Below the pieces are notes generated by a model, which was not told where the DNA came from, made no database searches, and saw nothing but the letters and a program-made list of their open reading frames with translations. Source: Polaribacter sp. BAL334 (GTDB lineage Bacteria > Bacteroidota > Bacteroidia > Flavobacteriales > Flavobacteriaceae). Taken from it: a DNA stretch of 64,000 nucleotides. The DNA lies in NCBI RefSeq assembly GCF_015767435.1, contig NZ_JADWOV010000323.1, positions 1-64,000 of the forward strand, read 5' to 3'. Shown here piece by piece: positions 1 to 64,000 of this stretch. How positions within the stretch are numbered: position 1 is the first letter of the stretch; every line of letters begins with the position of its first letter. The position numbers were made by a program, and so were the translations under genes.

Positions 1-237
1 AATGGCAGTAGAAAAACCCTAAGCTAAAATCCAATAAATATTTTAGTAACTTTTTGTGAAGATTGTATAATGCTATAAAAACAGCTACAAAAATGCTTTT
101 TTTATAAGGACTTGAAATATCCAACAGAAAATTTATTTATAATAAAGTGTATGGAAAAAATGTGGTTTTTTTCTTTTCAAATTTTTACATTGAATTTTTG
201 AGAATAAAGACTTATTTTTGGTGAAATTTACCTTATT
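1..237. other. Window edge and leader region before the crotonase gene
   Basis: The first bases could be the tail of an upstream plus-strand gene: frame 1 reads NGSRKTLS then stop at 25-27, frame 2 reads MAVEKP then stop at 20-22. Neither can be assigned. The rest is AT-rich and shows no gene. At 213-220 TATTTTTG fits the Bacteroidetes -7 element, with a TTG at 190-192 as a possible -33 element, so the promoter of the next gene probably lies here. Confidence 0.35.
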
Positions 238-1008
238 ATGTCAACAACAAGAATGCAAGGAAGCTTATTTACTAACATTCAACAGAAAGTTGCAACCATC
301 GAATTTGGGCATCCAGCAAGTAATTCATTTCCAAGTGAATTGTTGTCAAGGTTAACAAACGAGCTAAATTCTCTTTCAAAAAATAACGAAGTTGCTGTGA
401 TTATTTTAAGATCGGAAGGAGAAAAAGCTTTTTGTGCAGGCGCTTCATTTGATGAGTTAATTGCCATCAAAAATATAGAAGAAGGAAAACAATTTTTCTC
501 AGGATTTGCCAATGTCATAAACGCCATGCGAGCTTGTGGGAAAATAATTATTGGACGTGTTCAAGGAAAAACTGTAGGAGGTGGTCTTGGTTTGACATCA
601 GCTTGTGATTATGTGTTGGCAACTGAATTTGCATCTATAAAATTATCTGAATTGACGATTGGAATTGGTCCATTTGTGATTGCGCCAGCCATTGAACGTA
701 AAATGGGAATTGCTGCTTTGAGCGAATTGACATTGGATGCTACTTCTTGGAAAAATGCCTATTGGGCAAAAGAAAAAGGGTTGTATGCGCAGGTTTTTGA
801 AACCACCAAAGAATTGGATTTTGAAGTGGAATTACTAGCATCAAAATTAGCTTCCTATAATCCTGAAGCATTAGCATCAATGAAGAAAATTTTATGGGAA
901 AATACCCAACATTGGGATGAATTATTGATTCAAAGAGCCGCAATAACTGGAGAATTGGTGTTGTCGGATTTTACAAAAAATGCTTTGGCAAACTTCTCAA
1001 ATAAATAA
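238..1008 (+). CDS. Enoyl-CoA hydratase/isomerase (crotonase) family protein
   Basis: 256 aa, the usual crotonase length. Crotonases bind an acyl-CoA thioester and stabilise an enolate in an oxyanion hole. The oxyanion-hole segments are visible as FCAGASFDEL near residue 65 and the glycine-rich VGGGLGL near residue 112, followed by SELTIGIGP where family members carry a conserved PE.xxG stretch. There is no signal peptide, so it is cytosolic. The exact substrate (fatty acid, methylglutaconyl-CoA or phenylacetate intermediates) cannot be read from sequence. It starts with ATG 18 nt after a TAnnTTTG element and is followed 2 nt later by a MOSC gene. Confidence 0.85.
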   Translation: MSTTRMQGSLFTNIQQKVATIEFGHPASNSFPSELLSRLTNELNSLSKNNEVAVIILRSEGEKAFCAGASFDELIAIKNIEEGKQFFSGFANVINAMRACGKIIIGRVQGKTVGGGLGLTSACDYVLATEFASIKLSELTIGIGPFVIAPAIERKMGIAALSELTLDATSWKNAYWAKEKGLYAQVFETTKELDFEVELLASKLASYNPEALASMKKILWENTQHWDELLIQRAAITGELVLSDFTKNALANFSNK

Positions 1009-1010
1009 TT

Positions 1011-1580
1011 ATGAAAATCATTGCAACAAATTTAGGCGAACCCAAAGAAATCGTTTACAAGAAAAAAAAAGTTACTACAGGAATTTTTAAATTTCCAGTA
1101 GATGTTCCTGTTTTTTTGGATGTGGAAAAAGTGAAAAATGATGCTATTTGCGATACCAAATGGCATGGAGGAATTTTACAAGCTATTTATGGTTATTCAG
1201 CAAAACACTATGATTTCTGGAAACCAAAATTTCCAGATTTGGATTGGCAATTTGGAATATTTGGCGAAAATTTGACAATTGAAGATTTAGATGAAACCAA
1301 AATTCATGTGGGTGATACGTTTAAAGTTGGCGAAGCTATTTTAGAGGCTACTTTGCAAAGAAATCCATGTTATAAATTGGGTGTTCGTTTTGATAATATG
1401 AAGATTGTAAAGCAATTTTGGAACACTACTTTTTGCGGAGTGTATTTCAAAGTGATTCAAACAGGATATGTAAAAGTGGGTGATGTATTTGAATTGGTGA
1501 AAACAAATCCAGTAAATCCAACCATTGCAGACTTATATCATAAAGAAAAATTAGAAAAAAGGATCACAAATGAAAATTAG
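1011..1580 (+). CDS. MOSC domain protein (YiiM-like)
   Basis: 189 aa. MOSC domains occur in molybdenum-cofactor sulfurases and in YiiM-type proteins that detoxify N-hydroxylated compounds. The family signature is visible: WHGG at about 51-54, FGENLT at 84-89 and the conserved cysteine of RNPCYKLG at about residue 120, which would bind sulfur or the cofactor. It is a stand-alone MOSC without the beta-barrel N-domain of mARC proteins and without a signal peptide. It lies 2 nt after the crotonase gene and overlaps the next gene by 11 nt, so the three are probably cotranscribed. The substrate is unknown. Confidence 0.85.
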   Translation: MKIIATNLGEPKEIVYKKKKVTTGIFKFPVDVPVFLDVEKVKNDAICDTKWHGGILQAIYGYSAKHYDFWKPKFPDLDWQFGIFGENLTIEDLDETKIHVGDTFKVGEAILEATLQRNPCYKLGVRFDNMKIVKQFWNTTFCGVYFKVIQTGYVKVGDVFELVKTNPVNPTIADLYHKEKLEKRITNEN

Positions 1581-2124
1581 AAAAAGATATATCTTACTTA
1601 TTATTCTTTCGCTTTTACCATTTTATAAAATCATTCATTTTGATGATTACTGTATCAATGATGTTGATTATTTGGTTATTGCGTTTTTGTCGATAATTGT
1701 TTTAATAATTTTTATAGCCATTTTATTTTATAATTTATATCAAATTTCCATTCACAAGGAATTGTTTAATTATAGACCTTTATTGATTTTTGTGGTTTTT
1801 TCGATTGCATTGTATTTTGGTATAAAGTTTCCAGATTTTACTTTTTTTAAAAAAGTCAGTTATGAGTTTTCTCATAAAAAGAATTCAAAATATACTGCGA
1901 AAATCATTTTATATGATGATTCAACATTTATTTTTAAAACAAAATTGGCAACAGAGTCTTGCAAAAAGAATGGAAACTACTTTTTTAAAAACGATTCTTT
2001 GTTTTTAAAATTAAATCATTCAATAAAAAAACCTGAAATTTTTGATTCAGTCTATTTTTTTGATAAGAATCACAAAAAACTTTTTCCTAAAACAGCAAAT
2101 TATCCCATTTTTGGGCTGAAGTGA
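1570..2124 (+). CDS. Hypothetical membrane protein
   Basis: 184 aa, not recognised. Three hydrophobic stretches lie in the first 100 residues (about 7-20, 34-58 and 71-88), followed by a hydrophilic, Lys/Phe-rich C-terminal half of about 85 residues with short beta-like strands. The ATG lies inside the end of the MOSC gene (11-nt overlap), which suggests translational coupling. There is no lipobox or cleavable signal. It could be a small inner-membrane anchor with a soluble domain; no function is claimed. Confidence 0.6.
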   Translation: MKIRKRYILLIILSLLPFYKIIHFDDYCINDVDYLVIAFLSIIVLIIFIAILFYNLYQISIHKELFNYRPLLIFVVFSIALYFGIKFPDFTFFKKVSYEFSHKKNSKYTAKIILYDDSTFIFKTKLATESCKKNGNYFFKNDSLFLKLNHSIKKPEIFDSVYFFDKNHKKLFPKTANYPIFGLK

Positions 2125-2226
2125 ATAAAAAAAACTTAAAAATTTGACAAGTTTTAAAATAATGTTAAAAATCAAACTTTTTAAAAAATAATTGATTTTT
2201 CATAGTTTTAGTTTTAAAATAATATT

Positions 2227-2312
2227 TATATTTGCATGTGGTTTTTAAGTAAATCACACTTTTTCTTTTTCATAGCAATTTTCCCATTCAATTTATTGAG
2301 TGGGTTTTTTTT
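2227..2312 (+). ncRNA. Candidate short self-terminated transcript
   Basis: An exact TAnnTTTG element (TATATTTG, 2227-2234) is followed about 50 nt later by an intrinsic terminator: stem 2283-2292 with 2295-2304 (CCCATTCAAT/ATTGAGTGGG, one G-U pair), then eight T at 2305-2312. The transcript would be about 70 nt. A weaker hairpin (TGTGGTTT/AAATCACA, from 2237) sits at its 5' end. The cyoE gene has its own TAnnTTTG element at 2357-2364, so this unit is separate from it. Alternatively the hairpin merely ends the upstream operon and the -7 match is chance. Confidence 0.4.
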
Positions 2313-2356
2313 GTTATATATAGGTTAAATTTTATGGTATTTTCATATTTATCAAA

Positions 2357-2364
2357 TATCTTTG
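2357..2364 (+). promoter_or_regulatory. -7 element of the cytochrome oxidase operon
   Basis: TATCTTTG matches TAnnTTTG exactly, 18 nt before the cyoE ATG. No clear TTTG is seen at the -33 position. Confidence 0.5.
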
Positions 2365-2382
2365 CAAGCGATTTGAAATAAT

Positions 2383-3285
2383 ATGGATTCAACTGTAATT
2401 ACAGAAACAAAAATCACAAAAAACACTTTATTATCAGACTTAAAACAGCTCACAAAAATGGGCTTGTCATTGAGTGTTGTTTTCTCTTCTGTTGCAGGAT
2501 ATTTTTTGGCTGTTGATGTCATTCATTATCCAACTGTATTTTTATTAGCTTTAGGAGGATATTTTATGGTTGGTGCCTCTAATGCTTTCAATCAAGTTAT
2601 TGAAAAAGAGCCTGATGCGTTAATGAAACGCACTAAAAATCGTCCTTTACCTACTGGAAGAATGAGTGTGAATGTTGCCATGACAATTGCAATTCTATTC
2701 ACACTTTCTGGGATTGCAATTTTGTATAGTATCAATCCCAAAACGGCATTGTTTGGAGCGATTTCAATTTTTTTATACACAAGTGTTTATACACCTTTAA
2801 AACCAGTAACACCTTTATCAGTTTTTGTGGGCGCAATTCCTGGAGCCATTCCTTTTATGTTGGGTTGGGTTGCTGCTACAAATCATTTTGGAATTGAAGC
2901 AGGGATGTTATTCATGATTCAGTTTTTTTGGCAATTTCCACATTTTTGGGCAATTGGTTGGTTGCAGTTTGAAGAATATAAAAAAGCAGGTTTCAACATG
3001 CTTCCTATGAACACTAAAGATAAAGGAGCTGTAAAACAAATTATTTTGTACACTTCAATTATGATTTTGGTGTCCATTATTCCTGTGTTCAAACTTTCAG
3101 GAGTCTTTTATATTCATCCAATAACAGCCATTATTGTAGCAGTTTTAGGATTTGTAATGTTATATTATGCTGTGAGATTGCACAAATCTGAAGAAAATAT
3201 AGATGCAAGAAAGTTGATGTTAGCAAGTGTTTTATACATCACTTTGGTTCAAGTTGTTTATGTAGTTGATAAATTTTTACATTAA
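2383..3285 (+). CDS. cyoE: Protoheme IX farnesyltransferase (heme O synthase)
   Basis: 300 aa, typical for CtaB/CyoE. It transfers a farnesyl group to heme B to give heme O, the precursor of the heme in cytochrome oxidases. UbiA-family features: polytopic membrane protein, the prenyl-diphosphate loop ASNAFNQVIEKEPDALMKRT near residues 67-86, followed by RPLPTGRM, and the second loop FWAIGWLQFEEYKKAGFNMLP near 188-208. It acts in the inner membrane. It is the first gene of the oxidase cluster, 3 nt before the next gene. Oxidase subunits I and II are not in the window. Confidence 0.95.
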   Translation: MDSTVITETKITKNTLLSDLKQLTKMGLSLSVVFSSVAGYFLAVDVIHYPTVFLLALGGYFMVGASNAFNQVIEKEPDALMKRTKNRPLPTGRMSVNVAMTIAILFTLSGIAILYSINPKTALFGAISIFLYTSVYTPLKPVTPLSVFVGAIPGAIPFMLGWVAATNHFGIEAGMLFMIQFFWQFPHFWAIGWLQFEEYKKAGFNMLPMNTKDKGAVKQIILYTSIMILVSIIPVFKLSGVFYIHPITAIIVAVLGFVMLYYAVRLHKSEENIDARKLMLASVLYITLVQVVYVVDKFLH

Positions 3286-3288
3286 AAT

Positions 3289-3876
3289 ATGGTTCAAGAA
3301 CAAATATTGCAAGGAGAGTATGTAGCAGCAAAAAAGAAATCTGCAAAACCTATGTTGTGGATTTCCATGATAAGCATGGTGATGTTTTTTGCTGGATTGA
3401 CAAGCGCTTACGTAATTAGTATGAAGCGAGAAGATTGGGTTTCTTTTGATTTACCAAATGCATTTTATATCAGCACATTGTTGATTGTAATAAGTAGTTT
3501 ATTATTGATGTTGTCACAACATTTTTTAAAACAAGATAAAAGACAATTGTCTTTAGCTTTTCTTGTAGCCACTTTTCTTTTAGGAATTGGCTTTGTGTGG
3601 CAACAATATGTTGGTTTCAATGAACTGAAAAGTGTTGGATTATTTTTTACTGGACCAGAGAGTACAGTATCCACTTCTTTTATCATTGGAATTACTTTTA
3701 TGCACGTTTTGCACTTGTTTGCTGGTATAATAGTGCTTTTTGTTGTTATTTATAATCATTTTAAATACAAATACAAACCAAATGATTTACTAGGTTTTGA
3801 GCTGGGTGCTATCTTTTGGCATTTTGTAGATGTATTATGGATTTATTTAATTTTGTTTTTCTATTTCATTAGATGA
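3289..3876 (+). CDS. Cytochrome c oxidase subunit III family protein (first copy)
   Basis: 195 aa with about five membrane helices. Heme-copper oxidase subunit III signatures are visible: ISMISMVMFFAGLTSAYVI near residue 25, FIIGITFMHVLHLFAGI near 130, and the C-terminal FWHFVDVLWIYLILFFYF, where subunit III carries WHFVDxVW. It lies 3 nt after cyoE and 61 nt before a second, longer subunit III gene. Flavobacteria commonly carry this short/long pair. The short form may play a structural role; which one assembles with subunit I cannot be told from sequence. Confidence 0.9.
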   Translation: MVQEQILQGEYVAAKKKSAKPMLWISMISMVMFFAGLTSAYVISMKREDWVSFDLPNAFYISTLLIVISSLLLMLSQHFLKQDKRQLSLAFLVATFLLGIGFVWQQYVGFNELKSVGLFFTGPESTVSTSFIIGITFMHVLHLFAGIIVLFVVIYNHFKYKYKPNDLLGFELGAIFWHFVDVLWIYLILFFYFIR

Positions 3877-3937
3877 TAAAAAAAGTTTAATTTTGGCAAA
3901 CAAAAATCGAATTTTTAAATTAACAGATTTATAATTT

Positions 3938-4918
3938 ATGGAAGCAAATATTGCGATACCTTCTGATAGTAAAGAAACTTGGAGTGGTGGTGGTGTAAAA
4001 CCATTTGGCGCAAGTTATGGTAAAATGATGATGTGGTTCTTTATCCTTTCTGATGCGTTGACATTCTCGGGATTTTTGGCCGCATACGGATTAACTCGTT
4101 TCAAATTCATTGATTCATGGCCAATTGCTGATGAAGTTTTTACTCACATCCCTTTTATTCATGGTGATTATCCAATGTATTATGTGGCTTTCATGACATT
4201 CATACTGATTTTCTCTTCTGTTACTATGGTTTTGGCTGTAGACGCAGGTCATCACATGAAAAAAAATAAAGTAACTTGGTATTTGTTTGCAACTATTATT
4301 GGTGGTTTGATTTTCGTTGGTTCTCAAGCTTGGGAATGGAATACATTTATCAAAGGTTCTTATGGAGCAATCAAAACTTCAGATGATAAAATTTTACAAT
4401 TCGTTAAAGATGGACATCAAGTTGGTTTTGCTGATTTTGTTGTAGGTGATAGAGGTGATGAAAGAATAACGCACACAAAGAAAAATGGTTTATGGTTTGA
4501 AAGTGGGCAAACTGTTCCTGAATATTCTGTAAATCAAGTTATTGCTTCTTACAAAGCAGACCCTTCAATCCAAATTAAAAGTGAATTGATAGACGCTGAT
4601 AAAAAACAAAAAATTGTTTTATCCAGAGAAAAAGGTTTGGAAGAATTATTGAAAGGAACTCAAATTGTTGAAGGTGCGAATTTGCAAGTAAATGAATATG
4701 GAAATACCATTTTTGCTAATTTCTTTTTCTTCATTACAGGTTTTCACGGATTTCACGTGTTCTCTGGAATCTTAATCAACATCATTATTTTCTTCAATGT
4801 AATTTTAGGAACTTATGAAAAAAGAGGAAGTTATGAAATGGTTGAAAAAGTGGGATTGTATTGGCACTTTGTAGATTTGGTTTGGGTATTCGTTTTCACC
4901 TTTTTCTACTTGGTATAA
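3938..4918 (+). CDS. Cytochrome c oxidase subunit III with a large soluble insertion
   Basis: 326 aa. The membrane core looks like subunit III: MMMWFFILSDALTFSGFLAA near 30-50, FITGFHGFHVFSGI near 265 and WHFVDLVWVFVFTFFYLV at the C-terminus. Between helices, at about residues 145-245, lies an extra stretch of roughly 100 hydrophilic residues absent from mitochondrial or Paracoccus subunit III. The insertion is probably a lineage-specific extramembrane domain and has no motif I recognise. The gene sits between the short subunit III gene and subunit IV in one apparent operon. Confidence 0.9.
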   Translation: MEANIAIPSDSKETWSGGGVKPFGASYGKMMMWFFILSDALTFSGFLAAYGLTRFKFIDSWPIADEVFTHIPFIHGDYPMYYVAFMTFILIFSSVTMVLAVDAGHHMKKNKVTWYLFATIIGGLIFVGSQAWEWNTFIKGSYGAIKTSDDKILQFVKDGHQVGFADFVVGDRGDERITHTKKNGLWFESGQTVPEYSVNQVIASYKADPSIQIKSELIDADKKQKIVLSREKGLEELLKGTQIVEGANLQVNEYGNTIFANFFFFITGFHGFHVFSGILINIIIFFNVILGTYEKRGSYEMVEKVGLYWHFVDLVWVFVFTFFYLV

Positions 4919-4939
4919 TTTTAAAAAGTTTTATAAAAA

Positions 4940-5281
4940 ATGGCACACGCACACGAATCAAATGTTAAAAGAATATGGATGGTATTTGGATTACTATCTG
5001 TTGTTACGATTGTTGAAGTAGCTTTAGGAATTGTAAAACCAGATTCTTTACACTTAACTAGATTTTTAGGAACAAGTCCTTTAAACTGGATTTTCATCAT
5101 ACTTACTTTATTCAAAGCCTATTATATTACATGGACTTTCATGCACATGGAAGGAGAAAAAAAATGGTTTAGAAGATCTGTTGTTTGGACAGCAGTATTT
5201 TTAATTTGCTATTTAGTAACATTACTATTAATTGAAGGTGGTTATTTGTTTGATACACTTGGACCACTCGTAAATTGGTAA
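4940..5281 (+). CDS. Cytochrome c oxidase subunit IV (bacterial caa3-type)
   Basis: 113 aa with three hydrophobic helices (about 15-31, 52-67 and 82-105). The central FKAYYITWTFMHMEGEKKW matches the small prokaryotic subunit IV of caa3/aa3 oxidases, in which a helix with FMH is conserved. It is an inner-membrane accessory subunit. It lies 21 nt after the long subunit III gene and is followed by an intrinsic terminator at 5300-5324, so it closes the first part of the cluster. Confidence 0.88.
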   Translation: MAHAHESNVKRIWMVFGLLSVVTIVEVALGIVKPDSLHLTRFLGTSPLNWIFIILTLFKAYYITWTFMHMEGEKKWFRRSVVWTAVFLICYLVTLLLIEGGYLFDTLGPLVNW

Positions 5282-5299
5282 TTTTTATAACAATATTTG

Positions 5300-5324
5300 A
5301 GGTGGTTTTAACCACCTTTTTTTT
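5300..5324 (+). terminator. Intrinsic terminator after oxidase subunit IV
   Basis: AGGTGGTT pairs with AACCACCT over a very short loop, followed by eight T (5317-5324). It separates the oxidase subunit genes from the SCO/DUF420 genes, which have no obvious promoter of their own before 5351, so partial read-through is likely. Confidence 0.8.
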
Positions 5325-5350
5325 ACTGATAACATCACATTTTTAGCAAA

Positions 5351-6022
5351 ATGAAATTCCTTACAAAAAAAAGAGTTGTTCTGTTTTTATTGTTTATTTT
5401 TCCATTAATCTGTTTTTTAATTCTTTCTACAGGGCAAAATAATTTTACCAAATTGCCTATTTTAACTGAGAATGTTTTGGATGTTTCAGAAATTTCAGAA
5501 TCAAAAACAAGTACTTTTAAAGAGCGTGTTTCTGTGGTTTGTTTTTTAGGAGAAGACATTGAAAAAAGCAAAACAAGATTGTTGAATGTGAACGAAAAAA
5601 TCTACAAAAAATTCATTGATTTTAAACAATTCCAAATTATTGCCATTTACCCGTCAGAAAAAGAAGTGGCAGTTGCTGAATTGAAAAAGCAGATTGGCGC
5701 CTTTACCGATATGAAAAATTGGGTATTTGTTCCGTCAGAAAAAGAAATGATTCAAACACTTTTTAATAGTTTTAAAACGGATGAATTTTTGGAAAATTTT
5801 GGTTCTTCTAATGCTTTTATTATCGATAAAAATGGCAATTTAAGAGGAAGAATTGATGATAAAGATGCTGAAAACGGAAAATTGTATGGTTATGATATGA
5901 ATGCTGTTGCTGTTTTAAAAGACAAGTTGAAAGACGATATCAACGTGTTGTATTACGAATATTATGCTGCATTTAAGGATAAAAATAAAAACAAAGCTGA
6001 TAGAAAAGAGGTAGGATTATGA
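5351..6022 (+). CDS. SCO-neighbour protein, thioredoxin-like fold without copper ligands
   Basis: 223 aa. An N-terminal membrane anchor (about 9-26) is followed by a periplasmic-side domain that reads like a SCO/thioredoxin fold: strand SVVCFLGE near 60, FQIIAIYPSEKE near 95 and NAFIIDKNGNLRGRIDDKD near 160. The CxxxC copper-binding pair is absent; only one Cys (in VVCFLG) is present. It overlaps the true SCO gene by 4 nt (ATGA), so it is translationally coupled to it. A role in oxidase maturation is inferred from context only. Confidence 0.65.
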   Translation: MKFLTKKRVVLFLLFIFPLICFLILSTGQNNFTKLPILTENVLDVSEISESKTSTFKERVSVVCFLGEDIEKSKTRLLNVNEKIYKKFIDFKQFQIIAIYPSEKEVAVAELKKQIGAFTDMKNWVFVPSEKEMIQTLFNSFKTDEFLENFGSSNAFIIDKNGNLRGRIDDKDAENGKLYGYDMNAVAVLKDKLKDDINVLYYEYYAAFKDKNKNKADRKEVGL

Positions 6023-6690
6023 GAAAACAATTTTCATATATTGGCATTTCATTTGTGATTTTACTATTTGGAATTTATAGTGTTCCAAAAATTGTAAAAC
6101 GTTTTCAAAAATCAGATTTATCATATTTGTATAAAGATGAAACAAAAAGTACCAAAATAAAAGTACCTGATTTTGAATTCATCAATCAAGAAGGGAAAAC
6201 AATTTCTAATAAAAATTACGAAGGAAAGGTTTTTGTGGTGGAATTTTTCTTTTCTACTTGCCCAAAAATCTGCCCAATTATGAACCAAAAAATGTTGGTT
6301 TTACAAGATGTTTTTTTTGGAAATCCTGAGTTTGGAATCGCTTCTATTTCTATTACTCCTGAAATTGATACACCAGAAATTTTAAGAGAGTATGCTAAAA
6401 ACAATGGAATTACTCACAAAAATTGGCATCTGTTAACTGGCAAATCAGAGGAAATAGTTTATGATTTGTCCAACAAAGGATTTAAATTATACGCAGGAAA
6501 AGGAGATGAAGATCATGGAGGTTTTGAGCATTCTGGCTTATTTGCATTGGTTGATAAAGATGGATTTATTCGCTCACGAAAAGACGAATTTGGCAATCCA
6601 ATCATGTATTACAGAGCCATTGAAGAGCAAGGATTTCCTGACCAAATAAAAGAATTAACAGAAGATATTAAAAAACTATTAGATGAATAA
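6019..6690 (+). CDS. SCO1/SenC family copper chaperone
   Basis: 223 aa. SCO proteins deliver copper to the CuA site of cytochrome oxidase subunit II. An N-terminal membrane anchor (about 8-24) is followed by a thioredoxin-like domain with the copper ligands: C81 and C85 in STCPKICPIMNQ and the distal histidine H171 in FEHSGLFALVDKDG. ASISITPEIDTPEILREYAKN is the usual SCO segment. It overlaps the preceding gene by 4 nt and the following DUF420 gene by 8 nt, so it is part of a tightly packed operon. Confidence 0.93.
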   Translation: MRKQFSYIGISFVILLFGIYSVPKIVKRFQKSDLSYLYKDETKSTKIKVPDFEFINQEGKTISNKNYEGKVFVVEFFFSTCPKICPIMNQKMLVLQDVFFGNPEFGIASISITPEIDTPEILREYAKNNGITHKNWHLLTGKSEEIVYDLSNKGFKLYAGKGDEDHGGFEHSGLFALVDKDGFIRSRKDEFGNPIMYYRAIEEQGFPDQIKELTEDIKKLLDE

Positions 6691-7225
6691 TTTAGTACAA
6701 GAACAAAAATATAAGAAATTAATCACTGCATTATCCATTGTAATTCCAATTGCAGTAGCAGCATTGTTTAGTATCAATTTAAAAAGATTGGGTTTTGATG
6801 TGGAACCTTTGTCTTTTTTGCCACCTATTTATGCAACAATTAATGGAATTACTGCTATTGCATTGATTGCTGCAGTTATTGCCATTAAAAATGGAAAAAG
6901 AAAATTACACGAGCAACTAAATACCTTTGCAATTGCTTGTTCTTTAGCATTTTTATTGATGTATATTGCCTATCACATTACTTCTGATTCTACAAAATTT
7001 GGAGGTGAAGGTGCTATCAAATATGTATATTATTTTATTTTAATTTCTCATATTTTATTGTCAATTATCATCATTCCATTCGTTTTAACAACGTATATGA
7101 GAGCAAAATTGGGTGATTTTGAAAATCATAAAAAAATCGCAAAAAAAACATTTCCATTATGGTTGTATGTCGCAATTACTGGCGTGATTATTTACCTTAT
7201 GATTTCCCCTTATTATGCGCACTAA
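6683..7225 (+). CDS. DUF420 membrane protein
   Basis: 180 aa with five predicted helices. Sequence such as FLPPIYATINGITAIALIAA, the HxQLN-type segment KLHEQLNTFAIACSLAFLLMYIAYH and ISHILLSIIIIPFVLTTYMRA match DUF420 proteins, which occur next to SCO and oxidase genes and carry conserved His residues in helices. They are thought to assist oxidase assembly, but the function is not proven. It overlaps SCO by 8 nt and the next small gene by 11 nt. Confidence 0.88.
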   Translation: MNNLVQEQKYKKLITALSIVIPIAVAALFSINLKRLGFDVEPLSFLPPIYATINGITAIALIAAVIAIKNGKRKLHEQLNTFAIACSLAFLLMYIAYHITSDSTKFGGEGAIKYVYYFILISHILLSIIIIPFVLTTYMRAKLGDFENHKKIAKKTFPLWLYVAITGVIIYLMISPYYAH

Positions 7226-7433
7226 AAAAATAATTTTAAGTATTTGTTTCTTTTTAGTGTATCAATTTAACTATTCGCAATGTGCAATGTGTAAAGCAGT
7301 TGTGGAAAGTGGTGACAATAAAATGGCTGAAGGAGTCAATGATGGAATTACCTATTTGATGATTTTTCCTTACTTATTGGTAGGCGTTTTGTTGTATTCT
7401 TTATATAGATATAACAAGAAACTTCAAAAATAG
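7215..7433 (+). CDS. Small secreted/membrane protein with a CxxC motif
   Basis: 72 aa. It has a signal-like N-terminus (MRTKKIILSICFFLVYQFNYS), then QCAMCKAVVESGD with a CxxC pair directly after the predicted cleavage site, and one C-terminal helix (about 45-64) ending in basic residues. Its fixed place after DUF420, with an 11-nt overlap, suggests a role with the oxidase assembly factors; the two cysteines could bind metal or be redox-active. That is inference; no family name is assigned. Confidence 0.7.
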   Translation: MRTKKIILSICFFLVYQFNYSQCAMCKAVVESGDNKMAEGVNDGITYLMIFPYLLVGVLLYSLYRYNKKLQK

Positions 7434-7547
7434 CTGTTTTTTACACGCAAAATCTGTAACAATTTTTTCAATTGTTCGTCTTATTAAGATATTTCCAAAA
7501 GTTTTATTTTGGGAATAGTATGTTAATCAACCAAAAAATATCAAGTT

Positions 7548-8879
7548 TTGAAATTAAAACTCTCATTTTGTATTGCTATTTTATCAATAGCAACTACATT
7601 TTCACAAAAGCAATGGACATTAAGAGAATGCGTAGATCGCGCTCTAGAAAAAAACATCACTATTCAGCAAAACAAATTAAATCTTGAATCTGCAAAAAAA
7701 GATGTTGATATTTCTAAAGGAAATTTTCTCCCAAACTTAAATGCAAGTACAGGTGGAAATTTTAACTTTGGTACTGGTTTTAGCCCGGTAACAAATAGTC
7801 GTGTAAGCACAAGTTTTTTTGGAGGTTCTTTAAATATGAGTTCTGGAATTACTGTTTTTAATGGTTTTAGAAATACAAATACTTATAAACAAGCGCAATT
7901 AGGAGTTGAATCTAGCAAATTAGATTTGCAAAAAATCGAGAATGACATTTCGCTATTTGTTGTCAATGGTTATTTGAATGTGTTATTTGCAAAAGAAAAT
8001 TTAACGGTTGCAAAAGTTCAATATGAAATCAGTAAAAATCAAATTGAAGCTGCTGAAAGTCGTTTTAAATCTGGCGTAATTCCAAAAGGAGATTTATTGA
8101 ATGTTGAATCAACAGCAGCAACCAATTTACAAACATTGATTGCTCAGGAAAACGCCTTGGATTTGGCAATCTTAAATTTAGCGCAATTATTACAAGTTCC
8201 AGCTGAAGGTTTTGATGTTTCTCCAGTAGATGTAGGAACTCCTACTGCTGATTTATTTTATAAAAATTCCAATTCAGTATATGAAAAATCACTGGAAAGA
8301 ATGCCAGAAATAGCAAGAGCAAAATTAGCAATTGACAATGCAGCTTTGACAATTGAAATATCAAAATCAGCATTTTTACCTTCAATTTCTGCACAAGTTG
8401 GTTTGTCAACCAATTATGGTTTTAACTTGAATTTACCAGCTGGGTTTTCTAATGCGCCACTTGCAGATCAATTAAGTGATAACTTTGGATATGGGTTTGG
8501 TTTCAATATGAATGTTCCCATTTTCAACCGTTTTCAAACAAAAAATAGAGTTGCTCAATCTGTTATCAACAAAGAGATTTTTGAAACACGTTTAGCAAGT
8601 GAAAAATTGACGTTACAACAGACTATTGAACAAGCTTTTTTAGATGTTAAAACGGCTTTAAAAACGTATGAAGCTGCAAAAATATCTTTAGTTTCTCAAC
8701 AAGAAGCATTTAAAAATGCTCAAGAAAGATATAATTTTGGCGCGATGACATTATTCGATTTTGATCAGGTAAGAACGCGTTTGGTAAATGCTGAGGCAAC
8801 TTTGATTCGTTCAAAATACGATTATGTTTTCAAAACAAAAGTATTGCAATTTTATTCTGGCGATTTAACGTTAGATTAA
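7548..8879 (+). CDS. TolC-family outer membrane efflux protein
   Basis: 443 aa. TolC proteins trimerise to form an outer-membrane channel with a periplasmic alpha-helical barrel for efflux pumps or type I export. The start is a TTG at 7548, because no in-frame ATG precedes the signal peptide (about residues 1-20, ending TTFSQ). WTLRECVDRALEKNITIQQNKLNLE is the classic N-terminal repeat start; the second repeat begins near RMPEIARAKLAIDNAALTIEISKSAFLPSIS, and the protein ends in coiled-coil-forming segments. No membrane-fusion or RND partner is adjacent in this window. Confidence 0.93.
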   Translation: MKLKLSFCIAILSIATTFSQKQWTLRECVDRALEKNITIQQNKLNLESAKKDVDISKGNFLPNLNASTGGNFNFGTGFSPVTNSRVSTSFFGGSLNMSSGITVFNGFRNTNTYKQAQLGVESSKLDLQKIENDISLFVVNGYLNVLFAKENLTVAKVQYEISKNQIEAAESRFKSGVIPKGDLLNVESTAATNLQTLIAQENALDLAILNLAQLLQVPAEGFDVSPVDVGTPTADLFYKNSNSVYEKSLERMPEIARAKLAIDNAALTIEISKSAFLPSISAQVGLSTNYGFNLNLPAGFSNAPLADQLSDNFGYGFGFNMNVPIFNRFQTKNRVAQSVINKEIFETRLASEKLTLQQTIEQAFLDVKTALKTYEAAKISLVSQQEAFKNAQERYNFGAMTLFDFDQVRTRLVNAEATLIRSKYDYVFKTKVLQFYSGDLTLD

Positions 8880-8905
8880 TAAATGTTTTATAAAAATATT
8901 TTTGA

Positions 8906-8939
8906 ATCCTCTCCTTTTTTAGTAGAGGTTTCTTTTTTT
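8906..8939 (+). terminator. Possible terminator after tolC-like gene
   Basis: CCTCT near 8908 can pair with AGAGG near 8924, followed by a T-rich run to 8939. The stem is short and the loop large, so this is a weak call. Confidence 0.35.
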
Positions 8940-8946
8940 GAAATAG

Positions 8947-8954
8947 TATCTTTG
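8947..8954 (+). promoter_or_regulatory. -7 element before tsaB
   Basis: TATCTTTG matches TAnnTTTG exactly, 42 nt before the TTG start of tsaB. Confidence 0.45.
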
Positions 8955-8996
8955 TTTTGTAAATCTTTCTAATTTTACAAACTTAAAACTATTTTT

Positions 8997-9677
8997 TTGG
9001 CAACGATTTTAAACATTGAAACAGCAACTAAAAACTGCTCAGTAAGCATTTCAAAAAATGGAGAAATTACTGCATTAAAAGAATTTAATGATGGAAATTA
9101 CTCTCATGCAGAAGTGTTGCATGCATTTATTATTGATGTCATTAAAGAAGCCAATAGTTCGTTAAATGATATTGATGCGATTGCTGTAAGCAAAGGTCCA
9201 GGTTCCTATACTGGATTGCGAATTGGAGTTTCAGCTGCAAAAGGATTTTGTTTTGCATTGCAAAAACCTTTAATTTCTGTTGACACTTTAACTTCCTTAT
9301 CACATGCAGTTTCTATTGAAGAAGGTGTTATTATCCCAATGTTAGATGCAAGAAGAATGGAAGTTTATGCGTCAGTATTCAATTATAAACACGAACAAAT
9401 TAGAGAAATCAAAGCAGAAATTATAGACGAAAACTCTTTTTATGAATTTTTAAATTCTCAAAAAGTCTATTTTTTAGGTGATGGAGCTATGAAATGCCAA
9501 GAATTTATCAAACATGAAAATGCCATTTTTATTGATAATATTTTTCCATCAGCAAAAGAAATGGGTATTTTAGCTTTTGAGAAATACAAAATAAGCGACT
9601 TTGAAGATGTCGCTTATTTTGAACCTTTTTATTTAAAAGACTTTATTGTTGTTCCAGAAAAAAAGAAAATCCAATAA
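8997..9677 (+). CDS. tsaB: tRNA threonylcarbamoyladenosine biosynthesis protein TsaB
   Basis: 226 aa, standard TsaB (YeaZ) length. With TsaD and TsaE it forms the complex that puts threonylcarbamoyl on A37 of ANN-decoding tRNAs; TsaB is the non-catalytic ASKHA-fold partner that binds TsaD. ILNIETATKNCSVSIS is the N-terminal phosphate-1-like strand and VSKGPGSYTGLRIGVSAAKG near 62-81 is the family hallmark. The start is TTG at 8997; the next in-frame ATG falls deep inside the fold. It is monocistronic by appearance, with the convergent DUF1304 gene downstream. Confidence 0.95.
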   Translation: MATILNIETATKNCSVSISKNGEITALKEFNDGNYSHAEVLHAFIIDVIKEANSSLNDIDAIAVSKGPGSYTGLRIGVSAAKGFCFALQKPLISVDTLTSLSHAVSIEEGVIIPMLDARRMEVYASVFNYKHEQIREIKAEIIDENSFYEFLNSQKVYFLGDGAMKCQEFIKHENAIFIDNIFPSAKEMGILAFEKYKISDFEDVAYFEPFYLKDFIVVPEKKKIQ

Positions 9678-9731
9678 ATATTTTTGATTTTTTTCATTAC
9701 CTATGCCAATCAAACGTATTCTTTAATTTCT

Positions 9732-10088
9732 TTAAATAAATATACAAACTAGGATAGCAATAATTGCTGGTAAAGATTGAATATATAGAATATTAATTTT
9801 TTTTGTGGAATACGCACCATAAATTCCAGCAATAAAAACACAACTCAAAAAGAACAGCGCAATTTCTTTGTTTTTTATAAGCACAGACCAAAACAATCCA
9901 ACTGCTAAAAATCCATTATATAAACCTTGATTTGCAGCTAAAACCTTAGTTTCCTCAGCAAATTGTTTGCTTTTTAATCCGAATATTTTTATTCCTTTTT
10001 CTGTTGTCCAAAGCACCATTTCTAGATGCATTATATAGGAATGAATGATCGCAACAAGTCCAATTGATAAAAAATGATAGGTATTCAT
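9732..10088 (-). CDS. DUF1304 family membrane protein
   Basis: 118 aa with four hydrophobic helices. The segments IHSYIMHLEMVLWTTEKGIKIFGL near 15-38 and EETKVLAANQGLYNGFLAVGL near 45-65 match DUF1304, a family of small four-helix inner-membrane proteins of unknown function. It stands alone on the minus strand, convergent with tsaB. No clear TAnnTTTG element is seen upstream, so its promoter is not identified. Confidence 0.85.
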   Translation of the reverse strand: MNTYHFLSIGLVAIIHSYIMHLEMVLWTTEKGIKIFGLKSKQFAEETKVLAANQGLYNGFLAVGLFWSVLIKNKEIALFFLSCVFIAGIYGAYSTKKINILYIQSLPAIIAILVCIFI

Positions 10089-10304
10089 GATTTTAAGGTT
10101 TATTTATTCGTTGATTTTGATGATGTTAACAGAAGCGAATTTCGTAAAAAAGTATGGATATTTGAAGATAATTAGTAGATAATTAATCATTTACATATCA
10201 ATTTAATTGTTTTATTTTCAAACCTCTAATGATTTGATATGTTAAAATTTATTACAATGTTAAATTAATGTTACCAAAATGTATATTATGTGTTAATTAA
10301 TATG

Positions 10305-10312
10305 TATATTTG
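10305..10312 (+). promoter_or_regulatory. -7 element before YwqK-like gene
   Basis: TATATTTG matches TAnnTTTG exactly. An ATG at 10321 lies only 9 nt downstream, at or next to the likely transcription start; the ATG at 10345 fits a normal leader. Confidence 0.55.
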
Positions 10313-10344
10313 TAAATATAATGTTAACCTTAAATATAATCAAT

Positions 10345-10698
10345 ATGAAAAAATTAATCACAATCTGTATGTTGGCTATGGCAACTTTAGGATTTTCTCA
10401 AGAAATAGATCCTACATATATTGTTGAAGGAGATTTGGTGAAAGCTACTTATTATTACGAGGATGGTTCAATAAAAACTCAAGGATTTTTCAAGAATAAA
10501 AAATTAACTGGAGAATGGGTTCAATTTGATAAATCAGGAAATAAAACTCAATTAGCCTATTATAACGAAGGAAAAAAAGTTGGAAAATGGTTTATTTGGA
10601 CTGAAGACACTATCAAAGAAATCAATTATAAGGATAATGTAATTTCATCAGTGAATGTTTTTAAAAATGATTCAAAAGTTGCTTTTAATAATAAGTAA
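10345..10698 (+). CDS. Secreted MORN/YwqK-like repeat protein
   Basis: 117 aa from the preferred ATG at 10345, which starts a clean signal peptide (MKKLITICMLAMATLGFSQ). An ATG at 10321 would add eight residues before it and is too close to the -7 element. The mature part has repeats of the type YYEDGSIKTQGFFKNKKLTGEW and YYNEGKKVGKW, as in MORN/YwqK-like proteins, which form small beta-hairpin repeats. No toxin partner is adjacent, so the common label of YwqK antitoxin is not supported here. It is followed by a strong terminator. Confidence 0.75.
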   Translation: MKKLITICMLAMATLGFSQEIDPTYIVEGDLVKATYYYEDGSIKTQGFFKNKKLTGEWVQFDKSGNKTQLAYYNEGKKVGKWFIWTEDTIKEINYKDNVISSVNVFKNDSKVAFNNK

Positions 10699-10730
10699 TA
10701 CAATACTTAAAATATTTTTCTAACATTCGA

Positions 10731-10768
10731 AAAACCTCTAAGAATTGGATTCTTAGAGGTTTTTTATT
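10731..10768 (+). terminator. Strong intrinsic terminator
   Basis: A perfect 14-bp stem, AAAACCTCTAAGAA (10731-10744) with TTCTTAGAGGTTTT (10750-10763), loop TTGGA, followed by T residues. It ends the YwqK-like gene. Confidence 0.9.
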
Positions 10769-10982
10769 CAAAATAGTTTTCAATACAAATTCTATTTAAA
10801 TGTCTTTTTATTACTTTTCTATTTTTTAATTTTTGATTGAAGTTATTTTAAGCTTACACAATACTGTTTTGAACTCTCCAAAATCAATAAATTGATAACT
10901 TAGGGATTATTATTATTTATTTATAACGTGTAAATAGATAAGGTATTTCTTTCTATTTATTTTCTAAAACATATTTTTAGGC
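10769..10982. other. AT-rich spacer between two terminators
   Basis: This gap (part of a 342-nt gene-free stretch 10699-11040) has terminators at both ends. I see no ORF with coding character, no paired repeat and no convincing promoter in it. Confidence 0.5.
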
Positions 10983-11020
10983 AAAAAAAAACGTTTAGAA
11001 TTTTATATTCTAAACGTTTT
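10983..11020 (-). terminator. Intrinsic terminator of the tonB gene
   Basis: AAAACGTTTAGAAT (10988-11001) pairs perfectly with ATTCTAAACGTTTT (11007-11020). The long A run at 10983-10990 becomes the U-tract on the minus strand, so the terminator serves the tonB gene ending at 11041. Confidence 0.88.
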
Positions 11021-11040
11021 TAAATGTTTATTGAAAATTA

Positions 11041-11760
11041 TTATTCTACAACTAAAGTAAATGGAATGCTATATTTTACACCAACTGGTTTTCCACGTTG
11101 TTTTCCTGGTTTCATTTTAGGTAACTGCCCCATAACTTTATCAACTTCATCTTTAATTTTTGGATGAGGAGCTTTAACTTGGATATCTACAATATTTCCA
11201 CTTTTGTCAATTTTAAATCCAATAAATACTTTTTTCTTTCCTGGTGATAAACCTAATTCGTTTGGTAAATCAGCATTGAATTTTCTAGCGAAGTGTTTTT
11301 GAACCATTTGGCTAAAACAAGTTTTTCTTGCTTCGTTATCACCTGAACATCCAGGAAATGTTGGTACGTCTTCAATAATCATGAAGTTTACGTCTTCCAC
11401 TACTTCCTCTACTTCTTCTACTTCAACGATTTCTGAAACAACAATTTTCTTAGTTTGGTCTGTTTCTGTAGATTCAATTACTGTTTCTACAATCTCTTTT
11501 TTATCCTCAACAATCTCTATTTTATCAGGAGTTGGTGGTGGTGGTGTTTTAGGTTGTTCTGGTTCGATTCTTTCAGTAATTGGAATTTCTTCTTCCATTT
11601 CTGCATTCATATTGACAGTCCCTAAATCACCATAGACTTTGTCATATGTTTTTTGTTCAATTGCTACATAAGTAACAAATAATGCGAGCACCAAACCAAT
11701 TTGCATAAAAATCTTGCTGAAATTTTCTAAATTCGATTTTGGACTTTTTTTAATTTCCAT
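11041..11760 (-). CDS. tonB: TonB energy transducer
   Basis: 239 aa. TonB couples the proton motive force from ExbB/ExbD to TonB-dependent receptors. One N-terminal membrane anchor (about 17-34) is followed by a periplasmic Pro/Glu-rich linker (EPEQPKTPPPPTPDKIEI near 67-84, then Val/Glu-rich repeats) and a C-terminal TonB domain (about 150-239) with FIGFKIDKSGNIVDIQVKAP and the GKQRGKPVGVKYSIPFTLVVE end. VPTFPGCSGDNEARKTCFS precedes it, a common Bacteroidetes arrangement. It follows vanZ by 64 nt and may be cotranscribed with it. Confidence 0.93.
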   Translation of the reverse strand: MEIKKSPKSNLENFSKIFMQIGLVLALFVTYVAIEQKTYDKVYGDLGTVNMNAEMEEEIPITERIEPEQPKTPPPPTPDKIEIVEDKKEIVETVIESTETDQTKKIVVSEIVEVEEVEEVVEDVNFMIIEDVPTFPGCSGDNEARKTCFSQMVQKHFARKFNADLPNELGLSPGKKKVFIGFKIDKSGNIVDIQVKAPHPKIKDEVDKVMGQLPKMKPGKQRGKPVGVKYSIPFTLVVE

Positions 11761-11824
11761 GGTAAAACGTTTTTAATAGGTTGCTAATTTAATTAAATTA
11801 TTGTGTTAATTACAAGCCTAATTG

Positions 11825-12202
11825 TTAATTAATTTGTTTTTTTTTAAAAATCATACTAAATACAAAAAGAGCTAACAGACTTCCCAATGAATTTGCAAAA
11901 ACATCTAGAATATCTCCTGTTCTATGTTCTGTTAACACAGTTTGCAAAACTTCAATAATAATGCCAAAAATAATACAACTCAACGTAACGAGATGTTTTT
12001 TTTGTGGAATTTTATAAAAGCTAAGTAGCCAAACAATGGTTAATGTAAAATATGCAAAACTGTGATAAACTTTATCAATATTTGCAACGTTCACTCCAGT
12101 TTCAGGCATTTTTATGAGACTTAATCCCAAAATAACAAGTGTAATAACAATTGCTATTAGTACTAATTTATCCTTTAATAAGTTTTTGATACGCCTCAGC
12201 AT
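11825..12202 (-). CDS. VanZ family membrane protein
   Basis: 125 aa with four hydrophobic helices. The VanZ-like pattern [23 protein letters not shown] near 40-62 and [22 protein letters not shown] near 93-114 is clear. VanZ-like proteins confer low-level teicoplanin resistance in vancomycin clusters, but most, as here, are housekeeping membrane proteins of unknown role. The ATG used lies inside gcvH, giving a 35-nt overlap. A later start is possible, because the first 12 residues ([12 protein letters not shown]) are not part of the conserved region. Confidence 0.85.
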
Positions 12203-12548
12203 CTAATAAATTTTCTATTTGTGAACTGTCTGAGATGGCTATTTTGATCATCCAACCTTTTCCATAAGGATCTGAATTTACTAATTCTGGCTCATCTTCT
12301 AATGCTTCATTAAACTCTATAACTTCTCCAGTTAATGGCATAAATAAATCTGAAACTGTTTTTACAGCCTCAACAGATCCAAAAACAGCACCTTCTTCAA
12401 CAGTATCATCTAAGGTATCAACATCTACATAAACAATATCTCCTAATTCTCCTTGTGCAAAATCAGTGATTCCTACAATGGCAGTTTCACCTTCAATTTT
12501 AATCCACTCGTGGTCTTTTGTGTACTTTAAGTTACTTGGTATATTCAT
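12168..12548 (-). CDS. gcvH: Glycine cleavage system H protein
   Basis: 126 aa, usual length. GcvH carries a lipoyl arm that shuttles the aminomethyl group between the P, T and L proteins of glycine cleavage. The lipoylation site is K63 in [15 protein letters not shown], and the acidic surface (TLDDTVEEG) is typical. It is cytosolic. It sits between sprA (22 nt upstream in transcription order) and vanZ, the same order as in many flavobacteria. gcvP and gcvT are not in the window, so the operon position reflects conserved synteny rather than pathway grouping. Confidence 0.97.
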
Positions 12549-12570
12549 TTTTTTACTAACTAATTTAATT

Positions 12571-15500
12571 TTAATTTCCTCCTAAGTTATAAATAATATT
12601 AAATCCGGCATTGATAGCTTGTCTCGGAAAAGTGGTTGAGATAGCATATCTTGACGATTGATGATTGTAATAGAAGGATGCAGTAAGATTTGCACTCAAT
12701 CTATAATCGGCTGTAAATTTAATAGAAAATAATCGTTGTCCACCACTAATTTGCGTATTATCTTCATCAATATATCGAATTTGAGTTAAATTATCTCGCA
12801 ATGAGACATCTGCTCTCAAATTAATATCTCCTTTCATTTCTACTTTTTTTCCTGTAAAACGTGAATTCATTTTTACATTTTTAAATACATAACCTAATCC
12901 AACAACATATTCAATTCCTTCAATATTTGTTAAAGTACTATTGTTGAAGTTCATAGTCAAAGTTCGGTCACTTTTTACTTCGCCTCGAAAAGAAAATGAG
13001 TTTTTCATTTTCATATCAATTCTTACCAATGGCGAAAATTCATCTACTAAAGTTGCAGCTGCCACCAATCTTTGTGACTCATAATTGCCAGCTGCATTTG
13101 TGGTTGCATAAGGATTGTTTGCGTCAAATTGTAAATTATTCGTGAAACTTGAAATTGTGTAGGATGATTTATATCCATGAGAAACTACAAATGACGAAAA
13201 ATTCTTTTTAAACCAATCCATTTTCATCAATCCATTATAGCGTAAAGTCCAGTTTGGAATAGGGATATTTCGAAATAATCCTGTGCTCACTTTTGTTGGA
13301 CTTTTTCCTGAATAGGCAGCAATAAAAGCAGGCAACATTACTTGTTGACTATTTTCTCCAAATCCCGAAATTGGTGCGCCAGTTTCTGCGGCTAATCTGT
13401 TTGCAACAATACTTCTGTAATCTTTCATTCGTTGAAATAATGCATCTCCGTCAGTAAAAGCAGTTGAAAACATTGAAAAACTCGTACTGAAATTTCCATT
13501 TTCAAATATTGGAGTGTCTTCAAAAGTGTTTTTTCCTTCAATCAAATCAATTTGTTGAGAAATATCTGTAGTTTGAATTTTATTTCCACGAATATCAATA
13601 TCCAAATCATTAAAAGGTTTTACAATAAATGTATAATCCAATTTATTATACTGTGTTCTACTATACGTTTTATTGAAATATTCTTCACCATCAACTCGCG
13701 TTACCAACCAACCATTTTCAAGGGCTTTATTTCTAATATCTACCTGACTTCCAAAAGCAAATGCAGTTGGAGCTCCACCCAAAAATCCTATGGGTTCATT
13801 ATATCCTTGCAAAAATTGTCCGTTATTTTCGGTATAACTAATGGTTGCTTTTTTTACAGAAGTCAACACATCAAAAGTTCCTTTTAAGAGTTGTTTTCCA
13901 AAGGATAGTTTTTTTGGTGGATTGATTCGGATGTTTTTGTCTTTCGCATTTTGACGTTGCGCTTTTGTTAATAAAAGTCTTTCAAAATTGAAGCTTTTAT
14001 AGATTTTATCGAAAGAAAAATCGGTATTGATATTGTGCGTATTTGCATTCTGAATCACATTTCCAATTTGTTCTAAAATGGTTTGATCTTGTGAAGAAAC
14101 TTGCCAATCAAAATCAGCTGAATAACCATAATCAGCTTTGATAAAATCCAAAAATGGAAATTTATCTAATGGAATATTATAAGTTACATTCAACTTTTGA
14201 TGATAATGATTGGGTCTTCCAGTATTGAAGAAATTGTCAAAAATTTGCAATTCTTCACCACTTCCAAAAGCGTCAAAAATATAATTATTGGTGGCATTAA
14301 AATTTAATTGCAAGGATTTTGTCAAGTCAAAACCAATGGTATAATCCCAATCAAATAAAAACCTACGTTGAATCAATTCTGGCTGAGCAGACAATCCTGG
14401 AACTAAATTTCGCGATTGTTGTTCGTTGTAACTTCTGTTAATTCTAGAGTTAATGGCAATGGTTTTTGGAATAGGATTGAAATTTAAATCTTTGATAAAT
14501 TTCAAATATTTACTTCTAAAAATAGAGTCATTATTTTTGAAAAATTCAATCGGTTTTGAATCAAAATTAAAATTATACGCTGCTGAAGCTGCCACATTTT
14601 CGTTAACGTATTTTTGAACGTTATAATCTCTATGAAATTCACTGTTTTGAGAATAAGAAACAGCCAAATTTTCTACATCATAAAACTTAGGCTTTTTAGT
14701 TGAATTTGGATTTCGATTCTTTTTCACATTGATAAAACTAATGCTAGTTCTTTTGGTATAATCTCTCGAAAATTCACTATTTGGATTTTGGTCAATGGCA
14801 TCTGCCAATAAAACATCCTGATATTGAGGATCGAATTTTGGATCGATAAAACGTTCTCCAACACTATAACTCATGGGCAATTGAATTCCCCATTTTTCGG
14901 GAGTCAACACTTTTCCTAAGTTGATTGTTGTGGCAACATCATATTGTTTTGTCTCGTCTAAACTTCGTTGATTGATGCGATCTTCTACATTTCCAAAACC
15001 AATCGTTTTGATGCTTCCAGATACTGAGACATTGGCAACATCTGCAAAATTTGCATCAGCATTGATCACAGCAGCCCATCCTGCTTTGTTATCAAAACCT
15101 GAAGAACGCAATTCATTGAACCAAACTTCACCGGTTTTATTGGTAACTGATGTGTTTTTTAAACCCAACATAATAGTTCTTAATTGCGCTAAAGTTGGAT
15201 TTCCCTTCACACTTATTTTATAAGGAAGACCATCAGTTTGCGTTGCAGATGTGAAAATTTCGTTAATAGGAGCTCCAATAGCATCTCTTTCTAGTTTTAC
15301 TTTTCCAAAGGTTTCTAAAAAGGCATCTAAATTATTTTCTTCGGGCCAAACATCTAATTGACTTCCACCTCCACTGCTTACCGTTAAAGGCAATTCTAGT
15401 TCGTAAAAGTTTTCACCCAAATCTGTTCCTAAACGAATTACAGCCGCAAAACCTTCATCACCTTGCAAATGCATAAACATTTTTAAGTTTTTAAAACGAC

Positions 15501-18500
15501 GCAAATCAACACTGATATTTTTATAAATAGCACGTGTATTATTAGGTTCTAAACTCGTAACCTTTAAGCTAACTGATTGCTCGTTTTGTAACTGTACAGT
15601 GGTTGTTCCTTGCAAACGCTCTCTTTCAATTCCTGGAGGTTGAATATAACTTCCGTTATTTTGTTCAATGCTTACAACACCCACTTCAAAACCTTCTAAT
15701 TCAGTTTGATTCAAATCTCTATCAGGATTGATAGTAGGATTGATCGTTCTTACATAACGTCTCCAATCACCTCTTACTAAGTCAAATTCACCAAAACGCA
15801 TCACAACAGGCATTTTGAAATTCGTTAAAAACATTCTTATAAAACGAATACTATTAAAATCTGTAATGCCATTTACAGGAGTTCCACTTCTGATTGGAAC
15901 ACGAAATTGATACCATTTTGTTTCTTGCGTATTTCCGTTTTCAAGAGTTACAGAAGTTGTTTTTTCATCAACAATAAAATTTCTTCCTTTTACCAAATCA
16001 TTTCTGTTCATCGAAATTTTGTATTCAAAATAACTTTCAACAGTATTCATGGTTTGATCTCTATTGATATCCTCTACATCAGGATATGTGGTTGATGAAG
16101 TAGGGTAGGGTTCAGTTGATTGGTTTAAGGTTGGTGAGTTTCCTTGAGTATTGTTAAAATCTTTATACCTTCTGATGATAGAGGCATTCAACGCATCCAA
16201 TTGAGAGCTTCTAAAAAAAGAAAAATTATCAGCAGCAGGATCATCTAAAGAGCTATAAATTCCAATGCCTGGCAATGTTTTTTCTTCCAAATCATTCAAT
16301 CCATCAAAGCCCAAATCTTGATTGGTTCTTGCTGCATCTTGTTCGCTGAAAGCATAAATGATAGATGGATTTCTTGGTACATCTCCCCAAGTTGTTTTGT
16401 TGATGTTGTTTCCATCAATTTTTAATCCGTCTTCAGGCAATCCATTTTCAAACATTTTGCGATTATCTCTCAAAATATCTTCAGAAATATTTCCCAAATT
16501 GATGTATAAATCTCCTACTTGATTGGAAATATCAGCAGGATTTACTCCATTTGGTAGTCCTTCTTCAGTCGTTATGGAATAATTTTGATACGGGTCCATT
16601 ACCCAAAACTGGATGTATTCTACGTTTGCTTGATCAAAATTATTGGTGTTTAACGCACGCATAATTCCACCCCAATTGGTTTCAGGATTTGGTAATTTTG
16701 CAACACCATTTACAATTGTTGCATTTGGATTAAAATTATAGGAACCTCTTTCCTCAGGAAAATATGCCAAATCTAAGGTTCTGATTTGCGCATTTTGAGT
16801 GATGTCCAATTGTTGATTTGGAAATAATTCTCTAAAATTAATTTGTCTCGTTTCGGCTCTTGAAAGTTCGTCAGCATCTACACTTGTAGGAGTTTGCCCA
16901 ATTCCATAAAAAATTTGGTCAATGCTATACCAAGCCAATTTTCCACGCTTGTAATTGTAAGATAAATCGCTTTGATCGCCATTAAAACCATTGAAAAAAC
17001 GAGGTGTACTTGCTTCATACCAATCCAAAGGAGAAATTAAACTGATGGGAATTTGAGATGCTTCAAAATCATCAATATAGGTTGTTGCAGCTCCTGTAAC
17101 GTCAATTCCTTTAGGTGATCCAGGCAATAAATACGCAAAATCTGCTCTTACAGATAAGTTTGATGGAGCATCAGTATCAACGAATGGTAATTTGTTTGCC
17201 AATTTTGTAAAATATGGAACTTCTGTTGAAAAATCAACATTCAAACCAAACATGGTGTTGTCAATTGGCTCTGAACCGAAATTTATTTTTGGAGTCAATG
17301 GTCTTTCCATCACATTTAAAATGGTTCCACCAAGAATAAAATTTTCTGAAAAACGATGTTCAACATCAATTCCCATAAAGGTTTTACGTTGCTGATTAAA
17401 AACAGCATTATTTTCAGTTGAAATATTAATAGGTGTTCCTGAAGCTTGCAAACCTGGGTCTAAAATCTGTACTCTTCCTAATTGATAATCTACCACAAAA
17501 TCTACACCTTCTACCAATTGTCTTCCACCTGCAGTCACTTTTACAGAACCTTGTGGAACGTTGAAAGCGCCAATAGGAATGCCACCTGCATTGTCTGATT
17601 TGAAGTATCCTTTTAGAAAATATTTGTCTTTGTTTTGAAAGTTATTTTGAATATTGATTTTGGTATTCAAATACAATTCTTTAAATAAAAATTTCGAATC
17701 TGCAGGGTTTGTTAAGTCATTTTCTAAGCCATTTCCAAAAGGTTCCGCTGTTGGGAAAATTACATAACCATTTTGCGAATTCACAGTAATTCCTTCTACA
17801 TAATCAAAAAAACCATCAGCAGTTCTGAACTGACTTTGGTCTAATTGATCCAAATCAAATAATTGAATCAAAGGGATGTTTGGAATTCCAGCAGTTTGTG
17901 CATTTTGTAGGGTATTTGAAGGAATTCCTGTATCATCATCTCTGTATTGAATTTCGAATCGAAATCCGTCTTGAGTCAATGGAAATGCGCCTAAAGCATA
18001 GACGTTTTTCATCATCAAACGCCAAGTTGGAAAAGATTCATCTTGATTCGTAATTGTATTTCTACGAAACGTTTGTAAGATTTCTGAACGTAATAATTTT
18101 ACCGCTAAATTTTGAGGAGCTTGAATTCCATCATTTGAAAATTCACCCACTTTAAAAGATCTTTTGGTGCTTCCATTCACACTTCCTGCAACTGTATATT
18201 CATAAGCAACAGCCAAAACTTCACCATCATTCAATCTTCTATTTAATGAAATATATCCCAATTGTGGATTCAATGTATATTCATTGCTTGTCAATCTTCG
18301 GGCATTTTCTAAAATCGAATAATCTGTTCCTTGATCCATCTGAAAACGAGAAATCAAGGTGTTATCTACAGATGAAATATCTCTGATTCCACTTAAAACT
18401 GTTGGGTCATAAATAGTATTTGCTTCATTTTGTGGGATAAAAAGCACTTGCCCATTAGAATTGATACTTACTGCATTTGCAGGTAAAACTGTGCCAGAAT

Positions 18501-19617
18501 CATCTACTAAATTTCGATAAGTCGAATTTGTATTATTCAATTCACCCAAATCCGCAAAAGCAACAATACTTCTAAAATCGTCAGTGGCAGCATTTCTATT
18601 AGTAATCCAAACTTCAATTCGAGTGATGTTTACTTGACTGCTTACCAAAGGATAGTTTTTTAAAGAATTTTCATAATTATCAATAAAAAACTGTGATAAG
18701 AAAAAGTGTCGATCATTGTCATAATCTGTTGCTCTTAATTCAAAAGGTTGAATAGAAGCGCCTGCTTCCGCAATGATATTTCTACTTTCTGAATTTTGTT
18801 GTGAGAAAATCCCTGTGACTGTAGTTTTTCCAAATTGTAATTTTGTTTTAACACCAAATAACGTTTGTGCACCATTGATCAACGAGTTTTTGATAGGCAT
18901 AGAAACGTTTCCGATTTCAATTCCTTGGATGATATCGTCTTCAGTAGGAGTGTAATCTAGTTTTATTAAATTCTGAAAATCAAATGTGGCTTGTGTGTCG
19001 TAATTGGCAGTAAACTCAAGCCTTTCACCCACTTTTGCACGCAAACTAGCATTGATTTGTTGGTCAAAATCGAAGGTAAAACTACGTCTATTTTCTTCTG
19101 AAATTTGTGGATTTTCTGTATTTTGATAGATAAAACCCAATTTCAAATTCAAATTTCCAGAAGGAGTAAATTTGATGGTATTTCCACCAAAAATAGTTTC
19201 AAAAAATTTAGAATTTACGTAATAATCAGGTAATAAATCTTTTTGTGCTTCTTTTGCCCCTTTTCGTTTGCTATTGGTTGCGCCAACTTTGTCTTTGAAA
19301 TACTGCAACATATCTCGTTTTAAGCGATATTGTTCGTATTCTTTTGGGGTTAAAAAAATAGGAGTTTTGGTATAATAATCTCCAATTTTTTCAACAATGA
19401 CATACATATTTAACTCTTTATCAAAAATGACAACTTTCTTTGCCAAATCATCTAAAAAAAGTCCCCCTTTTTGGGTGTGCTTAAAGTCGTATTTTAATGG
19501 AATAGTATCTTTTTTTATGCTAGTACTATCTTTAGATGCAGTTTGTGCAACTGCAAATTGACTTACTAATAAAGTAAAAAAAGTGGTTAAAAGTATTTTT
19601 TTCAAAACTTTAATCAA
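12571..19617 (-). CDS. sprA: SprA, outer-membrane translocon of the type IX secretion/gliding system
   Basis: 2348 aa, close to known SprA proteins (about 2400 aa). SprA/Sov forms the very large outer-membrane beta-barrel through which T9SS substrates leave the cell, including the SprB adhesin used in gliding. It has a signal peptide (about 1-25, ending VAQ), an N-terminal segment [22 protein letters not shown], repeated barrel-strand patterns throughout and a C-terminal aromatic-rich strand ending [11 protein letters not shown]. The frame is intact over 7 kb. It follows ruvA by 4 nt and precedes gcvH. Proteins with a T9SS C-terminal sorting domain must be encoded elsewhere. Confidence 0.97.
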
Positions 19618-19621
19618 TTGA

Positions 19622-20203
19622 TTATAAATTTTTTAAAGCGAGTTTAATGATTTTTTCAATGCTTGCCTCAGGATGTTCTTTTACAATAGCATTCACAATT
19701 TTTTCTGATTGTTTTCTTTGAAAACCTAAAACCTCCAAAGCAGATAACGCTTCATCTTTGTTGGTATTGTTTGTATGTACAGAAACTTCATCCATATCAA
19801 AGGTTTTCATGATTTTATCTTTCAAATCTACAATGACTCTTTGCGCAGTTTTGGCACCAATTCCTTTTACAGCCTGAATAACATGTACATTTTCTGATGC
19901 AATTGCTTGTTGAATTTCTTCTGATGTCATCGAAGAAAGCATTGTTCTTGCAATGCTTGGTCCAACTCCAGAAACAGAAATCAACAATTTAAAAACCTCT
20001 CTTTCTGTTTTTGTGATAAATCCGTATAAAATATGTGCATCTTCTCTTACAACCAAGTGCGAATATAGCGTAACATTTTCATCTGATGGCAAAGCCGTAA
20101 AAGTATTCAAAGAAATATGTAATAAATAGCCAACACCATTGCAATCCATGACAACATCTGTTGGATTTTTTTCAACCAATTTCCCCCTAATTTGTGTAAT
20201 CAT
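19622..20203 (-). CDS. ruvA: Holliday junction DNA helicase subunit RuvA
   Basis: 193 aa, standard. RuvA tetramers bind Holliday junctions and recruit the RuvB motor for branch migration. Domain I is at the N-terminus (MITQIRGKLVEKNPTDVVMD), domain II has the helix-hairpin-helix motifs (LLISVSGVGPSIARTML near 73-89 and IQAVKGIGAKTAQRVIVDLK near 108-127), and the C-terminal domain III (about 145-193) ends LALKNL. It lies 4 nt before sprA and 30 nt after maeB. Confidence 0.97.
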   Translation of the reverse strand: MITQIRGKLVEKNPTDVVMDCNGVGYLLHISLNTFTALPSDENVTLYSHLVVREDAHILYGFITKTEREVFKLLISVSGVGPSIARTMLSSMTSEEIQQAIASENVHVIQAVKGIGAKTAQRVIVDLKDKIMKTFDMDEVSVHTNNTNKDEALSALEVLGFQRKQSEKIVNAIVKEHPEASIEKIIKLALKNL

Positions 20204-20233
20204 ATCCTCTTTTTCAGCGCCTAATGTAGTAAT

Positions 20234-22510
20234 TTATTTTTTCTTTTCTCTTTGTTGTGCATCAACGGCTGCCAAAGCTGCCATATTTACCATTTCATCA
20301 ACACTTGCACCTAACTGTAAAACGTGTACAGGTTTGCTTAATCCTAAAATTACGGGACCAATAGAATCAGCACCATGCACTTCTTTAAACAATTTGTAGG
20401 TAATATTTGCAGATTCTAAATTTGGGAAAATCAACACATTTACTTTTTTTCCATTCAGTTTTGAAAATGGAAATTCTTTTGCCAATAATTCAGGATTTAA
20501 AGCAAAATCCGATTGAATTTCTCCATCTACCACTGCATTTGGATAATTTCTATGAATATAAGCAACAGCTTCACTGATTTTTTCTGAACTTTCAGATTTT
20601 GACGAACCAAAATTAGAAAATGATACCATGGCAACATTCGGTTTCATCCCAAACATTTTTACCAAATTGGAAGTCATTTGCGTAATTTTTATCAAATCTT
20701 TTGCAGTTGGATTGATATTGATTGTTGTATCAGCCAAAAACAACGGACCTTGTTTGGTAATCATCAAATTACATGCTGCAACTCTTGTTATTCCTTTGTC
20801 TTTTTCAATCAATTCTAAAATGGGTTTTACCACACTTGGATAAGGTCTTGAATATCCAGTAATTAAGGCATCAGCTTCGTTTTCATTGACCATCATTGCC
20901 GCAAAATAATTGCGTTCACGCATTAATTTTTTGGCTTCTGTAAGTGTTCTTCCTTTTCGTTGACGGCTTTTCCAATAAGATTCTCCATAACGATTTCTAC
21001 GATCATCTTCTTCATCTGTTTTTGGGTCTAATATGGGCACTTCAGCTGTAAAACCAATTTCTTCTTTGAGTGCTAAAATCACTTCTTTTCTTCCCAGTAA
21101 AATCGGTAAACCAATTTTTTCATCATGCACTCTTTGTGCTGCTTTTAGCACATCCAAATAATCAGCTTCTGCAAAAACAATTCTTTTCAAATTACTTTTT
21201 GCTCGGTTGTGAATCATTCTAATTTCCTTTCTTCCTGAACCAGAACGTTCCATCAATTCTTCACGATATTTTTCCCAATCAGTGATTGGCTCTAAAGCAA
21301 CACCAGATTCAATGGCCGCTTTTGCAATCGCAGGTGGAATTTCATAAATCAATCTTGGGTCAAAAGGTTTTGGAATGATGTATTCTTTACCAAAAGTCAA
21401 ACTCACTTCATCATATACAATATTTACTTGTTCAGGAACTGATTTTTTTGCCAAATCAGCCAAAGCATGCACAGCTGCCATTTTCATTTCTTCATTGATC
21501 TTGGTTGCTCTCACATCCAAAGCACCTCTGAAAATAAATGGAAAACCCAATACATTATTCACCTGATTAGGATGATCAGATCTTCCTGTTGCCATGATAA
21601 TATCTTTTCTGGTGGCAATTGCTACATCATAATTGATTTCTGGAACTGGATTTGCCATTGCAAAAACAATCGGATTTTTTGCCATTGTTAGCAACATTTC
21701 AGGAGTCACCACATTTCCTTGTGATAAGCCAATAAAAACATCGGCATTTTTCATGGCTTCTTCTAACGTGTATAAATCTTGTGAAGTCGCAAATTCAGCT
21801 TTTTCCGAAGTCAAATTATCACGGTCTTTTCTGATCACACCTTTGCTATCACACATGACAATATTTTCGGTTTTTGCTCCCAATCTTAGATATAAACGTG
21901 TACAAGAAATGGCTGCAGCTCCAGCACCATTCACTACAATTTTTACTTTAGAAAAATCTTTTTTGGCAATTTCAATCGCATTTTTTAAAGCTGCTGCTGA
22001 AATAATGGCAGTTCCATGTTGGTCATCATGCATCACAGGAATGTCTAATTCCTCTTTCAATCTGCGTTCTATTTCAAACGCTTCAGGAGCTTTGATATCT
22101 TCTAAGTTGATACCACCAAAAGTGGGTGCAATCGCTTTGACTACTTGAATAAATCTTTCAACATCGGTTTCATTCACTTCAATATCAAAAACGTCAATAT
22201 CAGCAAAAATTTTGAATAGAACTCCTTTTCCCTCCATCACGGGTTTTGAGGCTTCAGGGCCAATATCACCCAAACCTAAAACGGCTGTTCCATTAGAAAT
22301 TACAGCAACCAAATTTCCTTTGGAAGTATATTTATAAACATTGTTTTTATCTTTCGCAATTTCCAAACAAGGCTCAGCAACACCTGGCGAATATGCCAAG
22401 GCTAAATCATGTTGTGTTGCGTATTTTTTGGTAGGAACTACTTCTATTTTCCCAGGTTTTGGTTTTGCATGATACAATAAAGCTTCATGTCTTTTTCTAG
22501 AATCGCTCAT
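20234..22510 (-). CDS. maeB: NADP-dependent malic enzyme with C-terminal phosphotransacetylase-like domain
   Basis: 758 aa from the ATG at 22510 ([17 protein letters not shown]). An ATG at 22537 would start too close to the -7 element at 22539-22546. It decarboxylates malate to pyruvate with NADP. The malic enzyme domain (about 10-420) has YSPGVAEPC, the divalent-metal/substrate region [10 protein letters not shown] and [12 protein letters not shown]; the C-terminal domain (about 430-758) resembles phosphate acetyltransferase and is thought to be regulatory. It has its own promoter and leads into ruvA-sprA. Confidence 0.95.
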
Positions 22511-22538
22511 AATTTGGTTGTTTGCTAGTTTAAGCATA

Positions 22539-22568
22539 CAAATATATAGTTTTCAATCAAAGAGCAAA
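22539..22568 (-). promoter_or_regulatory. Promoter of maeB (-33 TTTG, -7 TATATTTG)
   Basis: On the minus strand TTTG (22568-22565) is followed after 18 nt by TATATTTG (22546-22539). Spacing and both elements fit the Bacteroidetes consensus, and they support the ATG at 22510. Confidence 0.75.
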
Positions 22569-22609
22569 GGAAGTTTTTAATCTTTTAAATAATCAAACTT
22601 GTTGATTTT

Positions 22610-24334
22610 TCAGAAAAAAAGGGTGTTCTTAGTTTTATTTTCTTCATACGAAATAGAAAATGAACTTGTTTTGAGATTTGCATCCAAAGTAGCAAAGGAT
22701 GTCTCATTTCTCCAAGTAATTTGTAATTGTTCTTTTGAACTATTTTGAAATTCAATATTTCCTAAAAATGCAGATAAATTATTTCGTAACTGAATGATTT
22801 TTAATTGATTTGAAACCACATTTTTATTGATAGATTTTTCAATTTCTTCCATAGAAATCGCTGTTCTATTGATTTCTTTGTGGCCTCCACTTCCTGCGTT
22901 ATCTGCGGCTTCATAATTGTTTTTGCCTGCGAATACATCTAAATACCAAACTTGTGGAATTCCAGGCATAAATAATTGAATGGCTCTTGCCAGTAATAGT
23001 TTTTGCTCATCTTCACCTAAAGCGCTAAAAAATGTCGCATTTATTTGATAATAGGATAATTTTTTTCCAGCAGCGTCATATAAATTTTTAATTCTTCCTC
23101 CTCTTTTTAGAATGATTTCCATCAAATCATCAATTTCAGTGTCATTTAATAATCCTTTTTGATTTTCTTTGCCTTTCAGGTCTAAAATTGGGATGCCATC
23201 ATGACAACCAAGCATGTTAATGGTGTTGTATTTTTTGGTAATAATTTCGTCAATCCAGTGAATTAATGCTGAATTGTTTTTTGTTTCAAGTGTGTGAATT
23301 AGCAATCCTGGCAGGAAAAAATCGTAGAAATGATATCCTTTTTGTGCAACTTCTTCATGAAGATGCAATCCATATTCTGCATGAATTTCGGGCAAAACAA
23401 TCAAATCATTTTTGGTGGCAATTTGTTGAATTCTATCCAAATAATTCCAAGTTCCTGGTTTGTTGAAAAAGTTAGTTTCCCCAACCTCTTTATGCAAATA
23501 GGCAAATGCATCTAGTCGTAAAATTTTGCAACCGAATTTTTTTAATTTTTTCAGAGTTTCTTCATAAAAACCCCACACCAATTCACTTTTTGCATTCACA
23601 TCCATTTGCCCTAAAAAGCATTTGTTTTTTTGGATGATTTGAAGAATGTTTTCTTTCAAGTAGTTGTTTTCTTCAAAATCAATGTTTTCTATCTCCATTT
23701 TTTGGTCAATAGCATCATTTATTTTTTGACAAATAAAAGCAGTTTGATTTTCAGGAATTCCATCAATCTTTGAAAAATCATCTTTTGTGAATTTTTTGTA
23801 GGTTATTTCTTGATAAAAAGTATTCCAATACGGTTTTTCTGTTCCATCAGGAAAAGGAACTTTCAGAATTGGCAATCCAGATTTACGCATGAATAATTTT
23901 TGAAGAAATTCGTAATTTGGAATAACAATTCCCTCTTCATTTATGATTCCATGGTTTTCCCAAAAGTCATTCCAATTGATAAAAAAATCTTTATAAATTG
24001 ACTTTTCTCCATGCTCAAGTAAGTCTTTGAACTGAGGAGAAGCCACAGAAAGATGATTGAGAACAATATCGAATTTTAGTTGGATATTTAGATTTTTAAG
24101 CGCAGTTACATCCTCAGCAGTTACTAATTCTTCATTCAAATTATAATCAATAATCGAAAAACCTCTATCCAAATCACTGTTGAAAAAAGTAGGTAGTAAA
24201 TAGCAAAATGAAAATGTATTTTCCAATTCTTTTTTTTGAAAAAAAGTGACCAAATCACTCAGTTTTGTTCCAATACTATCAGGATATGCATTGAACATTA
24301 CTCCATTTCTAAGGCTATTTTTAGGATTATTCAT
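22610..24334 (-). CDS. Sucrose phosphorylase-like glycoside hydrolase (GH13 subfamily 18 type)
   Basis: 574 aa. Sucrose phosphorylases split sucrose with phosphate into glucose 1-phosphate and fructose. The (beta/alpha)8 barrel catalytic residues are visible: nucleophile D275 in LRLDAFAYLHKEVG, acid/base E316 in LPEIHAEYG, and D379 in GCHDGIPILD, an arrangement close to GH13_18 enzymes. PGIPQVWYLDVFAGKNN near 475 is typical of this group. There is no signal peptide, so it is cytosolic. It is last in the operon receptor-permease-fructokinase-phosphorylase, 21 nt after the kinase. A related phosphorylase specificity (for example glucosylglycerate) is possible, but a fructokinase next door favours sucrose. 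Confidence 0.85.
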   Translation of the reverse strand: MNNPKNSLRNGVMFNAYPDSIGTKLSDLVTFFQKKELENTFSFCYLLPTFFNSDLDRGFSIIDYNLNEELVTAEDVTALKNLNIQLKFDIVLNHLSVASPQFKDLLEHGEKSIYKDFFINWNDFWENHGIINEEGIVIPNYEFLQKLFMRKSGLPILKVPFPDGTEKPYWNTFYQEITYKKFTKDDFSKIDGIPENQTAFICQKINDAIDQKMEIENIDFEENNYLKENILQIIQKNKCFLGQMDVNAKSELVWGFYEETLKKLKKFGCKILRLDAFAYLHKEVGETNFFNKPGTWNYLDRIQQIATKNDLIVLPEIHAEYGLHLHEEVAQKGYHFYDFFLPGLLIHTLETKNNSALIHWIDEIITKKYNTINMLGCHDGIPILDLKGKENQKGLLNDTEIDDLMEIILKRGGRIKNLYDAAGKKLSYYQINATFFSALGEDEQKLLLARAIQLFMPGIPQVWYLDVFAGKNNYEAADNAGSGGHKEINRTAISMEEIEKSINKNVVSNQLKIIQLRNNLSAFLGNIEFQNSSKEQLQITWRNETSFATLDANLKTSSFSISYEENKTKNTLFF

Positions 24335-24355
24335 AAAATTGGCTGTCTTTAAATT

Positions 24356-25294
24356 TTATAAAATTTTTGAAAGAATATTGATGTTTTCTGGCAATCTACC
24401 CACATTTTGAAGTTTTAATGCGGCTAATTTTAGCGCAATTGTCAAGCAATCTTCTAAACTTTTTTTGTTGATGTAAGCAAACAAAAATCCTGACCAAAAT
24501 GCATCTCCAGCTCCAGTTGTATCTAAAACTTCTTCGACTTTTATAGCTGGAAATTGAATGATTTTCTGATTTCTTTCCGACAAAATAACGCCTTTACTAC
24601 CCAAAGTAAGGCATACAATATCAACACCTTCTTGATGAAAAAAATCAAATATTTCTTGATGAGAAATGCCTTTGTGAAACAACCTTGCCATGTCATCTTC
24701 ACTAATTTTTACCAAAGGATTCAGTTTACAATACGCTTTGATAGTTTCAATGGCATTTTCTCTACTATCCCACAATTTCCCTGAGTAATTGACATCAATA
24801 CTCAATTTACAGCCCAACTCAAAAGCCTCTGCAGCTTTTTTCAAAATAGTGGTTTGTGCAGGATTTTTACTCAGCGCAAAACAAGTTGTGTGAAAAATCT
24901 TCGTATCTAAAAGTGTTTTTTGACTAATTTGACTTTCAAAAATGCAAGAATCAGCATCTCTATATGGAATAAAATCAGGAGTAGCATTTGATTTTGATAC
25001 AAAAATAACACTCGTATTATGTTCTGGAAGTTGATTGATATGAGTTGTTTCAATTCCAACTTCCTGCAATCTGTTGATGATATATTCTCCAAAACCATCT
25101 TTACCAACTGCAGAAACTAATTGGGAATTCAATCCAAGTCTTTTGCAATTTAGAGAAACATTGGTTGGAGAACCTCCTAAATATCGGTGATAATCTCTTG
25201 TATGATTGATAAATACATCATTTTGATGTCCTATAAAATCAACTAAGACTTCACCAACACATAAAACATCAATATTTTTACTTACTTTTTTCAA
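24356..25294 (-). CDS. PfkB-family sugar kinase, probable fructokinase
   Basis: 312 aa. It would phosphorylate the fructose released by the phosphorylase. PfkB signatures: the N-terminal substrate-binding loop YLGGSPTNVSLNCKRLGL near 39-56 and the C-terminal anion-hole/catalytic motif DTTGAGDAFWSGFLFAY near 257-273, in which the last Asp (GAGD) is the base. It is cytosolic. The gene is 39 nt downstream of the permease and 21 nt upstream of the phosphorylase. Other ketose specificity cannot be excluded from sequence alone. Confidence 0.88.
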   Translation of the reverse strand: MKKVSKNIDVLCVGEVLVDFIGHQNDVFINHTRDYHRYLGGSPTNVSLNCKRLGLNSQLVSAVGKDGFGEYIINRLQEVGIETTHINQLPEHNTSVIFVSKSNATPDFIPYRDADSCIFESQISQKTLLDTKIFHTTCFALSKNPAQTTILKKAAEAFELGCKLSIDVNYSGKLWDSRENAIETIKAYCKLNPLVKISEDDMARLFHKGISHQEIFDFFHQEGVDIVCLTLGSKGVILSERNQKIIQFPAIKVEEVLDTTGAGDAFWSGFLFAYINKKSLEDCLTIALKLAALKLQNVGRLPENINILSKIL

Positions 25295-25333
25295 TGGGAT
25301 TTTATTTCTAAATTTATATACTTTTCACTTTTT

Positions 25334-26644
25334 CTATTTTTCACTTTTTGGTTCTTGGAGACGCAATGCCAATAGTCCAGCAATTATAAAAAACACACCT
25401 CCCAATAAAATGGCATTTACAGCACTGTTATTGAGCAAATTTTTTACAATTGGGCCAAAAGTGATTGTTTGAATTCCCATTGGAATTACAATCATCATGT
25501 TTACAATTCCCATGTAAACGCCTCGTCTTTCTTGAGGTACAATTTTTGAAACCATGGAATATGGAATTCCCATCATGGCTGCCCAACCAATTCCAAATAA
25601 CACCATTGGAAGTAAAACCAGCATCGAATTTTCAATAAACGGAATTGAAATCATGGCAATTCCTGTTAAAAACAAACTAGTGACATACACTTTTTTTCCA
25701 CCCCATTTTAAAGCCAAAGGCACTAAAGCAAGCGCAAAAATGATGGTTGAAATATTGTAAGTTGTATTCATTTTTGCAGCTTGACTCAATGCTTCTGATT
25801 TGTCAAAACCCATACTTTCTTGAAACATTGGAGAAATAAATTGCCAATAAATAAACAATGCATACCACTGAAAAAGATATACTCCAGCCAATTTCCACAT
25901 AAATTTTGGCATGTCTTTTATAGCGTTTGTAATCTCTAAAAAAGGTGTTTTTATTCTCTCTAAAATTGGCAGCGCATTGTGTTTTTCAATTTCTTTTAAT
26001 TCATTGTCAGATGGAGGAATTTCGGGCGTTTTTAAAACAGACCAAATAATCGTAGCAACTGATAAAATAGCTCCTAGGAAAAAGGAATAATACAGCCAGT
26101 TTGGAATGCTATTAGAGACTGAATCAAGAGTTTCTGGTTGTGAAAACCAATCCTGAAAAATAAAAATAGACGCATTTGCAAGTACAATTCCTGCACCTAC
26201 AAACAAACTTTGCATTTGGTATCCAAAGCTCAATTGATGATTGGGTAATTTATCACCCACAAAAGCGCGATAAGGTTCCATTGCCATGTTGTTTCCAACG
26301 TCTAAAATCCAAAGTAATCCAACTGCAAACCATAAAGAAGGACTATAAGGAAAAGCGAATAAACACAAACTTCCTATCAATGCTCCAATCAAAAAAAATG
26401 GTTTTCTTCTACCAAAACGCGGTGACCAAGTTTTGTCTGAAATAGCTCCAATAATTGGTTGAATGATCAAACCCGTTACTGGGCCTGCCAAATTGAGCAG
26501 AGGCAAATCTTCATGATGTGCGCCTAAAAATGAAAAAATAGGATTTACGGCAGTTTGTTGCAATCCAAAACTGAATTGAATTCCCAAGAATCCAACATTC
26601 ATATTGAATATTTGCCAAAAAGATAAACTTGGTTTCGAGTTCAT
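25334..26644 (-). CDS. MFS sugar permease of the SLC45/sucrose transporter type
   Basis: 436 aa with about 12 helices. The loop between helices 2 and 3, SDKTWSPRFGRRKPFFLIGA near 68-87, carries the RxGRRxPF signature of plant SUT/SLC45-type sucrose-proton symporters. It would move sucrose across the inner membrane after the TonB receptor brings it through the outer membrane. It lies between the receptor (103 nt upstream, with a hairpin in the gap) and the fructokinase (39 nt downstream). Confidence 0.88.
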   Translation of the reverse strand: MNSKPSLSFWQIFNMNVGFLGIQFSFGLQQTAVNPIFSFLGAHHEDLPLLNLAGPVTGLIIQPIIGAISDKTWSPRFGRRKPFFLIGALIGSLCLFAFPYSPSLWFAVGLLWILDVGNNMAMEPYRAFVGDKLPNHQLSFGYQMQSLFVGAGIVLANASIFIFQDWFSQPETLDSVSNSIPNWLYYSFFLGAILSVATIIWSVLKTPEIPPSDNELKEIEKHNALPILERIKTPFLEITNAIKDMPKFMWKLAGVYLFQWYALFIYWQFISPMFQESMGFDKSEALSQAAKMNTTYNISTIIFALALVPLALKWGGKKVYVTSLFLTGIAMISIPFIENSMLVLLPMVLFGIGWAAMMGIPYSMVSKIVPQERRGVYMGIVNMMIVIPMGIQTITFGPIVKNLLNNSAVNAILLGGVFFIIAGLLALRLQEPKSEK

Positions 26645-26674
26645 GATGGATTTGTTTTACTTGTTTTATGAATG

Positions 26675-26707
26675 AAAGAGTCAACGATTCAGTATCACTG
26701 ACTCTTT
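26675..26707 (-). repeat. Intercistronic hairpin between receptor and permease genes
   Basis: AAAGAGTCA (26675-26683) pairs with TGACTCTTT (26699-26707) around a 15-nt loop. There is no long U-tract on the minus strand, so it resembles a processing or stability hairpin more than a terminator. Confidence 0.5.
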
Positions 26708-26747
26708 TCAATCAATTCAAAACTACACTTAATAATTCACTTTTAAT

Positions 26748-29369
26748 TTAAAAACTATACGTTAATCCCATTGAGATAGAACGACCTGGAACTGGTCTTG
26801 CTCTTACTATATTTACTTGGTTTTCAACAATGCTTCCTTCTTCAGATTCTGTAATTCCTAAGCTGTCGAATAAATTATTTACGGATAAATTTGCATTTAA
26901 ATTTTTGGTAACTCCAACATTTACAAAGCTATTTACGATGGTAAATCCTGGTAAGATCAACTCATTATTATCTTGCGCAAAAGCTTTGCTTTGTCCAATA
27001 AAACTTAAACCAATAGCATTTTGATTGGTTTTTCCAAAGTTGTAAGTAGGTATAAAACTATAAATAAAATCAGGCTGTCTTCTTGGAGCATTTCCTTTGT
27101 TTGCGCCAGATTCAATAGAAGCATTAGTATAAGTTACACCACCTCTAATATCAAATTTATCAGAAAATTTATACGTTCCTTCCAATTCAATACCTGCAGA
27201 TTTGTAATCATTTTCTATGATGCTGTTTGATGTAGCTTCAAAACCACCTTCTTCTTTGGTGTTTGCAAAAAATAACGTTGCATATAAAGACCCTTTTTCA
27301 AAACCTCTTTTATATCCGAATTCGGCTTGTGTTATGAAATCAAGCGCATTGATTCTGTCACTATTGGTATATTCTAATCCTGAAAATAAAATTCTATCCG
27401 CTTTTGCAGCAGCACCTTTACTCAATCTTGCAAAAACTGCTTGATTGTCTTGTAATTTATAGTTTAATCCCAAAGAGTATGAAACATAATTGTAATCGTA
27501 ATTTACAGTAGTCACATTCGAATTATCAACAGCAAAAACATTTTGCTCAGGAACAGAAATCACACCATCATTGTTTACATCAAACTCTCTTGATGAACCT
27601 CCAGCAAATGAACCATCCACGTTTCCGTTATCAAAACGAATACTTGCGTCAATATTAAATTTCTCTGAAGCTTCAATAGAAACACTTGCATATGGTGCAG
27701 AAACATTGTATTTTGTATCATAATTTCTGTGAAGATTTCCCCAAAAAGGAGTTCCGTAAGCATACAATCCATTTTCACTTAAAGGATTATTGGCTGCATC
27801 AAAAACATTGATCAATCTTGCGTTTGTATCATTTACTTCTTGCAAATAAGAATTCCATAACCAAGACATTGAAACATTTTGAATCGATTTAAAATAACCC
27901 AATGTTACATTTACTTTGTCAAAAGTTTTTGACAATTTAAAATCATTCATAAAGTTGTTGAAGTTGTTCAATTCCACATCAAACATGTGAATCCTTGATA
28001 CCAAACTATTTCCAGAAACTGCTGAACCATCATTGGCAAATTGCAATGTAGAACCAGCCCCAAAAGAAGAAGCAATATCATTTGCAGTAGCAACTTGCGC
28101 AGGAAAAGGCGAAACAAAATTTCCATTATTAACAGAAAATCTTCCGTTATTATTTATTTTCCAACCTTCAGACAAATCAAATGACGCTTCTAGTCCTATC
28201 GATTTTGACATTGGATTCATTCCGTCAGAAACATCAGATCTTCTTAACTGTCCATCTGCTCCCAATCCAACATTTTGCATTAAATAAGGTGTGTGAGATG
28301 TACCTCTTGTTGCGCTAAAATTACGAGCATTAGCCCAAGAAGGATTGCTATTTGTGCCAGAAACCGCAATTGGCATTGGCAAATAAGCAATTGCTCTATC
28401 ATTTAATAATTTTGTATACAATCTAACGTAGCCATTTTTAAATTCTTTGGTCAAGTTAAATTTGAATTGACCACCGTTATTTGCAGTGAAACCAGTTTCT
28501 CTCATGCCTTCTCCAACTCTGTAAAATCCACCAACATGAAAATACAATCCTTCTGAAATAGGTGCTCCATAATCAAAATCAGTTCTGAAAGAATCAAAAT
28601 CCAATCCAAAAGTAGTTCCTAAACTTCCTCCTTCGTTTTTGCCATTTTTACTAATTAAGTTGATGATTGCTCCAGGAGAATTTGACGAAAGAGTAGAAGC
28701 AGAACCTCCTCTAATTGCTTCAATTCTGCCAATACTATTGTCAAATCTTGTAAAAATATCTGCAGTTGCAAAAGACATATCTCCAAATAACAATACAGGC
28801 AAACCATCTTCTTGTAGTTGCACATATTTTGAACCTCCAGAAGAAACTGGCACACCTCTTACAGCAATGTTTGAGTTTCCTTCACCACCAGAAGATTCTG
28901 AACGAATACCAGGAATGGTTCTGAAAATTTCTGCAGTAGTTCTTGGCGCAGATTGTGCAATAACATTTGGTTTAATAGTTGTAATAGAAATACTAGAAGC
29001 GATTTTAGATTTCGGATTTGTAACTCCAGTAATTACAATTTCATCAAGTGATTCTGCGTTTTCTTTGATAACAATATCAACGGTCATATTTTTTGAGTTG
29101 ACACTGATTTGTTTTTTAAAATTATCATAACCCACATATGATGCAATTAATGTGTACTCTCCATTTGGAACATTTGCGATAGAATAATTTCCATCAAAAT
29201 CGGATGTTGTTCCCATTGTAGTTCCTTTAATAATGATATTAACACCAGGAATTGCCTGATTGTTATTGTCTTTCACAATCCCAGAAATGGTGGATTGGGC
29301 AAAAAATACTGTTGATGATAGCAGTAAAACCATCAGAACAGCAAACCTAAATTGTAAATGTTTTTTCAT
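26748..29369 (-). CDS. TonB-dependent receptor, probable sucrose receptor
   Basis: 873 aa. It has a signal peptide (about 1-24, ending FAQ), a carboxypeptidase-like regulatory domain (about 25-110, with GIVKDNNNQAIPGVNIIIKG), a plug domain (about 115-235, with GIRSESSGGEGNSNIAVRG) and a C-terminal 22-strand barrel ending in GRSISMGLTYSF. It imports its ligand through the outer membrane using TonB energy. No SusD-like lipoprotein is adjacent, unlike SusC/SusD systems. It heads the operon with permease, fructokinase and sucrose phosphorylase, which makes sucrose the likely ligand. Its promoter region holds two LacI-type operators. Confidence 0.9.
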   Translation of the reverse strand: MKKHLQFRFAVLMVLLLSSTVFFAQSTISGIVKDNNNQAIPGVNIIIKGTTMGTTSDFDGNYSIANVPNGEYTLIASYVGYDNFKKQISVNSKNMTVDIVIKENAESLDEIVITGVTNPKSKIASSISITTIKPNVIAQSAPRTTAEIFRTIPGIRSESSGGEGNSNIAVRGVPVSSGGSKYVQLQEDGLPVLLFGDMSFATADIFTRFDNSIGRIEAIRGGSASTLSSNSPGAIINLISKNGKNEGGSLGTTFGLDFDSFRTDFDYGAPISEGLYFHVGGFYRVGEGMRETGFTANNGGQFKFNLTKEFKNGYVRLYTKLLNDRAIAYLPMPIAVSGTNSNPSWANARNFSATRGTSHTPYLMQNVGLGADGQLRRSDVSDGMNPMSKSIGLEASFDLSEGWKINNNGRFSVNNGNFVSPFPAQVATANDIASSFGAGSTLQFANDGSAVSGNSLVSRIHMFDVELNNFNNFMNDFKLSKTFDKVNVTLGYFKSIQNVSMSWLWNSYLQEVNDTNARLINVFDAANNPLSENGLYAYGTPFWGNLHRNYDTKYNVSAPYASVSIEASEKFNIDASIRFDNGNVDGSFAGGSSREFDVNNDGVISVPEQNVFAVDNSNVTTVNYDYNYVSYSLGLNYKLQDNQAVFARLSKGAAAKADRILFSGLEYTNSDRINALDFITQAEFGYKRGFEKGSLYATLFFANTKEEGGFEATSNSIIENDYKSAGIELEGTYKFSDKFDIRGGVTYTNASIESGANKGNAPRRQPDFIYSFIPTYNFGKTNQNAIGLSFIGQSKAFAQDNNELILPGFTIVNSFVNVGVTKNLNANLSVNNLFDSLGITESEEGSIVENQVNIVRARPVPGRSISMGLTYSF

Positions 29370-29450
29370 GTTAAATTGTAAATTAGATAAAAATTTGATT
29401 ATTATTTTGAGTAAATGTAGATTTTAACATAATTAATTTTACAAATAAGC

Positions 29451-29472
29451 AAATCGAAAACGTTTTCGATTT
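29451..29472. promoter_or_regulatory. LacI-type operator 1 of the sucrose locus
   Basis: A perfect 22-bp palindrome, AAATCGAAAAC followed by GTTTTCGATTT, with the central CG typical of LacI-family operators. It lies in the divergent gap between the receptor (start 29369) and the lacI-type gene (start 29556). Confidence 0.85.
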
Positions 29473-29474
29473 AC

Positions 29475-29492
29475 CAAAAACGTTTTCGATTC
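29475..29492. promoter_or_regulatory. LacI-type operator 2 of the sucrose locus
   Basis: A second, imperfect copy with core AAAACGTTTTCGATT, its centre 20 bp (about two helical turns) from operator 1. It overlaps the -33 region of the regulator promoter, consistent with autoregulation. Confidence 0.75.
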
Positions 29493-29503
29493 AGATAATT
29501 TTC

Positions 29504-29511
29504 TATATTTG
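29504..29511 (+). promoter_or_regulatory. -7 element of the LacI regulator gene
   Basis: TATATTTG matches TAnnTTTG exactly, 44 nt before the ATG and about 12 nt after operator 2. Confidence 0.6.
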
Positions 29512-29555
29512 TGAGGTAATTTAACACATAATCAATTCCAAATTTATAGGGAACT

Positions 29556-30572
29556 ATGGTAACACTCAAGCAAATAGCGGAACAACTCAATATTTCTATC
29601 ACAACCGTTTCAAAAGCATTGAAAGACTATCCTGATGTGAGTAAAAAAACACGAAAATTAGTCAGAGAAACTGCTTCTATGTTGCATTATAAACCCAATT
29701 CTTTTGCGGTAAATTTAAGAACAAAAGAATCAAAAACAATTGGATTGATTATTCCTGAAATTGTACATCATTTCTTTTCAAGTGTCATCAAAGGCATTAT
29801 TTCTCAAGCAGAAAAAAAAGGCTATTTGGTAATTACATTGCAATCAAATGAGTCGTATGAATTGGAAAAACAACAAATAGAACTCCTTTTAAATAAAAGA
29901 GTAGATGGAATTTTAATTTCATTGGCAAATGGCACTGCAGATTATAAACATCTGATGGAAATCATCGAAAATGAAACACCTTTAGTGATGTTTGATAAAA
30001 TTGCAAAAGTGGTGAAATGCTCGAAAGTAATCATTGACGACAGAAAAGCTGCCTACAAAGCAACCCAACATTTGATTGATATTGGGTGTAAAAGAATTGC
30101 CCATTTTAGAGGGCCATTGTTACCCCAAAATTCGATTGACCGCTTTTTGGGGTACAAACAAGCGTTGCTCGACAATCAAATTCCATACGATTCTTCACTC
30201 GTATATCTTTTAAATGATATGAGTTTTGAGGAGGGAAAATTTTATGCAAATCAATTGTTGCAAGACCATAAAGATGTGGATGGCATCTTTATCAATACAG
30301 ATTTGGTGGCGATTGGTGCCATTACAGAATTCAATAAACAAGGAATCAAAGTGCCTGAACAAATCAATATTGTAGGATTCAGTAATTGGTTTATGGCATC
30401 TGTGATTTCACCTTCATTAACCACCATCAATCAACCAGGATTTGAAATGGGGAAAAAAGCCTTCAAATTGTTATACAATGAAATCAAAGATAAAAAAGAG
30501 AAAAAGAGCATTGTTTACCGAGAAGAAATTCTAGAAACAGCTTTGGTCATTAGAGATTCTACCAAAAATTAA
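29556..30572 (+). CDS. LacI-family transcriptional regulator of the sucrose locus
   Basis: 338 aa. The N-terminal LacI helix-turn-helix is [31 protein letters not shown], followed by the hinge [17 protein letters not shown] and a periplasmic-binding-protein-like ligand domain (about 60-338, starting IGLIIPEI). It is transcribed divergently from the receptor operon, and the gap holds two CG-centred operators, so it most likely controls both directions. The inducer (sucrose or a breakdown product) is inferred from neighbours. Its 3' end overlaps the convergent queG by 4 nt. Confidence 0.92.
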
Positions 30573-31489
30573 TCTTTTAAAAACGAAATATTTCGCTGTA
30601 ATCCTGAAAATTTTGTTCTTTTTACAGCCGATTTTTTAAAAACTTTCTGAAAAGTGTCTTCCGTAATTTCTTCCCAATCTCTTTTGGTGAATTCCAAAAT
30701 TGCTTCTTTTGGATGAAATAAAGGTTCGTTATGGGCTTTTGAAAATCGATTCCAAGGACACACATCTTGACAAATATCGCAACCAAACACCCAATCTTGA
30801 AATTGGTTTTTAAAATCAGAGGGAATATTTTCTTTCAATTCGATGGTAAAATAAGAAATACATTTGCTTGCATCCACAGTATTGTTGGGCAAAATAGCGG
30901 CTGTTGGACAAGCATCAATGCATTTGGTGCACGTGCCACAATGATTGGTGGTTGTTGGATGGCCATATTCCAATTCTAAATCAACAATCAATTCAGCCAA
31001 AAAAAAGAACGAACCTTGCTGTTTTTGAATCAATAAAGAGTGTTTTCCATTCCAACCCAACCCTGCTTTTTCTGCCCAAGCACGTTCTAAAATAGGAGCA
31101 GAATCTACAAAACAACGACCTGAAACTTCTCCAATTTCTTGCTGAATATTGGCTAATAATTCACGCAATTTTTCTTTAATGACATGATGATAATCCTCAC
31201 CATAAGCGTATTTGGAAATTTTATACGAATCGTTATTTTGTTGCTGTTGAGGATAATAATTATAGGCTAATGAAATCACTGATTTTGCATCATCTACCAA
31301 CAAACGTGGGTCTAATCGCTTGTCAAAATGATTTTCCATATAACTCATTTCCCCATGAAAACCTTGCTGCAACCATTTTTCCAAACGAGGAGCTTCCTCA
31401 CTTAAAAATTCGGCTTTGGCAATTCCGCAAGCCAAGAAACCCAAACGTTTGGCCTCTTGTTTGATGAATTGTGTAGGATTGATTTTCAT
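30569..31489 (-). CDS. queG: Epoxyqueuosine reductase
   Basis: 306 aa. QueG performs the last step of queuosine synthesis, reducing epoxyqueuosine in tRNA with cobalamin and two 4Fe-4S clusters. The clusters are visible as [17 protein letters not shown] near 181-197 and [12 protein letters not shown] near 236-247; [21 protein letters not shown] near 128-148 is the family active-site segment. It lacks the C-terminal HEAT-like extension of the longer enterobacterial form. The -7 element TATTTTTG (31502-31495 on this strand) ends only about 5 nt before the ATG, so the mRNA may be leaderless. Confidence 0.93.
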
Positions 31490-31666
31490 GGAAGCAAAAA
31501 TAAGTTAAAAGAGTTTGATAGATTTATGGTATTTGAAAGTTTGTAAAATATAAAATAATCTAAAATCTTCAGATAAAAAATTTCAATATGCTTGGATTAT
31601 ACTATTTTAGCTTAATAGAAATTTTTTTGTAGAGTTATATAAAACTGAACTTAGAGTAAAATTAAA

Positions 31667-32317
31667 TTGGTTAAATTGAAAAAATGCTTAAAAATTTTAA
31701 ATGTAATATTCGTTTTGATTATGATAATTTCTTGTTCAAAAAAATCTATTCATACTAGAGATTTTTTAAATAAAATAAGTTTAAATGAATGGAATAAAGA
31801 AACTCATCGTTTTGTAAATAAAGAATGCTCCATTGAAGTTTATAAGTATTATAATGACAAAGAGATTTTAGAAAATTATTTTGTGGACGAACATACAAAT
31901 GATACAATTAATTCATTAGAAAAACATTTAAACTTTTATGTTAAAAACCGAGAAAATATTTTAAATAAATTAAAAGAAAAAGCTGATATTTTCCCTTCAA
32001 AAATGAACACTCTTGTTATAATTGAAAAATATCTTGGGTTAAACAACTCAGATATTAGCTATACTATATCTAGTAATGATTTGAATGTTAGTTTAATATT
32101 TTATTATCAGTTAGACAAATTTGAAGAAATTCAAGAATTGAAAAATTATAATGATATTTTTTTTGACTCAATTGTAAAAATGAACAATAAATGTACTGTT
32201 AATTACAATGGGCATTTAAATACAGTTGAATTTCAGACAGTTATATCTTTGAATGCTAATAATGAAATTACTTATAATGTTAAAACTGGATTCTTTGGGA
32301 GTTTTATTATTGATTGA
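31667..32317 (+). CDS. Hypothetical lipoprotein
   Basis: 216 aa from TTG 31667; TTG at 31676 is an equally good start (MKKCLKILNVIFVLIMIISC). It has a lipoprotein signal with a likely lipid-anchored Cys in IMIISCSKK. The mature part is hydrophilic, Asn/Lys-rich, with no recognised domain. It stands between queG and the galactose operon without an obvious partner. Codon use is even more AT-rich than in its neighbours, which could mean a lineage-specific or recently gained gene. Confidence 0.6.
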   Translation: MVKLKKCLKILNVIFVLIMIISCSKKSIHTRDFLNKISLNEWNKETHRFVNKECSIEVYKYYNDKEILENYFVDEHTNDTINSLEKHLNFYVKNRENILNKLKEKADIFPSKMNTLVIIEKYLGLNNSDISYTISSNDLNVSLIFYYQLDKFEEIQELKNYNDIFFDSIVKMNNKCTVNYNGHLNTVEFQTVISLNANNEITYNVKTGFFGSFIID

Positions 32318-32339
32318 TTAATAAATAATTTTTTATAAT

Positions 32340-32360
32340 ACCTACCAGTACCTACCAGTA
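32340..32360. repeat. Tandem 10-bp repeat, candidate GntR operator
   Basis: CCTACCAGTA occurs twice in direct tandem (32341-32360), preceded by an A. The period is one helical turn, and it sits just upstream of the -7 element of the gntR-type gene. Confidence 0.7.
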
Positions 32361-32374
32361 TTAAAATAATTTTA

Positions 32375-32382
32375 TATATTTG
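32375..32382 (+). promoter_or_regulatory. -7 element of the galactose operon
   Basis: TATATTTG matches TAnnTTTG exactly and ends 4 nt before the ATG at 32387, so the mRNA is either leaderless or the ATG at 32396 is used. Confidence 0.65.
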
Positions 32383-32386
32383 TGGC

Positions 32387-33385
32387 ATGAATCTCATGTC
32401 CTTAAATAACGAATCTAAAATTCCAAAATACAAACAGATTGTTTCTTCAATCGAGGAAGCCATTGCGGAAGGTTCATTAAAAAAAGACGACAAATTGCCT
32501 TCTTTAAATGCAATCAAAGACACTTTTAAACTGTCAAGAGATACTGTTTTGATGGCGTTTAATGAGCTTAAAAATCGTGGAATTATTCATTCTGTGGTTG
32601 GGAAAGGTTATTATGTTTCTTCTGAAAATATAGCGATTCAACAAAAAATATTTGTGCTTTTTGATGAGTTGAATTCGTTCAAAGAGGATTTGTACAACGC
32701 TTTTTTAGAAAATTTAGGAAATCACATTCAAGTAGAAATTTACTTTCATCATTTTAATGCTACTGTCTTCAGCAAATTGATTTTGGAAAATGTTGGCAAT
32801 TATAATTATTACGCAATCATGCCAGCTAATTTGCCAAATACACATCAAGTAATTGCGAATTTACTTCCAGATAAAGTGTTTATTTTAGATCAAACCAATG
32901 AGAGTTTGTCACAATATCCTGCCATTTATCAAAATTTTGAAAAGAATGTGTACGAGGGTTTGTTAGAAGGTTTGATACAAATTAAAAAATATAAAAAATT
33001 AGTACTCATTTATACTCCAGAAAAGCAACCTTATGGAATTCTGAATGGCTTTACGTCATTTTGCACTGACCATGAAATTTCATACATTGTTTTAGAATCT
33101 TTAAAAGATTGTCTTCCAAGAAAAGGCGAAATTTATTTGGTTTTGGATGATAAAAATTTGATAAGAATTATCAAAAAAATCAAAGAGCAATCACTTGAAA
33201 TTGCGTCAGATATTGGAATTATTTCCTATAATGATACCTTATTGAAAGAAGTTGTTGCTGAAGGAATCACCACAATTTCCACTGATTTTACACAAATGGG
33301 CGCTACTTTGGCAACAATGATTGTGCAAAATTCCCAACAAAAAATTGAAAATCCAAGTAAATTAATTCTAAGAAAATCTCTATAA
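32387..33385 (+). CDS. GntR-type regulator with LacI-like ligand domain
   Basis: 332 aa (329 from the alternative ATG at 32396). The N-terminal winged helix is of the GntR type (PKYKQIVSSIEEAIAEGSLKKDDKLPSLNAIKDTFKLSRDTVLMAFNELKNRGII, read in two parts: about 9-40 and 41-63), fused to a C-terminal periplasmic-binding-like sensor domain (about 85-332). This hybrid layout is known in AraR-type sugar regulators. It is followed after 1 nt by a mutarotase and then galK and galT, so it probably senses galactose or a derivative and represses its own operon through the tandem repeat at 32340. Confidence 0.88.
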   Translation: MNLMSLNNESKIPKYKQIVSSIEEAIAEGSLKKDDKLPSLNAIKDTFKLSRDTVLMAFNELKNRGIIHSVVGKGYYVSSENIAIQQKIFVLFDELNSFKEDLYNAFLENLGNHIQVEIYFHHFNATVFSKLILENVGNYNYYAIMPANLPNTHQVIANLLPDKVFILDQTNESLSQYPAIYQNFEKNVYEGLLEGLIQIKKYKKLVLIYTPEKQPYGILNGFTSFCTDHEISYIVLESLKDCLPRKGEIYLVLDDKNLIRIIKKIKEQSLEIASDIGIISYNDTLLKEVVAEGITTISTDFTQMGATLATMIVQNSQQKIENPSKLILRKSL

Positions 33386-33386
33386 A

Positions 33387-34274
33387 GTGTTTACAATACA
33401 TCAACAACAATCAGAAAACAACGTCATTTTGACACTAGAAAATGCTTCAAAAAGCTCGAAAGTTGTCATTTCATTGCACGAAGGTGCTCGTGTTTCATCA
33501 TTGATTTTGGCTTCAAAAACCATCATTAAAGAAATTCCCAATTTTGACTATAAAGATTCTTATGCTGCATCAATTTTGTTTCCTTTTGTAAGTCGAATTG
33601 AAAATGGCATCTATGAATTTGAGTATAAAAAATACCAACTAGATTGCAATCAAGCAGGAATTAACGCCCTGCATGGTTTAGTGTATAATAAAGTGTTTGT
33701 AATTAAAAATCAAGAAGTTACATCGGATTTTGCTTCTGTAACGTTGGGTTATATTGAAAACAATCCTCCTGTTGGATTTCCATTCAAATATGCATTGGAA
33801 TTGACGTATAAATGCACAAATACCAATTTGGAAATTCACATCCAAGTAACCAATATTGATGAACATCTATTTCCATTTACCATTGGTTGGCATCCGTATT
33901 TTTATACCGAAAATTTGGCAGAAGCTGTCGTAAAATTCAACAGCAATCAACAAATTGCTTTTGATGAAAAGTTGATTACTAAAGAAATTATTCCGTATGA
34001 AAATGACGAAATCTTTGTAATCAAAGACAAACAATTAGATGATTGTTTTGTGATGGATGACAACAAAATTAAGTTTGAAACTGCTGAATATCAGTTGGAA
34101 ATAACTTCTGATTCAGCTCATAATTTCTTGCAGATGTACACGCCACCAAACAGAAATCTGATTGCTATTGAACCCATGACCGGAATTTCAAATAGTTTTA
34201 ATAATAAGATAGGTTTGCAAGTTTTAGCACCTGAAAAAACGTACGAAATCACTTGGAATTTATCGATCATTTAA
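33387..34274 (+). CDS. galM: Aldose 1-epimerase (galactose mutarotase family)
   Basis: 295 aa. Mutarotases interconvert the alpha and beta anomers of galactose or glucose so that GalK receives the alpha form. The GTG start at 33387 follows the regulator stop by 1 nt. Family signatures are visible: FPFVSRIENGIYEF near 66-79, the first catalytic His in GINALHGLVYNK near 91-102, TIGWHPYF near 165-172 with the second His, and a late acidic residue in IAIEPMTGISNSFN near 265. It is cytosolic. Confidence 0.9.
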   Translation: MFTIHQQQSENNVILTLENASKSSKVVISLHEGARVSSLILASKTIIKEIPNFDYKDSYAASILFPFVSRIENGIYEFEYKKYQLDCNQAGINALHGLVYNKVFVIKNQEVTSDFASVTLGYIENNPPVGFPFKYALELTYKCTNTNLEIHIQVTNIDEHLFPFTIGWHPYFYTENLAEAVVKFNSNQQIAFDEKLITKEIIPYENDEIFVIKDKQLDDCFVMDDNKIKFETAEYQLEITSDSAHNFLQMYTPPNRNLIAIEPMTGISNSFNNKIGLQVLAPEKTYEITWNLSII

Positions 34275-34292
34275 AAAAATAATCAAATCAAT

Positions 34293-35441
34293 ATGAGTGC
34301 ACAACTAATCAAAGAAGTAACATCGAAATTCAAATCGATTTTTAAAACAGAACCCATTGCCATTTTTTCTCCAGGTCGTATCAATATTATTGGCGAACAC
34401 ACAGATTATAATGGTGGATTTGTATTTCCTGCAGCTGTAGATAAGGGAATTGCAGCCGCAATTCAAAAGAGCGATGCTGGTCATTCCACTGCAATTGCAA
34501 TGGATTTAAACAGTACCATTGAGTTTGAATTGGACAAATTAAAACCATCCAAAGAAGGAAGTTGGGAGAACTACGTTTTTGGTGTGGTTGCCGAAATTCA
34601 GAATAGGAACAAAATTATTGGCGATTTCAACATCGTTTTTAAAGGAAATATTCCGGCTGGAGCAGGAATGTCTTCTTCAGCAGCATTAGAAAACAGTGTG
34701 GTTTTTGGTTTGAACGAATTGTTTGATTTGGGTTTGACCAAAACAGAAATGATTTTAATTTCTCAGAAAGCTGAACACAATTATGTTGGGGTAAAATGTG
34801 GTATTATGGATCAATATGCAAGCATGTTTGGCATCAAAAACAATGCACTTTTGTTGGATTGTAGAACCATAGAATCTAAACCATATGAAATTGATTTTAA
34901 AGAGCATCAATTGATGTTGATTAACACGAATGTAAAGCACAGTTTGTCTGATAGCGCCTATAATGACAGACGTTCAGCGTGCGAAAGTGTGGCTGAATTG
35001 CTAAAAGTGGACACGTTGCGTGAAGTATCTGAAGAAGATTTAGAAAAGATTATTGACAAAATTACGCCTGAAAATTACCAAAAAGCGTTATACGTGATTC
35101 AAGAAATTGAACGCACTCAAAAAGCGGCAAAAGCGATTGAAAAAAATGATTTGGAAACTTTAGGAGCCTTGATTTATGCTTCTCACAATGGATTGCAGCA
35201 TCAATATAAAGTAAGTTGTGAAGAATTAGATTACTTAGTTGCTCAAGCAAAAAAGAATAAAAAAGTCTTGGGTGCAAGAATGATGGGTGGAGGTTTTGGA
35301 GGTTGTACCATCAATTTAATTGCTAAATCCGAAGCAAAAGCTTTTGCAGATTCAGTAGCAACTTCGTATAAAAATAAATTCAATAAAGAATGTTCAGTTT
35401 ATTTTATTGAGCTTTCTGATGGAACTCATATCGTACAATAA
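34293..35441 (+). CDS. galK: Galactokinase
   Basis: 382 aa, standard length. It phosphorylates galactose at C1, the first committed Leloir step. GHMP-kinase signatures: the galactokinase signature GRINIIGEHTDYNGGFVFPAA near 29-49 (binding galactose through the HTDYNGG acid residues), the ATP loop IPAGAGMSSSAALENSVVFGL near 115-135 and the C-terminal ARMMGGGFGGCTINLI near 328-343. It lies 18 nt after the mutarotase and 17 nt before galT. Confidence 0.97.
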   Translation: MSAQLIKEVTSKFKSIFKTEPIAIFSPGRINIIGEHTDYNGGFVFPAAVDKGIAAAIQKSDAGHSTAIAMDLNSTIEFELDKLKPSKEGSWENYVFGVVAEIQNRNKIIGDFNIVFKGNIPAGAGMSSSAALENSVVFGLNELFDLGLTKTEMILISQKAEHNYVGVKCGIMDQYASMFGIKNNALLLDCRTIESKPYEIDFKEHQLMLINTNVKHSLSDSAYNDRRSACESVAELLKVDTLREVSEEDLEKIIDKITPENYQKALYVIQEIERTQKAAKAIEKNDLETLGALIYASHNGLQHQYKVSCEELDYLVAQAKKNKKVLGARMMGGGFGGCTINLIAKSEAKAFADSVATSYKNKFNKECSVYFIELSDGTHIVQ

Positions 35442-35458
35442 TATTCAACCAATCAATC

Positions 35459-36484
35459 ATGGAAAACACCAATTTACAAGACTATTCACATAAACGTCTT
35501 AATATTTTAACAGGAGAATGGGTTTTAGTGTCTCCTCACAGAGCCAAAAGACCTTGGCAAGGTCAAAATGAGGAAATTTCGAAAGAGAAAAGGCCTTCTT
35601 ATGACCCAACTTGTTATTTGTGTGCCTCAAATACACGTGCTAATGGTGAGGTAAATCCTGATTATCAGGATGTTTTTATTTTTGATAATGATTTTGCAGC
35701 CCTGCAAAGTGATTCGCCTTCATTTTCAGTAAATGATGGTTTATTCAAAGCGCAAAGCGAAACAGGAATTTGTAAAGTAATCTGTTTTAGTCCTGACCAT
35801 TCTAAAAGTTTGGCGGAAATGTCTGTAGATGAAATTCAGAAAGTGGTAGTGGCTTGGCAAAATGAGTACACGATTTTAGGCGCAAACGAAAACATTAATT
35901 ACGTTCAAATTTTTGAAAACAAAGGGGCAGTAATGGGTTGTAGCAATCCTCATCCTCATGGACAAATCTGGAGTCAATCAACGTTGCCAAATGAAGTGGA
36001 AAAAAAAGACAATCAGCAGTTTAACTATTTTGAAAAACATCAAAAAAGTTTGTTGGAAACGTATTTACATCAAGAATTAGCAACCAAAGAGCGCATTATT
36101 TTTGAGAATGATGATTTTGTAGTATTGATTCCTTTTTGGGCAGTTTGGCCTTTTGAAACCATGATTGCTCCTAAAAAATCACAAAAAAATATCACGGAAA
36201 TGAGCGCTGAGCAAGCTAAAAATTTTGCAGAGGCAATTTCTGTAATTACAAGTACTTATGATAAATTATTCAATACTTCTTTTCCATATTCAAGTGGAAT
36301 TCATCAAGCACCAACTAACGGATTGGAAAATAATCATTGGCATTGGCACATGAGTTTTTATCCTCCATTGTTAAGAAGTGCAACTGTGAAGAAATTTATG
36401 GTGGGTTATGAGATGTTTGGTTCACCACAAAGAGACATTACCGCTGAAATTGCAGCGCAAAGGCTGAGAGATTTAGTGGGGTAA
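35459..36484 (+). CDS. galT: UDP-glucose--hexose-1-phosphate uridylyltransferase
   Basis: 341 aa. GalT swaps UMP from UDP-glucose onto galactose 1-phosphate. The catalytic histidine-triad region is GCSNPHPHGQIWSQSTLPNE near 160-179, where HPHGQ holds the uridylylated His. A zinc-binding pair is visible in YLCASNTRANGE near 56. NHWHWHMSFYPPLLRS near 295 is the C-terminal signature. It is the last gene of the galactose operon. galE is not in the window. Confidence 0.97.
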   Translation: MENTNLQDYSHKRLNILTGEWVLVSPHRAKRPWQGQNEEISKEKRPSYDPTCYLCASNTRANGEVNPDYQDVFIFDNDFAALQSDSPSFSVNDGLFKAQSETGICKVICFSPDHSKSLAEMSVDEIQKVVVAWQNEYTILGANENINYVQIFENKGAVMGCSNPHPHGQIWSQSTLPNEVEKKDNQQFNYFEKHQKSLLETYLHQELATKERIIFENDDFVVLIPFWAVWPFETMIAPKKSQKNITEMSAEQAKNFAEAISVITSTYDKLFNTSFPYSSGIHQAPTNGLENNHWHWHMSFYPPLLRSATVKKFMVGYEMFGSPQRDITAEIAAQRLRDLVG

Positions 36485-36571
36485 AAAGTTTTTAAAATTA
36501 GCAGATAGCTAACAAAACCATCAATTTGTTGAATTTTTAGAACTGTATCAACTGAAAATTAGCTATTTGAT

Positions 36572-36590
36572 AAAAGTTTAGAAACTTTTT
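36572..36590 (+). terminator. Weak terminator after galT
   Basis: AAAAGTT (36572-36578) can pair with AACTTTT (36583-36589) around a 4-nt loop. The stem is short and AT-rich. Confidence 0.35.
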
Positions 36591-36598
36591 ACATATTA

Positions 36599-36629
36599 TT
36601 TGCAATTTTAAATTTAATAGTTAGATTTG
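36599..36629 (+). promoter_or_regulatory. Promoter of the Phe/Tyr operon leader
   Basis: TTTG (36599-36602), then 19 nt, then TAGATTTG (36622-36629). Both elements match the Bacteroidetes consensus with correct spacing. The transcript would begin near 36635, about 17 nt before the leader peptide ATG. Confidence 0.8.
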
Positions 36630-36651
36630 TCGCGTTAAAACACGAAAACAA

Positions 36652-36732
36652 ATGATTTGCAATACTTGGACAGGTTTCTATTTTTACTTTTATTTTTACA
36701 ATAAAAGAAGAGACTTTGTAGTGTGTTGTTAA
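36652..36732 (+). CDS. Phe/Tyr leader peptide of the aromatic amino acid operon
   Basis: An ORF of 26 codons plus TAA. Residues 9-16 read FYFYFYFY (codons at 36676-36699), with a further Phe at residue 22 and a Trp at residue 6. Eight Phe/Tyr codons in a row, directly upstream of genes for Phe and Tyr synthesis and inside a hairpin-switch leader, identify it as the control peptide of a transcription attenuator. Ribosomes would stall here when charged tRNA-Phe or tRNA-Tyr is scarce. It is too short for ordinary gene finders. No homologue search was possible. Confidence 0.88.
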   Translation: MICNTWTGFYFYFYFYNKRRDFVVCC

Positions 36733-36762
36733 GCTAAAAAAATACATAAAATATAAAGTCTC
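36710..36762 (+). promoter_or_regulatory. Antiterminator pairing of the Phe/Tyr attenuator
   Basis: GAGACTTTGTA (36710-36720, inside the leader ORF after the Phe/Tyr codons) is complementary over 11 bp, one G-U included, to TATAAAGTCTC (36752-36762), which is also the left arm of the terminator. A ribosome stalled at the Phe/Tyr codons leaves 36710-36720 free to pair, and the terminator cannot form. A ribosome at the stop codon (36730-36732) masks part of it, and the terminator forms. Confidence 0.82.
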
Positions 36763-36785
36763 GAAATTTTCGAGGCTTTTTTTTT
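36755..36785 (+). terminator. Attenuator terminator before the prephenate dehydratase gene
   Basis: AAAGTCTCGAA (36755-36765) pairs with TTCGAGGCTTT (36769-36779), one G-U pair, followed by a T run to 36785. The dehydratase ATG is only 9 nt after the T run, so this terminator controls entry into the operon. AGAGG at 36786-36790 could act as a Shine-Dalgarno sequence, unusual in this window. Confidence 0.87.
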
Positions 36786-36794
36786 AGAGGATAT

Positions 36795-37664
36795 ATGAAC
36801 AAAAATATTATAGCCATTCAAGGAGCAGAAGGTTCCAATCATCATAAAGTTGCACAAGATTTTTATGGAGATGACATTCAATTGAAAGAGTGCATGTCTT
36901 TTGATATTTTGGTAGATAGTTTGATTGATCAATCAGCAAATATTGGAATTATGGCTTTAGAAAACACGATTGCTGGCTCCATTATTCCCAATTATGCGTT
37001 GATTGATAAAAACAATTTGCAAATTATTGGCGAAGAATATTTGAATATTCATCATCATTTAATGGCATTAGCAGGACAAGAAATTGATGATATTCAAGAG
37101 GTTTGGTCACATCCAATGGCATTATTGCAGTGCAAAGAATTTTTTAAAAAATATCCTCACATCAAAATGGTGGAAGATGTGGATACAGCTGAGGTTGCCA
37201 AAAGAATTGCACAAAAACAACTCAAAGGAATTGCAGCCATTGCTCCCAAAATAGCTGCCGAAATTTTCGGTTTGGCAATTTTGGAAGATGATATTCAAAC
37301 CATCAAAGACAATGCAACTCGTTTTGTAATTGTGCAAACGGATGTGCCATCAATAGACGAAAATTGCAACAAAGCATCCATCAAATTTCAATTGAATCAT
37401 AAAAGAGGAAGTTTGGCAGCGATTTTAAATGCGATGAGCGATTGTAAAATGAATTTAACCAAAATTCAATCTTTGCCTGTCATTGAAACTCCTTGGAAAT
37501 ATTCTTTTTTTGTTGATGTTACTTTTGAAGAATACAAAGAATATCAAAAAGCCATTTCATTAATTGCGATTATGGCAGAGAATTTTAAAGTGTTAGGCGT
37601 GTATAAAAATGGCAGACATCCATCAACCTTGAATCCTTTTCAAGAAAAAAATGAAAGTATATGA
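36795..37664 (+). CDS. pheA: Prephenate dehydratase with C-terminal ACT domain
   Basis: 289 aa. It converts prephenate to phenylpyruvate in Phe synthesis. The catalytic domain (about 1-190) has the conserved MALENTIAGSIIPNY near 55-69 and the TRF motif in DNATRFVIV near 174-182. The ACT domain (about 195-285) begins SIKFQLNHKRGSLAAILNAM and would bind Phe for feedback inhibition; LTKIQSLPVIETPWKYSFFVD is the usual ESRP-equivalent region. It is first in the operon, right behind the Phe/Tyr attenuator, and overlaps the aminotransferase gene by 4 nt. Confidence 0.95.
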   Translation: MNKNIIAIQGAEGSNHHKVAQDFYGDDIQLKECMSFDILVDSLIDQSANIGIMALENTIAGSIIPNYALIDKNNLQIIGEEYLNIHHHLMALAGQEIDDIQEVWSHPMALLQCKEFFKKYPHIKMVEDVDTAEVAKRIAQKQLKGIAAIAPKIAAEIFGLAILEDDIQTIKDNATRFVIVQTDVPSIDENCNKASIKFQLNHKRGSLAAILNAMSDCKMNLTKIQSLPVIETPWKYSFFVDVTFEEYKEYQKAISLIAIMAENFKVLGVYKNGRHPSTLNPFQEKNESI

Positions 37665-38803
37665 TTAGCGCAGCAAAAAGATTAGATACTGTTGAAGAAT
37701 ACTATTTCTCGCATAAATTAAGAGAAGTTCGCAATTTGCAATTGGCAGGAAAACCCGTTATCAATATGGGAATTGGAAGCCCTGATTTAGATCCGCCAAA
37801 AGCGGTTTTAGAGGCAATGCAACAAAGTTTATTTGATGCAGGAGCTCATAAATATCAATCGTATCAAGGATTGCCAGAATTGAGAAAAGCGATGGCAAAT
37901 TTCTACAAAGAAAAGTACCAAGTTGATTCAAATCCTGAAAATGAAATTTTGCCTTTGATGGGAAGCAAAGAGGGAATTATGCATATTTCAATGGCTTTTT
38001 TGAATGAAGGTGATGGTGTTTTGATTCCAAATCCTGGGTATCCAACCTATACTTCTGTGACAAATTTATTGGCTGCAAAACCTGTTTTTTACAATTTGAG
38101 TGAAGAAAATGATTGGCAACCCAATTTTGAAGAATTAGAAAAACAAGATTTATCAGGCGTAAAAATCATGTGGGTCAATTATCCTCACATGCCAACAGGC
38201 ACCAATGCTACTTTAGAAACTTTTGAAAAGTTGATTGCTTTTGGTAAAAAACATCAAATTTTGATCATCAATGACAATCCTTATAGTTTTGTTTTGAACG
38301 AAAATCCGTTGAGCATTTTACGAGTTGAAGGCGCAAAAGAAGTGGCTTTAGAGCTAAATTCACTTAGCAAAACGTTCAACATGGCTGGCTGGAGAGTTGG
38401 AATGGTGTTAGGAAAAGCAATTTATCTCAACGAAGTTTTAAAAGTGAAAAGCAATATGGATTCTGGAATGTTTTACGGAATTCAAAAAGGAGCCATCAAA
38501 GCATTGGAAATGAGCAATGAATGGTTTTTTGAGCAAAATAAAATTTATGAAGAACGCCGAAATTTAATTTGGCAATTGGCAGATAAATTAGACTGCACGT
38601 ATGAAAAAGATTCCACAGGTTTGTTTGTTTGGGCGAAAATTCCTGAAGGAAAAAAATCAGAAGAGGTGACAGATGAAATCTTATATAACAAAGATATTTT
38701 CATCACGCCAGGAACTGTTTTTGGTTCGCAAGGAGAAGGTTATATCCGTTTTTCATTGTGTGTGACTTCTGAAATTATCAAAGAAGCGATTTCAAGAATA
38801 TGA
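37661..38803 (+). CDS. Class I/II aminotransferase, probably aromatic
   Basis: 380 aa, fold-type I PLP enzyme. The PLP lysine is in NSLSKTFNMAGWRVGMV near 227-243, the substrate arginine in YIRFSLCV near the C-terminus, and the N-terminal NMGIGSPDLDPP is typical. Its place between prephenate dehydratase and prephenate dehydrogenase, with 4-nt overlaps on both sides, makes transamination of phenylpyruvate and hydroxyphenylpyruvate the likely role. Sequence alone does not separate this from LL-diaminopimelate or aspartate aminotransferase relatives. Confidence 0.9.
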   Translation: MISAAKRLDTVEEYYFSHKLREVRNLQLAGKPVINMGIGSPDLDPPKAVLEAMQQSLFDAGAHKYQSYQGLPELRKAMANFYKEKYQVDSNPENEILPLMGSKEGIMHISMAFLNEGDGVLIPNPGYPTYTSVTNLLAAKPVFYNLSEENDWQPNFEELEKQDLSGVKIMWVNYPHMPTGTNATLETFEKLIAFGKKHQILIINDNPYSFVLNENPLSILRVEGAKEVALELNSLSKTFNMAGWRVGMVLGKAIYLNEVLKVKSNMDSGMFYGIQKGAIKALEMSNEWFFEQNKIYEERRNLIWQLADKLDCTYEKDSTGLFVWAKIPEGKKSEEVTDEILYNKDIFITPGTVFGSQGEGYIRFSLCVTSEIIKEAISRI

Positions 38804-39651
38804 AAAATATCTATTTAATAGGAGTTGGTTTGATTGGCGGAAGTTTTGCGATTGATATCAAAAAACATTTTCCAGAAACGGTCATTCATGGAATTAGTAG
38901 AAAAGAAGCTACTTTAGAGGAAGCATTGTCTCTAAATTTGATTGATAAAAAAGCCACTTTAGATGATTTGGAAAATGCAGATTTGGTGATTATTTCAATT
39001 CCTGTGGATGCAACTGTCAAAATATTACCCACAATTTTAGACAAAATTTCTGACAATACTTTAGTAATTGATGCAGGTTCAACCAAAGAAGCCATTTGCA
39101 AAGTGATTGAAAATCACCCGAAAAGAAGGAATTTCTTGGCTTGTCATCCCATTGCTGGAACAGAAAATTCAGGACCTTCAGCAGCAATTCCTAATTTGTA
39201 TGTTGGTAAAACCAATATCATTTGCGAAGTTGAAAAAACAACCTTCAAATTGCAAGAAAAAGCATTGAAATTATTCACAGCAATTGGCATGCGAATCAGA
39301 TATATGGATCCTGTTGCTCATGACAAACATATTGCGTATGTATCTCATCTGTCACATATTAGTTCTTTTATGTTAGGAAAAACAGTTTTGGAAAAAGAGA
39401 AAAATGAACGTGATATTTTTGACATGGCAGGTTCAGGTTTTGCGTCAACAGTTCGTTTGGCGAAAAGTTCTCCAGCAATGTGGACACCTATTTTTCAACA
39501 AAATAAAGAAAATGTTATTGAAACATTAGAAGAATACATCAGCAATTTGCAACATTTTAAAGTGTTGATGCAACAAGAAAATTTCGATGAAATTTACAAC
39601 GAAATGGAAAATACCAATTATATAAAACAAATATTAAACGGCATCAAATAA
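38800..39651 (+). CDS. tyrA: Prephenate dehydrogenase
   Basis: 283 aa. It oxidatively decarboxylates prephenate to hydroxyphenylpyruvate with NAD(P). The N-terminal Rossmann motif is YLIGVGLIGGSFAIDIKK near 4-21; the catalytic His region is ACHPIAGTENSGPSAA near 112-127, and a second conserved His segment is VAHDKHIAYVSHLSH near 170-184. There is no fused chorismate mutase or ACT domain. It is coupled by a 4-nt overlap to the aminotransferase and lies 20 nt before the DAHP synthase gene. Confidence 0.95.
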   Translation: MKNIYLIGVGLIGGSFAIDIKKHFPETVIHGISRKEATLEEALSLNLIDKKATLDDLENADLVIISIPVDATVKILPTILDKISDNTLVIDAGSTKEAICKVIENHPKRRNFLACHPIAGTENSGPSAAIPNLYVGKTNIICEVEKTTFKLQEKALKLFTAIGMRIRYMDPVAHDKHIAYVSHLSHISSFMLGKTVLEKEKNERDIFDMAGSGFASTVRLAKSSPAMWTPIFQQNKENVIETLEEYISNLQHFKVLMQQENFDEIYNEMENTNYIKQILNGIK

Positions 39652-39671
39652 TCGCCAAAAACACCAAAAAA

Positions 39672-40754
39672 ATGAAAAATACAACAGCATTAAGAACATG
39701 GTTGGATGAAATGAATTTAAGCCATCCACTTGTAATAGCAGGGCCTTGTAGTGCAGAAACTGAAGAACAAGTTTTGAAAATTGCACACGAATTAAAAGAT
39801 TCTGATGTAAACTATTATAGAGCAGGAATTTGGAAACCAAGAACAAGACCAGGAATGTTTGAAGGTGTTGGAGAAATTGGGTTGAGATGGCTCAAAAAAG
39901 TAAAAGAAGAAACTGGTATGAAAACCTGTACTGAAGTTGCCAATGCTGCACACGTAAAGTTAGCAGTGGACAATGATGTTGATTTACTTTGGATTGGAGC
40001 GCGTTCAACAGTTTCGCCATTTATCATGCAAGAAATTGCAGATGCTTTGCAAGGAACTGACAAAATTGTGTTGGTAAAAAACCCTGTAAATCCTGATTTG
40101 GCTTTGTGGTTGGGTGGAATTGAGCGTTTATACACAGCAGGAATCAAAAATTTAGGCGCCATTCACAGAGGATTTTCAACCTATGAAAAATCAAAGTACA
40201 GAAATATTCCTGAATGGCAATTAGCCATTGAATTCCAACATAAATTTCCTGATTTGCCATTGATTTGTGATCCATCACACATCACAGGAAACAGAAATAT
40301 GATATTTGATGTTTCACAAACTGCGTTAGATTTGAATTTTGATGGTTTGATGATTGAAACTCACATTGATCCAGACAATGCTTGGAGTGATGCTGCACAG
40401 CAAGTAACACCAACAAGATTGAAGCAAATTATGGAGGATTTAAAAATCAGAAAAGAAACAGAAACGGATACTAAATTTAAAGATTCTTTAGAAAATTTGC
40501 GTGCACAAATCAATGTAATTGATGATCAATTGATTGATATGTTAGGAAAACGTATGAAAGTTGCTGACCAAATAGGACAACTTAAAAAAGAGAAAAACGT
40601 GGCAGTTTTACAATCAAAACGTTGGAACGAAATTTTGGGTAATATGGTTTTAGAAGGAGAACAAAGAGGATTGAGTGAAGAGTTTATTTTGAGAATGTTC
40701 AAAGCAATTCACCAAGAATCTATCAATCATCAAGAAAAAATTATCAACGGATAA
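39672..40754 (+). CDS. Bifunctional DAHP synthase / chorismate mutase
   Basis: 360 aa. The N-terminal domain (about 1-262) is a type I-beta 3-deoxy-7-phosphoheptulonate synthase, catalysing the first shikimate-pathway step: VIAGPCSAETEEQV near 17-30, GIWKPRTRPGMFEGVG near 53-68 and CDPSHITGNRNM near 198-209. The C-terminal domain (about 275-360) is an AroQ chorismate mutase: ENLRAQINVIDDQLIDMLGKRM. Fusing first and branch-point steps lets the Phe/Tyr arm regulate pathway entry. The gene ends the operon and is followed by a 17-bp terminator. Confidence 0.95.
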   Translation: MKNTTALRTWLDEMNLSHPLVIAGPCSAETEEQVLKIAHELKDSDVNYYRAGIWKPRTRPGMFEGVGEIGLRWLKKVKEETGMKTCTEVANAAHVKLAVDNDVDLLWIGARSTVSPFIMQEIADALQGTDKIVLVKNPVNPDLALWLGGIERLYTAGIKNLGAIHRGFSTYEKSKYRNIPEWQLAIEFQHKFPDLPLICDPSHITGNRNMIFDVSQTALDLNFDGLMIETHIDPDNAWSDAAQQVTPTRLKQIMEDLKIRKETETDTKFKDSLENLRAQINVIDDQLIDMLGKRMKVADQIGQLKKEKNVAVLQSKRWNEILGNMVLEGEQRGLSEEFILRMFKAIHQESINHQEKIING

Positions 40755-40767
40755 TTTTATAAAATTT

Positions 40768-40806
40768 AAACTTCACATTCCTGAAACTTCAGGAATGTGA
40801 AGTTTT
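40768..40806. terminator. Strong bidirectional terminator
   Basis: A perfect 17-bp stem between 40768-40784 and 40789-40805 (AAACTTCACATTCCTGA and its complement), loop of 4 nt, flanked by A and T runs. It ends the aromatic operon and also the convergent minus-strand gene ending at 40811. Confidence 0.92.
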
Positions 40807-40810
40807 TTAT

Positions 40811-41263
40811 TTATTTTTTAGTTCTTTTAAAAATATATCTTGTGATGAAAATTCCTTGACCATCTTTTTCTCCAGCATCACTCTCCACACCACTATTTAC
40901 AAAAACCAAATCCCAACCTTCTTCAACCATTGCATTTATTTTAGATGTAATAACAGCATCATTAGCAGCAATATTCTGAAAGCGAATTCCTCCAAGGTTG
41001 TAAAAATTTAAAAGCTTGGTTTCATCAAAATTTTTCACACGTATTTCATCTCTATTTGATTTATTACGAGAGTTATCCTCATCACTTTGAGTGGAAGTAA
41101 AATCTTTATAATTTTTTTCTTCATTAGCACTGATAAGCCTTGAACGACCGAGTCCAGCAGGGACAATAGATTCCACACTTGTAATAACTTTATATTCTAC
41201 TTGGGCATTTGCCTCAACGAATACTAACAAAATGAAACTAAAAAGGATACTAAATTTTTTCAT
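40811..41263 (-). CDS. Secreted protein, DUF4177-like
   Basis: 150 aa from the ATG at 41263, which starts a signal peptide (MKKFSILFSFILLVFVEANAQ). An upstream ATG at 41311 would place 16 unrelated residues before it, and the -7 element TATATTTG (41299-41292 on this strand) supports the later start. The C-terminal part SKINAMVEEGWDLVFVNSG resembles DUF4177-like small proteins; the middle is charged and Asn/Asp-rich. Periplasmic or exported; function unknown. Confidence 0.72.
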   Translation of the reverse strand: MKKFSILFSFILLVFVEANAQVEYKVITSVESIVPAGLGRSRLISANEEKNYKDFTSTQSDEDNSRNKSNRDEIRVKNFDETKLLNFYNLGGIRFQNIAANDAVITSKINAMVEEGWDLVFVNSGVESDAGEKDGQGIFITRYIFKRTKK

Positions 41264-41350
41264 GTTTATTAATTTTAAATGATTTTTTAAACAAATATAA
41301 AATATTCTCACGTTTTGAATTGAATATTTATTTTACTTTTGAAGTCAATT

Positions 41351-42316
41351 ATGATAACTGGAATCGTTTACAAATCTACTGGAAGTTGGTATTTAGTGAA
41401 ATCCGAAAAAGGCGTTTTTCACAAATGTAAAATCCAAGGGAAATTCAGAATTAAAGGAATTAAAAGCACCAATCCAATTGCAGTTGGTGACAAAGTTTCT
41501 TTTTTTTTGGAGAAAATTGGCGATGAAGAAATTGGAATTATCAAAACCATTCACGATCGTCAAAATTTTATTGCACGAAAATCTGTAAATCTTTCCAAAC
41601 AAATACAAATTATTGCCGCAAATATTGATGTCGTTTTTTTACTAATTACGATTGATAATCCACCAACGTTCACCACTTTTATTGATCGTTTTTTGGTGAC
41701 CACAAGAGCTTACAGAATTGATACTGTATTGATTTTCAATAAAATTGATATTTATGAAATTGAGCAAAGGGCAGAAATTTTATATCTAAAAGATATTTAT
41801 GAAGCTATAGGATATCAATGTGTGGAGGTTTCTGCAACTAAAAATATCAATATTGATACCATCAAGGAAATCATGTTGGATAAAACAGCGATGTTTGTGG
41901 GTCATTCTGGAGTTGGAAAATCAACCTTAGTGAATGCTATTGAGCCTACATTGCATCTGAAAACCAAAGAAATTTCTGACCAACACAAACAAGGTCAACA
42001 CACCACAACATTTGCGGAAATGTTCGATTTGAGTTTCAATGCACGAATTATTGATACACCTGGAATCAAAGGTTTTGGAATTGTGGATATCAATAAATAT
42101 GAGCTGAATGATTATTTTCCTGAGTTTTTTGAGTTGAAACAATATTGTAAATTCAATAATTGTTTGCATTTGAAAGAGCCAAATTGCGCCGTAAAACAAG
42201 CTTTAGAAGAAGAAAAAATTTCTTGGTCTCGTTATAAAAGTTACCTTCAAATTTTAGATGGTGAAGACGAATCTGAGCATTACAGAACGGATACTTGGGA
42301 AGAAGAAGAAGATTAA
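41351..42316 (+). CDS. rsgA: Ribosome small-subunit-dependent GTPase RsgA
   Basis: 321 aa from ATG 41351; a TTG four codons upstream is less likely because RsgA usually begins MxGxVYKSTGSWY. RsgA is a circularly permuted GTPase that helps late 30S maturation. The order is an N-terminal OB-fold (about 1-75), G4 NKID near 130, G1 GHSGVGKSTLVNAI near 183-196, G3 DTPGIKGFG near 231, and a C-terminal zinc-binding helix bundle with Cys/His in YCKFNNCLHLKEPNC near 264-278. dtd follows 4 nt later. Confidence 0.96.
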   Translation: MITGIVYKSTGSWYLVKSEKGVFHKCKIQGKFRIKGIKSTNPIAVGDKVSFFLEKIGDEEIGIIKTIHDRQNFIARKSVNLSKQIQIIAANIDVVFLLITIDNPPTFTTFIDRFLVTTRAYRIDTVLIFNKIDIYEIEQRAEILYLKDIYEAIGYQCVEVSATKNINIDTIKEIMLDKTAMFVGHSGVGKSTLVNAIEPTLHLKTKEISDQHKQGQHTTTFAEMFDLSFNARIIDTPGIKGFGIVDINKYELNDYFPEFFELKQYCKFNNCLHLKEPNCAVKQALEEEKISWSRYKSYLQILDGEDESEHYRTDTWEEEED

Positions 42317-42320
42317 AAGT

Positions 42321-42773
42321 ATGAAAGTTGTCATTCAAAGAGTTTCAAAAGCAAGTGTTACCATTAACGAAATAAAAGTGGCTTCCATTGAAAATGGATT
42401 GTTGGTTTTAGTAGGAATTGTTGATGAAGATTTACAAGAAGACATTGATTTTTTAGTCAGAAAAATTTCAAATCTCAGAATTTTTAATGATGAAAATCAA
42501 GTGATGAACAAATCACTCATTGACATTCAAGGAGACGTCATTGTGGTGAGCCAATTTACGTTGCATGCATCCACCAAAAAAGGAAACAGACCCAGTTATA
42601 TCAAAGCTGCAAAGCCAGAAATTGCCATTCCTTTGTATGAAAATTTTGTTTTTTGTTTAGAAAAAGAATTAGGGAAAAAAGTGCAAACTGGCGAATTTGG
42701 TGCAGATATGAAAGTGGAAATCTTAAATGATGGACCTGTAACGATTGTCATTGATTCTAAGAATAAAGAGTGA
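42321..42773 (+). CDS. dtd: D-aminoacyl-tRNA deacylase
   Basis: 150 aa from ATG 42321 (MKVVIQRVSKASVTI, the canonical DTD start). The longer reading from 42258 would lie inside rsgA. DTD removes D-amino acids and glycine mischarged to tRNA. The SQFT motif is in VVSQFTLHASTKKGNRPSY near 75-93 and the Gly-cisPro counterpart NDGPVTI near the C-terminus. It is cytosolic and follows rsgA by 4 nt, so it is probably cotranscribed. Confidence 0.96.
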   Translation: MKVVIQRVSKASVTINEIKVASIENGLLVLVGIVDEDLQEDIDFLVRKISNLRIFNDENQVMNKSLIDIQGDVIVVSQFTLHASTKKGNRPSYIKAAKPEIAIPLYENFVFCLEKELGKKVQTGEFGADMKVEILNDGPVTIVIDSKNKE

Positions 42774-42841
42774 TTGAGATTGTAGAATCAAGAGAAAAGA
42801 AATAAGAAATAAGAATTCAAAAAGTTACTTTAAAATCTGAA

Positions 42842-43489
42842 ATGAGCCTTTTTTTAGATATTCACACACATTCAACGTCAAGTTCACATCAGGTTTTTGC
42901 GATTCAAAATAAATATCCAAGTTCAGATGAACTTTCAACACCTTTTTCTGTGGGAATTCATCCTTGGTTTTTGAAAAAAGAAACTTTCGAAATCGAATTG
43001 TTTTTGCTGGAAGAAAAGTTGCAACATGAAAATTGTTATGCAATTGGCGAATGTGGTTTGGACAAAGCAATTGACGTTGATTTCGATTTTCAAAAGGAAG
43101 TTTTTATACAGCAAATTCATCTTTCGGAAAAATATCAAAAACCAATGATTCTTCATTGTGTGCGCGCTTTTCAAGAAATTATTGAACTCAAAAAACAGTT
43201 TTCGCCAAAGCAAACTTGGATTCTTCACGGATTTCAAAAAAGCAAACAATTGGCAGAAAGTTTCCTTTTCAACGGAATTTTTCTTTCTTTTGGCGAAGCT
43301 GTGTTGTCAAAAAGTGATTTGCAAAATGTAATTTTGGATTTTCCTTTGGAATATTTATTGATTGAAACCGATAATTCAGAAGTGTCAATAGCATTGATAT
43401 ATCAGAAAATTGCAGCAATTAAAAATATCGAAATTGAAGTCTTAAAAGAAAAAATACAAGCGAATTTTAATACTATATTTAAAAAATGA
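42842..43489 (+). CDS. TatD-family metal-dependent hydrolase
   Basis: 215 aa, somewhat short for TatD (about 255-265). The metal site is visible: DIHTHS at the N-terminus, SVGIHPWF near 36-43, the acidic AIGECGLDK near 66-74, MILHCVRAFQEI near 100 and IETDNSE near 177. TatD proteins are Mg-dependent DNases or related hydrolases. It lies 68 nt after dtd and overlaps tcdA by 4 nt. The exact substrate is unknown. Confidence 0.88.
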   Translation: MSLFLDIHTHSTSSSHQVFAIQNKYPSSDELSTPFSVGIHPWFLKKETFEIELFLLEEKLQHENCYAIGECGLDKAIDVDFDFQKEVFIQQIHLSEKYQKPMILHCVRAFQEIIELKKQFSPKQTWILHGFQKSKQLAESFLFNGIFLSFGEAVLSKSDLQNVILDFPLEYLLIETDNSEVSIALIYQKIAAIKNIEIEVLKEKIQANFNTIFKK

Positions 43490-44208
43490 GTTGGTTAGAA
43501 CGTACAGAATTATTAATTCAAAAAGAAGGAATTGAAACCCTCAAAAAAGCACATATTTTAATTGTAGGTTTGGGTGGTGTTGGCTCGTTTGCAGCCGAAT
43601 TTATTGCAAGAGCAGGTGTTCAAAAATTGACATTGGTAGATGGTGATGTTTTTGATATTACCAATGTCAATAGGCAATTGACGGCATTGCAATCTACCAT
43701 TGGAAAATCAAAATCGCAAGTTTTAGCAGATAGATTGAAAGACATCAATCCTGAAATTGAAATTACAATTGTTGAGGAATTTTTGACTCCAGAAAAGGCT
43801 TTTGAAATCGTCACAAATGAGTTCGATTTTGTGATGGATTGTATAGATAGCATTACTCCAAAACTCAATTTATTGATAGCTGCCAAACGAAAAAAAGTAA
43901 AAATTATCAGTTCAATGGGAGCAGGAGGTAAAATGGATGTGTCAAAAGTGAAAGTTGCAGAAATCAATCAAACCAATAATTGCACAATGGCAAGAGTGAT
44001 TCGAAAAAGATTGAAAAAAGAACAAATTCACAAAGGAATAAAAGTAGTATTTTCAGAGGAAATGCAACAAGAAGCTAGTTTAAAATTGGTTGAACATGCC
44101 AAATACAAACGCTCTTTTTATGGGACAATCAGTTTCATGCCTGCCGCATTTGGATTGCATGCAGCAGCGTATGTTATTAATTATTTGTTAAAAAAAAGTA
44201 AAAAATAA
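43486..44208 (+). CDS. tcdA: tRNA threonylcarbamoyladenosine dehydratase
   Basis: 240 aa. TcdA (CsdL) is a ThiF/E1-like ATP-dependent enzyme that cyclises t6A in tRNA to ct6A. The nucleotide-binding loop is LIVGLGGVGSFAAEFIARAG near 25-44, followed by DGDVFDITNVNRQL near 52-65 and the DFVMDCIDSITPKLNLL segment near 117-133. It is cytosolic, 4-nt overlap with the TatD gene. Its substrate t6A is made with the help of TsaB, also in this window but not adjacent. Confidence 0.93.
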   Translation: MSWLERTELLIQKEGIETLKKAHILIVGLGGVGSFAAEFIARAGVQKLTLVDGDVFDITNVNRQLTALQSTIGKSKSQVLADRLKDINPEIEITIVEEFLTPEKAFEIVTNEFDFVMDCIDSITPKLNLLIAAKRKKVKIISSMGAGGKMDVSKVKVAEINQTNNCTMARVIRKRLKKEQIHKGIKVVFSEEMQQEASLKLVEHAKYKRSFYGTISFMPAAFGLHAAAYVINYLLKKSKK

Positions 44209-44248
44209 TTTCCATGGAAAATAGTTTATATATTTGCCATGGAAAATA
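44209..44248. promoter_or_regulatory. yceI promoter with two CCATGG operator-like repeats
   Basis: CCATGGAAAATA occurs at 44212-44223 and again at 44237-44248, 25 bp apart. The first is the core of a perfect 12-bp palindrome TTTCCATGGAAA (44209-44220). An exact -7 element, TATATTTG (44229-44236), lies between the two copies, so a dimeric repressor could cover the promoter. Confidence 0.72.
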
Positions 44249-44279
44249 AATTCAAATCAAATTTTAAAATAAACCAAAA

Positions 44280-44918
44280 ATGAAAAAATCAATAGTATTA
44301 GTTGCAATAGTAGCATCAGTATTTACTGCTTGCAAATCCGAAAAAAAAGAAACAACAGCTTTAAACGAAGCAACAACAGTGGAAGTAAACAATTATGACG
44401 AAAATAATGTTGATATTATTTCATCAGTATTGACATGGAAAGGTTCAAAACCAACAGGATCACACAATGGAACTGTGGCTTTGAAAAGTGGAAATTTAGA
44501 AATTGTAAAAGGTAAAATTAAATCAGGCGTTTTTGTAGTAGATTTAAATACAATTAAATGTGTTGATTTGGCAGGAACTGATGGTGCAGGAAAATTGGAA
44601 GGACACTTAAAAGGAGAAGACTTCTTTGATGTTGCAAAATATCCAACAGCTACTTTTACCATCAAAAGCGTGAAAAATAATGGAGCGAAATTAGATGTAA
44701 CAGGAAATTTACAAATTAAAGATGTTACGAAAAGCATAACCATTCCTGCAGTTTTGACAAAAGAAAATGAGTTATCAGTTTTTACAAGCGAAGTATTTAC
44801 TATCAATAGAGCAGATTTCAATGTAAAATATGGTTCTAAATCATTTTTTGATAACTTAAAAGACAAGTTTATTGATGATATGATGGAAATGTCATTTGTT
44901 GTAAAAACGAAAGCATAA
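44280..44918 (+). CDS. YceI-family lipoprotein
   Basis: 212 aa. It has a lipoprotein signal with the anchored cysteine at residue 18 (VFTACKSEKKE). The YceI domain (about 40-210), a lipocalin-like barrel that binds polyisoprenoids in homologues, has SVLTWKGSKPTGSHNGTVAL, the DGAGKLEGHLKGEDFFDVAKYPTATF-type segment (read in parts, about 100-125) and a terminal DMMEMSFVVKTKA. It is located in the cell envelope. Its promoter is flanked by two CCATGG repeats and it is followed 25 nt later by a tiny CDGSH gene. Confidence 0.93.
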   Translation: MKKSIVLVAIVASVFTACKSEKKETTALNEATTVEVNNYDENNVDIISSVLTWKGSKPTGSHNGTVALKSGNLEIVKGKIKSGVFVVDLNTIKCVDLAGTDGAGKLEGHLKGEDFFDVAKYPTATFTIKSVKNNGAKLDVTGNLQIKDVTKSITIPAVLTKENELSVFTSEVFTINRADFNVKYGSKSFFDNLKDKFIDDMMEMSFVVKTKA

Positions 44919-44943
44919 TCAATAATTTTAAAAATATAAAAAA

Positions 44944-45027
44944 ATGAAAGCAGATAGACCAAAATGTGGATGTGGAAATACATCAAATACTGAAGGATAT
45001 TGTGATGGATCACATTTGAATAAATAG
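44944..45027 (+). CDS. Minimal CDGSH iron-sulfur protein (27 aa)
   Basis: A 27-codon ORF starting ATG at 44944. The sequence shows C8, C10, C20 and H24 in KCGCGNTSNTEGYCDGSHLNK order (residues 7-27), which is the C-x-C...CDGSH ligand set of mitoNEET-type 2Fe-2S proteins with three Cys and one His. Spacing between the second and third Cys is nine residues. It has only one such motif and nothing else. It lies 25 nt after the yceI stop and before a strong terminator, so it is the last cistron of that unit. Confidence 0.82.
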   Translation: MKADRPKCGCGNTSNTEGYCDGSHLNK

Positions 45028-45053
45028 AGTATAAAAAGTAAAAATATTTTTAA

Positions 45054-45086
45054 AAAAAGCCCAAAACAGTTTGTTTTGGGCTTTTT
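45054..45086 (+). terminator. Strong intrinsic terminator after CDGSH gene
   Basis: AAAAAGCCCAAAACA (45054-45068) pairs perfectly with TGTTTTGGGCTTTTT (45072-45086), 3-nt loop, U-tract at the 3' end. Confidence 0.92.
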
Positions 45087-45121
45087 ATTTTTATATGTTT
45101 GGTTTTTAAAAAAAAATTGTT

Positions 45122-47026
45122 TTGAAAAAATTATCCCTCTTATTTTATTTTGCATTTTTTTCCATTGTTTGTAACGCTCAAGATATCTCACTATCAGCAC
45201 TTTTAATTCCAAAAGAATTAAAAGAAAACGCAAATGCAGTCATCAGAAATGAACAAATTGTCATTAACATTTTGGCAGTTGATGAGATGGTTGTCTCAGA
45301 AAAAAGAACCATTACTATTTTAAACAAACTGGGAAATTCGAGTGCAGCTATGTATCAACATTATGATAATGATACAAAAATCACCAAACTTTCTGCTATA
45401 ATTTATGATGCTTTTGGAAAGGAAATTCAGAAATACCCAAAAGGAAAATTTTCTGATGCAAGTGCAGTTGATGGTGGAACTTTATATTCGGATTCTAGAG
45501 TAAAATACTTAGAATATACACCAACTACATATCCATACACATTGGTTTTTGAGTCGGAATATAAAACTTCATCAACTGGTTTTATTCCAGGTTGGGTTCC
45601 TATAAACCGTTATTTTGTTGCCGTTGAAAATAGTGAATATAAAATACTAAATACTCCTAAAATACCATGGAGAAAAAAGAATATTAATTTTTCAAATTTC
45701 AATATTAAAATAGAAGAGTTAGAGAATAACATTACATATTCAATAAAAAATCAACCTGCATTTGAACCAGAAAATGTATCAATTAATTTTCGAGATATTG
45801 CTCCAAAAACAATTTTTGCTTTAGAGTCCTTTTCACTAAAAGGTACTTTAGGAAACAATCCTAATTGGAAAGACTTTGGATTATGGATGCACGAAAAGTT
45901 ACTGAAAGGAAGAGATGTATTGAGTCCCGAAACTATTGCAATCGTAAAAAATATGATTGATGGTGTTACTGACCCAATTGAAAGAGCAAAATTGGTGTAT
46001 CAATATATGCAACAGAAAACTAGGTATATCAGTGTTCAAGTAGGAATTGGAGGTTGGGAACCAATTGCAGCAAATTTGGTAGATGATGTTGGTTATGGAG
46101 ATTGTAAAGGCTTGACGAATTATACGAAAGCTTTATTAGACGCTGCTGATGTAACGTCTTATTATACAGTAGTTTATGCTGATGATAAAATAAATATTGA
46201 TAAAGATTTTTCTTCGTTACAAGGAAACCATGTCATTTTAAATATTCCTAATAATGGCAATGATATTTGGTTAGAATGTACCAGTCAAACCATGCCTTTT
46301 GGATTTTTAGGAGATTTTACTGATGACAGAGATGTTTTGGTGGTAACTCCTGAAGGTGGAATTATTAAACACACAGCTTCATACAAAAACGAACAAAATT
46401 TACAAGCCTCCAAAGCCACAATCCAATTATCAGAAAATGGAAGTTTAACGGCAACTATCCAAAAAGTATCTACAGGAATTCAGTATGATAGTAGTGTTGG
46501 TTTAGAAAGATATTCGCAAGAAGAACTTATAAAAAGCTATAAAACAGACGTTTGGGACTATATCAATAATCTTGAAATTAACAAAGCTGGTCTTGAAAAC
46601 AACAAAAAGACGGTTCAATTTACTGAAAATTTAGAAGTATCTGTTGAAAATTTTGCCACAGTAAATGAAACAGAGTTTCTTTTTAGAGTGAACGTTTTTA
46701 ATAGAAACAGTTTTGTGCCAAATAAATATAAAGACAGAAAATTACCTTTAAAAATTGAAAGAGGATATAAAGACACTGACGATTATATTTTTAAAATTCC
46801 TGAAAACTATAAAATAGAAAGTCTTCCTGCAGAAACTGCTTTAGTTACAAAATTTGGGGAATACAAATTGAAATTTAACAAAATAGATGAAACATCATTT
46901 TCGTATTCAAGAGAACTTTTTATCAAAGAAGGATTGTATCCAAAGGAAGATTATGAAGAATATCGGAATTTTAGAAGAACAATAGCCAAATTAGAAAACC
47001 TACGAATCGCCATTATAAAACAATAA
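45122..47026 (+). CDS. DUF3857 and transglutaminase-like domain protein
   Basis: 634 aa from a TTG start at 45122, which begins a signal peptide (about 1-19, ending CNAQ). A DUF3857 domain (about 40-220) is followed by a transglutaminase-like fold (about 260-420). Candidate catalytic residues: C328 in GYGDCKGLTNY, H370 in QGNHVILNI and E385 in WLECTSQ, where classic enzymes have Asp. A beta-rich C-terminal region follows. It is periplasmic or cell-surface. A paralogue begins 2 nt downstream. Substrate unknown. Confidence 0.85.
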   Translation: MKKLSLLFYFAFFSIVCNAQDISLSALLIPKELKENANAVIRNEQIVINILAVDEMVVSEKRTITILNKLGNSSAAMYQHYDNDTKITKLSAIIYDAFGKEIQKYPKGKFSDASAVDGGTLYSDSRVKYLEYTPTTYPYTLVFESEYKTSSTGFIPGWVPINRYFVAVENSEYKILNTPKIPWRKKNINFSNFNIKIEELENNITYSIKNQPAFEPENVSINFRDIAPKTIFALESFSLKGTLGNNPNWKDFGLWMHEKLLKGRDVLSPETIAIVKNMIDGVTDPIERAKLVYQYMQQKTRYISVQVGIGGWEPIAANLVDDVGYGDCKGLTNYTKALLDAADVTSYYTVVYADDKINIDKDFSSLQGNHVILNIPNNGNDIWLECTSQTMPFGFLGDFTDDRDVLVVTPEGGIIKHTASYKNEQNLQASKATIQLSENGSLTATIQKVSTGIQYDSSVGLERYSQEELIKSYKTDVWDYINNLEINKAGLENNKKTVQFTENLEVSVENFATVNETEFLFRVNVFNRNSFVPNKYKDRKLPLKIERGYKDTDDYIFKIPENYKIESLPAETALVTKFGEYKLKFNKIDETSFSYSRELFIKEGLYPKEDYEEYRNFRRTIAKLENLRIAIIKQ

Positions 47027-47028
47027 AA

Positions 47029-48993
47029 ATGATTAAAAAAACCGCACTTATTCTGTTTGTATTATTTCAAACAATTACTTTTTCCCAAGATTATAAATTC
47101 GGAAAAATTTCACAAGAAGAATTGGAAGAAAAATTTCACCCAATTGATTCTACTGCAGAAGCAGCTTATTTATTCAATTACAGACGTTCCTATTTTGATT
47201 TTAATCAAACAAAAGGAGGTTTTGATTTGATAACCGAAGTTCATCAACGAATCAAAATTTATAACAAAGAAGGGTTTGATTATGCTAACAAAAGTGTTTA
47301 TTATTATAATCCGGATTCAGGTGATTCTGAATCAGTTTATGATATAAGTGGTTATACATATTACTTGGAAAATGGCAAAATTGAAAAAGAAAAATTATCA
47401 AAAGATGGAATTTTTAGAGAGAAAAAAGACAAATTTAATACGGTTGTAAAGCTCACTTTACCTAAAATAAGTGAAGGATGTATTATTGAATTTAAGTACA
47501 CGGTTTCCTCTCCTTATGCGACTTCTATTGATGATGTTCGTTTTCAGATGTCAATTCCTGTAAAGAAAATGGAAACAAAATTAGAAATTCCAGAGTTTTA
47601 TGCGTTTAACATTATCAATAAAGGATATTATTCTGTACCATTCAAAAAAGCTTCAAAAACATTTTTAGTAGGCAGCACCACATATATCAGTAATACGTAC
47701 AGCTATGATGCTGAAAATATTCCACCATTGAAAAATAATGAATCGTATGTTGCAAACATTGATAATTATAGAGGAGGAGCTAAATTTGAACTTGCACAAA
47801 CCAACTTTATGAGTGTTGGAGGACAATTCAAATCATACACAAGAACTTGGGAAGAAGTTAGTAAACAGATTTTTGAGTATGAATCTTTTGGATCTGAATT
47901 GAATAAATCAGGATATTTTTCAGATGATTTGAATAAAATTTTAGAAACTGCGAAATCAGATTCTGAAAAAATTGGTTCCATTTTTAATTTTCTAAAAAAT
48001 AAAATGAAATGGAATGGATTCTATAGTAAATATACTGATAATGGTGTCCGAAAAGCATACAAAGAAAATGTTGGAAATGTGGCAGACATCAATCTAATTT
48101 TGATAGCAATGTTGCGTGAAGCTGGGTTGAATGCAGATCCAGTTTTAGTTAGTTCAAGAGGTAATGGAATTCCTCTTTTTCCAACCTTAAATGGATTTGA
48201 TTATGTAATTGGAATTGTTCAATTTTCAGATAATTCTTATGTATTATTAGATGCTACTGAGCCATTCAGTTCTCCAAATCTTTTACCTGTAAGAGCTTTA
48301 AATTGGCAAGGGAGAATTGTGCAAAAAGATGGAACATCAGATTGGGTTACTTTAACAGCCTCAAAACACGCTTTGGAAGAAAATTTTATGATGGTAAAAT
48401 TGACTGACGATTTATCAATTGAGGGATTGTTAAGAACTAAAAACGAAAACTTAAATGCCCTAACCATAAGGAGAAACGAGAATCATTTGAAAGAAGAAGA
48501 TTTAAAAGCAAAGTTAGAAGAAGCGTATAAAATAGAAATTGAAGAGTATAAAATTGGGAATAAAGAGGATGTAAATTTGGCATTGACAAGAACTATAAAG
48601 TTTTCAAGTGAAGATTTAGTGGAGCAAATCAATGACAAAATTTATCTTGAACCATTGTTGTTTTTAACCGTCAGAAATAACCCATTCAAATTGGAAGAGC
48701 GAAAATATCCTGTAGATTTTGCTACTGCTTGGAAAGATGTTCACAGAGTTACAATTGAAATTCCTGCAGGTTATTCAGTAGAAAAATTGCCTGAACCTTT
48801 GGCAATTGCACTCCCAGAAAACATTGGGGTTTTCAAATATCAAGTTACCCAAAACGCCAACAAAATAAGTACAGTTGCTGTTTTAGAGTTCAACGCTCCA
48901 ATGATTTTGCCAGAAAATTATCAATTTTTGAAAGATTTTTACAGCAAGTTAGTGCTTAAAGAAACTGAGAAAGTTGTGTTAGTGAAACAATAA
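47029..48993 (+). CDS. DUF3857 protein with a transglutaminase-like fold lacking the active-site Cys and His
   Basis: 654 aa, signal peptide about 1-19 (ending TFSQ). It aligns in layout with the preceding gene: DUF3857 domain, transglutaminase-like region, beta-rich tail. Where the neighbour has GDCKGLTNY, this protein reads GNVADINLI, so the catalytic Cys becomes V351; the His position reads FDYVIGI; the Asp region LLDATEP is kept. It is therefore probably not a cysteine transglutaminase or protease. The 2-nt gap to its active-looking paralogue suggests the two work as a pair. Confidence 0.83.
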   Translation: MIKKTALILFVLFQTITFSQDYKFGKISQEELEEKFHPIDSTAEAAYLFNYRRSYFDFNQTKGGFDLITEVHQRIKIYNKEGFDYANKSVYYYNPDSGDSESVYDISGYTYYLENGKIEKEKLSKDGIFREKKDKFNTVVKLTLPKISEGCIIEFKYTVSSPYATSIDDVRFQMSIPVKKMETKLEIPEFYAFNIINKGYYSVPFKKASKTFLVGSTTYISNTYSYDAENIPPLKNNESYVANIDNYRGGAKFELAQTNFMSVGGQFKSYTRTWEEVSKQIFEYESFGSELNKSGYFSDDLNKILETAKSDSEKIGSIFNFLKNKMKWNGFYSKYTDNGVRKAYKENVGNVADINLILIAMLREAGLNADPVLVSSRGNGIPLFPTLNGFDYVIGIVQFSDNSYVLLDATEPFSSPNLLPVRALNWQGRIVQKDGTSDWVTLTASKHALEENFMMVKLTDDLSIEGLLRTKNENLNALTIRRNENHLKEEDLKAKLEEAYKIEIEEYKIGNKEDVNLALTRTIKFSSEDLVEQINDKIYLEPLLFLTVRNNPFKLEERKYPVDFATAWKDVHRVTIEIPAGYSVEKLPEPLAIALPENIGVFKYQVTQNANKISTVAVLEFNAPMILPENYQFLKDFYSKLVLKETEKVVLVKQ

Positions 48994-48997
48994 ATTT

Positions 48998-49026
48998 AAA
49001 ACCCTAAACTATTAGTTTTGGGTTTT
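48998..49026. terminator. Bidirectional terminator
   Basis: AAAACCCTAAAC (48998-49009) pairs with GTTTTGGGTTTT (49015-49026), one T-T mismatch. It serves both the DUF3857 pair and the convergent lrp gene. Confidence 0.75.
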
Positions 49027-49029
49027 ATT

Positions 49030-49488
49030 TTACAAATGAATAGCTGTCGTATTTTTTAATTCTTCAATCGCAAAACTGCTATGTGTACTGCCAATATATT
49101 TGATGGCAGTGAGTTTTGTAATCATAAAATCACGAAACGATTCCATGTCTTTTACATAAATTTTCAAGATATAATCATAATCACCACTCACATGAAAACA
49201 TTCTGAAACTTCTTCTAATTTTAGAATTTCTTTTTCAAAAGTAGTCACATATTCTTTGGTGTGTTGCATCAATTTGATATGACAAAAAACCAAAAAGTTT
49301 TTTTCAATTTTATTTTTATTGATGATGGCAACATATTTTTCTAGAATTTGTTCTTTCTCTAATTTTTTAATGCGTTCATAAACTGCAGTTACTGACAAAT
49401 GCAGTTGCAAAGACAATTGTTTGGTAGTTTGTTTGGCATTTTGTTGTAATAAATTCAGTAGTTTTTTATCTATTTCGTCTAAAATCAT
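49030..49488 (-). CDS. Lrp/AsnC-family transcriptional regulator
   Basis: 152 aa. The N-terminal helix-turn-helix is LDEIDKKLLNLLQQNAKQTTKQLSLQLHLSVTAVYERIKKLEKE (read in parts, about 3-46), and the C-terminal alpha-beta RAM/ACT-like sensor domain (about 60-145) has VSGDYDYILKIYVKDM. It is transcribed divergently from a methionine gamma-lyase-like gene, with AT-rich palindromes in the gap, so control of that enzyme and of itself in response to an amino acid is likely. Confidence 0.92.
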   Translation of the reverse strand: MILDEIDKKLLNLLQQNAKQTTKQLSLQLHLSVTAVYERIKKLEKEQILEKYVAIINKNKIEKNFLVFCHIKLMQHTKEYVTTFEKEILKLEEVSECFHVSGDYDYILKIYVKDMESFRDFMITKLTAIKYIGSTHSSFAIEELKNTTAIHL

Positions 49489-49530
49489 GATGTTTAATTT
49501 TCTAAAAATGACTATTTTTTGTTTTTAGAT

Positions 49531-49578
49531 TAGATTATAAATCTATATAATGAAATAAAAATAGACAAATAATCTATA
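49531..49578. promoter_or_regulatory. Candidate Lrp-type operator pair
   Basis: A perfect 15-nt palindrome TAGATTATAAATCTA lies at 49531-49545. Its half-site AATCTATA (49540-49547) recurs at 49571-49578, 31 bp or three helical turns away. Both are in the gap between the divergent lrp-type and lyase genes. Confidence 0.6.
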
Positions 49579-49643
49579 ATAATTAGTTTCAATTGATAAT
49601 ATTTCTTAAATAGTCTTTATTTGTGTAAAATAAATCATCAATT

Positions 49644-50849
49644 ATGAAATTCAATCCAGCAGAAAACATTCAAGATTTACAATATTTTGGTGAATTTGGA
49701 GGCGTAAATCCTTCCATTTCAGATTCTTCAACCTACACTTTTTTGTCCGCAAAAACCATGTTTGACACTTTTGAAGGCAATGCAGATGGTTGTTATTTAT
49801 ATTCGCGTCATTCATCGCCATCCAATTTATATTTGGGTGAGGCTTTGGCTGCATTAGAAGGAACAGAAACTGCCAATGTTGCAGCTTCAGGAATGGGCGC
49901 AATCACACAAGTTTTGTTGCAATTGTGCAAAGGTGGTGACCACATAGTTTCAAGTAGAACTATTTATGGAGGAACCTATGCTTTTTTGAAAAATTTCACA
50001 CCAAAACTCAATATTGAAACTACTTTCGTTGACATCACAAAATTGGATATTGTAGAAGCTGCAATCACTAAAAATACCAAAGTTTTATATTGTGAATCTG
50101 TGAGCAATCCTTTGTTGGAAGTGGCTGATTTACCTGCTTTGACTGAATTGGCAAAAAAATACAACTTGCAATTAGTGGTTGACAATACCTTTTCTCCTTT
50201 GTCAATTTCTCCAGCAAAATTAGGTGCTCATGTGGTGATTCACAGTTTAACGAAATTCATCAATGGTTCTTCTGATACATTGGGTGGAGTGGTTTGTGGT
50301 ACTCAAGAATTCATCAATAATTTACGAAATGTGAATGATGGGGCAAGCATGTTATTGGGCTCCACTATGGATAGTTTGCGAGCAGCATCCATCCTTAAAA
50401 ATCTGAGAACGTTGCATATCAGAATGACACAACATAGCAAGAATGCTCAATTTTTAGCAGAAAAATTCGAAGCTGATGGATTGAAAACGGTTTATCCAGG
50501 ATTGGTTTCTCATCCTTCACACGAAATTTTTAAATCGATGATGAATGCTGATTATGGTTTTGGGGGATTGTTAACTATTGATGTTGGTTCATTAGAAAAA
50601 GCCAATGAATTGATGGAATTAATGCAACTTAAAAAAATAGGGTATTTGGCAGTAAGTTTAGGATTTTACAAAACCTTATTTTCCGCACCTGGAAGTTCCA
50701 CTTCATCAGAAATTCCGAAAGAAGAACAAATAGCCATGGGACTTTCTGAAGGGTTGATTCGTTTTTCAATTGGATTGGACAATGACATTGAACGCACATA
50801 CCACATGATGAAAAATTGCATGATTGAAATTGGTGTTTTGAAGCAATAG
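49644..50849 (+). CDS. Cys/Met metabolism PLP enzyme, probable methionine gamma-lyase
   Basis: 401 aa. Family members include methionine gamma-lyase and cystathionine lyases and synthases. The PLP lysine is in VIHSLTKFINGSSDTLGG near 193-210; YSRHSSPSNLYLGEALAALEG near 53-73 and the ASGMGAITQVLLQL segment near 80-93 carry cofactor-binding residues. It is cytosolic. The divergent Lrp-type regulator fits amino-acid catabolism, favouring a lyase over a biosynthetic synthase, but the reaction cannot be fixed from sequence. Confidence 0.85.
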   Translation: MKFNPAENIQDLQYFGEFGGVNPSISDSSTYTFLSAKTMFDTFEGNADGCYLYSRHSSPSNLYLGEALAALEGTETANVAASGMGAITQVLLQLCKGGDHIVSSRTIYGGTYAFLKNFTPKLNIETTFVDITKLDIVEAAITKNTKVLYCESVSNPLLEVADLPALTELAKKYNLQLVVDNTFSPLSISPAKLGAHVVIHSLTKFINGSSDTLGGVVCGTQEFINNLRNVNDGASMLLGSTMDSLRAASILKNLRTLHIRMTQHSKNAQFLAEKFEADGLKTVYPGLVSHPSHEIFKSMMNADYGFGGLLTIDVGSLEKANELMELMQLKKIGYLAVSLGFYKTLFSAPGSSTSSEIPKEEQIAMGLSEGLIRFSIGLDNDIERTYHMMKNCMIEIGVLKQ

Positions 50850-50904
50850 CCTTGCAAGGTTTTCAACCCTTGTAAATAAAAATAAAAAACGTAATATCTT
50901 TAGT

Positions 50905-50945
50905 ACCTCACAGTCACGAAATTTCGTGACTATGAGGTCTTTTTT
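50905..50945 (+). terminator. Intrinsic terminator after the lyase gene
   Basis: A 17-nt arm at 50905-50921 pairs with 50922-50938 (one C-A mismatch at 50911/50932), a long near-perfect hairpin, followed by a T run. A smaller imperfect inverted repeat, CAAGG...CCTTG, lies before it at about 50857-50874. Confidence 0.88.
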
Positions 50946-51056
50946 GTGTTATAAAAAAGTTGTTTTTTAGAAAAGATTCTTTTTTCATATGTGCCTAAAT
51001 TTTGATTTGCATAACTTTCTGTAAAATCGTAACATTACAAATCTAAATTTCAAACG

Positions 51057-52541
51057 ATGCAGCAAGAAAAAAACACTTCAGAAATTCATATACAAGATCA
51101 AAAAATCATAGAGAATAAGGAATTATCCATTTGGGAAGCACTGCTGCCTGTGATTGCTTTGGTTGGAATGTTGGCTTATAATGTATTTGTTTTTGGAGAT
51201 GATGCATTGAGTGGAAGCAATCAATTTATCCTTTTGTTGGGTGGAGCAGTTGCTGCTTTTGTAGGTTTTAGAAATAAAGTTTCTTTCGATTCCATGATGG
51301 AAGAAGTTGCTGAAAATATCAAATCAACTTCGGGTGCCATTTTAATTTTATTGATGGTTGGCGCTTTGGCAGGTACTTGGTTGATTAGTGGAGTGATTCC
51401 TGCCATGATTTATTATGGATTGCAAGTGTTGAATCCCACCATTTTTTTAGCAGCTTGTTTGATCATTTGTGCTGTCATTTCCATTGCAACAGGAAGTTCT
51501 TGGACCACTTCAGCCACTGTAGGAATTGCATTAATCGGTATTGGAGATGCTCTTGGAATTTCAATGGGAATGACTGCAGGAGCAGTATTATCTGGAGCTT
51601 ATTTTGGAGATAAAATGTCACCAATGTCCGATACCACAAATTTAGCTCCTGCAATGGCTGGTACAGATTTGTTTACGCATATCAAATATATGACCTACAC
51701 AACAGTGCCTACTTTTGCTATTTCTTTGCTCTTTTTTATCGTATTAGGTTTTACGCAAGATATTTCTGGAGAAGTTGATTCGAAAGCATTATTGATTGAT
51801 ATTGAAAAAGCCTTTCACATTTCACCTTGGTTATTTTTAGTTCCAATTATTGTAATTACGTTGATCGTTAAAAAAACATCTCCATTGATTGCATTATTAG
51901 CAGGAACTCTTTTAGCAGCTGTTTTTGCGTTGATTTTTCAACCTGAAGTTGTTGCTCAAATTGCTGAGGTTAAAGAATTGAATTTTAGTTCAGCATACAA
52001 AGGAGTAATGAAAGCCATCACAGTTGAAACTTCTGTAGCTACTGAAAATAAAGCCTTGGCTGATTTATTCACTGCAGGAGGAATGTCAAAAATGATGGGA
52101 ACAATTTGGTTGATTTTATGTGCGATGGTTTTTGGTGGAATTATGGATGCTATTGGAGCTTTGGCCAGAATTAGTAGTTTTATGTTGAGTTTGTTTGATT
52201 CTGTTTTTGGTTTATTTGCAAGTACAGTTTTTACATGTATTGGATTGAATTTCACGGCATCTGATCAATATTTAGCCATTGTTGTACCAGGAAAAATGTA
52301 TGCAAAAGCTTATAAAGACAAAGGATTAGCGCCAGAAAACTTGAGTAGAACATTGGAAGATTCAGGAACAGTAACTTCTGTTTTAATTCCTTGGAATACC
52401 TGTGGTGCCTATCATTCAGGAGTTTTAGGCGTTTCCGTTTTTGATTTTGGGTTGTATGCCATTTTCAATTGGTTAAGCCCATTTATGACATTGATATTTG
52501 CGGCATTTAAGATAAAAATTAAGCTATTAGTTGAAAAATAA
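51057..52541 (+). CDS. nhaC: Na+/H+ antiporter, NhaC family
   Basis: 494 aa with about 11-12 helices. NhaC antiporters exchange internal Na+ for external H+. Family-like segments: GSSWTTSATVGIALIGIGDALGISMGMTAGAVLSGAYFGDKMSPMSDTTNLAP (read in parts, about 147-200), and TCIGLNFTASDQYLAIVVPGKMY near 396-418 plus VLIPWNTCGAYHSGVLGV near 443-460. Na+ handling fits a marine habitat. It lies in the same direction as the lyase but behind a strong terminator, so it is a separate unit. Confidence 0.92.
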   Translation: MQQEKNTSEIHIQDQKIIENKELSIWEALLPVIALVGMLAYNVFVFGDDALSGSNQFILLLGGAVAAFVGFRNKVSFDSMMEEVAENIKSTSGAILILLMVGALAGTWLISGVIPAMIYYGLQVLNPTIFLAACLIICAVISIATGSSWTTSATVGIALIGIGDALGISMGMTAGAVLSGAYFGDKMSPMSDTTNLAPAMAGTDLFTHIKYMTYTTVPTFAISLLFFIVLGFTQDISGEVDSKALLIDIEKAFHISPWLFLVPIIVITLIVKKTSPLIALLAGTLLAAVFALIFQPEVVAQIAEVKELNFSSAYKGVMKAITVETSVATENKALADLFTAGGMSKMMGTIWLILCAMVFGGIMDAIGALARISSFMLSLFDSVFGLFASTVFTCIGLNFTASDQYLAIVVPGKMYAKAYKDKGLAPENLSRTLEDSGTVTSVLIPWNTCGAYHSGVLGVSVFDFGLYAIFNWLSPFMTLIFAAFKIKIKLLVEK

Positions 52542-52622
52542 ACTCATTTTTCACTATTTCTTTTGCCCTAAAAATTCGTTGTTAAATTGATGTAATTTTC
52601 TCAAATGTATTTGATTTATAAT

Positions 52623-52630
52623 TACTTTTG
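52623..52630 (+). promoter_or_regulatory. -7 element of the O-acetylation module
   Basis: TACTTTTG matches TAnnTTTG exactly, 31 nt before the first SGNH gene. Confidence 0.5.
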
Positions 52631-52661
52631 CGGGTTAAAAAAAATCACATTTTAATTTTTT

Positions 52662-54122
52662 ATGAAATACTCTCCAATAAAAATATGCCTTTATATCTGC
52701 GCAACTTTATTGGTGATGTATGTTATGACTTTTCGAAGCAAATACCGTTATTTAGAAAATGGGAAAGTAGAAGAAGGCATATACATAAAGAAATGGTTTT
52801 TCAAATATCCAAAAACAGTTACTTTCTTTTTAGAAAAAAAACAAGATTTTAATAAAATCAAAGCCCTAGACAGTATTGTTGAGAATGTTGGGACTCCTGT
52901 TGGTGAAGATGAATTTCAGGCTCAAATAAAACCTGATTTTTCACATATTGATACTTCTAAAATACAGCGTTTATATTATCCAAAAGATGGCAAAGATTTT
53001 TTAAATCAATTGAAAGCCAATTTGCAAAGCCCCAAATGTCGCATTATACATTATGGCGATTCACAAATTGAAGGCGATAGAATGTCTGCGTATATCAGAA
53101 ATAGATTGCAAGGATATTATGGAGGAAGTGGGCCTGGATTTATTCCAATTGTGCAAGCCTATCAGCAAATTAGTGCCAATGTTACCCCATCAAACAATTG
53201 GAGACGTTATGCTGCTTTTGATCCCACTCACAAACGATTCTCTCATAAAAAATATGGCGCTTTTACGTCTATTTCTAGGTTTACAAAAGTGTATGATTTT
53301 GAAAATGATAGCATCAATTTAGAAAATATTGAAACGACAAAAGCAACTATTGATATTGGCGTTTCTCAACGTTCGTATGCGCTTTTAAGAAATGTGACTT
53401 CTATTGGGTTGCATTATGGAAATGCCCTATCACCCACAAGTATTCAGGTGTATAATGATGGAGAATTGATAAAAACAGATTCTTTAATTGCTGACGGAAA
53501 TTATCATAAATTTACAATCAATCTTTCAGTAGCACCTACCAATTTGAAAATTGAAATGGAGTCTAAAATTAGTCCAGATTTTTATGGTTTGACTTTAGAT
53601 GGTGCTAAAGGAATTTCCATGGATAACGTCGCAATGCGTGGTGCATCAGGAACTGTTTTTGCAGCTATGAATAGTGAAAACTTTGCACAAATGTATCAAC
53701 AATTGCAACCAAAAGTGCTTATTTTTCAGTTTGGCGGAAATACAGTTCCTTATTTAAAAGATTCCTCCTCAGTAAGAAATTACGCATCGAATTTGCAAAA
53801 TCATTTGAATTGGACTCGAAGCAAAACAAACAATGCAAGCGTTATTTTTATTGGGCCTTCTGATATGACAACTACAGATAATGGTGAGCTAGTAACGTAT
53901 AAAATATTACCTTACCTGAATCAAGTTTTAAAAGAAACTTGCCTTGAAAACGGGATTGCTTATTGGAGTATGTTTGAAGCAATGGGAGGAATAAATTCCA
54001 TGAAACATTGGGTTGACCAAAAATTGGCTGCAAGTGATTATACACACTTTTCACCTAGTGGAACAAAAGTAGCTTCAGAGCTCTTTTTTGTGGCTTTATA
54101 CATGGATTTGATACGAAAATGA
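52662..54122 (+). CDS. Membrane-anchored SGNH/GDSL-type hydrolase, probable O-acetyl handling protein
   Basis: 486 aa. One N-terminal membrane anchor (about 7-24) precedes an extracytoplasmic domain. SGNH blocks are visible: block I serine in HYGDSQIEGDR near 129-139, a Gly/Asn block QFGGNTV near 361, and the catalytic Asp-His pair in SDYTHFSPSG near 465-474. Such proteins next to an MBOAT acyltransferase act as acetyl acceptors or transferases on polysaccharides (AlgJ/AlgX, PatB type). It overlaps the next SGNH gene by 4 nt. The polymer is unknown. Confidence 0.82.
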   Translation: MKYSPIKICLYICATLLVMYVMTFRSKYRYLENGKVEEGIYIKKWFFKYPKTVTFFLEKKQDFNKIKALDSIVENVGTPVGEDEFQAQIKPDFSHIDTSKIQRLYYPKDGKDFLNQLKANLQSPKCRIIHYGDSQIEGDRMSAYIRNRLQGYYGGSGPGFIPIVQAYQQISANVTPSNNWRRYAAFDPTHKRFSHKKYGAFTSISRFTKVYDFENDSINLENIETTKATIDIGVSQRSYALLRNVTSIGLHYGNALSPTSIQVYNDGELIKTDSLIADGNYHKFTINLSVAPTNLKIEMESKISPDFYGLTLDGAKGISMDNVAMRGASGTVFAAMNSENFAQMYQQLQPKVLIFQFGGNTVPYLKDSSSVRNYASNLQNHLNWTRSKTNNASVIFIGPSDMTTTDNGELVTYKILPYLNQVLKETCLENGIAYWSMFEAMGGINSMKHWVDQKLAASDYTHFSPSGTKVASELFFVALYMDLIRK

Positions 54123-55414
54123 TGAAAAGTAAACTATTGATACTAGCCTTATTTTGGGCAGCAAATTTTAGTGCACAACGCTATATTTTAGATAGCATTT
54201 TACCCATTCACGGAAAAGTAATTCATCAAGAAGAAAATCAATTGAAGTTTGCTTCAGAATCTCCGTATTTCAATTCTTTTTTCAAAAGAATGGATAGTGT
54301 TTTTGAAGGTAAAAAAGACAAAATTCATATTTTTCATATTGGTGGTTCGCATATTCAGGCAGATATTTATTCAAATAAATTACGTACTTATTTTCAAAAT
54401 ACGAATGATGTTTCTATGGCACAACGTGGTTTTGTTTTTCCATTTCATTTGGCAAAAACAAACAATCCTAGCAATTATAAAATATCTGGAACAAGAGAAA
54501 AATGGAAAGGATATCGTTGTTCAGTAACTGACAGTGTTGCTTGGGGTTTATCAGGAATTTCAGCTGCTTTTAGAGAAAAATCGGATACTATTTACATCAA
54601 AGCAAATCATAAAAATTATACTAAAAATCCTTATAAATTTGATAAGTTTCGATTGTTTTATAACACTTGGAAAGAGGATTATAACATCCGTTTTTTAGAC
54701 AGTACTTTAGTGATTTCTGATACTTTAAATACAGATGTTTTTTATAAAGAATATCGTTTTAAATCGAAAGTTGATTCCATTGCGATAACATTACAGTTGA
54801 AAGACTCCACAATTGTGAATCCAGAGTTTTTGTTCATGGGAGCTGAATTGATGAACAACAATCCAGGAATTGAATATACAAGTATTGGGGTAAATGGGGC
54901 AAGTTTTGCATTTTACAACAGAAGCGCTTACTTTGAAAAACAATTGCAATTATACAAACCTGATTTGTTTATTATTTCGATTGGTACAAACGATGCATAC
55001 ATGCTTAAATCTCAATTTAATAGCGATAAATTCAGGAGTTATTACGAATCTTTTATTCAAATGATTCAACGTGTCAATCCCAATTGTGCCATTTTATTGA
55101 CAGTGCCTAATGACAGTTATTATCGAAAAAAAATTCCAAATCCAAATACTGCAACACAGCAAAAAATTATTTATGAAATTGCCCAAAAATATCAAATGGC
55201 TGTGTGGGATTTTTATAAAATTATGGGTGGTTTTGGTTCATCAAACAAATGGTATCAGAGAAAATTAATGCCACGTGATCGTGTTCATTTTAGTTATTTG
55301 GGATATCAAATCAAAGCGGATTTATTGCTAAATGCACTGATTGATGCTTGGTCAACAGCCACAAATCGCGATAAAGAACAATTGCTACATCATTATAAAA
55401 ACATCCATGAATAG
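54119..55414 (+). CDS. Second secreted SGNH-type hydrolase
   Basis: 431 aa. Signal peptide about 1-20 (MMKSKLLILALFWAANFSAQ); two ATG codons in a row make the start ambiguous by one codon. SGNH blocks: IFHIGGSHIQADI near 76-88 with the block I serine in GGSH instead of GDS, the block III IGTNDAYML near 290-298 with the conserved Asn, and DRVHFSYLG near 385-393 with the Asp-His pair. It overlaps the preceding gene by 4 nt and the MBOAT gene by 8 nt. Probably periplasmic and part of the same O-acetylation module. Confidence 0.82.
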   Translation: MMKSKLLILALFWAANFSAQRYILDSILPIHGKVIHQEENQLKFASESPYFNSFFKRMDSVFEGKKDKIHIFHIGGSHIQADIYSNKLRTYFQNTNDVSMAQRGFVFPFHLAKTNNPSNYKISGTREKWKGYRCSVTDSVAWGLSGISAAFREKSDTIYIKANHKNYTKNPYKFDKFRLFYNTWKEDYNIRFLDSTLVISDTLNTDVFYKEYRFKSKVDSIAITLQLKDSTIVNPEFLFMGAELMNNNPGIEYTSIGVNGASFAFYNRSAYFEKQLQLYKPDLFIISIGTNDAYMLKSQFNSDKFRSYYESFIQMIQRVNPNCAILLTVPNDSYYRKKIPNPNTATQQKIIYEIAQKYQMAVWDFYKIMGGFGSSNKWYQRKLMPRDRVHFSYLGYQIKADLLLNALIDAWSTATNRDKEQLLHHYKNIHE

Positions 55415-57068
55415 GCTAGAGGAAATATTTTCACTTTCGGAATCCTATCCGTTGATTTTTACGCAAGTAAATTTCTGGATTTTCTTCGCAATTGTGTATT
55501 TTATTTTTGCATTTGTGTATGAAAAAATTTCACTTAGAAATTCGTATTTGTTCTTTATTTCGCTGTTTTTCTATTACAAAACAAGTGGATTATTTGTCGG
55601 AATTTTATTGTTCAGCACGTTAGTTGATTTTGTTATTGGGAAAAAAATTTATAAAACGGAACATCAAAAGAAGCGCTATTTTCTAGTAACACTCAGCGTT
55701 TGTATCAATTTACTGGTGCTTTGTTATTTTAAATATGCCTATTTTTTTACTGATTCCTTCAATTTACTTTTCGATACCAATCACCAAGTAGTAAATTGGC
55801 TCGCAAAATGGGGCAATAGTTTTGGGGATCAAAACTATTTTTCGGTAGATAAAATCATTTTGCCTGTTGGAATTTCATTCTACACCTTTCAAACCATCAG
55901 TTATAGTGTTGATATTTTCAGAGGAAAATTAAAACCTTTAGATTCTATTCTTGATTTTGGTTTTTACGTGAGTTTTTTCCCACAATTGGTTGCAGGACCT
56001 ATTGTAAGAGCAGAAAGTTTTGTGCCACAAATATCAAAACCAACCATTTTAACGAAAGCTGATTTTGATGCAGGTACTTTTTTGATTTTAAAAGGATTGA
56101 TAAAAAAAATGCTTTTTGCTGATTTTATAGCCATGCACTTTTTAGATCGTGTTTTTGATGCTCCAGAAATGTATTCTGGTTTCACAAATATCATGGCAAT
56201 GATTGGGTATTCTTTGCAGATTTACGGAGATTTTTCTGGCTACACAGACATTGCCATTGGCTTGGCATTATTGATGGGTTTCAAACTTCCTGTAAATTTC
56301 AATTCTCCTTATAAAGCTACAAATGCAGGAGATTTTTGGAAACGATGGCACATGTCACTTTCCACTTGGTTGCGCGATTATTTGTACATTCCTTTAGGTG
56401 GAAATAGAAAAGGTTCTTCAGGTTCTTATATTATTTTAGGGTTGATGTTGTTGGTTTTATTGATTGCTTTCAGATCAAATTTCTTTCTGATTAGCATCAT
56501 TTTGATAGCTTCAATTGGGATTTTTGTTGCAGGTTTCTATAATTCATCTGTAAAAAATCACATCAATACGAATATCAATTTGATGTTGACCATGCTGATT
56601 GGCGGACTTTGGCATGGAGCTTCTTGGAAGTTTGTGATTTGGGGAGGATTGAATGGATTGGGGATTTTAGTCTATAAATATTGGCGAAAAATAAGTCCTT
56701 ACGAACTAAAAAATCAGTGGTATGTTCGTTGTTGGAAAATCGGAATTACCTTTTTGTTCATCACATTTACCCGAATTTATTTTAGAGGAGAAACCATGGA
56801 ACACATTTCGAAATGGTATTTTCAAGTTTGGAATCGATTTGATTTGCAAAGTGCATGGAGTATTTTAACTCATTATCAATTAGTTTTTTGGGTGATATTG
56901 ATAGGATATATTTCACATTGGCTCCCACAAACCTCCAAAAATTTCATTGAAAATCTTTATGCTAAAAGCCCAGTTTTCATAAAAATTATATTGGGAGCTA
57001 TGATTGGAATGTTGTGTTATCAAGCATTTTCATCAGATTTCCAACCGTTTATTTATTTTCAGTTTTAA
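55407..57068 (+). CDS. MBOAT-family O-acyltransferase (AlgI-like)
   Basis: 553 aa from ATG 55407; the longer frame from 55341 lies in the SGNH gene. It is polytopic. AlgI-like proteins bring acetyl groups across the inner membrane for cell-surface polymers. Signatures: FPQLVAGPIVRAESFVPQI near 191-209, GYSLQIYGDFSGYTDIAIGLALLMGF near 267-292, FWKRWHMSLSTWLRDYLYIPLGGNRKG (read in parts, about 310-335), and the catalytic His in LIGGLWHGASWKFVIWGGLNG near 394-414. It is coupled to two SGNH genes, so all three likely form one acetylation machine. Confidence 0.93.
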   Translation: MNRLEEIFSLSESYPLIFTQVNFWIFFAIVYFIFAFVYEKISLRNSYLFFISLFFYYKTSGLFVGILLFSTLVDFVIGKKIYKTEHQKKRYFLVTLSVCINLLVLCYFKYAYFFTDSFNLLFDTNHQVVNWLAKWGNSFGDQNYFSVDKIILPVGISFYTFQTISYSVDIFRGKLKPLDSILDFGFYVSFFPQLVAGPIVRAESFVPQISKPTILTKADFDAGTFLILKGLIKKMLFADFIAMHFLDRVFDAPEMYSGFTNIMAMIGYSLQIYGDFSGYTDIAIGLALLMGFKLPVNFNSPYKATNAGDFWKRWHMSLSTWLRDYLYIPLGGNRKGSSGSYIILGLMLLVLLIAFRSNFFLISIILIASIGIFVAGFYNSSVKNHINTNINLMLTMLIGGLWHGASWKFVIWGGLNGLGILVYKYWRKISPYELKNQWYVRCWKIGITFLFITFTRIYFRGETMEHISKWYFQVWNRFDLQSAWSILTHYQLVFWVILIGYISHWLPQTSKNFIENLYAKSPVFIKIILGAMIGMLCYQAFSSDFQPFIYFQF

Positions 57069-57136
57069 TAAGAGTCATTTCATCTTCAAGAATTATAATT
57101 AACTTTTTTAACAAAAACGCATCCCTTTTTTATCCT

Positions 57137-57144
57137 TATATTTG
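57137..57144 (+). promoter_or_regulatory. -7 element of the Cu/Zn SOD gene
   Basis: TATATTTG matches TAnnTTTG exactly, 10 nt before ATG 57155 and 19 nt before ATG 57164. Confidence 0.55.
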
Positions 57145-57154
57145 GTTCTTAAAA

Positions 57155-57688
57155 ATGAAAACCATGAAAAAATACCTATTCATATCTCTTATTGTACTAG
57201 CAGTTGTAGTAGCTTGTAAATCAGCAATGGATTCAAAATCAACTGTTTTAAAAATCAATTTAGAAGCAAAAAGCAACAGTACAGTTGCTGGAACTGCCAC
57301 TTTTTCTGAAAAAAATGGTGTGGTAACTTTCGAGGCTATCATGACTGGTTTAACGCCAGGAATTCATGCAATTCACATTCATGAAAAATCAGATTGTTCT
57401 TCTGCTGACGGAACTTCTGCAGGTGGTCATTGGAATCCGTTATTTAAAAAACATGGAAAATGGGGTGAAGCTGAATACCATAAAGGTGATATTGGCAATT
57501 TTACAGCCGATGAAAATGGCAAAGGAACAATTTCACTAAAAACAGATGAATGGTGCATTGGTTGTGAAGACGAAACCAAAAACATCTTAAATAAAAGCAT
57601 CATTGTTCACGCAAATCCTGATGATTTTGTAACGCAACCTACAGGAAATGCAGGAGGAAGAGTGGCTTGCTCAGGAATTATTCGCTAA
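57155..57688 (+). CDS. sodC: Cu/Zn superoxide dismutase, lipoprotein form
   Basis: 177 aa from ATG 57155 (174 from ATG 57164, which gives a standard lipoprotein signal with Cys at residue 18, VLAVVVACKS). A longer frame from 57014 overlaps the MBOAT gene and the promoter and is not used. Metal ligands of Cu/Zn SOD are visible: HAIHIHEKSDCSS, GGHWNPLFKKHG, EYHKGDIGNF and SIIVHANPDDF, plus the disulfide cysteines (SDCSS, RVACSG). It is anchored in the envelope and protects against external superoxide. Confidence 0.93.
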   Translation: MKTMKKYLFISLIVLAVVVACKSAMDSKSTVLKINLEAKSNSTVAGTATFSEKNGVVTFEAIMTGLTPGIHAIHIHEKSDCSSADGTSAGGHWNPLFKKHGKWGEAEYHKGDIGNFTADENGKGTISLKTDEWCIGCEDETKNILNKSIIVHANPDDFVTQPTGNAGGRVACSGIIR

Positions 57689-57757
57689 AACAGTTCGTAT
57701 ATTGAAAAGAAATTCAATTGCTTACATATTTTTTCTTTGTGAAACTTTGAGGCTTTT

Positions 57758-57808
57758 TTTGTGAATTTTGTGTCATAGCTAAAAAAGTTGTTGCACAAAA
57801 TTCACAAA
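57758..57808. repeat. 15-bp perfect inverted repeat
   Basis: TTTGTGAATTTTGTG (57758-57772) is exactly complementary to CACAAAATTCACAAA (57794-57808), loop 21 nt. It lies in the convergent gap between SOD and P450 genes and has no clean U-tract next to the stem. A terminator role or a dispersed repeat are both possible. Confidence 0.6.
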
Positions 57809-57866
57809 GAAGACACAAAAGGTACAAAAATAGCATCAAGAAAATTCATTTCTTTTTTTCTCTTCA

Positions 57867-59201
57867 TCAAATCCTATTTCTAAACTCCAAAATAGCATTG
57901 TGAGGTTTCAGCGTAATCAATGGTTTGATTTCAATTGGAGTTTTCTTTTCAACAATTTCGAATTGTTCTACCAATGCAATCATCGCTAAAATCATTTCAT
58001 ACATGGCAAAATTATTGCCAATACACATTCTAGGTCCAGCACCAAAAGGGAAATAGTGTTTTGAAAATTTGATGGTTTCATCTAAAAAACGCTCAGGAAT
58101 AAATTCATTTGGCTGTTTCCAAAAATCGGAATGACGATGAATTTCATAAATCGAAAACAACAAATTCGAGCCTTTTGGCAACACAATTCCATTAAAAATA
58201 TCTTCTTCAATATTTACACGATCCATAAAATAGGCAGGAGGATACAAACGCATGGATTCTTCAATGACCAATTTTGTATAACGCGCATTTTTTATCCAAT
58301 GCATACAATCTGAAGATTCACTCTTGATAGTATTGATTTCAGCTAGTATTTTTGATTGTGCTTCCGGATTTCGAGCCAACAATTCGCAGGTAAATGTGAG
58401 CGCATTTGAAGTGGTTTCATGACCAGCTGCAAACAAAATCAAAATTTCATCTACCAATTGATTTTCGTCCATGTAGGTGCCATCTTCATAGGTTGCAGTC
58501 AATAGCATGTCCAATAAATCATGATGATTGCTGTTGCTTTGCTTTCTTTCTTCGACCAATCTTTTTAATATTGTTCTCGAATTCTCAGTCAAATCTAAAT
58601 GCTTTTTTGTTTTTCCAGAAAGGTTGAACCACCAAACCAAAAAGGGTTGTCTTAGTTCTTGCACCAACATTTTTTGAGTAGCTTCTGTGGTGTGTTGCAG
58701 TGAATCAACATCAGCTTCAGAAATGTTGATATTGAAAATAGATTTAATCACTGTTTGAAAAGCCAAATCATTAAAAACAGGAAAAATATCCATTGGTTTT
58801 CCAGTTTTAATATTCTTTAATTCCTTTAAAATGGTTTCTTGAATTGTATCAACCAACAATTGAAGTTGGCTTTTATGAAAAGCGGGCTGAATTAATTTTC
58901 GTTGTTTTTGCCAATGTTCGCCTTCGGCAGTTAACAATCCTTTGCCAATATATTTTGCCAAATCTTTGGTTTGGATATACGATTTGGTATAATTCTTTTG
59001 ATTTTTTTGAAGCGCATGTTGCAACAATCCTGCATCTCTGCAAAACAATACCGAGTTTCCCAACCCTATGTTTAAACGAAAAATATCTCCTAAAGTTTCA
59101 AAGTTTTTGGCATGAAAAGGCAAAGGATTGTGCAAAATACCACGTGCATGATTTAGAAACTTGAAAAAAGAAACTTCCGGAATTTTTTGGGATACACTCA
59201 T
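57867..59201 (-). CDS. Cytochrome P450
   Basis: 444 aa. The heme-binding loop FPFGAGPRMCIGNNFA has the axial cysteine at C393. The I-helix oxygen-activation motif is FAAGHETTS near 254-262, and the ExxR motif is EESMRLYPP near 313-321. No membrane anchor is visible, so it is likely soluble and depends on ferredoxin partners encoded elsewhere. The -7 element TAAATTTG (59270-59263 on this strand) fits its start. It stands alone, so no substrate can be proposed. Confidence 0.95.
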   Translation of the reverse strand: MSVSQKIPEVSFFKFLNHARGILHNPLPFHAKNFETLGDIFRLNIGLGNSVLFCRDAGLLQHALQKNQKNYTKSYIQTKDLAKYIGKGLLTAEGEHWQKQRKLIQPAFHKSQLQLLVDTIQETILKELKNIKTGKPMDIFPVFNDLAFQTVIKSIFNINISEADVDSLQHTTEATQKMLVQELRQPFLVWWFNLSGKTKKHLDLTENSRTILKRLVEERKQSNSNHHDLLDMLLTATYEDGTYMDENQLVDEILILFAAGHETTSNALTFTCELLARNPEAQSKILAEINTIKSESSDCMHWIKNARYTKLVIEESMRLYPPAYFMDRVNIEEDIFNGIVLPKGSNLLFSIYEIHRHSDFWKQPNEFIPERFLDETIKFSKHYFPFGAGPRMCIGNNFAMYEMILAMIALVEQFEIVEKKTPIEIKPLITLKPHNAILEFRNRI

Positions 59202-59298
59202 TTTTTATGGTATTTGCACTTTTACTTAAACCTTTTAATTGGTTTGTTCAATTTGTTTTGTGCAAATTTACGGAGATTTGATTTTGAATAAGGGAGTT

Positions 59299-59901
59299 TT
59301 ACGAATCCTTTTTAGCAAAGTGTATAAGAGGTAAAATGTTTCCATTGTCAGCATCTTTTAATGCTTGAATATATTTTTTTCTTGTTTCGTCTGCCTTTAC
59401 CATATTCGATTTTTGCCAATCAAAAACTTCTTTTCTAAAAATGGATTCTATAATGATATCAGCCATGATTCTTGAGTGCCTTCCATTTCCATTCGGAAAA
59501 CAGTGTATTGAAACAATTCTATATTTGAATCGTATTGCAATTTCTTCAGGTGGATACGATTTGTTTTCTATCCAATACTTTGTGTCATCAATCAGATTTT
59601 TTAGTGCTATTCCGATTTGAGTCCATTGTATGCCAATATTTTTTTCAGTCTTTCTAAATTCGCCAGCCCATTTCCATACATCACCATACATTTTTTTGTG
59701 TAGATTTTTTATAAACTTTTCAGTTAGTATTTTTTCAGGTTTAAACTTCGTTCTGATAGTCCATTCTACAGCTTTTTCAATAGTTAACTGTTCAAACTCA
59801 TCAAGTTCTTTCTGCATGGTTATTGATTTTATTTTTAGACCTTCTTTTTCATCTTCGTCTAAAGGTGTTTGTCCATCTGAATATGTTAGATTTAATCCCA
59901 T
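59299..59901 (-). CDS. Fic-family protein, mobile mystery protein B
   Basis: 200 aa. Fic proteins usually transfer AMP to target proteins. The Fic motif is at about 133-144: HCFPNGNGRHSR, matching HPFx(D/E)GNGRxxR except that Pro becomes C134 and the Mg-coordinating acid becomes N137. The match to the mobile mystery protein B family comes from the N-terminal GLNLTYSDGQTPLDEDEKEGL, the Fic core and the partner gene. It overlaps the XRE-type gene by 10 nt. A toxin or effector role is possible but unproven. Confidence 0.85.
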   Translation of the reverse strand: MGLNLTYSDGQTPLDEDEKEGLKIKSITMQKELDEFEQLTIEKAVEWTIRTKFKPEKILTEKFIKNLHKKMYGDVWKWAGEFRKTEKNIGIQWTQIGIALKNLIDDTKYWIENKSYPPEEIAIRFKYRIVSIHCFPNGNGRHSRIMADIIIESIFRKEVFDWQKSNMVKADETRKKYIQALKDADNGNILPLIHFAKKDS

Positions 59902-60353
59902 AACGATTTTCTCATTTCTCGTTTTATTTCATTGGCTAAATCAATTATGGAAGCATTAATTTTATCTTCACTGATTCCTTGGTCTTCCAACTTCATGTTT
60001 TGGTTGGTTCTTAAAACAATTTTCCGAGCAAGTTTTTCAGCTTTCAAGTTGATGAGGTTTTCAATACTACCCTCTTTTGGGATAAAACCGTACACAAATT
60101 TCATCTCTAAAGCATTCGCCACATCTTTTAAAGAGTTTATTGTTATTGTTCCATTAGCTTCACTTTCTTCAATTCTTTTTACACCTTGTCTAGTGATTTT
60201 TAGTTTACTGCCAAGTTGTGCCATTGTCATATTGAATGTAGTGCGAATTGTATTTATCCAGCCGCGTTCTGGAATAATGATTTCTTTAGTTTTTGAAAAT
60301 GCTTCAAGTTTTTGGTCTAGTTGTTCTATCAATAGTGTTCTTTTATTTCTCAT
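59892..60353 (-). CDS. XRE-type regulator, mobile mystery protein A
   Basis: 153 aa. The helix-turn-helix is in the first half: GWINTIRTTFNMTMAQLGSKLKITRQGVKRIEESEANGTITINSLKDVANAL (read in parts, about 31-85). The N-terminus MRNKRTLLIEQLDQKL and the C-terminal basic helix match mobile mystery protein A, which in known genomes always occurs with the Fic-type partner B and often on mobile DNA. Three palindromic sites lie over its promoter, so it very likely represses itself. It is probably the antitoxin-like or regulatory half of the pair. Confidence 0.85.
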   Translation of the reverse strand: MRNKRTLLIEQLDQKLEAFSKTKEIIIPERGWINTIRTTFNMTMAQLGSKLKITRQGVKRIEESEANGTITINSLKDVANALEMKFVYGFIPKEGSIENLINLKAEKLARKIVLRTNQNMKLEDQGISEDKINASIIDLANEIKREMRKSLWD

Positions 60354-60389
60354 TTTTTTAAATTTTAAAGATTACACATTCTAAAATAT

Positions 60390-60471
60390 GTAAACTTATG
60401 CATTTACAAATATAAATAAAAGTAAACATATATGTTTACAAAATTAAAAAAAAGTAAACAGATGAGTTTAC
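60390..60471. promoter_or_regulatory. Three phased operators of the XRE/Fic pair
   Basis: Three 18-bp copies: GTAAACTTATGCATTTAC (60390-60407), GTAAACATATATGTTTAC (60422-60439, perfect palindrome) and GTAAACAGATGAGTTTAC (60454-60471). Their starts are exactly 32 bp apart, about three helical turns. The minus-strand -7 element TATATTTG (60414-60407) touches copy 1, and copy 2 lies over the -33 region. Confidence 0.88.
60407..60414 (-). promoter_or_regulatory. -7 element of the XRE/Fic pair
   Basis: TATATTTG on the minus strand, exact TAnnTTTG, 53 nt before the start codon of the regulator and wedged between operator copies 1 and 2. Confidence 0.7.
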
Positions 60472-60614
60472 TTTAGATGAATGAAAGTGAAAATATATAG
60501 CTGAATAAGCACTTTTACACAAACCTTTTTAAAGAATTTTAGAATAAAAAAATCACTAAAGATTTTTAATTCAGCAACCTTTATTAAATTCACATAATGA
60601 ATTACAGCCAGTTG

Positions 60615-60965
60615 TTAGCATAGATTTTTCTTTTTTGTCATTAAATAACCTAATATAGAAGGGGGAATACAAACAAAAAATAATGCAATTACAACAAAAA
60701 TATTTGCAGTAATAATATACGCTATAATTGATCCTAAAACCCACATTACAATCATTACAACTCCAATTGTTTTGAAATCAAAAAGATTATGTTTTTTGTA
60801 TTTGTTTCTCTCTATTATTACATTCATGGCTACTTCTTTAGCGAAATGTAAAGGAATACCTTGTTTTTCAAGTTTAGCATAAATTACTTCCTCTTCAATT
60901 TCGGAATTTTTAAATTTCAGACCTTCTTTGTAGGCTTTATTCCGTAGATAATCATTATTTTCCAT
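60615..60965 (-). CDS. Small hypothetical membrane protein
   Basis: 116 aa. A charged N-terminal region (about 1-62, Lys/Glu-rich with EEEVIYAKLEKQGIPLHFAKEVAMNVIIER) is followed by two hydrophobic helices (about 67-86 and 88-108) and a basic tail. Not recognised. It lies downstream of the XRE/Fic pair's regulatory region but is read separately. Confidence 0.65.
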   Translation of the reverse strand: MENNDYLRNKAYKEGLKFKNSEIEEEVIYAKLEKQGIPLHFAKEVAMNVIIERNKYKKHNLFDFKTIGVVMIVMWVLGSIIAYIITANIFVVIALFFVCIPPSILGYLMTKKKNLC

Positions 60966-61112
60966 TATTTAATATTTTTGGTGCCGTTAATGTACAAAGA
61001 AAGATGGCGAAAGTGCAACCAACTTAGTTTAAGCTAAATATAATAATTTTTTATAAACGGAAAAGAATTTTATTTTTTCAATTTCACATTCTAAAATTTC
61101 AGACACTAATCT

Positions 61113-61157
61113 CACAAATTCACACGAAAGCATTTGAGTAATTTGTGCAATTCGTGT
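61113..61157. repeat. Interleaved complementary segments
   Basis: CACAAATT (61113-61120) and CACACGAA (61121-61128) are followed by AATTTGTG (61140-61147) and TTCGTGTC (61151-61158 approx.), complementary in the order A B A' B'. They resemble the GTGAATTTTGTG words at 57758-57808. No gene is seen in this 209-nt gap. Confidence 0.4.
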
Positions 61158-61174
61158 CCAAAAAAAATCTGATT

Positions 61175-61411
61175 TTATTTTTTCTTAAAAAGATTCAAGC
61201 CAACTGAAATCATCAATAATACCCAAGGTGTTCCATGCAACAACACATCAAACCAATCTTGACCTTGCATGGCATGTTCACCTGAAAAAGCATTTCCACC
61301 CAAAATCCATTGTATTTTTCCAACAATATGTGGTGGATTAAAAGGAGCTAAACCTAAAGTAAGACTTGCTATTAAAAAAAGAAGCCAATTATTTTTGATT
61401 TGTGTTTTCAT
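61175..61411 (-). CDS. Small membrane protein
   Basis: 78 aa from the ATG at 61411 (MKTQIKNNWLLFLIASLTLGLAPFN). An ATG at 61465 would add 18 residues upstream of an exact minus-strand -7 element (TATTTTTG, 61449-61442), so the later start is preferred. It has two hydrophobic helices (about 9-25 and 59-75) around a polar loop with HIVGKIQWILGGNAFSGEHAMQ. The family appears conserved in flavobacteria as far as I recall; no function is known. Confidence 0.72.
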   Translation of the reverse strand: MKTQIKNNWLLFLIASLTLGLAPFNPPHIVGKIQWILGGNAFSGEHAMQGQDWFDVLLHGTPWVLLMISVGLNLFKKK

Positions 61412-61488
61412 CTTTTCTAAGTTGATAATTTTTATATACTGCAAAAATAAATCCAATAACAACATGTATTATTACGCAAATAATTAAA

Positions 61489-61683
61489 CTAAAAAAAAAC
61501 TTTTAAGCCATATTCATCATGACCAAAAATATATTTTCCGCCAAAGTTTATGATGCTAAAATATACTATTGTAAATAGGAAGTTCCAAAGTAAAAATTTA
61601 AAAAAGTGCTTCCATTTAATCAATAATACTAAACTAAATAACCATAAAAATAATGGTATAGTAATGATGAATATCAAATCCAT
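61489..61683 (-). CDS. Very small hydrophobic protein
   Basis: 64 aa with two hydrophobic helices (about 3-22 and 29-47) and a short polar tail, FGHDEYGLKVFF. The exact -7 element TAATTTTG (61737-61730 on this strand) lies 47 nt before the ATG, which supports a real gene. Not recognised. It sits between the other small membrane protein and the putative porin. Confidence 0.55.
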   Translation of the reverse strand: MDLIFIITIPLFLWLFSLVLLIKWKHFFKFLLWNFLFTIVYFSIINFGGKYIFGHDEYGLKVFF

Positions 61684-61755
61684 TGGAATTGAATAATATT
61701 AAATATGTTTTTAAATTTTAAGTAATGTACAAAATTATTTGATACTTAAATATGG

Positions 61756-63726
61756 CTAAATAAACCAATTCCAAACCAATCCAAAACGAATGGTCATATC
61801 ACGATAAGGATAATTGGGTGCTGAAAAATAGTTTTTCGATGAAAATCCTGAAGTAACATTGTCTATTTTAAAATAAATTCGTGTTCTTCGCACTTGTGCA
61901 TTGAAAAAAACATCCACAGTAGGAAATCCAATTTCTTCCGTATTTTGAAGTGTAAATTCCGCCAATAATGGATTGTAAGCATTCATGCTGTATTTGGTAA
62001 AATACTTAAAAGTTGCCCCAATATTCACCAACATCGGTTTTCCTTTAAACCAATAATCTGTGTAGTAAAACGTGTTTCTCGTCACAAACTCTGGCACCCT
62101 AAAAACTGAACTTCCACTGCTTACATTTTGATACATGACAGTGTTGTCCAAAGCCAATTTCCAATACCTGAATTCACGATTTGCTTTGACTTTCAAATAG
62201 GTAATTTGACTACCAAATTGCTGAGGTGCATTGTTTTCGTCAAAATAGGTGTAGTTATCAATATTGGTGAAATTCACACTGGCATTCAACCATTTAGAAT
62301 CAACAGCAAATCCTAAATCTCTGGTATTGATGTTGCTGAAATTGTTTTCCCAATTATAATCATCATAACTACTTTGATGTAAAATCGTATTGAAATTAGG
62401 AGATTTTGAACTTAATAACAAACTTCCTGTCAAGGTAAACAAGCTGTCTTTTTTGATGCTTGCTGCACCTCTTAAAAAATTTCCTGAAATGCGAGTATTT
62501 CCAGGGGTGATTCTTCCTTCCGCAAAAAGGAAAAAGTTTTTGATTTTTGCATTCCAATCTGCGCCAAATGACAACGCATTTCCATCAAACTTAAAATTGT
62601 TTACGGAATTGTTACTATTCATAATCGAATCATATCCATAAGAATATTGCGTTAAATGCAACTTGGCTTTGAATTGTCCTAACACATATTTTGAGTTGAA
62701 TTCTAGGTTGAATTCGTTGTCTGTTATTTTGCTAACTGCTTCGTCATTAGAAGCATTTGTAGGATTTGAATTTCCAAAAATAGCAGTAGTTACCGTGTTT
62801 TGAATAAATCGATAGCTTTTTGTTTCATTGGTAAAAACATGCCCAATTTTGATATTTCCAAAATCACGATTGTTCAAAGTATCTCTGCTTGACAGCAATT
62901 TATAACTGTGATCCACATATACTCTGTTCCCATCAAATTGACTTTCTGCATCATTCAAATTCACATCCAAACGTTGACGCTGTTCAAAATTGGGGTCTTC
63001 ATTGATAAAATTTTGTAACGCATTTGCGGTCAATCCACCATTTTCTTGATGAAAAAAATCTTGTGAAGCAATATGACCTCTTATTTCGTATTGATTTTCT
63101 TTCGTTCGATAATGAAAAGCGCCTCTAAAATTTCCATTACTCACAAGTGCTCTTCTGTATGCTCCCAAAGAACGCAGTCCTTTATAGGACATGGAAACAT
63201 TGAATCTTTCAGAAAAATTCAACGTGAAAATCGCATCCACTACTTGTCCTTGTTGCAAACCTGTTTTATACGTAATTTCGGTGGTTGGTGTAGGAACTTC
63301 GTAATATTTGATGTCCTCAATTTCCAAATAACTCACTTGTTTTGCGCTGAAACCAATGTCAGGAAAATGACTTATATTATTGAAATTATAGCCTAAATTA
63401 TTAAATGTTTGTCCCTGATTGTGAAATGAAAGCAGTTCAAAATTATCTTTTCGTAAATAATTGAAAATATATTCCTTTTTGATGGAAAGTGTGGTATCAA
63501 TATATGCAGTATCGCGTTTGTGAGAGAAAATTTTGTAATCTGTATATTTTGTTTTTCCTGATAAAATTACTTTGGTTGAGCCAGTATTTGACAGCGTATC
63601 AATTCTTCCATCCATTCCAATAGTAATATTGTCAACTTTTTCGCCTCCACTAAGTTTTCTTTGAGAAAAAAGAGTATTAAGTGAGAAAATTAGCAATAAA
63701 AATGGATAAACTATTTTTTTATTCAT
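61756..63726 (-). CDS. Putative outer-membrane porin
   Basis: 656 aa from the ATG at 63726, which begins a signal peptide (MNKKIVYPFLLLIFSLNTLFSQ). The frame extends to 63819, but the -7 element TACATTTG (63752-63745 on this strand) supports 63726. The mature protein is rich in alternating aromatic and polar beta-strand patterns and ends in a strand with YPYRDMTIRFGLVWNWFI, as in outer-membrane barrels of the Bacteroidetes putative porin family. It is divergent from rnhB. The substrate is unknown. Confidence 0.85.
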   Translation of the reverse strand: MNKKIVYPFLLLIFSLNTLFSQRKLSGGEKVDNITIGMDGRIDTLSNTGSTKVILSGKTKYTDYKIFSHKRDTAYIDTTLSIKKEYIFNYLRKDNFELLSFHNQGQTFNNLGYNFNNISHFPDIGFSAKQVSYLEIEDIKYYEVPTPTTEITYKTGLQQGQVVDAIFTLNFSERFNVSMSYKGLRSLGAYRRALVSNGNFRGAFHYRTKENQYEIRGHIASQDFFHQENGGLTANALQNFINEDPNFEQRQRLDVNLNDAESQFDGNRVYVDHSYKLLSSRDTLNNRDFGNIKIGHVFTNETKSYRFIQNTVTTAIFGNSNPTNASNDEAVSKITDNEFNLEFNSKYVLGQFKAKLHLTQYSYGYDSIMNSNNSVNNFKFDGNALSFGADWNAKIKNFFLFAEGRITPGNTRISGNFLRGAASIKKDSLFTLTGSLLLSSKSPNFNTILHQSSYDDYNWENNFSNINTRDLGFAVDSKWLNASVNFTNIDNYTYFDENNAPQQFGSQITYLKVKANREFRYWKLALDNTVMYQNVSSGSSVFRVPEFVTRNTFYYTDYWFKGKPMLVNIGATFKYFTKYSMNAYNPLLAEFTLQNTEEIGFPTVDVFFNAQVRRTRIYFKIDNVTSGFSSKNYFSAPNYPYRDMTIRFGLVWNWFI

Positions 63727-63809
63727 ATTGAATTTAAACAGCGACAAATGTAAAATAATTAAACGAAAATTATTGTGTTTAATTATTGTGAAATTGGTTA
63801 ATTTGTAAA

Positions 63810-64000
63810 ATGTTAGCAATTAATTTTAGCGGTTTTTCTTTAGAAGTTGGTACAGATGAAGCAGGCAGAGGTTGCTTAGCAGGACCTGTTGTGGCTGCAG
63901 CTGTGATATTGCCCGTTGATTTTTCTCATCCTTTTTTGAATGATTCCAAACAATTGTCCGAAAAAAAGCGACTTGATTTGCGTCCCATTATTGAGGAAAA
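63810..64000 (+). CDS. rnhB: Ribonuclease HII, 5' part (cut by window end)
   Basis: The first 63 codons are present, from ATG 63810, and the frame is open to the window end. RNase HII removes ribonucleotides and RNA primers from DNA. The N-terminal active-site segment [22 protein letters not shown] has the catalytic Asp-Glu pair (DEAGRG), followed by [12 protein letters not shown] with the usual DSK motif. The remaining Asp residues lie beyond the window. It is divergent from the putative porin gene, 83 nt away. Confidence 0.93.

Follow-up and report, generated by a model that had tools for sequence, protein, structure and literature searches.

Within the window, by which we mean the whole stretch of 64,000 nucleotides of Polaribacter sp. 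BAL334 DNA that was analyzed, four genes of aromatic amino acid synthesis form an operon on the forward strand, as do all features given below. The operon begins with pheA, which encodes the prephenate dehydratase of the Phe branch (36795..37664; PF00800, 180.7 bits), and continues with a class I/II aminotransferase gene (37661..38803; PF00155, 211.2 bits), tyrA for the prephenate dehydrogenase of the Tyr branch (38800..39651; NF006307, 385.3 bits against a cut-off of 295, with PF02153 and PF20463), and a gene for a DAHP synthase fused to chorismate mutase, of the common aromatic pathway (Phe/Tyr entry; 39672..40754; PF00793, 127.3 bits, and PF01817, 79.1 bits). These profile matches agree with a preliminary description of this DNA, which had placed the same four functions under the control of one attenuator, and the gene order pheA-aminotransferase-tyrA-aroG was kept in all 55 loci for which 4.2 kb or more, counted from the start of pheA, was available, nearly all of them from the 58 plus-strand places described below. 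The aminotransferase is similar to LL-diaminopimelate aminotransferase models, yet stays under their cut-offs; its operon context suggests that it acts in Phe/Tyr transamination.

Upstream of the operon, galT ends at 36484, followed by a TTTG box (36599..36602), which we take to be the -33-type box of a Bacteroidetes-type promoter, and, after a spacer of 19 nt, by a -7-type box, TAGATTTG (36622..36629), behind which transcription would start at about 36634-36637. The leader peptide ORF, MICNTWTGFYFYFYFYNKRRDFVVCC (36652..36732), runs for 26 codons from the ATG at 36652 to the TAA stop at 36730-36732. It contains a Trp codon (36667..36669) and, at residues 9-16, eight control codons in which Phe and Tyr alternate four times (TTC TAT TTT TAC TTT TAT TTT TAC; 36676..36699). 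R2, the 5' strand of the antiterminator (GAGACTTTGTA, 36710..36720), follows the last control codon at a distance of 10 nt and forms 11 pairs, one of them G-U, with R3 (TATAAAGTCTC, 36752..36762). R3 also overlaps the 5' arm of an intrinsic terminator, identified by a search for terminator-like sites and by pair comparison: from 36755, it pairs with R4 (TTCGAGGCTTT, 36769..36779) in a hairpin of 11 bp (AAAGTCTCGAA-ATT-TTCGAGGCTTT, 36755-36779), so that antiterminator and terminator are mutually exclusive. The U-tract (36777..36785) ends 9 nt before the pheA ATG at 36795. Direct reading thus bore out the promoter boxes, the ORF with its alternating run, both hairpins, and the distance to pheA at the positions that the preliminary description had assigned to them.

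Several counts place these features against the rest of the sequence. The 24-base codon pattern for FYFYFYFY occurs once in the 3.3-Mb genome, and its reversed control does not occur. Other runs of seven F/Y codons in this genome (eight matches including two here, against 17 for the reversed-pattern control) had no ATG ahead in the stretch inspected. In a region of 701 nt, we found three terminator-like sites, compared to 0.3 (sd 0.6) in shuffles, namely the leader hairpin, the same hairpin on the opposite strand, and one within galT. A scan of the same region for sigma-70-type promoters was uninformative (5 found, 3.9 expected), and the promoter was therefore assessed from relatives.

Conservation in Flavobacteriaceae

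We compared 168 pheA loci of the family, that of the window included, which comprise the best 80 of 181 titled contigs, the 30 best loci from a search of 299 genomes (with a pheA match in 268 of them, and the window's own genome among the 30), and 58 further plus-strand places. A leader was called where an ORF starting with ATG upstream of pheA had at least five F/Y in 10 residues. By this rule, an F/Y-rich leader followed by a terminator lies upstream of pheA in 167 of the 168 loci, which are not independent, since they include many from Polaribacter and Tenacibaculum, contain some genomes twice, and leave out most genomes with weak pheA matches. The exception (L147) has its terminator 545 nt upstream of pheA, so that its leader would fall outside the DNA fetched. 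Four loci (L007, L012, L024, and L073) have, ahead of the leader and 267-307 nt away from pheA, a strong terminator that probably ends the upstream gene. Removal of identical leader-to-gene DNA left 161 distinct leaders. Promoter boxes recur as well: of 160 loci, 67 have T[T/A]G-N17-21-TANNTTTG in the 110 nt that precede the leader ATG, compared to 2.1 in shuffles, and 75 have the TANNTTTG box (17.4 expected), which in 51 of them ends 22-24 nt ahead of the ATG.

The antiterminator and its geometry

We took five pairs, with G-U allowed, as the core of R2 and R3. This core is complete in 158 of 161 loci, compared to 324 of 1127 combinations with a foreign R3 type under the same search. When R2 was permuted among loci with no new search, a mean of 110 of the 161 was complete, with a maximum of 120 in 1000 permutations, and with one locus per cluster the core is complete in 64 of 65 as against a mean of 40 when permuted; these covariation controls leave relatedness in. 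Base-shuffled spacers reach the observed R2:R3 pairing in at most 5% of cases for 118 of 161 loci (median 1.7%). The core types of the family are GAGAC/GTCTC, GGGAC/GTCCC, GGAAC/GTTCC, and GGAGC/GCTCC, and outside the family the strands have very different letters, such as CGGGATTGT/GCAATCCCG, AGAGCGGTC/GACCGCTTT, and GGAGGCGGGA/TCCCGCCTCC. Compensatory changes were found in both the antiterminator and the terminator helices of the family loci; together with the leader kept upstream of pheA, this is the pattern in orthologues on which the preliminary description had made its reading depend. A MAFFT alignment of 65 leaders shifts R2 by about one base between clades and therefore entered neither the pair counts nor a covariance model; pairs were counted by script instead.

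The distance between the codon run and the switch varies little in most loci. A wide search placed the start of R2 at 8-11 nt past the last F/Y codon in 153 of 167 loci, and in a narrower search the distance to the R2 core was 10-12 nt in 148 of 158. When the last F/Y codon occupies the A site, the ribosome is expected to shield about 9 nt past it. When the nucleotides under the ribosome were masked and the RNA was folded before R4, R2:R3 formed in 91-99% of loci while the A site was at a run codon (91-94% at the last of these), compared to 39-40% one codon past the last F/Y and 20-26% further on. In 14 of the 161 loci, no R2:R3 forms before R4 when the ribosome is stalled. A ribosome at the stop codon leaves R2:R3 in place in 55 of 161 loci, and a second sweep gave this pairing in 19-21 of the 76 loci that it followed to the stop; masking is thus imperfect under the footprint assumed, and this pairing may reflect basal read-through or a wrong footprint. 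At equilibrium, folding of the full-length leader prefers the terminator in 156 of the 161 loci, even when the ribosome is stalled, so the model needs co-transcriptional folding, in which the choice is made while the RNA emerges.

Without a ribosome, and before R4, R2 pairs with R3 in 127 of 161 loci, upstream in 28, and otherwise in 6. A 1:2 pause or protector hairpin of the E. coli trp type is therefore not general among the 161 loci, and in most species, expression might rise if the leader were no longer translated. In the window, R2 of the free full leader folds upstream, which may make the pheA leader there one of the exceptions with such a hairpin.

Selection on the leader codons

The 161 family leaders, with a mean length of 23.5 residues, contain on average 5.6 Phe, 3.5 Tyr, and 0.7 Trp. 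Every one of them has at least two Tyr and at least three Phe codons. The last four positions of the run are F or Y in all 161 (partly by construction), with F:Y near 1:1 at the third and fourth positions from the end, and mainly Phe at the last-but-one (152 of 161) and last (131 of 161); because leaders and run ends were chosen by F/Y content, part of these F/Y statistics arises by construction. Run length differs between loci. The strict FYFYFYFY alternation that the preliminary description had emphasized holds at the window, but as a general rule it fails, being found in only 20 of the 161 distinct leaders. Among 121 nearest-neighbor pairs (7 sequences without a near neighbor were skipped), changes in the last six codons were synonymous in 45 cases, between F and Y in 23, otherwise among F, Y, and W in 3, and of other kinds in 10, compared to about 69% of other kinds expected from neutral mutation. 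Since changes are mostly synonymous or between F and Y, selection acts on the class of amino acid and not on the exact peptide or on U-richness alone. In their third bases, the leader F/Y codons contain more TTC (30%) and TAC (35%) than those of pheA genes (14% and 23%), which perhaps serves to avoid long T runs.

The sensing of both end products, Phe and Tyr, that the preliminary description had proposed is well supported by this retention of codons, which is also the evidence for the putative Tyr sensing; the description had missed the Trp codon. One Trp is present in 112 of the 161 family leaders and two in none, and the share of Trp among PheA codons (0.5%) predicts about 0.1 per leader. 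Outside the main set, Trp occurs in only 8 of 35 leaders with at least five F/Y and is thus largely a family trait.

The best surviving alternative is that the attenuator senses only Phe in practice and that the Tyr codons are tolerated look-alikes with no part in control. The run codons nearest the switch are indeed mainly Phe, and E. coli pheA relies on Phe codons alone. We nevertheless consider it unlikely, because at least two Tyr are kept not only throughout the family but also in 34 of the 35 leaders outside the main set, residues besides F and Y are rare in the run, and tyrA belongs to the operon. Moreover, in the masked folding, R2:R3 forms whichever run codon occupies the A site, so that a stall at Tyr should act as well.

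Two further readings, which we regard as very improbable to a similar degree, dispense with the counting of codons. The F/Y run could act as a ligand-responsive nascent-chain arrest peptide, and certain flanking residues do recur (K at +2 in 101 of 161). Known arrest peptides are sequence-specific, however, whereas F and Y interchange freely here at most run positions, third bases drift, and the run varies in length; the recurring flank adjoins R2, which gives an RNA reason for its conservation. The run could also be a U-rich, unstructured spacer, without translation, before an ordinary RNA switch or a leader that binds a protein or tRNA. The run is U-rich, and R2:R3 forms before R4 without any ribosome in the 127 loci mentioned above, but U-richness alone would permit Leu, Ser, Ile, and drift of the frame, which are rare, and no Rfam family reaches its cut-off in the part of the window scanned (32000-42000). 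Finally, a terminator that merely ends the upstream gal operon next to a chance ORF would fit the end of galT upstream of the element, but promoter boxes separate galT from the leader, and the constant company of leader, terminator, and pheA across the family refutes it.

Spread beyond the family set

Another 54 pheA loci were taken from more distant relatives (families and loci carry our own labels): 4 divergent members of the family, chosen for low identity, 16 loci from elsewhere in the order, and 34 from elsewhere in the class. The order search contributed 16 of its 51 other-family matches (all 10 outside f4 and f15, 4 of f4, and 2 of f15), and the class search 34 of its 36 matches outside f1 and f4, with G444 (contig end) and the partial G531 left out. 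PF00800 was found in only 23 of 80 class genomes, so the class tally covers pheA-bearing genomes only. Here we required an ATG and at least six F/Y in 10 residues within 350 nt. Such a leader was present in 33 of the 54 loci, compared to 0.5 expected in shuffles: all 4 divergent family members, 8 of the 16 loci from other families, and 21 of the 34 from the rest of the class (0.05, 0.25, and 0.2 expected, respectively). A terminator follows the leader in 4, 5, and 15 of these, together 24 of 33, and was not found by the rule used in the other 9. One of the eight other-family leaders (L182, from a 0.6-Mb genome) lacks a terminator and looks doubtful.

Among the 21 loci without an F/Y leader by this rule are all four of f4 and two that belong to genomes of 0.5-0.6 Mb. 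L170 and L171, which are also counted here, have a leader with five F/Y, matching R2/R3, and a terminator. At the f4 loci (L186-L189), pheA is far more distant, no other gene of the operon was detected beside it, and there is no F/Y leader; f4 is a lineage that lost or never had attenuator control. Judged by these sequence features, a putative attenuator precedes this operon in nearly all family relatives examined and in many other Bacteroidia.

Discussion

The leader ORF with its control codons, the mutually exclusive helices with their covariation and geometry, and the operon behind them come directly from the sequence and its comparison. Taken together, they very probably represent a ribosome-mediated transcription attenuator for which charged tRNA-Phe and tRNA-Tyr are the joint signals, perhaps along with tRNA-Trp by way of a single codon. 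We propose that transcription begins near 36635, with a ribosome following RNA polymerase and translating the 26 codons of the leader. When Phe-tRNA or Tyr-tRNA is short, the ribosome would wait in the run at 36676-36699, with its leading edge at about 36708 for the last codon, just short of R2 at 36710. As the stalled ribosome ends ahead of R2, this strand would be free to pair with R3 (36752-36762) once R3 is made, R3:R4 would not form before the polymerase passes, and read-through would allow pheA, the aminotransferase gene, tyrA, and aroG to be transcribed. When all are plentiful, the ribosome would move on and cover R2, R3 would pair with R4, and transcription would stop at about 36785. 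Leader translation, termination, read-through, and the triggering amino acids are predictions of this model.

More tentatively, and with somewhat less than even confidence, we suggest that a pan-aromatic attenuator is ancestral to much of Bacteroidia, reading Phe, Tyr, and, in most Flavobacteriaceae, Trp, and gating both branches together with the DAHP synthase that supplies all three. It would use three RNA strands only, with the ribosome replacing the 1:2 hairpin and selection keeping the switch strand one ribosome half-footprint after the last aromatic codon.

Judging from the open-access literature, the control of amino acid synthesis in Bacteroidota, a phylum that makes little use of Shine-Dalgarno sequences, is little described. 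If our reading is true, control by one leader sensitive to two or three aromatic amino acids would account for the balancing of two branches from one promoter. It would also offer a natural test of multivalent attenuation and of the coupling between ribosome and RNA polymerase. The nearly 200 examples (161 in the family and 33 more) could seed an Rfam entry.

The genome of the window contains other candidate leaders. A His leader peptide, MTFIQKHHHHFYNCSQAI (HHHH), lies 157 to 103 nt before the chosen hisG ATG and is followed by a terminator (L232, contig C215), and a Trp leader peptide, MKNQKNIWWWNSLKN (IWWW), lies 134 to 89 nt before the trpE ATG, also with a terminator (L233, contig C189). 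The trpE leader scores 46.6 bits with RF01692, slightly below the cut-off of 49. The two look like classical his and trp leaders and count in favor of attenuation at pheA. For the ilv operon of this genome, the 9 kb taken showed no leader for Ile, Leu, or Val followed by a terminator.

The closest classical counterpart is the E. coli pheA attenuator, in which a Phe-rich leader peptide and a terminator precede the prephenate dehydratase gene. That leader (Rfam RF01859, Phe_leader) has Phe codons without Tyr and serves an operon for Phe only. At the window, RF01859 scores 27.2 bits against a cut-off of 55, and we discarded this sub-threshold match as meaningless, since L237, a stretch within the ilv genes, reaches 31.1. 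Multivalent attenuators, in which a single leader reads several amino acids made by the operon, precede ilvGMEDA, ilvBN, and thr; they differ from the present one in their branched-chain or Thr/Ile codons and in their 1:2 hairpin architecture. These operons of enterobacteria are named as attenuated in the part of PMC1183508 consulted.

Within Bacteroidota, the preliminary description had held that few leader peptides with alternating Phe-Tyr codons are known. For attenuation as such, there are precedents in the parts of the literature consulted: the Bacteroid-trp leader (Rfam RF01692) is a cis-regulatory peptide leader of Bacteroidetes (PMC2864571), and leader-like sORFs have been noted in B. 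thetaiotaomicron (PMC7366714). As for leader genes of Bacteroidetes, PMC4833913 deals with them only in bulk. Bacteroid-trp differs from the pheA leader in its Trp codons and its operon, and it is absent from the three Rfam matches up to E=5 at the pheA locus (32000-42000 scanned). In F. psychrophilum, strong clues for leader-peptide attenuation upstream of amino acid biosynthesis operons were reported in 2021, with structured 5' elements at pheA and hisG, of which that at pheA, without an Rfam hit, is conserved in other Flavobacteriaceae genera and that at hisG within the family (PMC9723704). The pheA element is thus partly known, as that report concerns the same gene in the same family; its section on the element, as consulted, makes no mention of a leader peptide, Phe/Tyr codons, an antiterminator, geometry, or spread beyond the family. 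In the open-access literature covered, a Phe/Tyr leader in Bacteroidota, its coding, and its working were not found. Compared to these systems, the joint Phe and Tyr codons, often with Trp, the geometry, the covariation, and the spread are new here.
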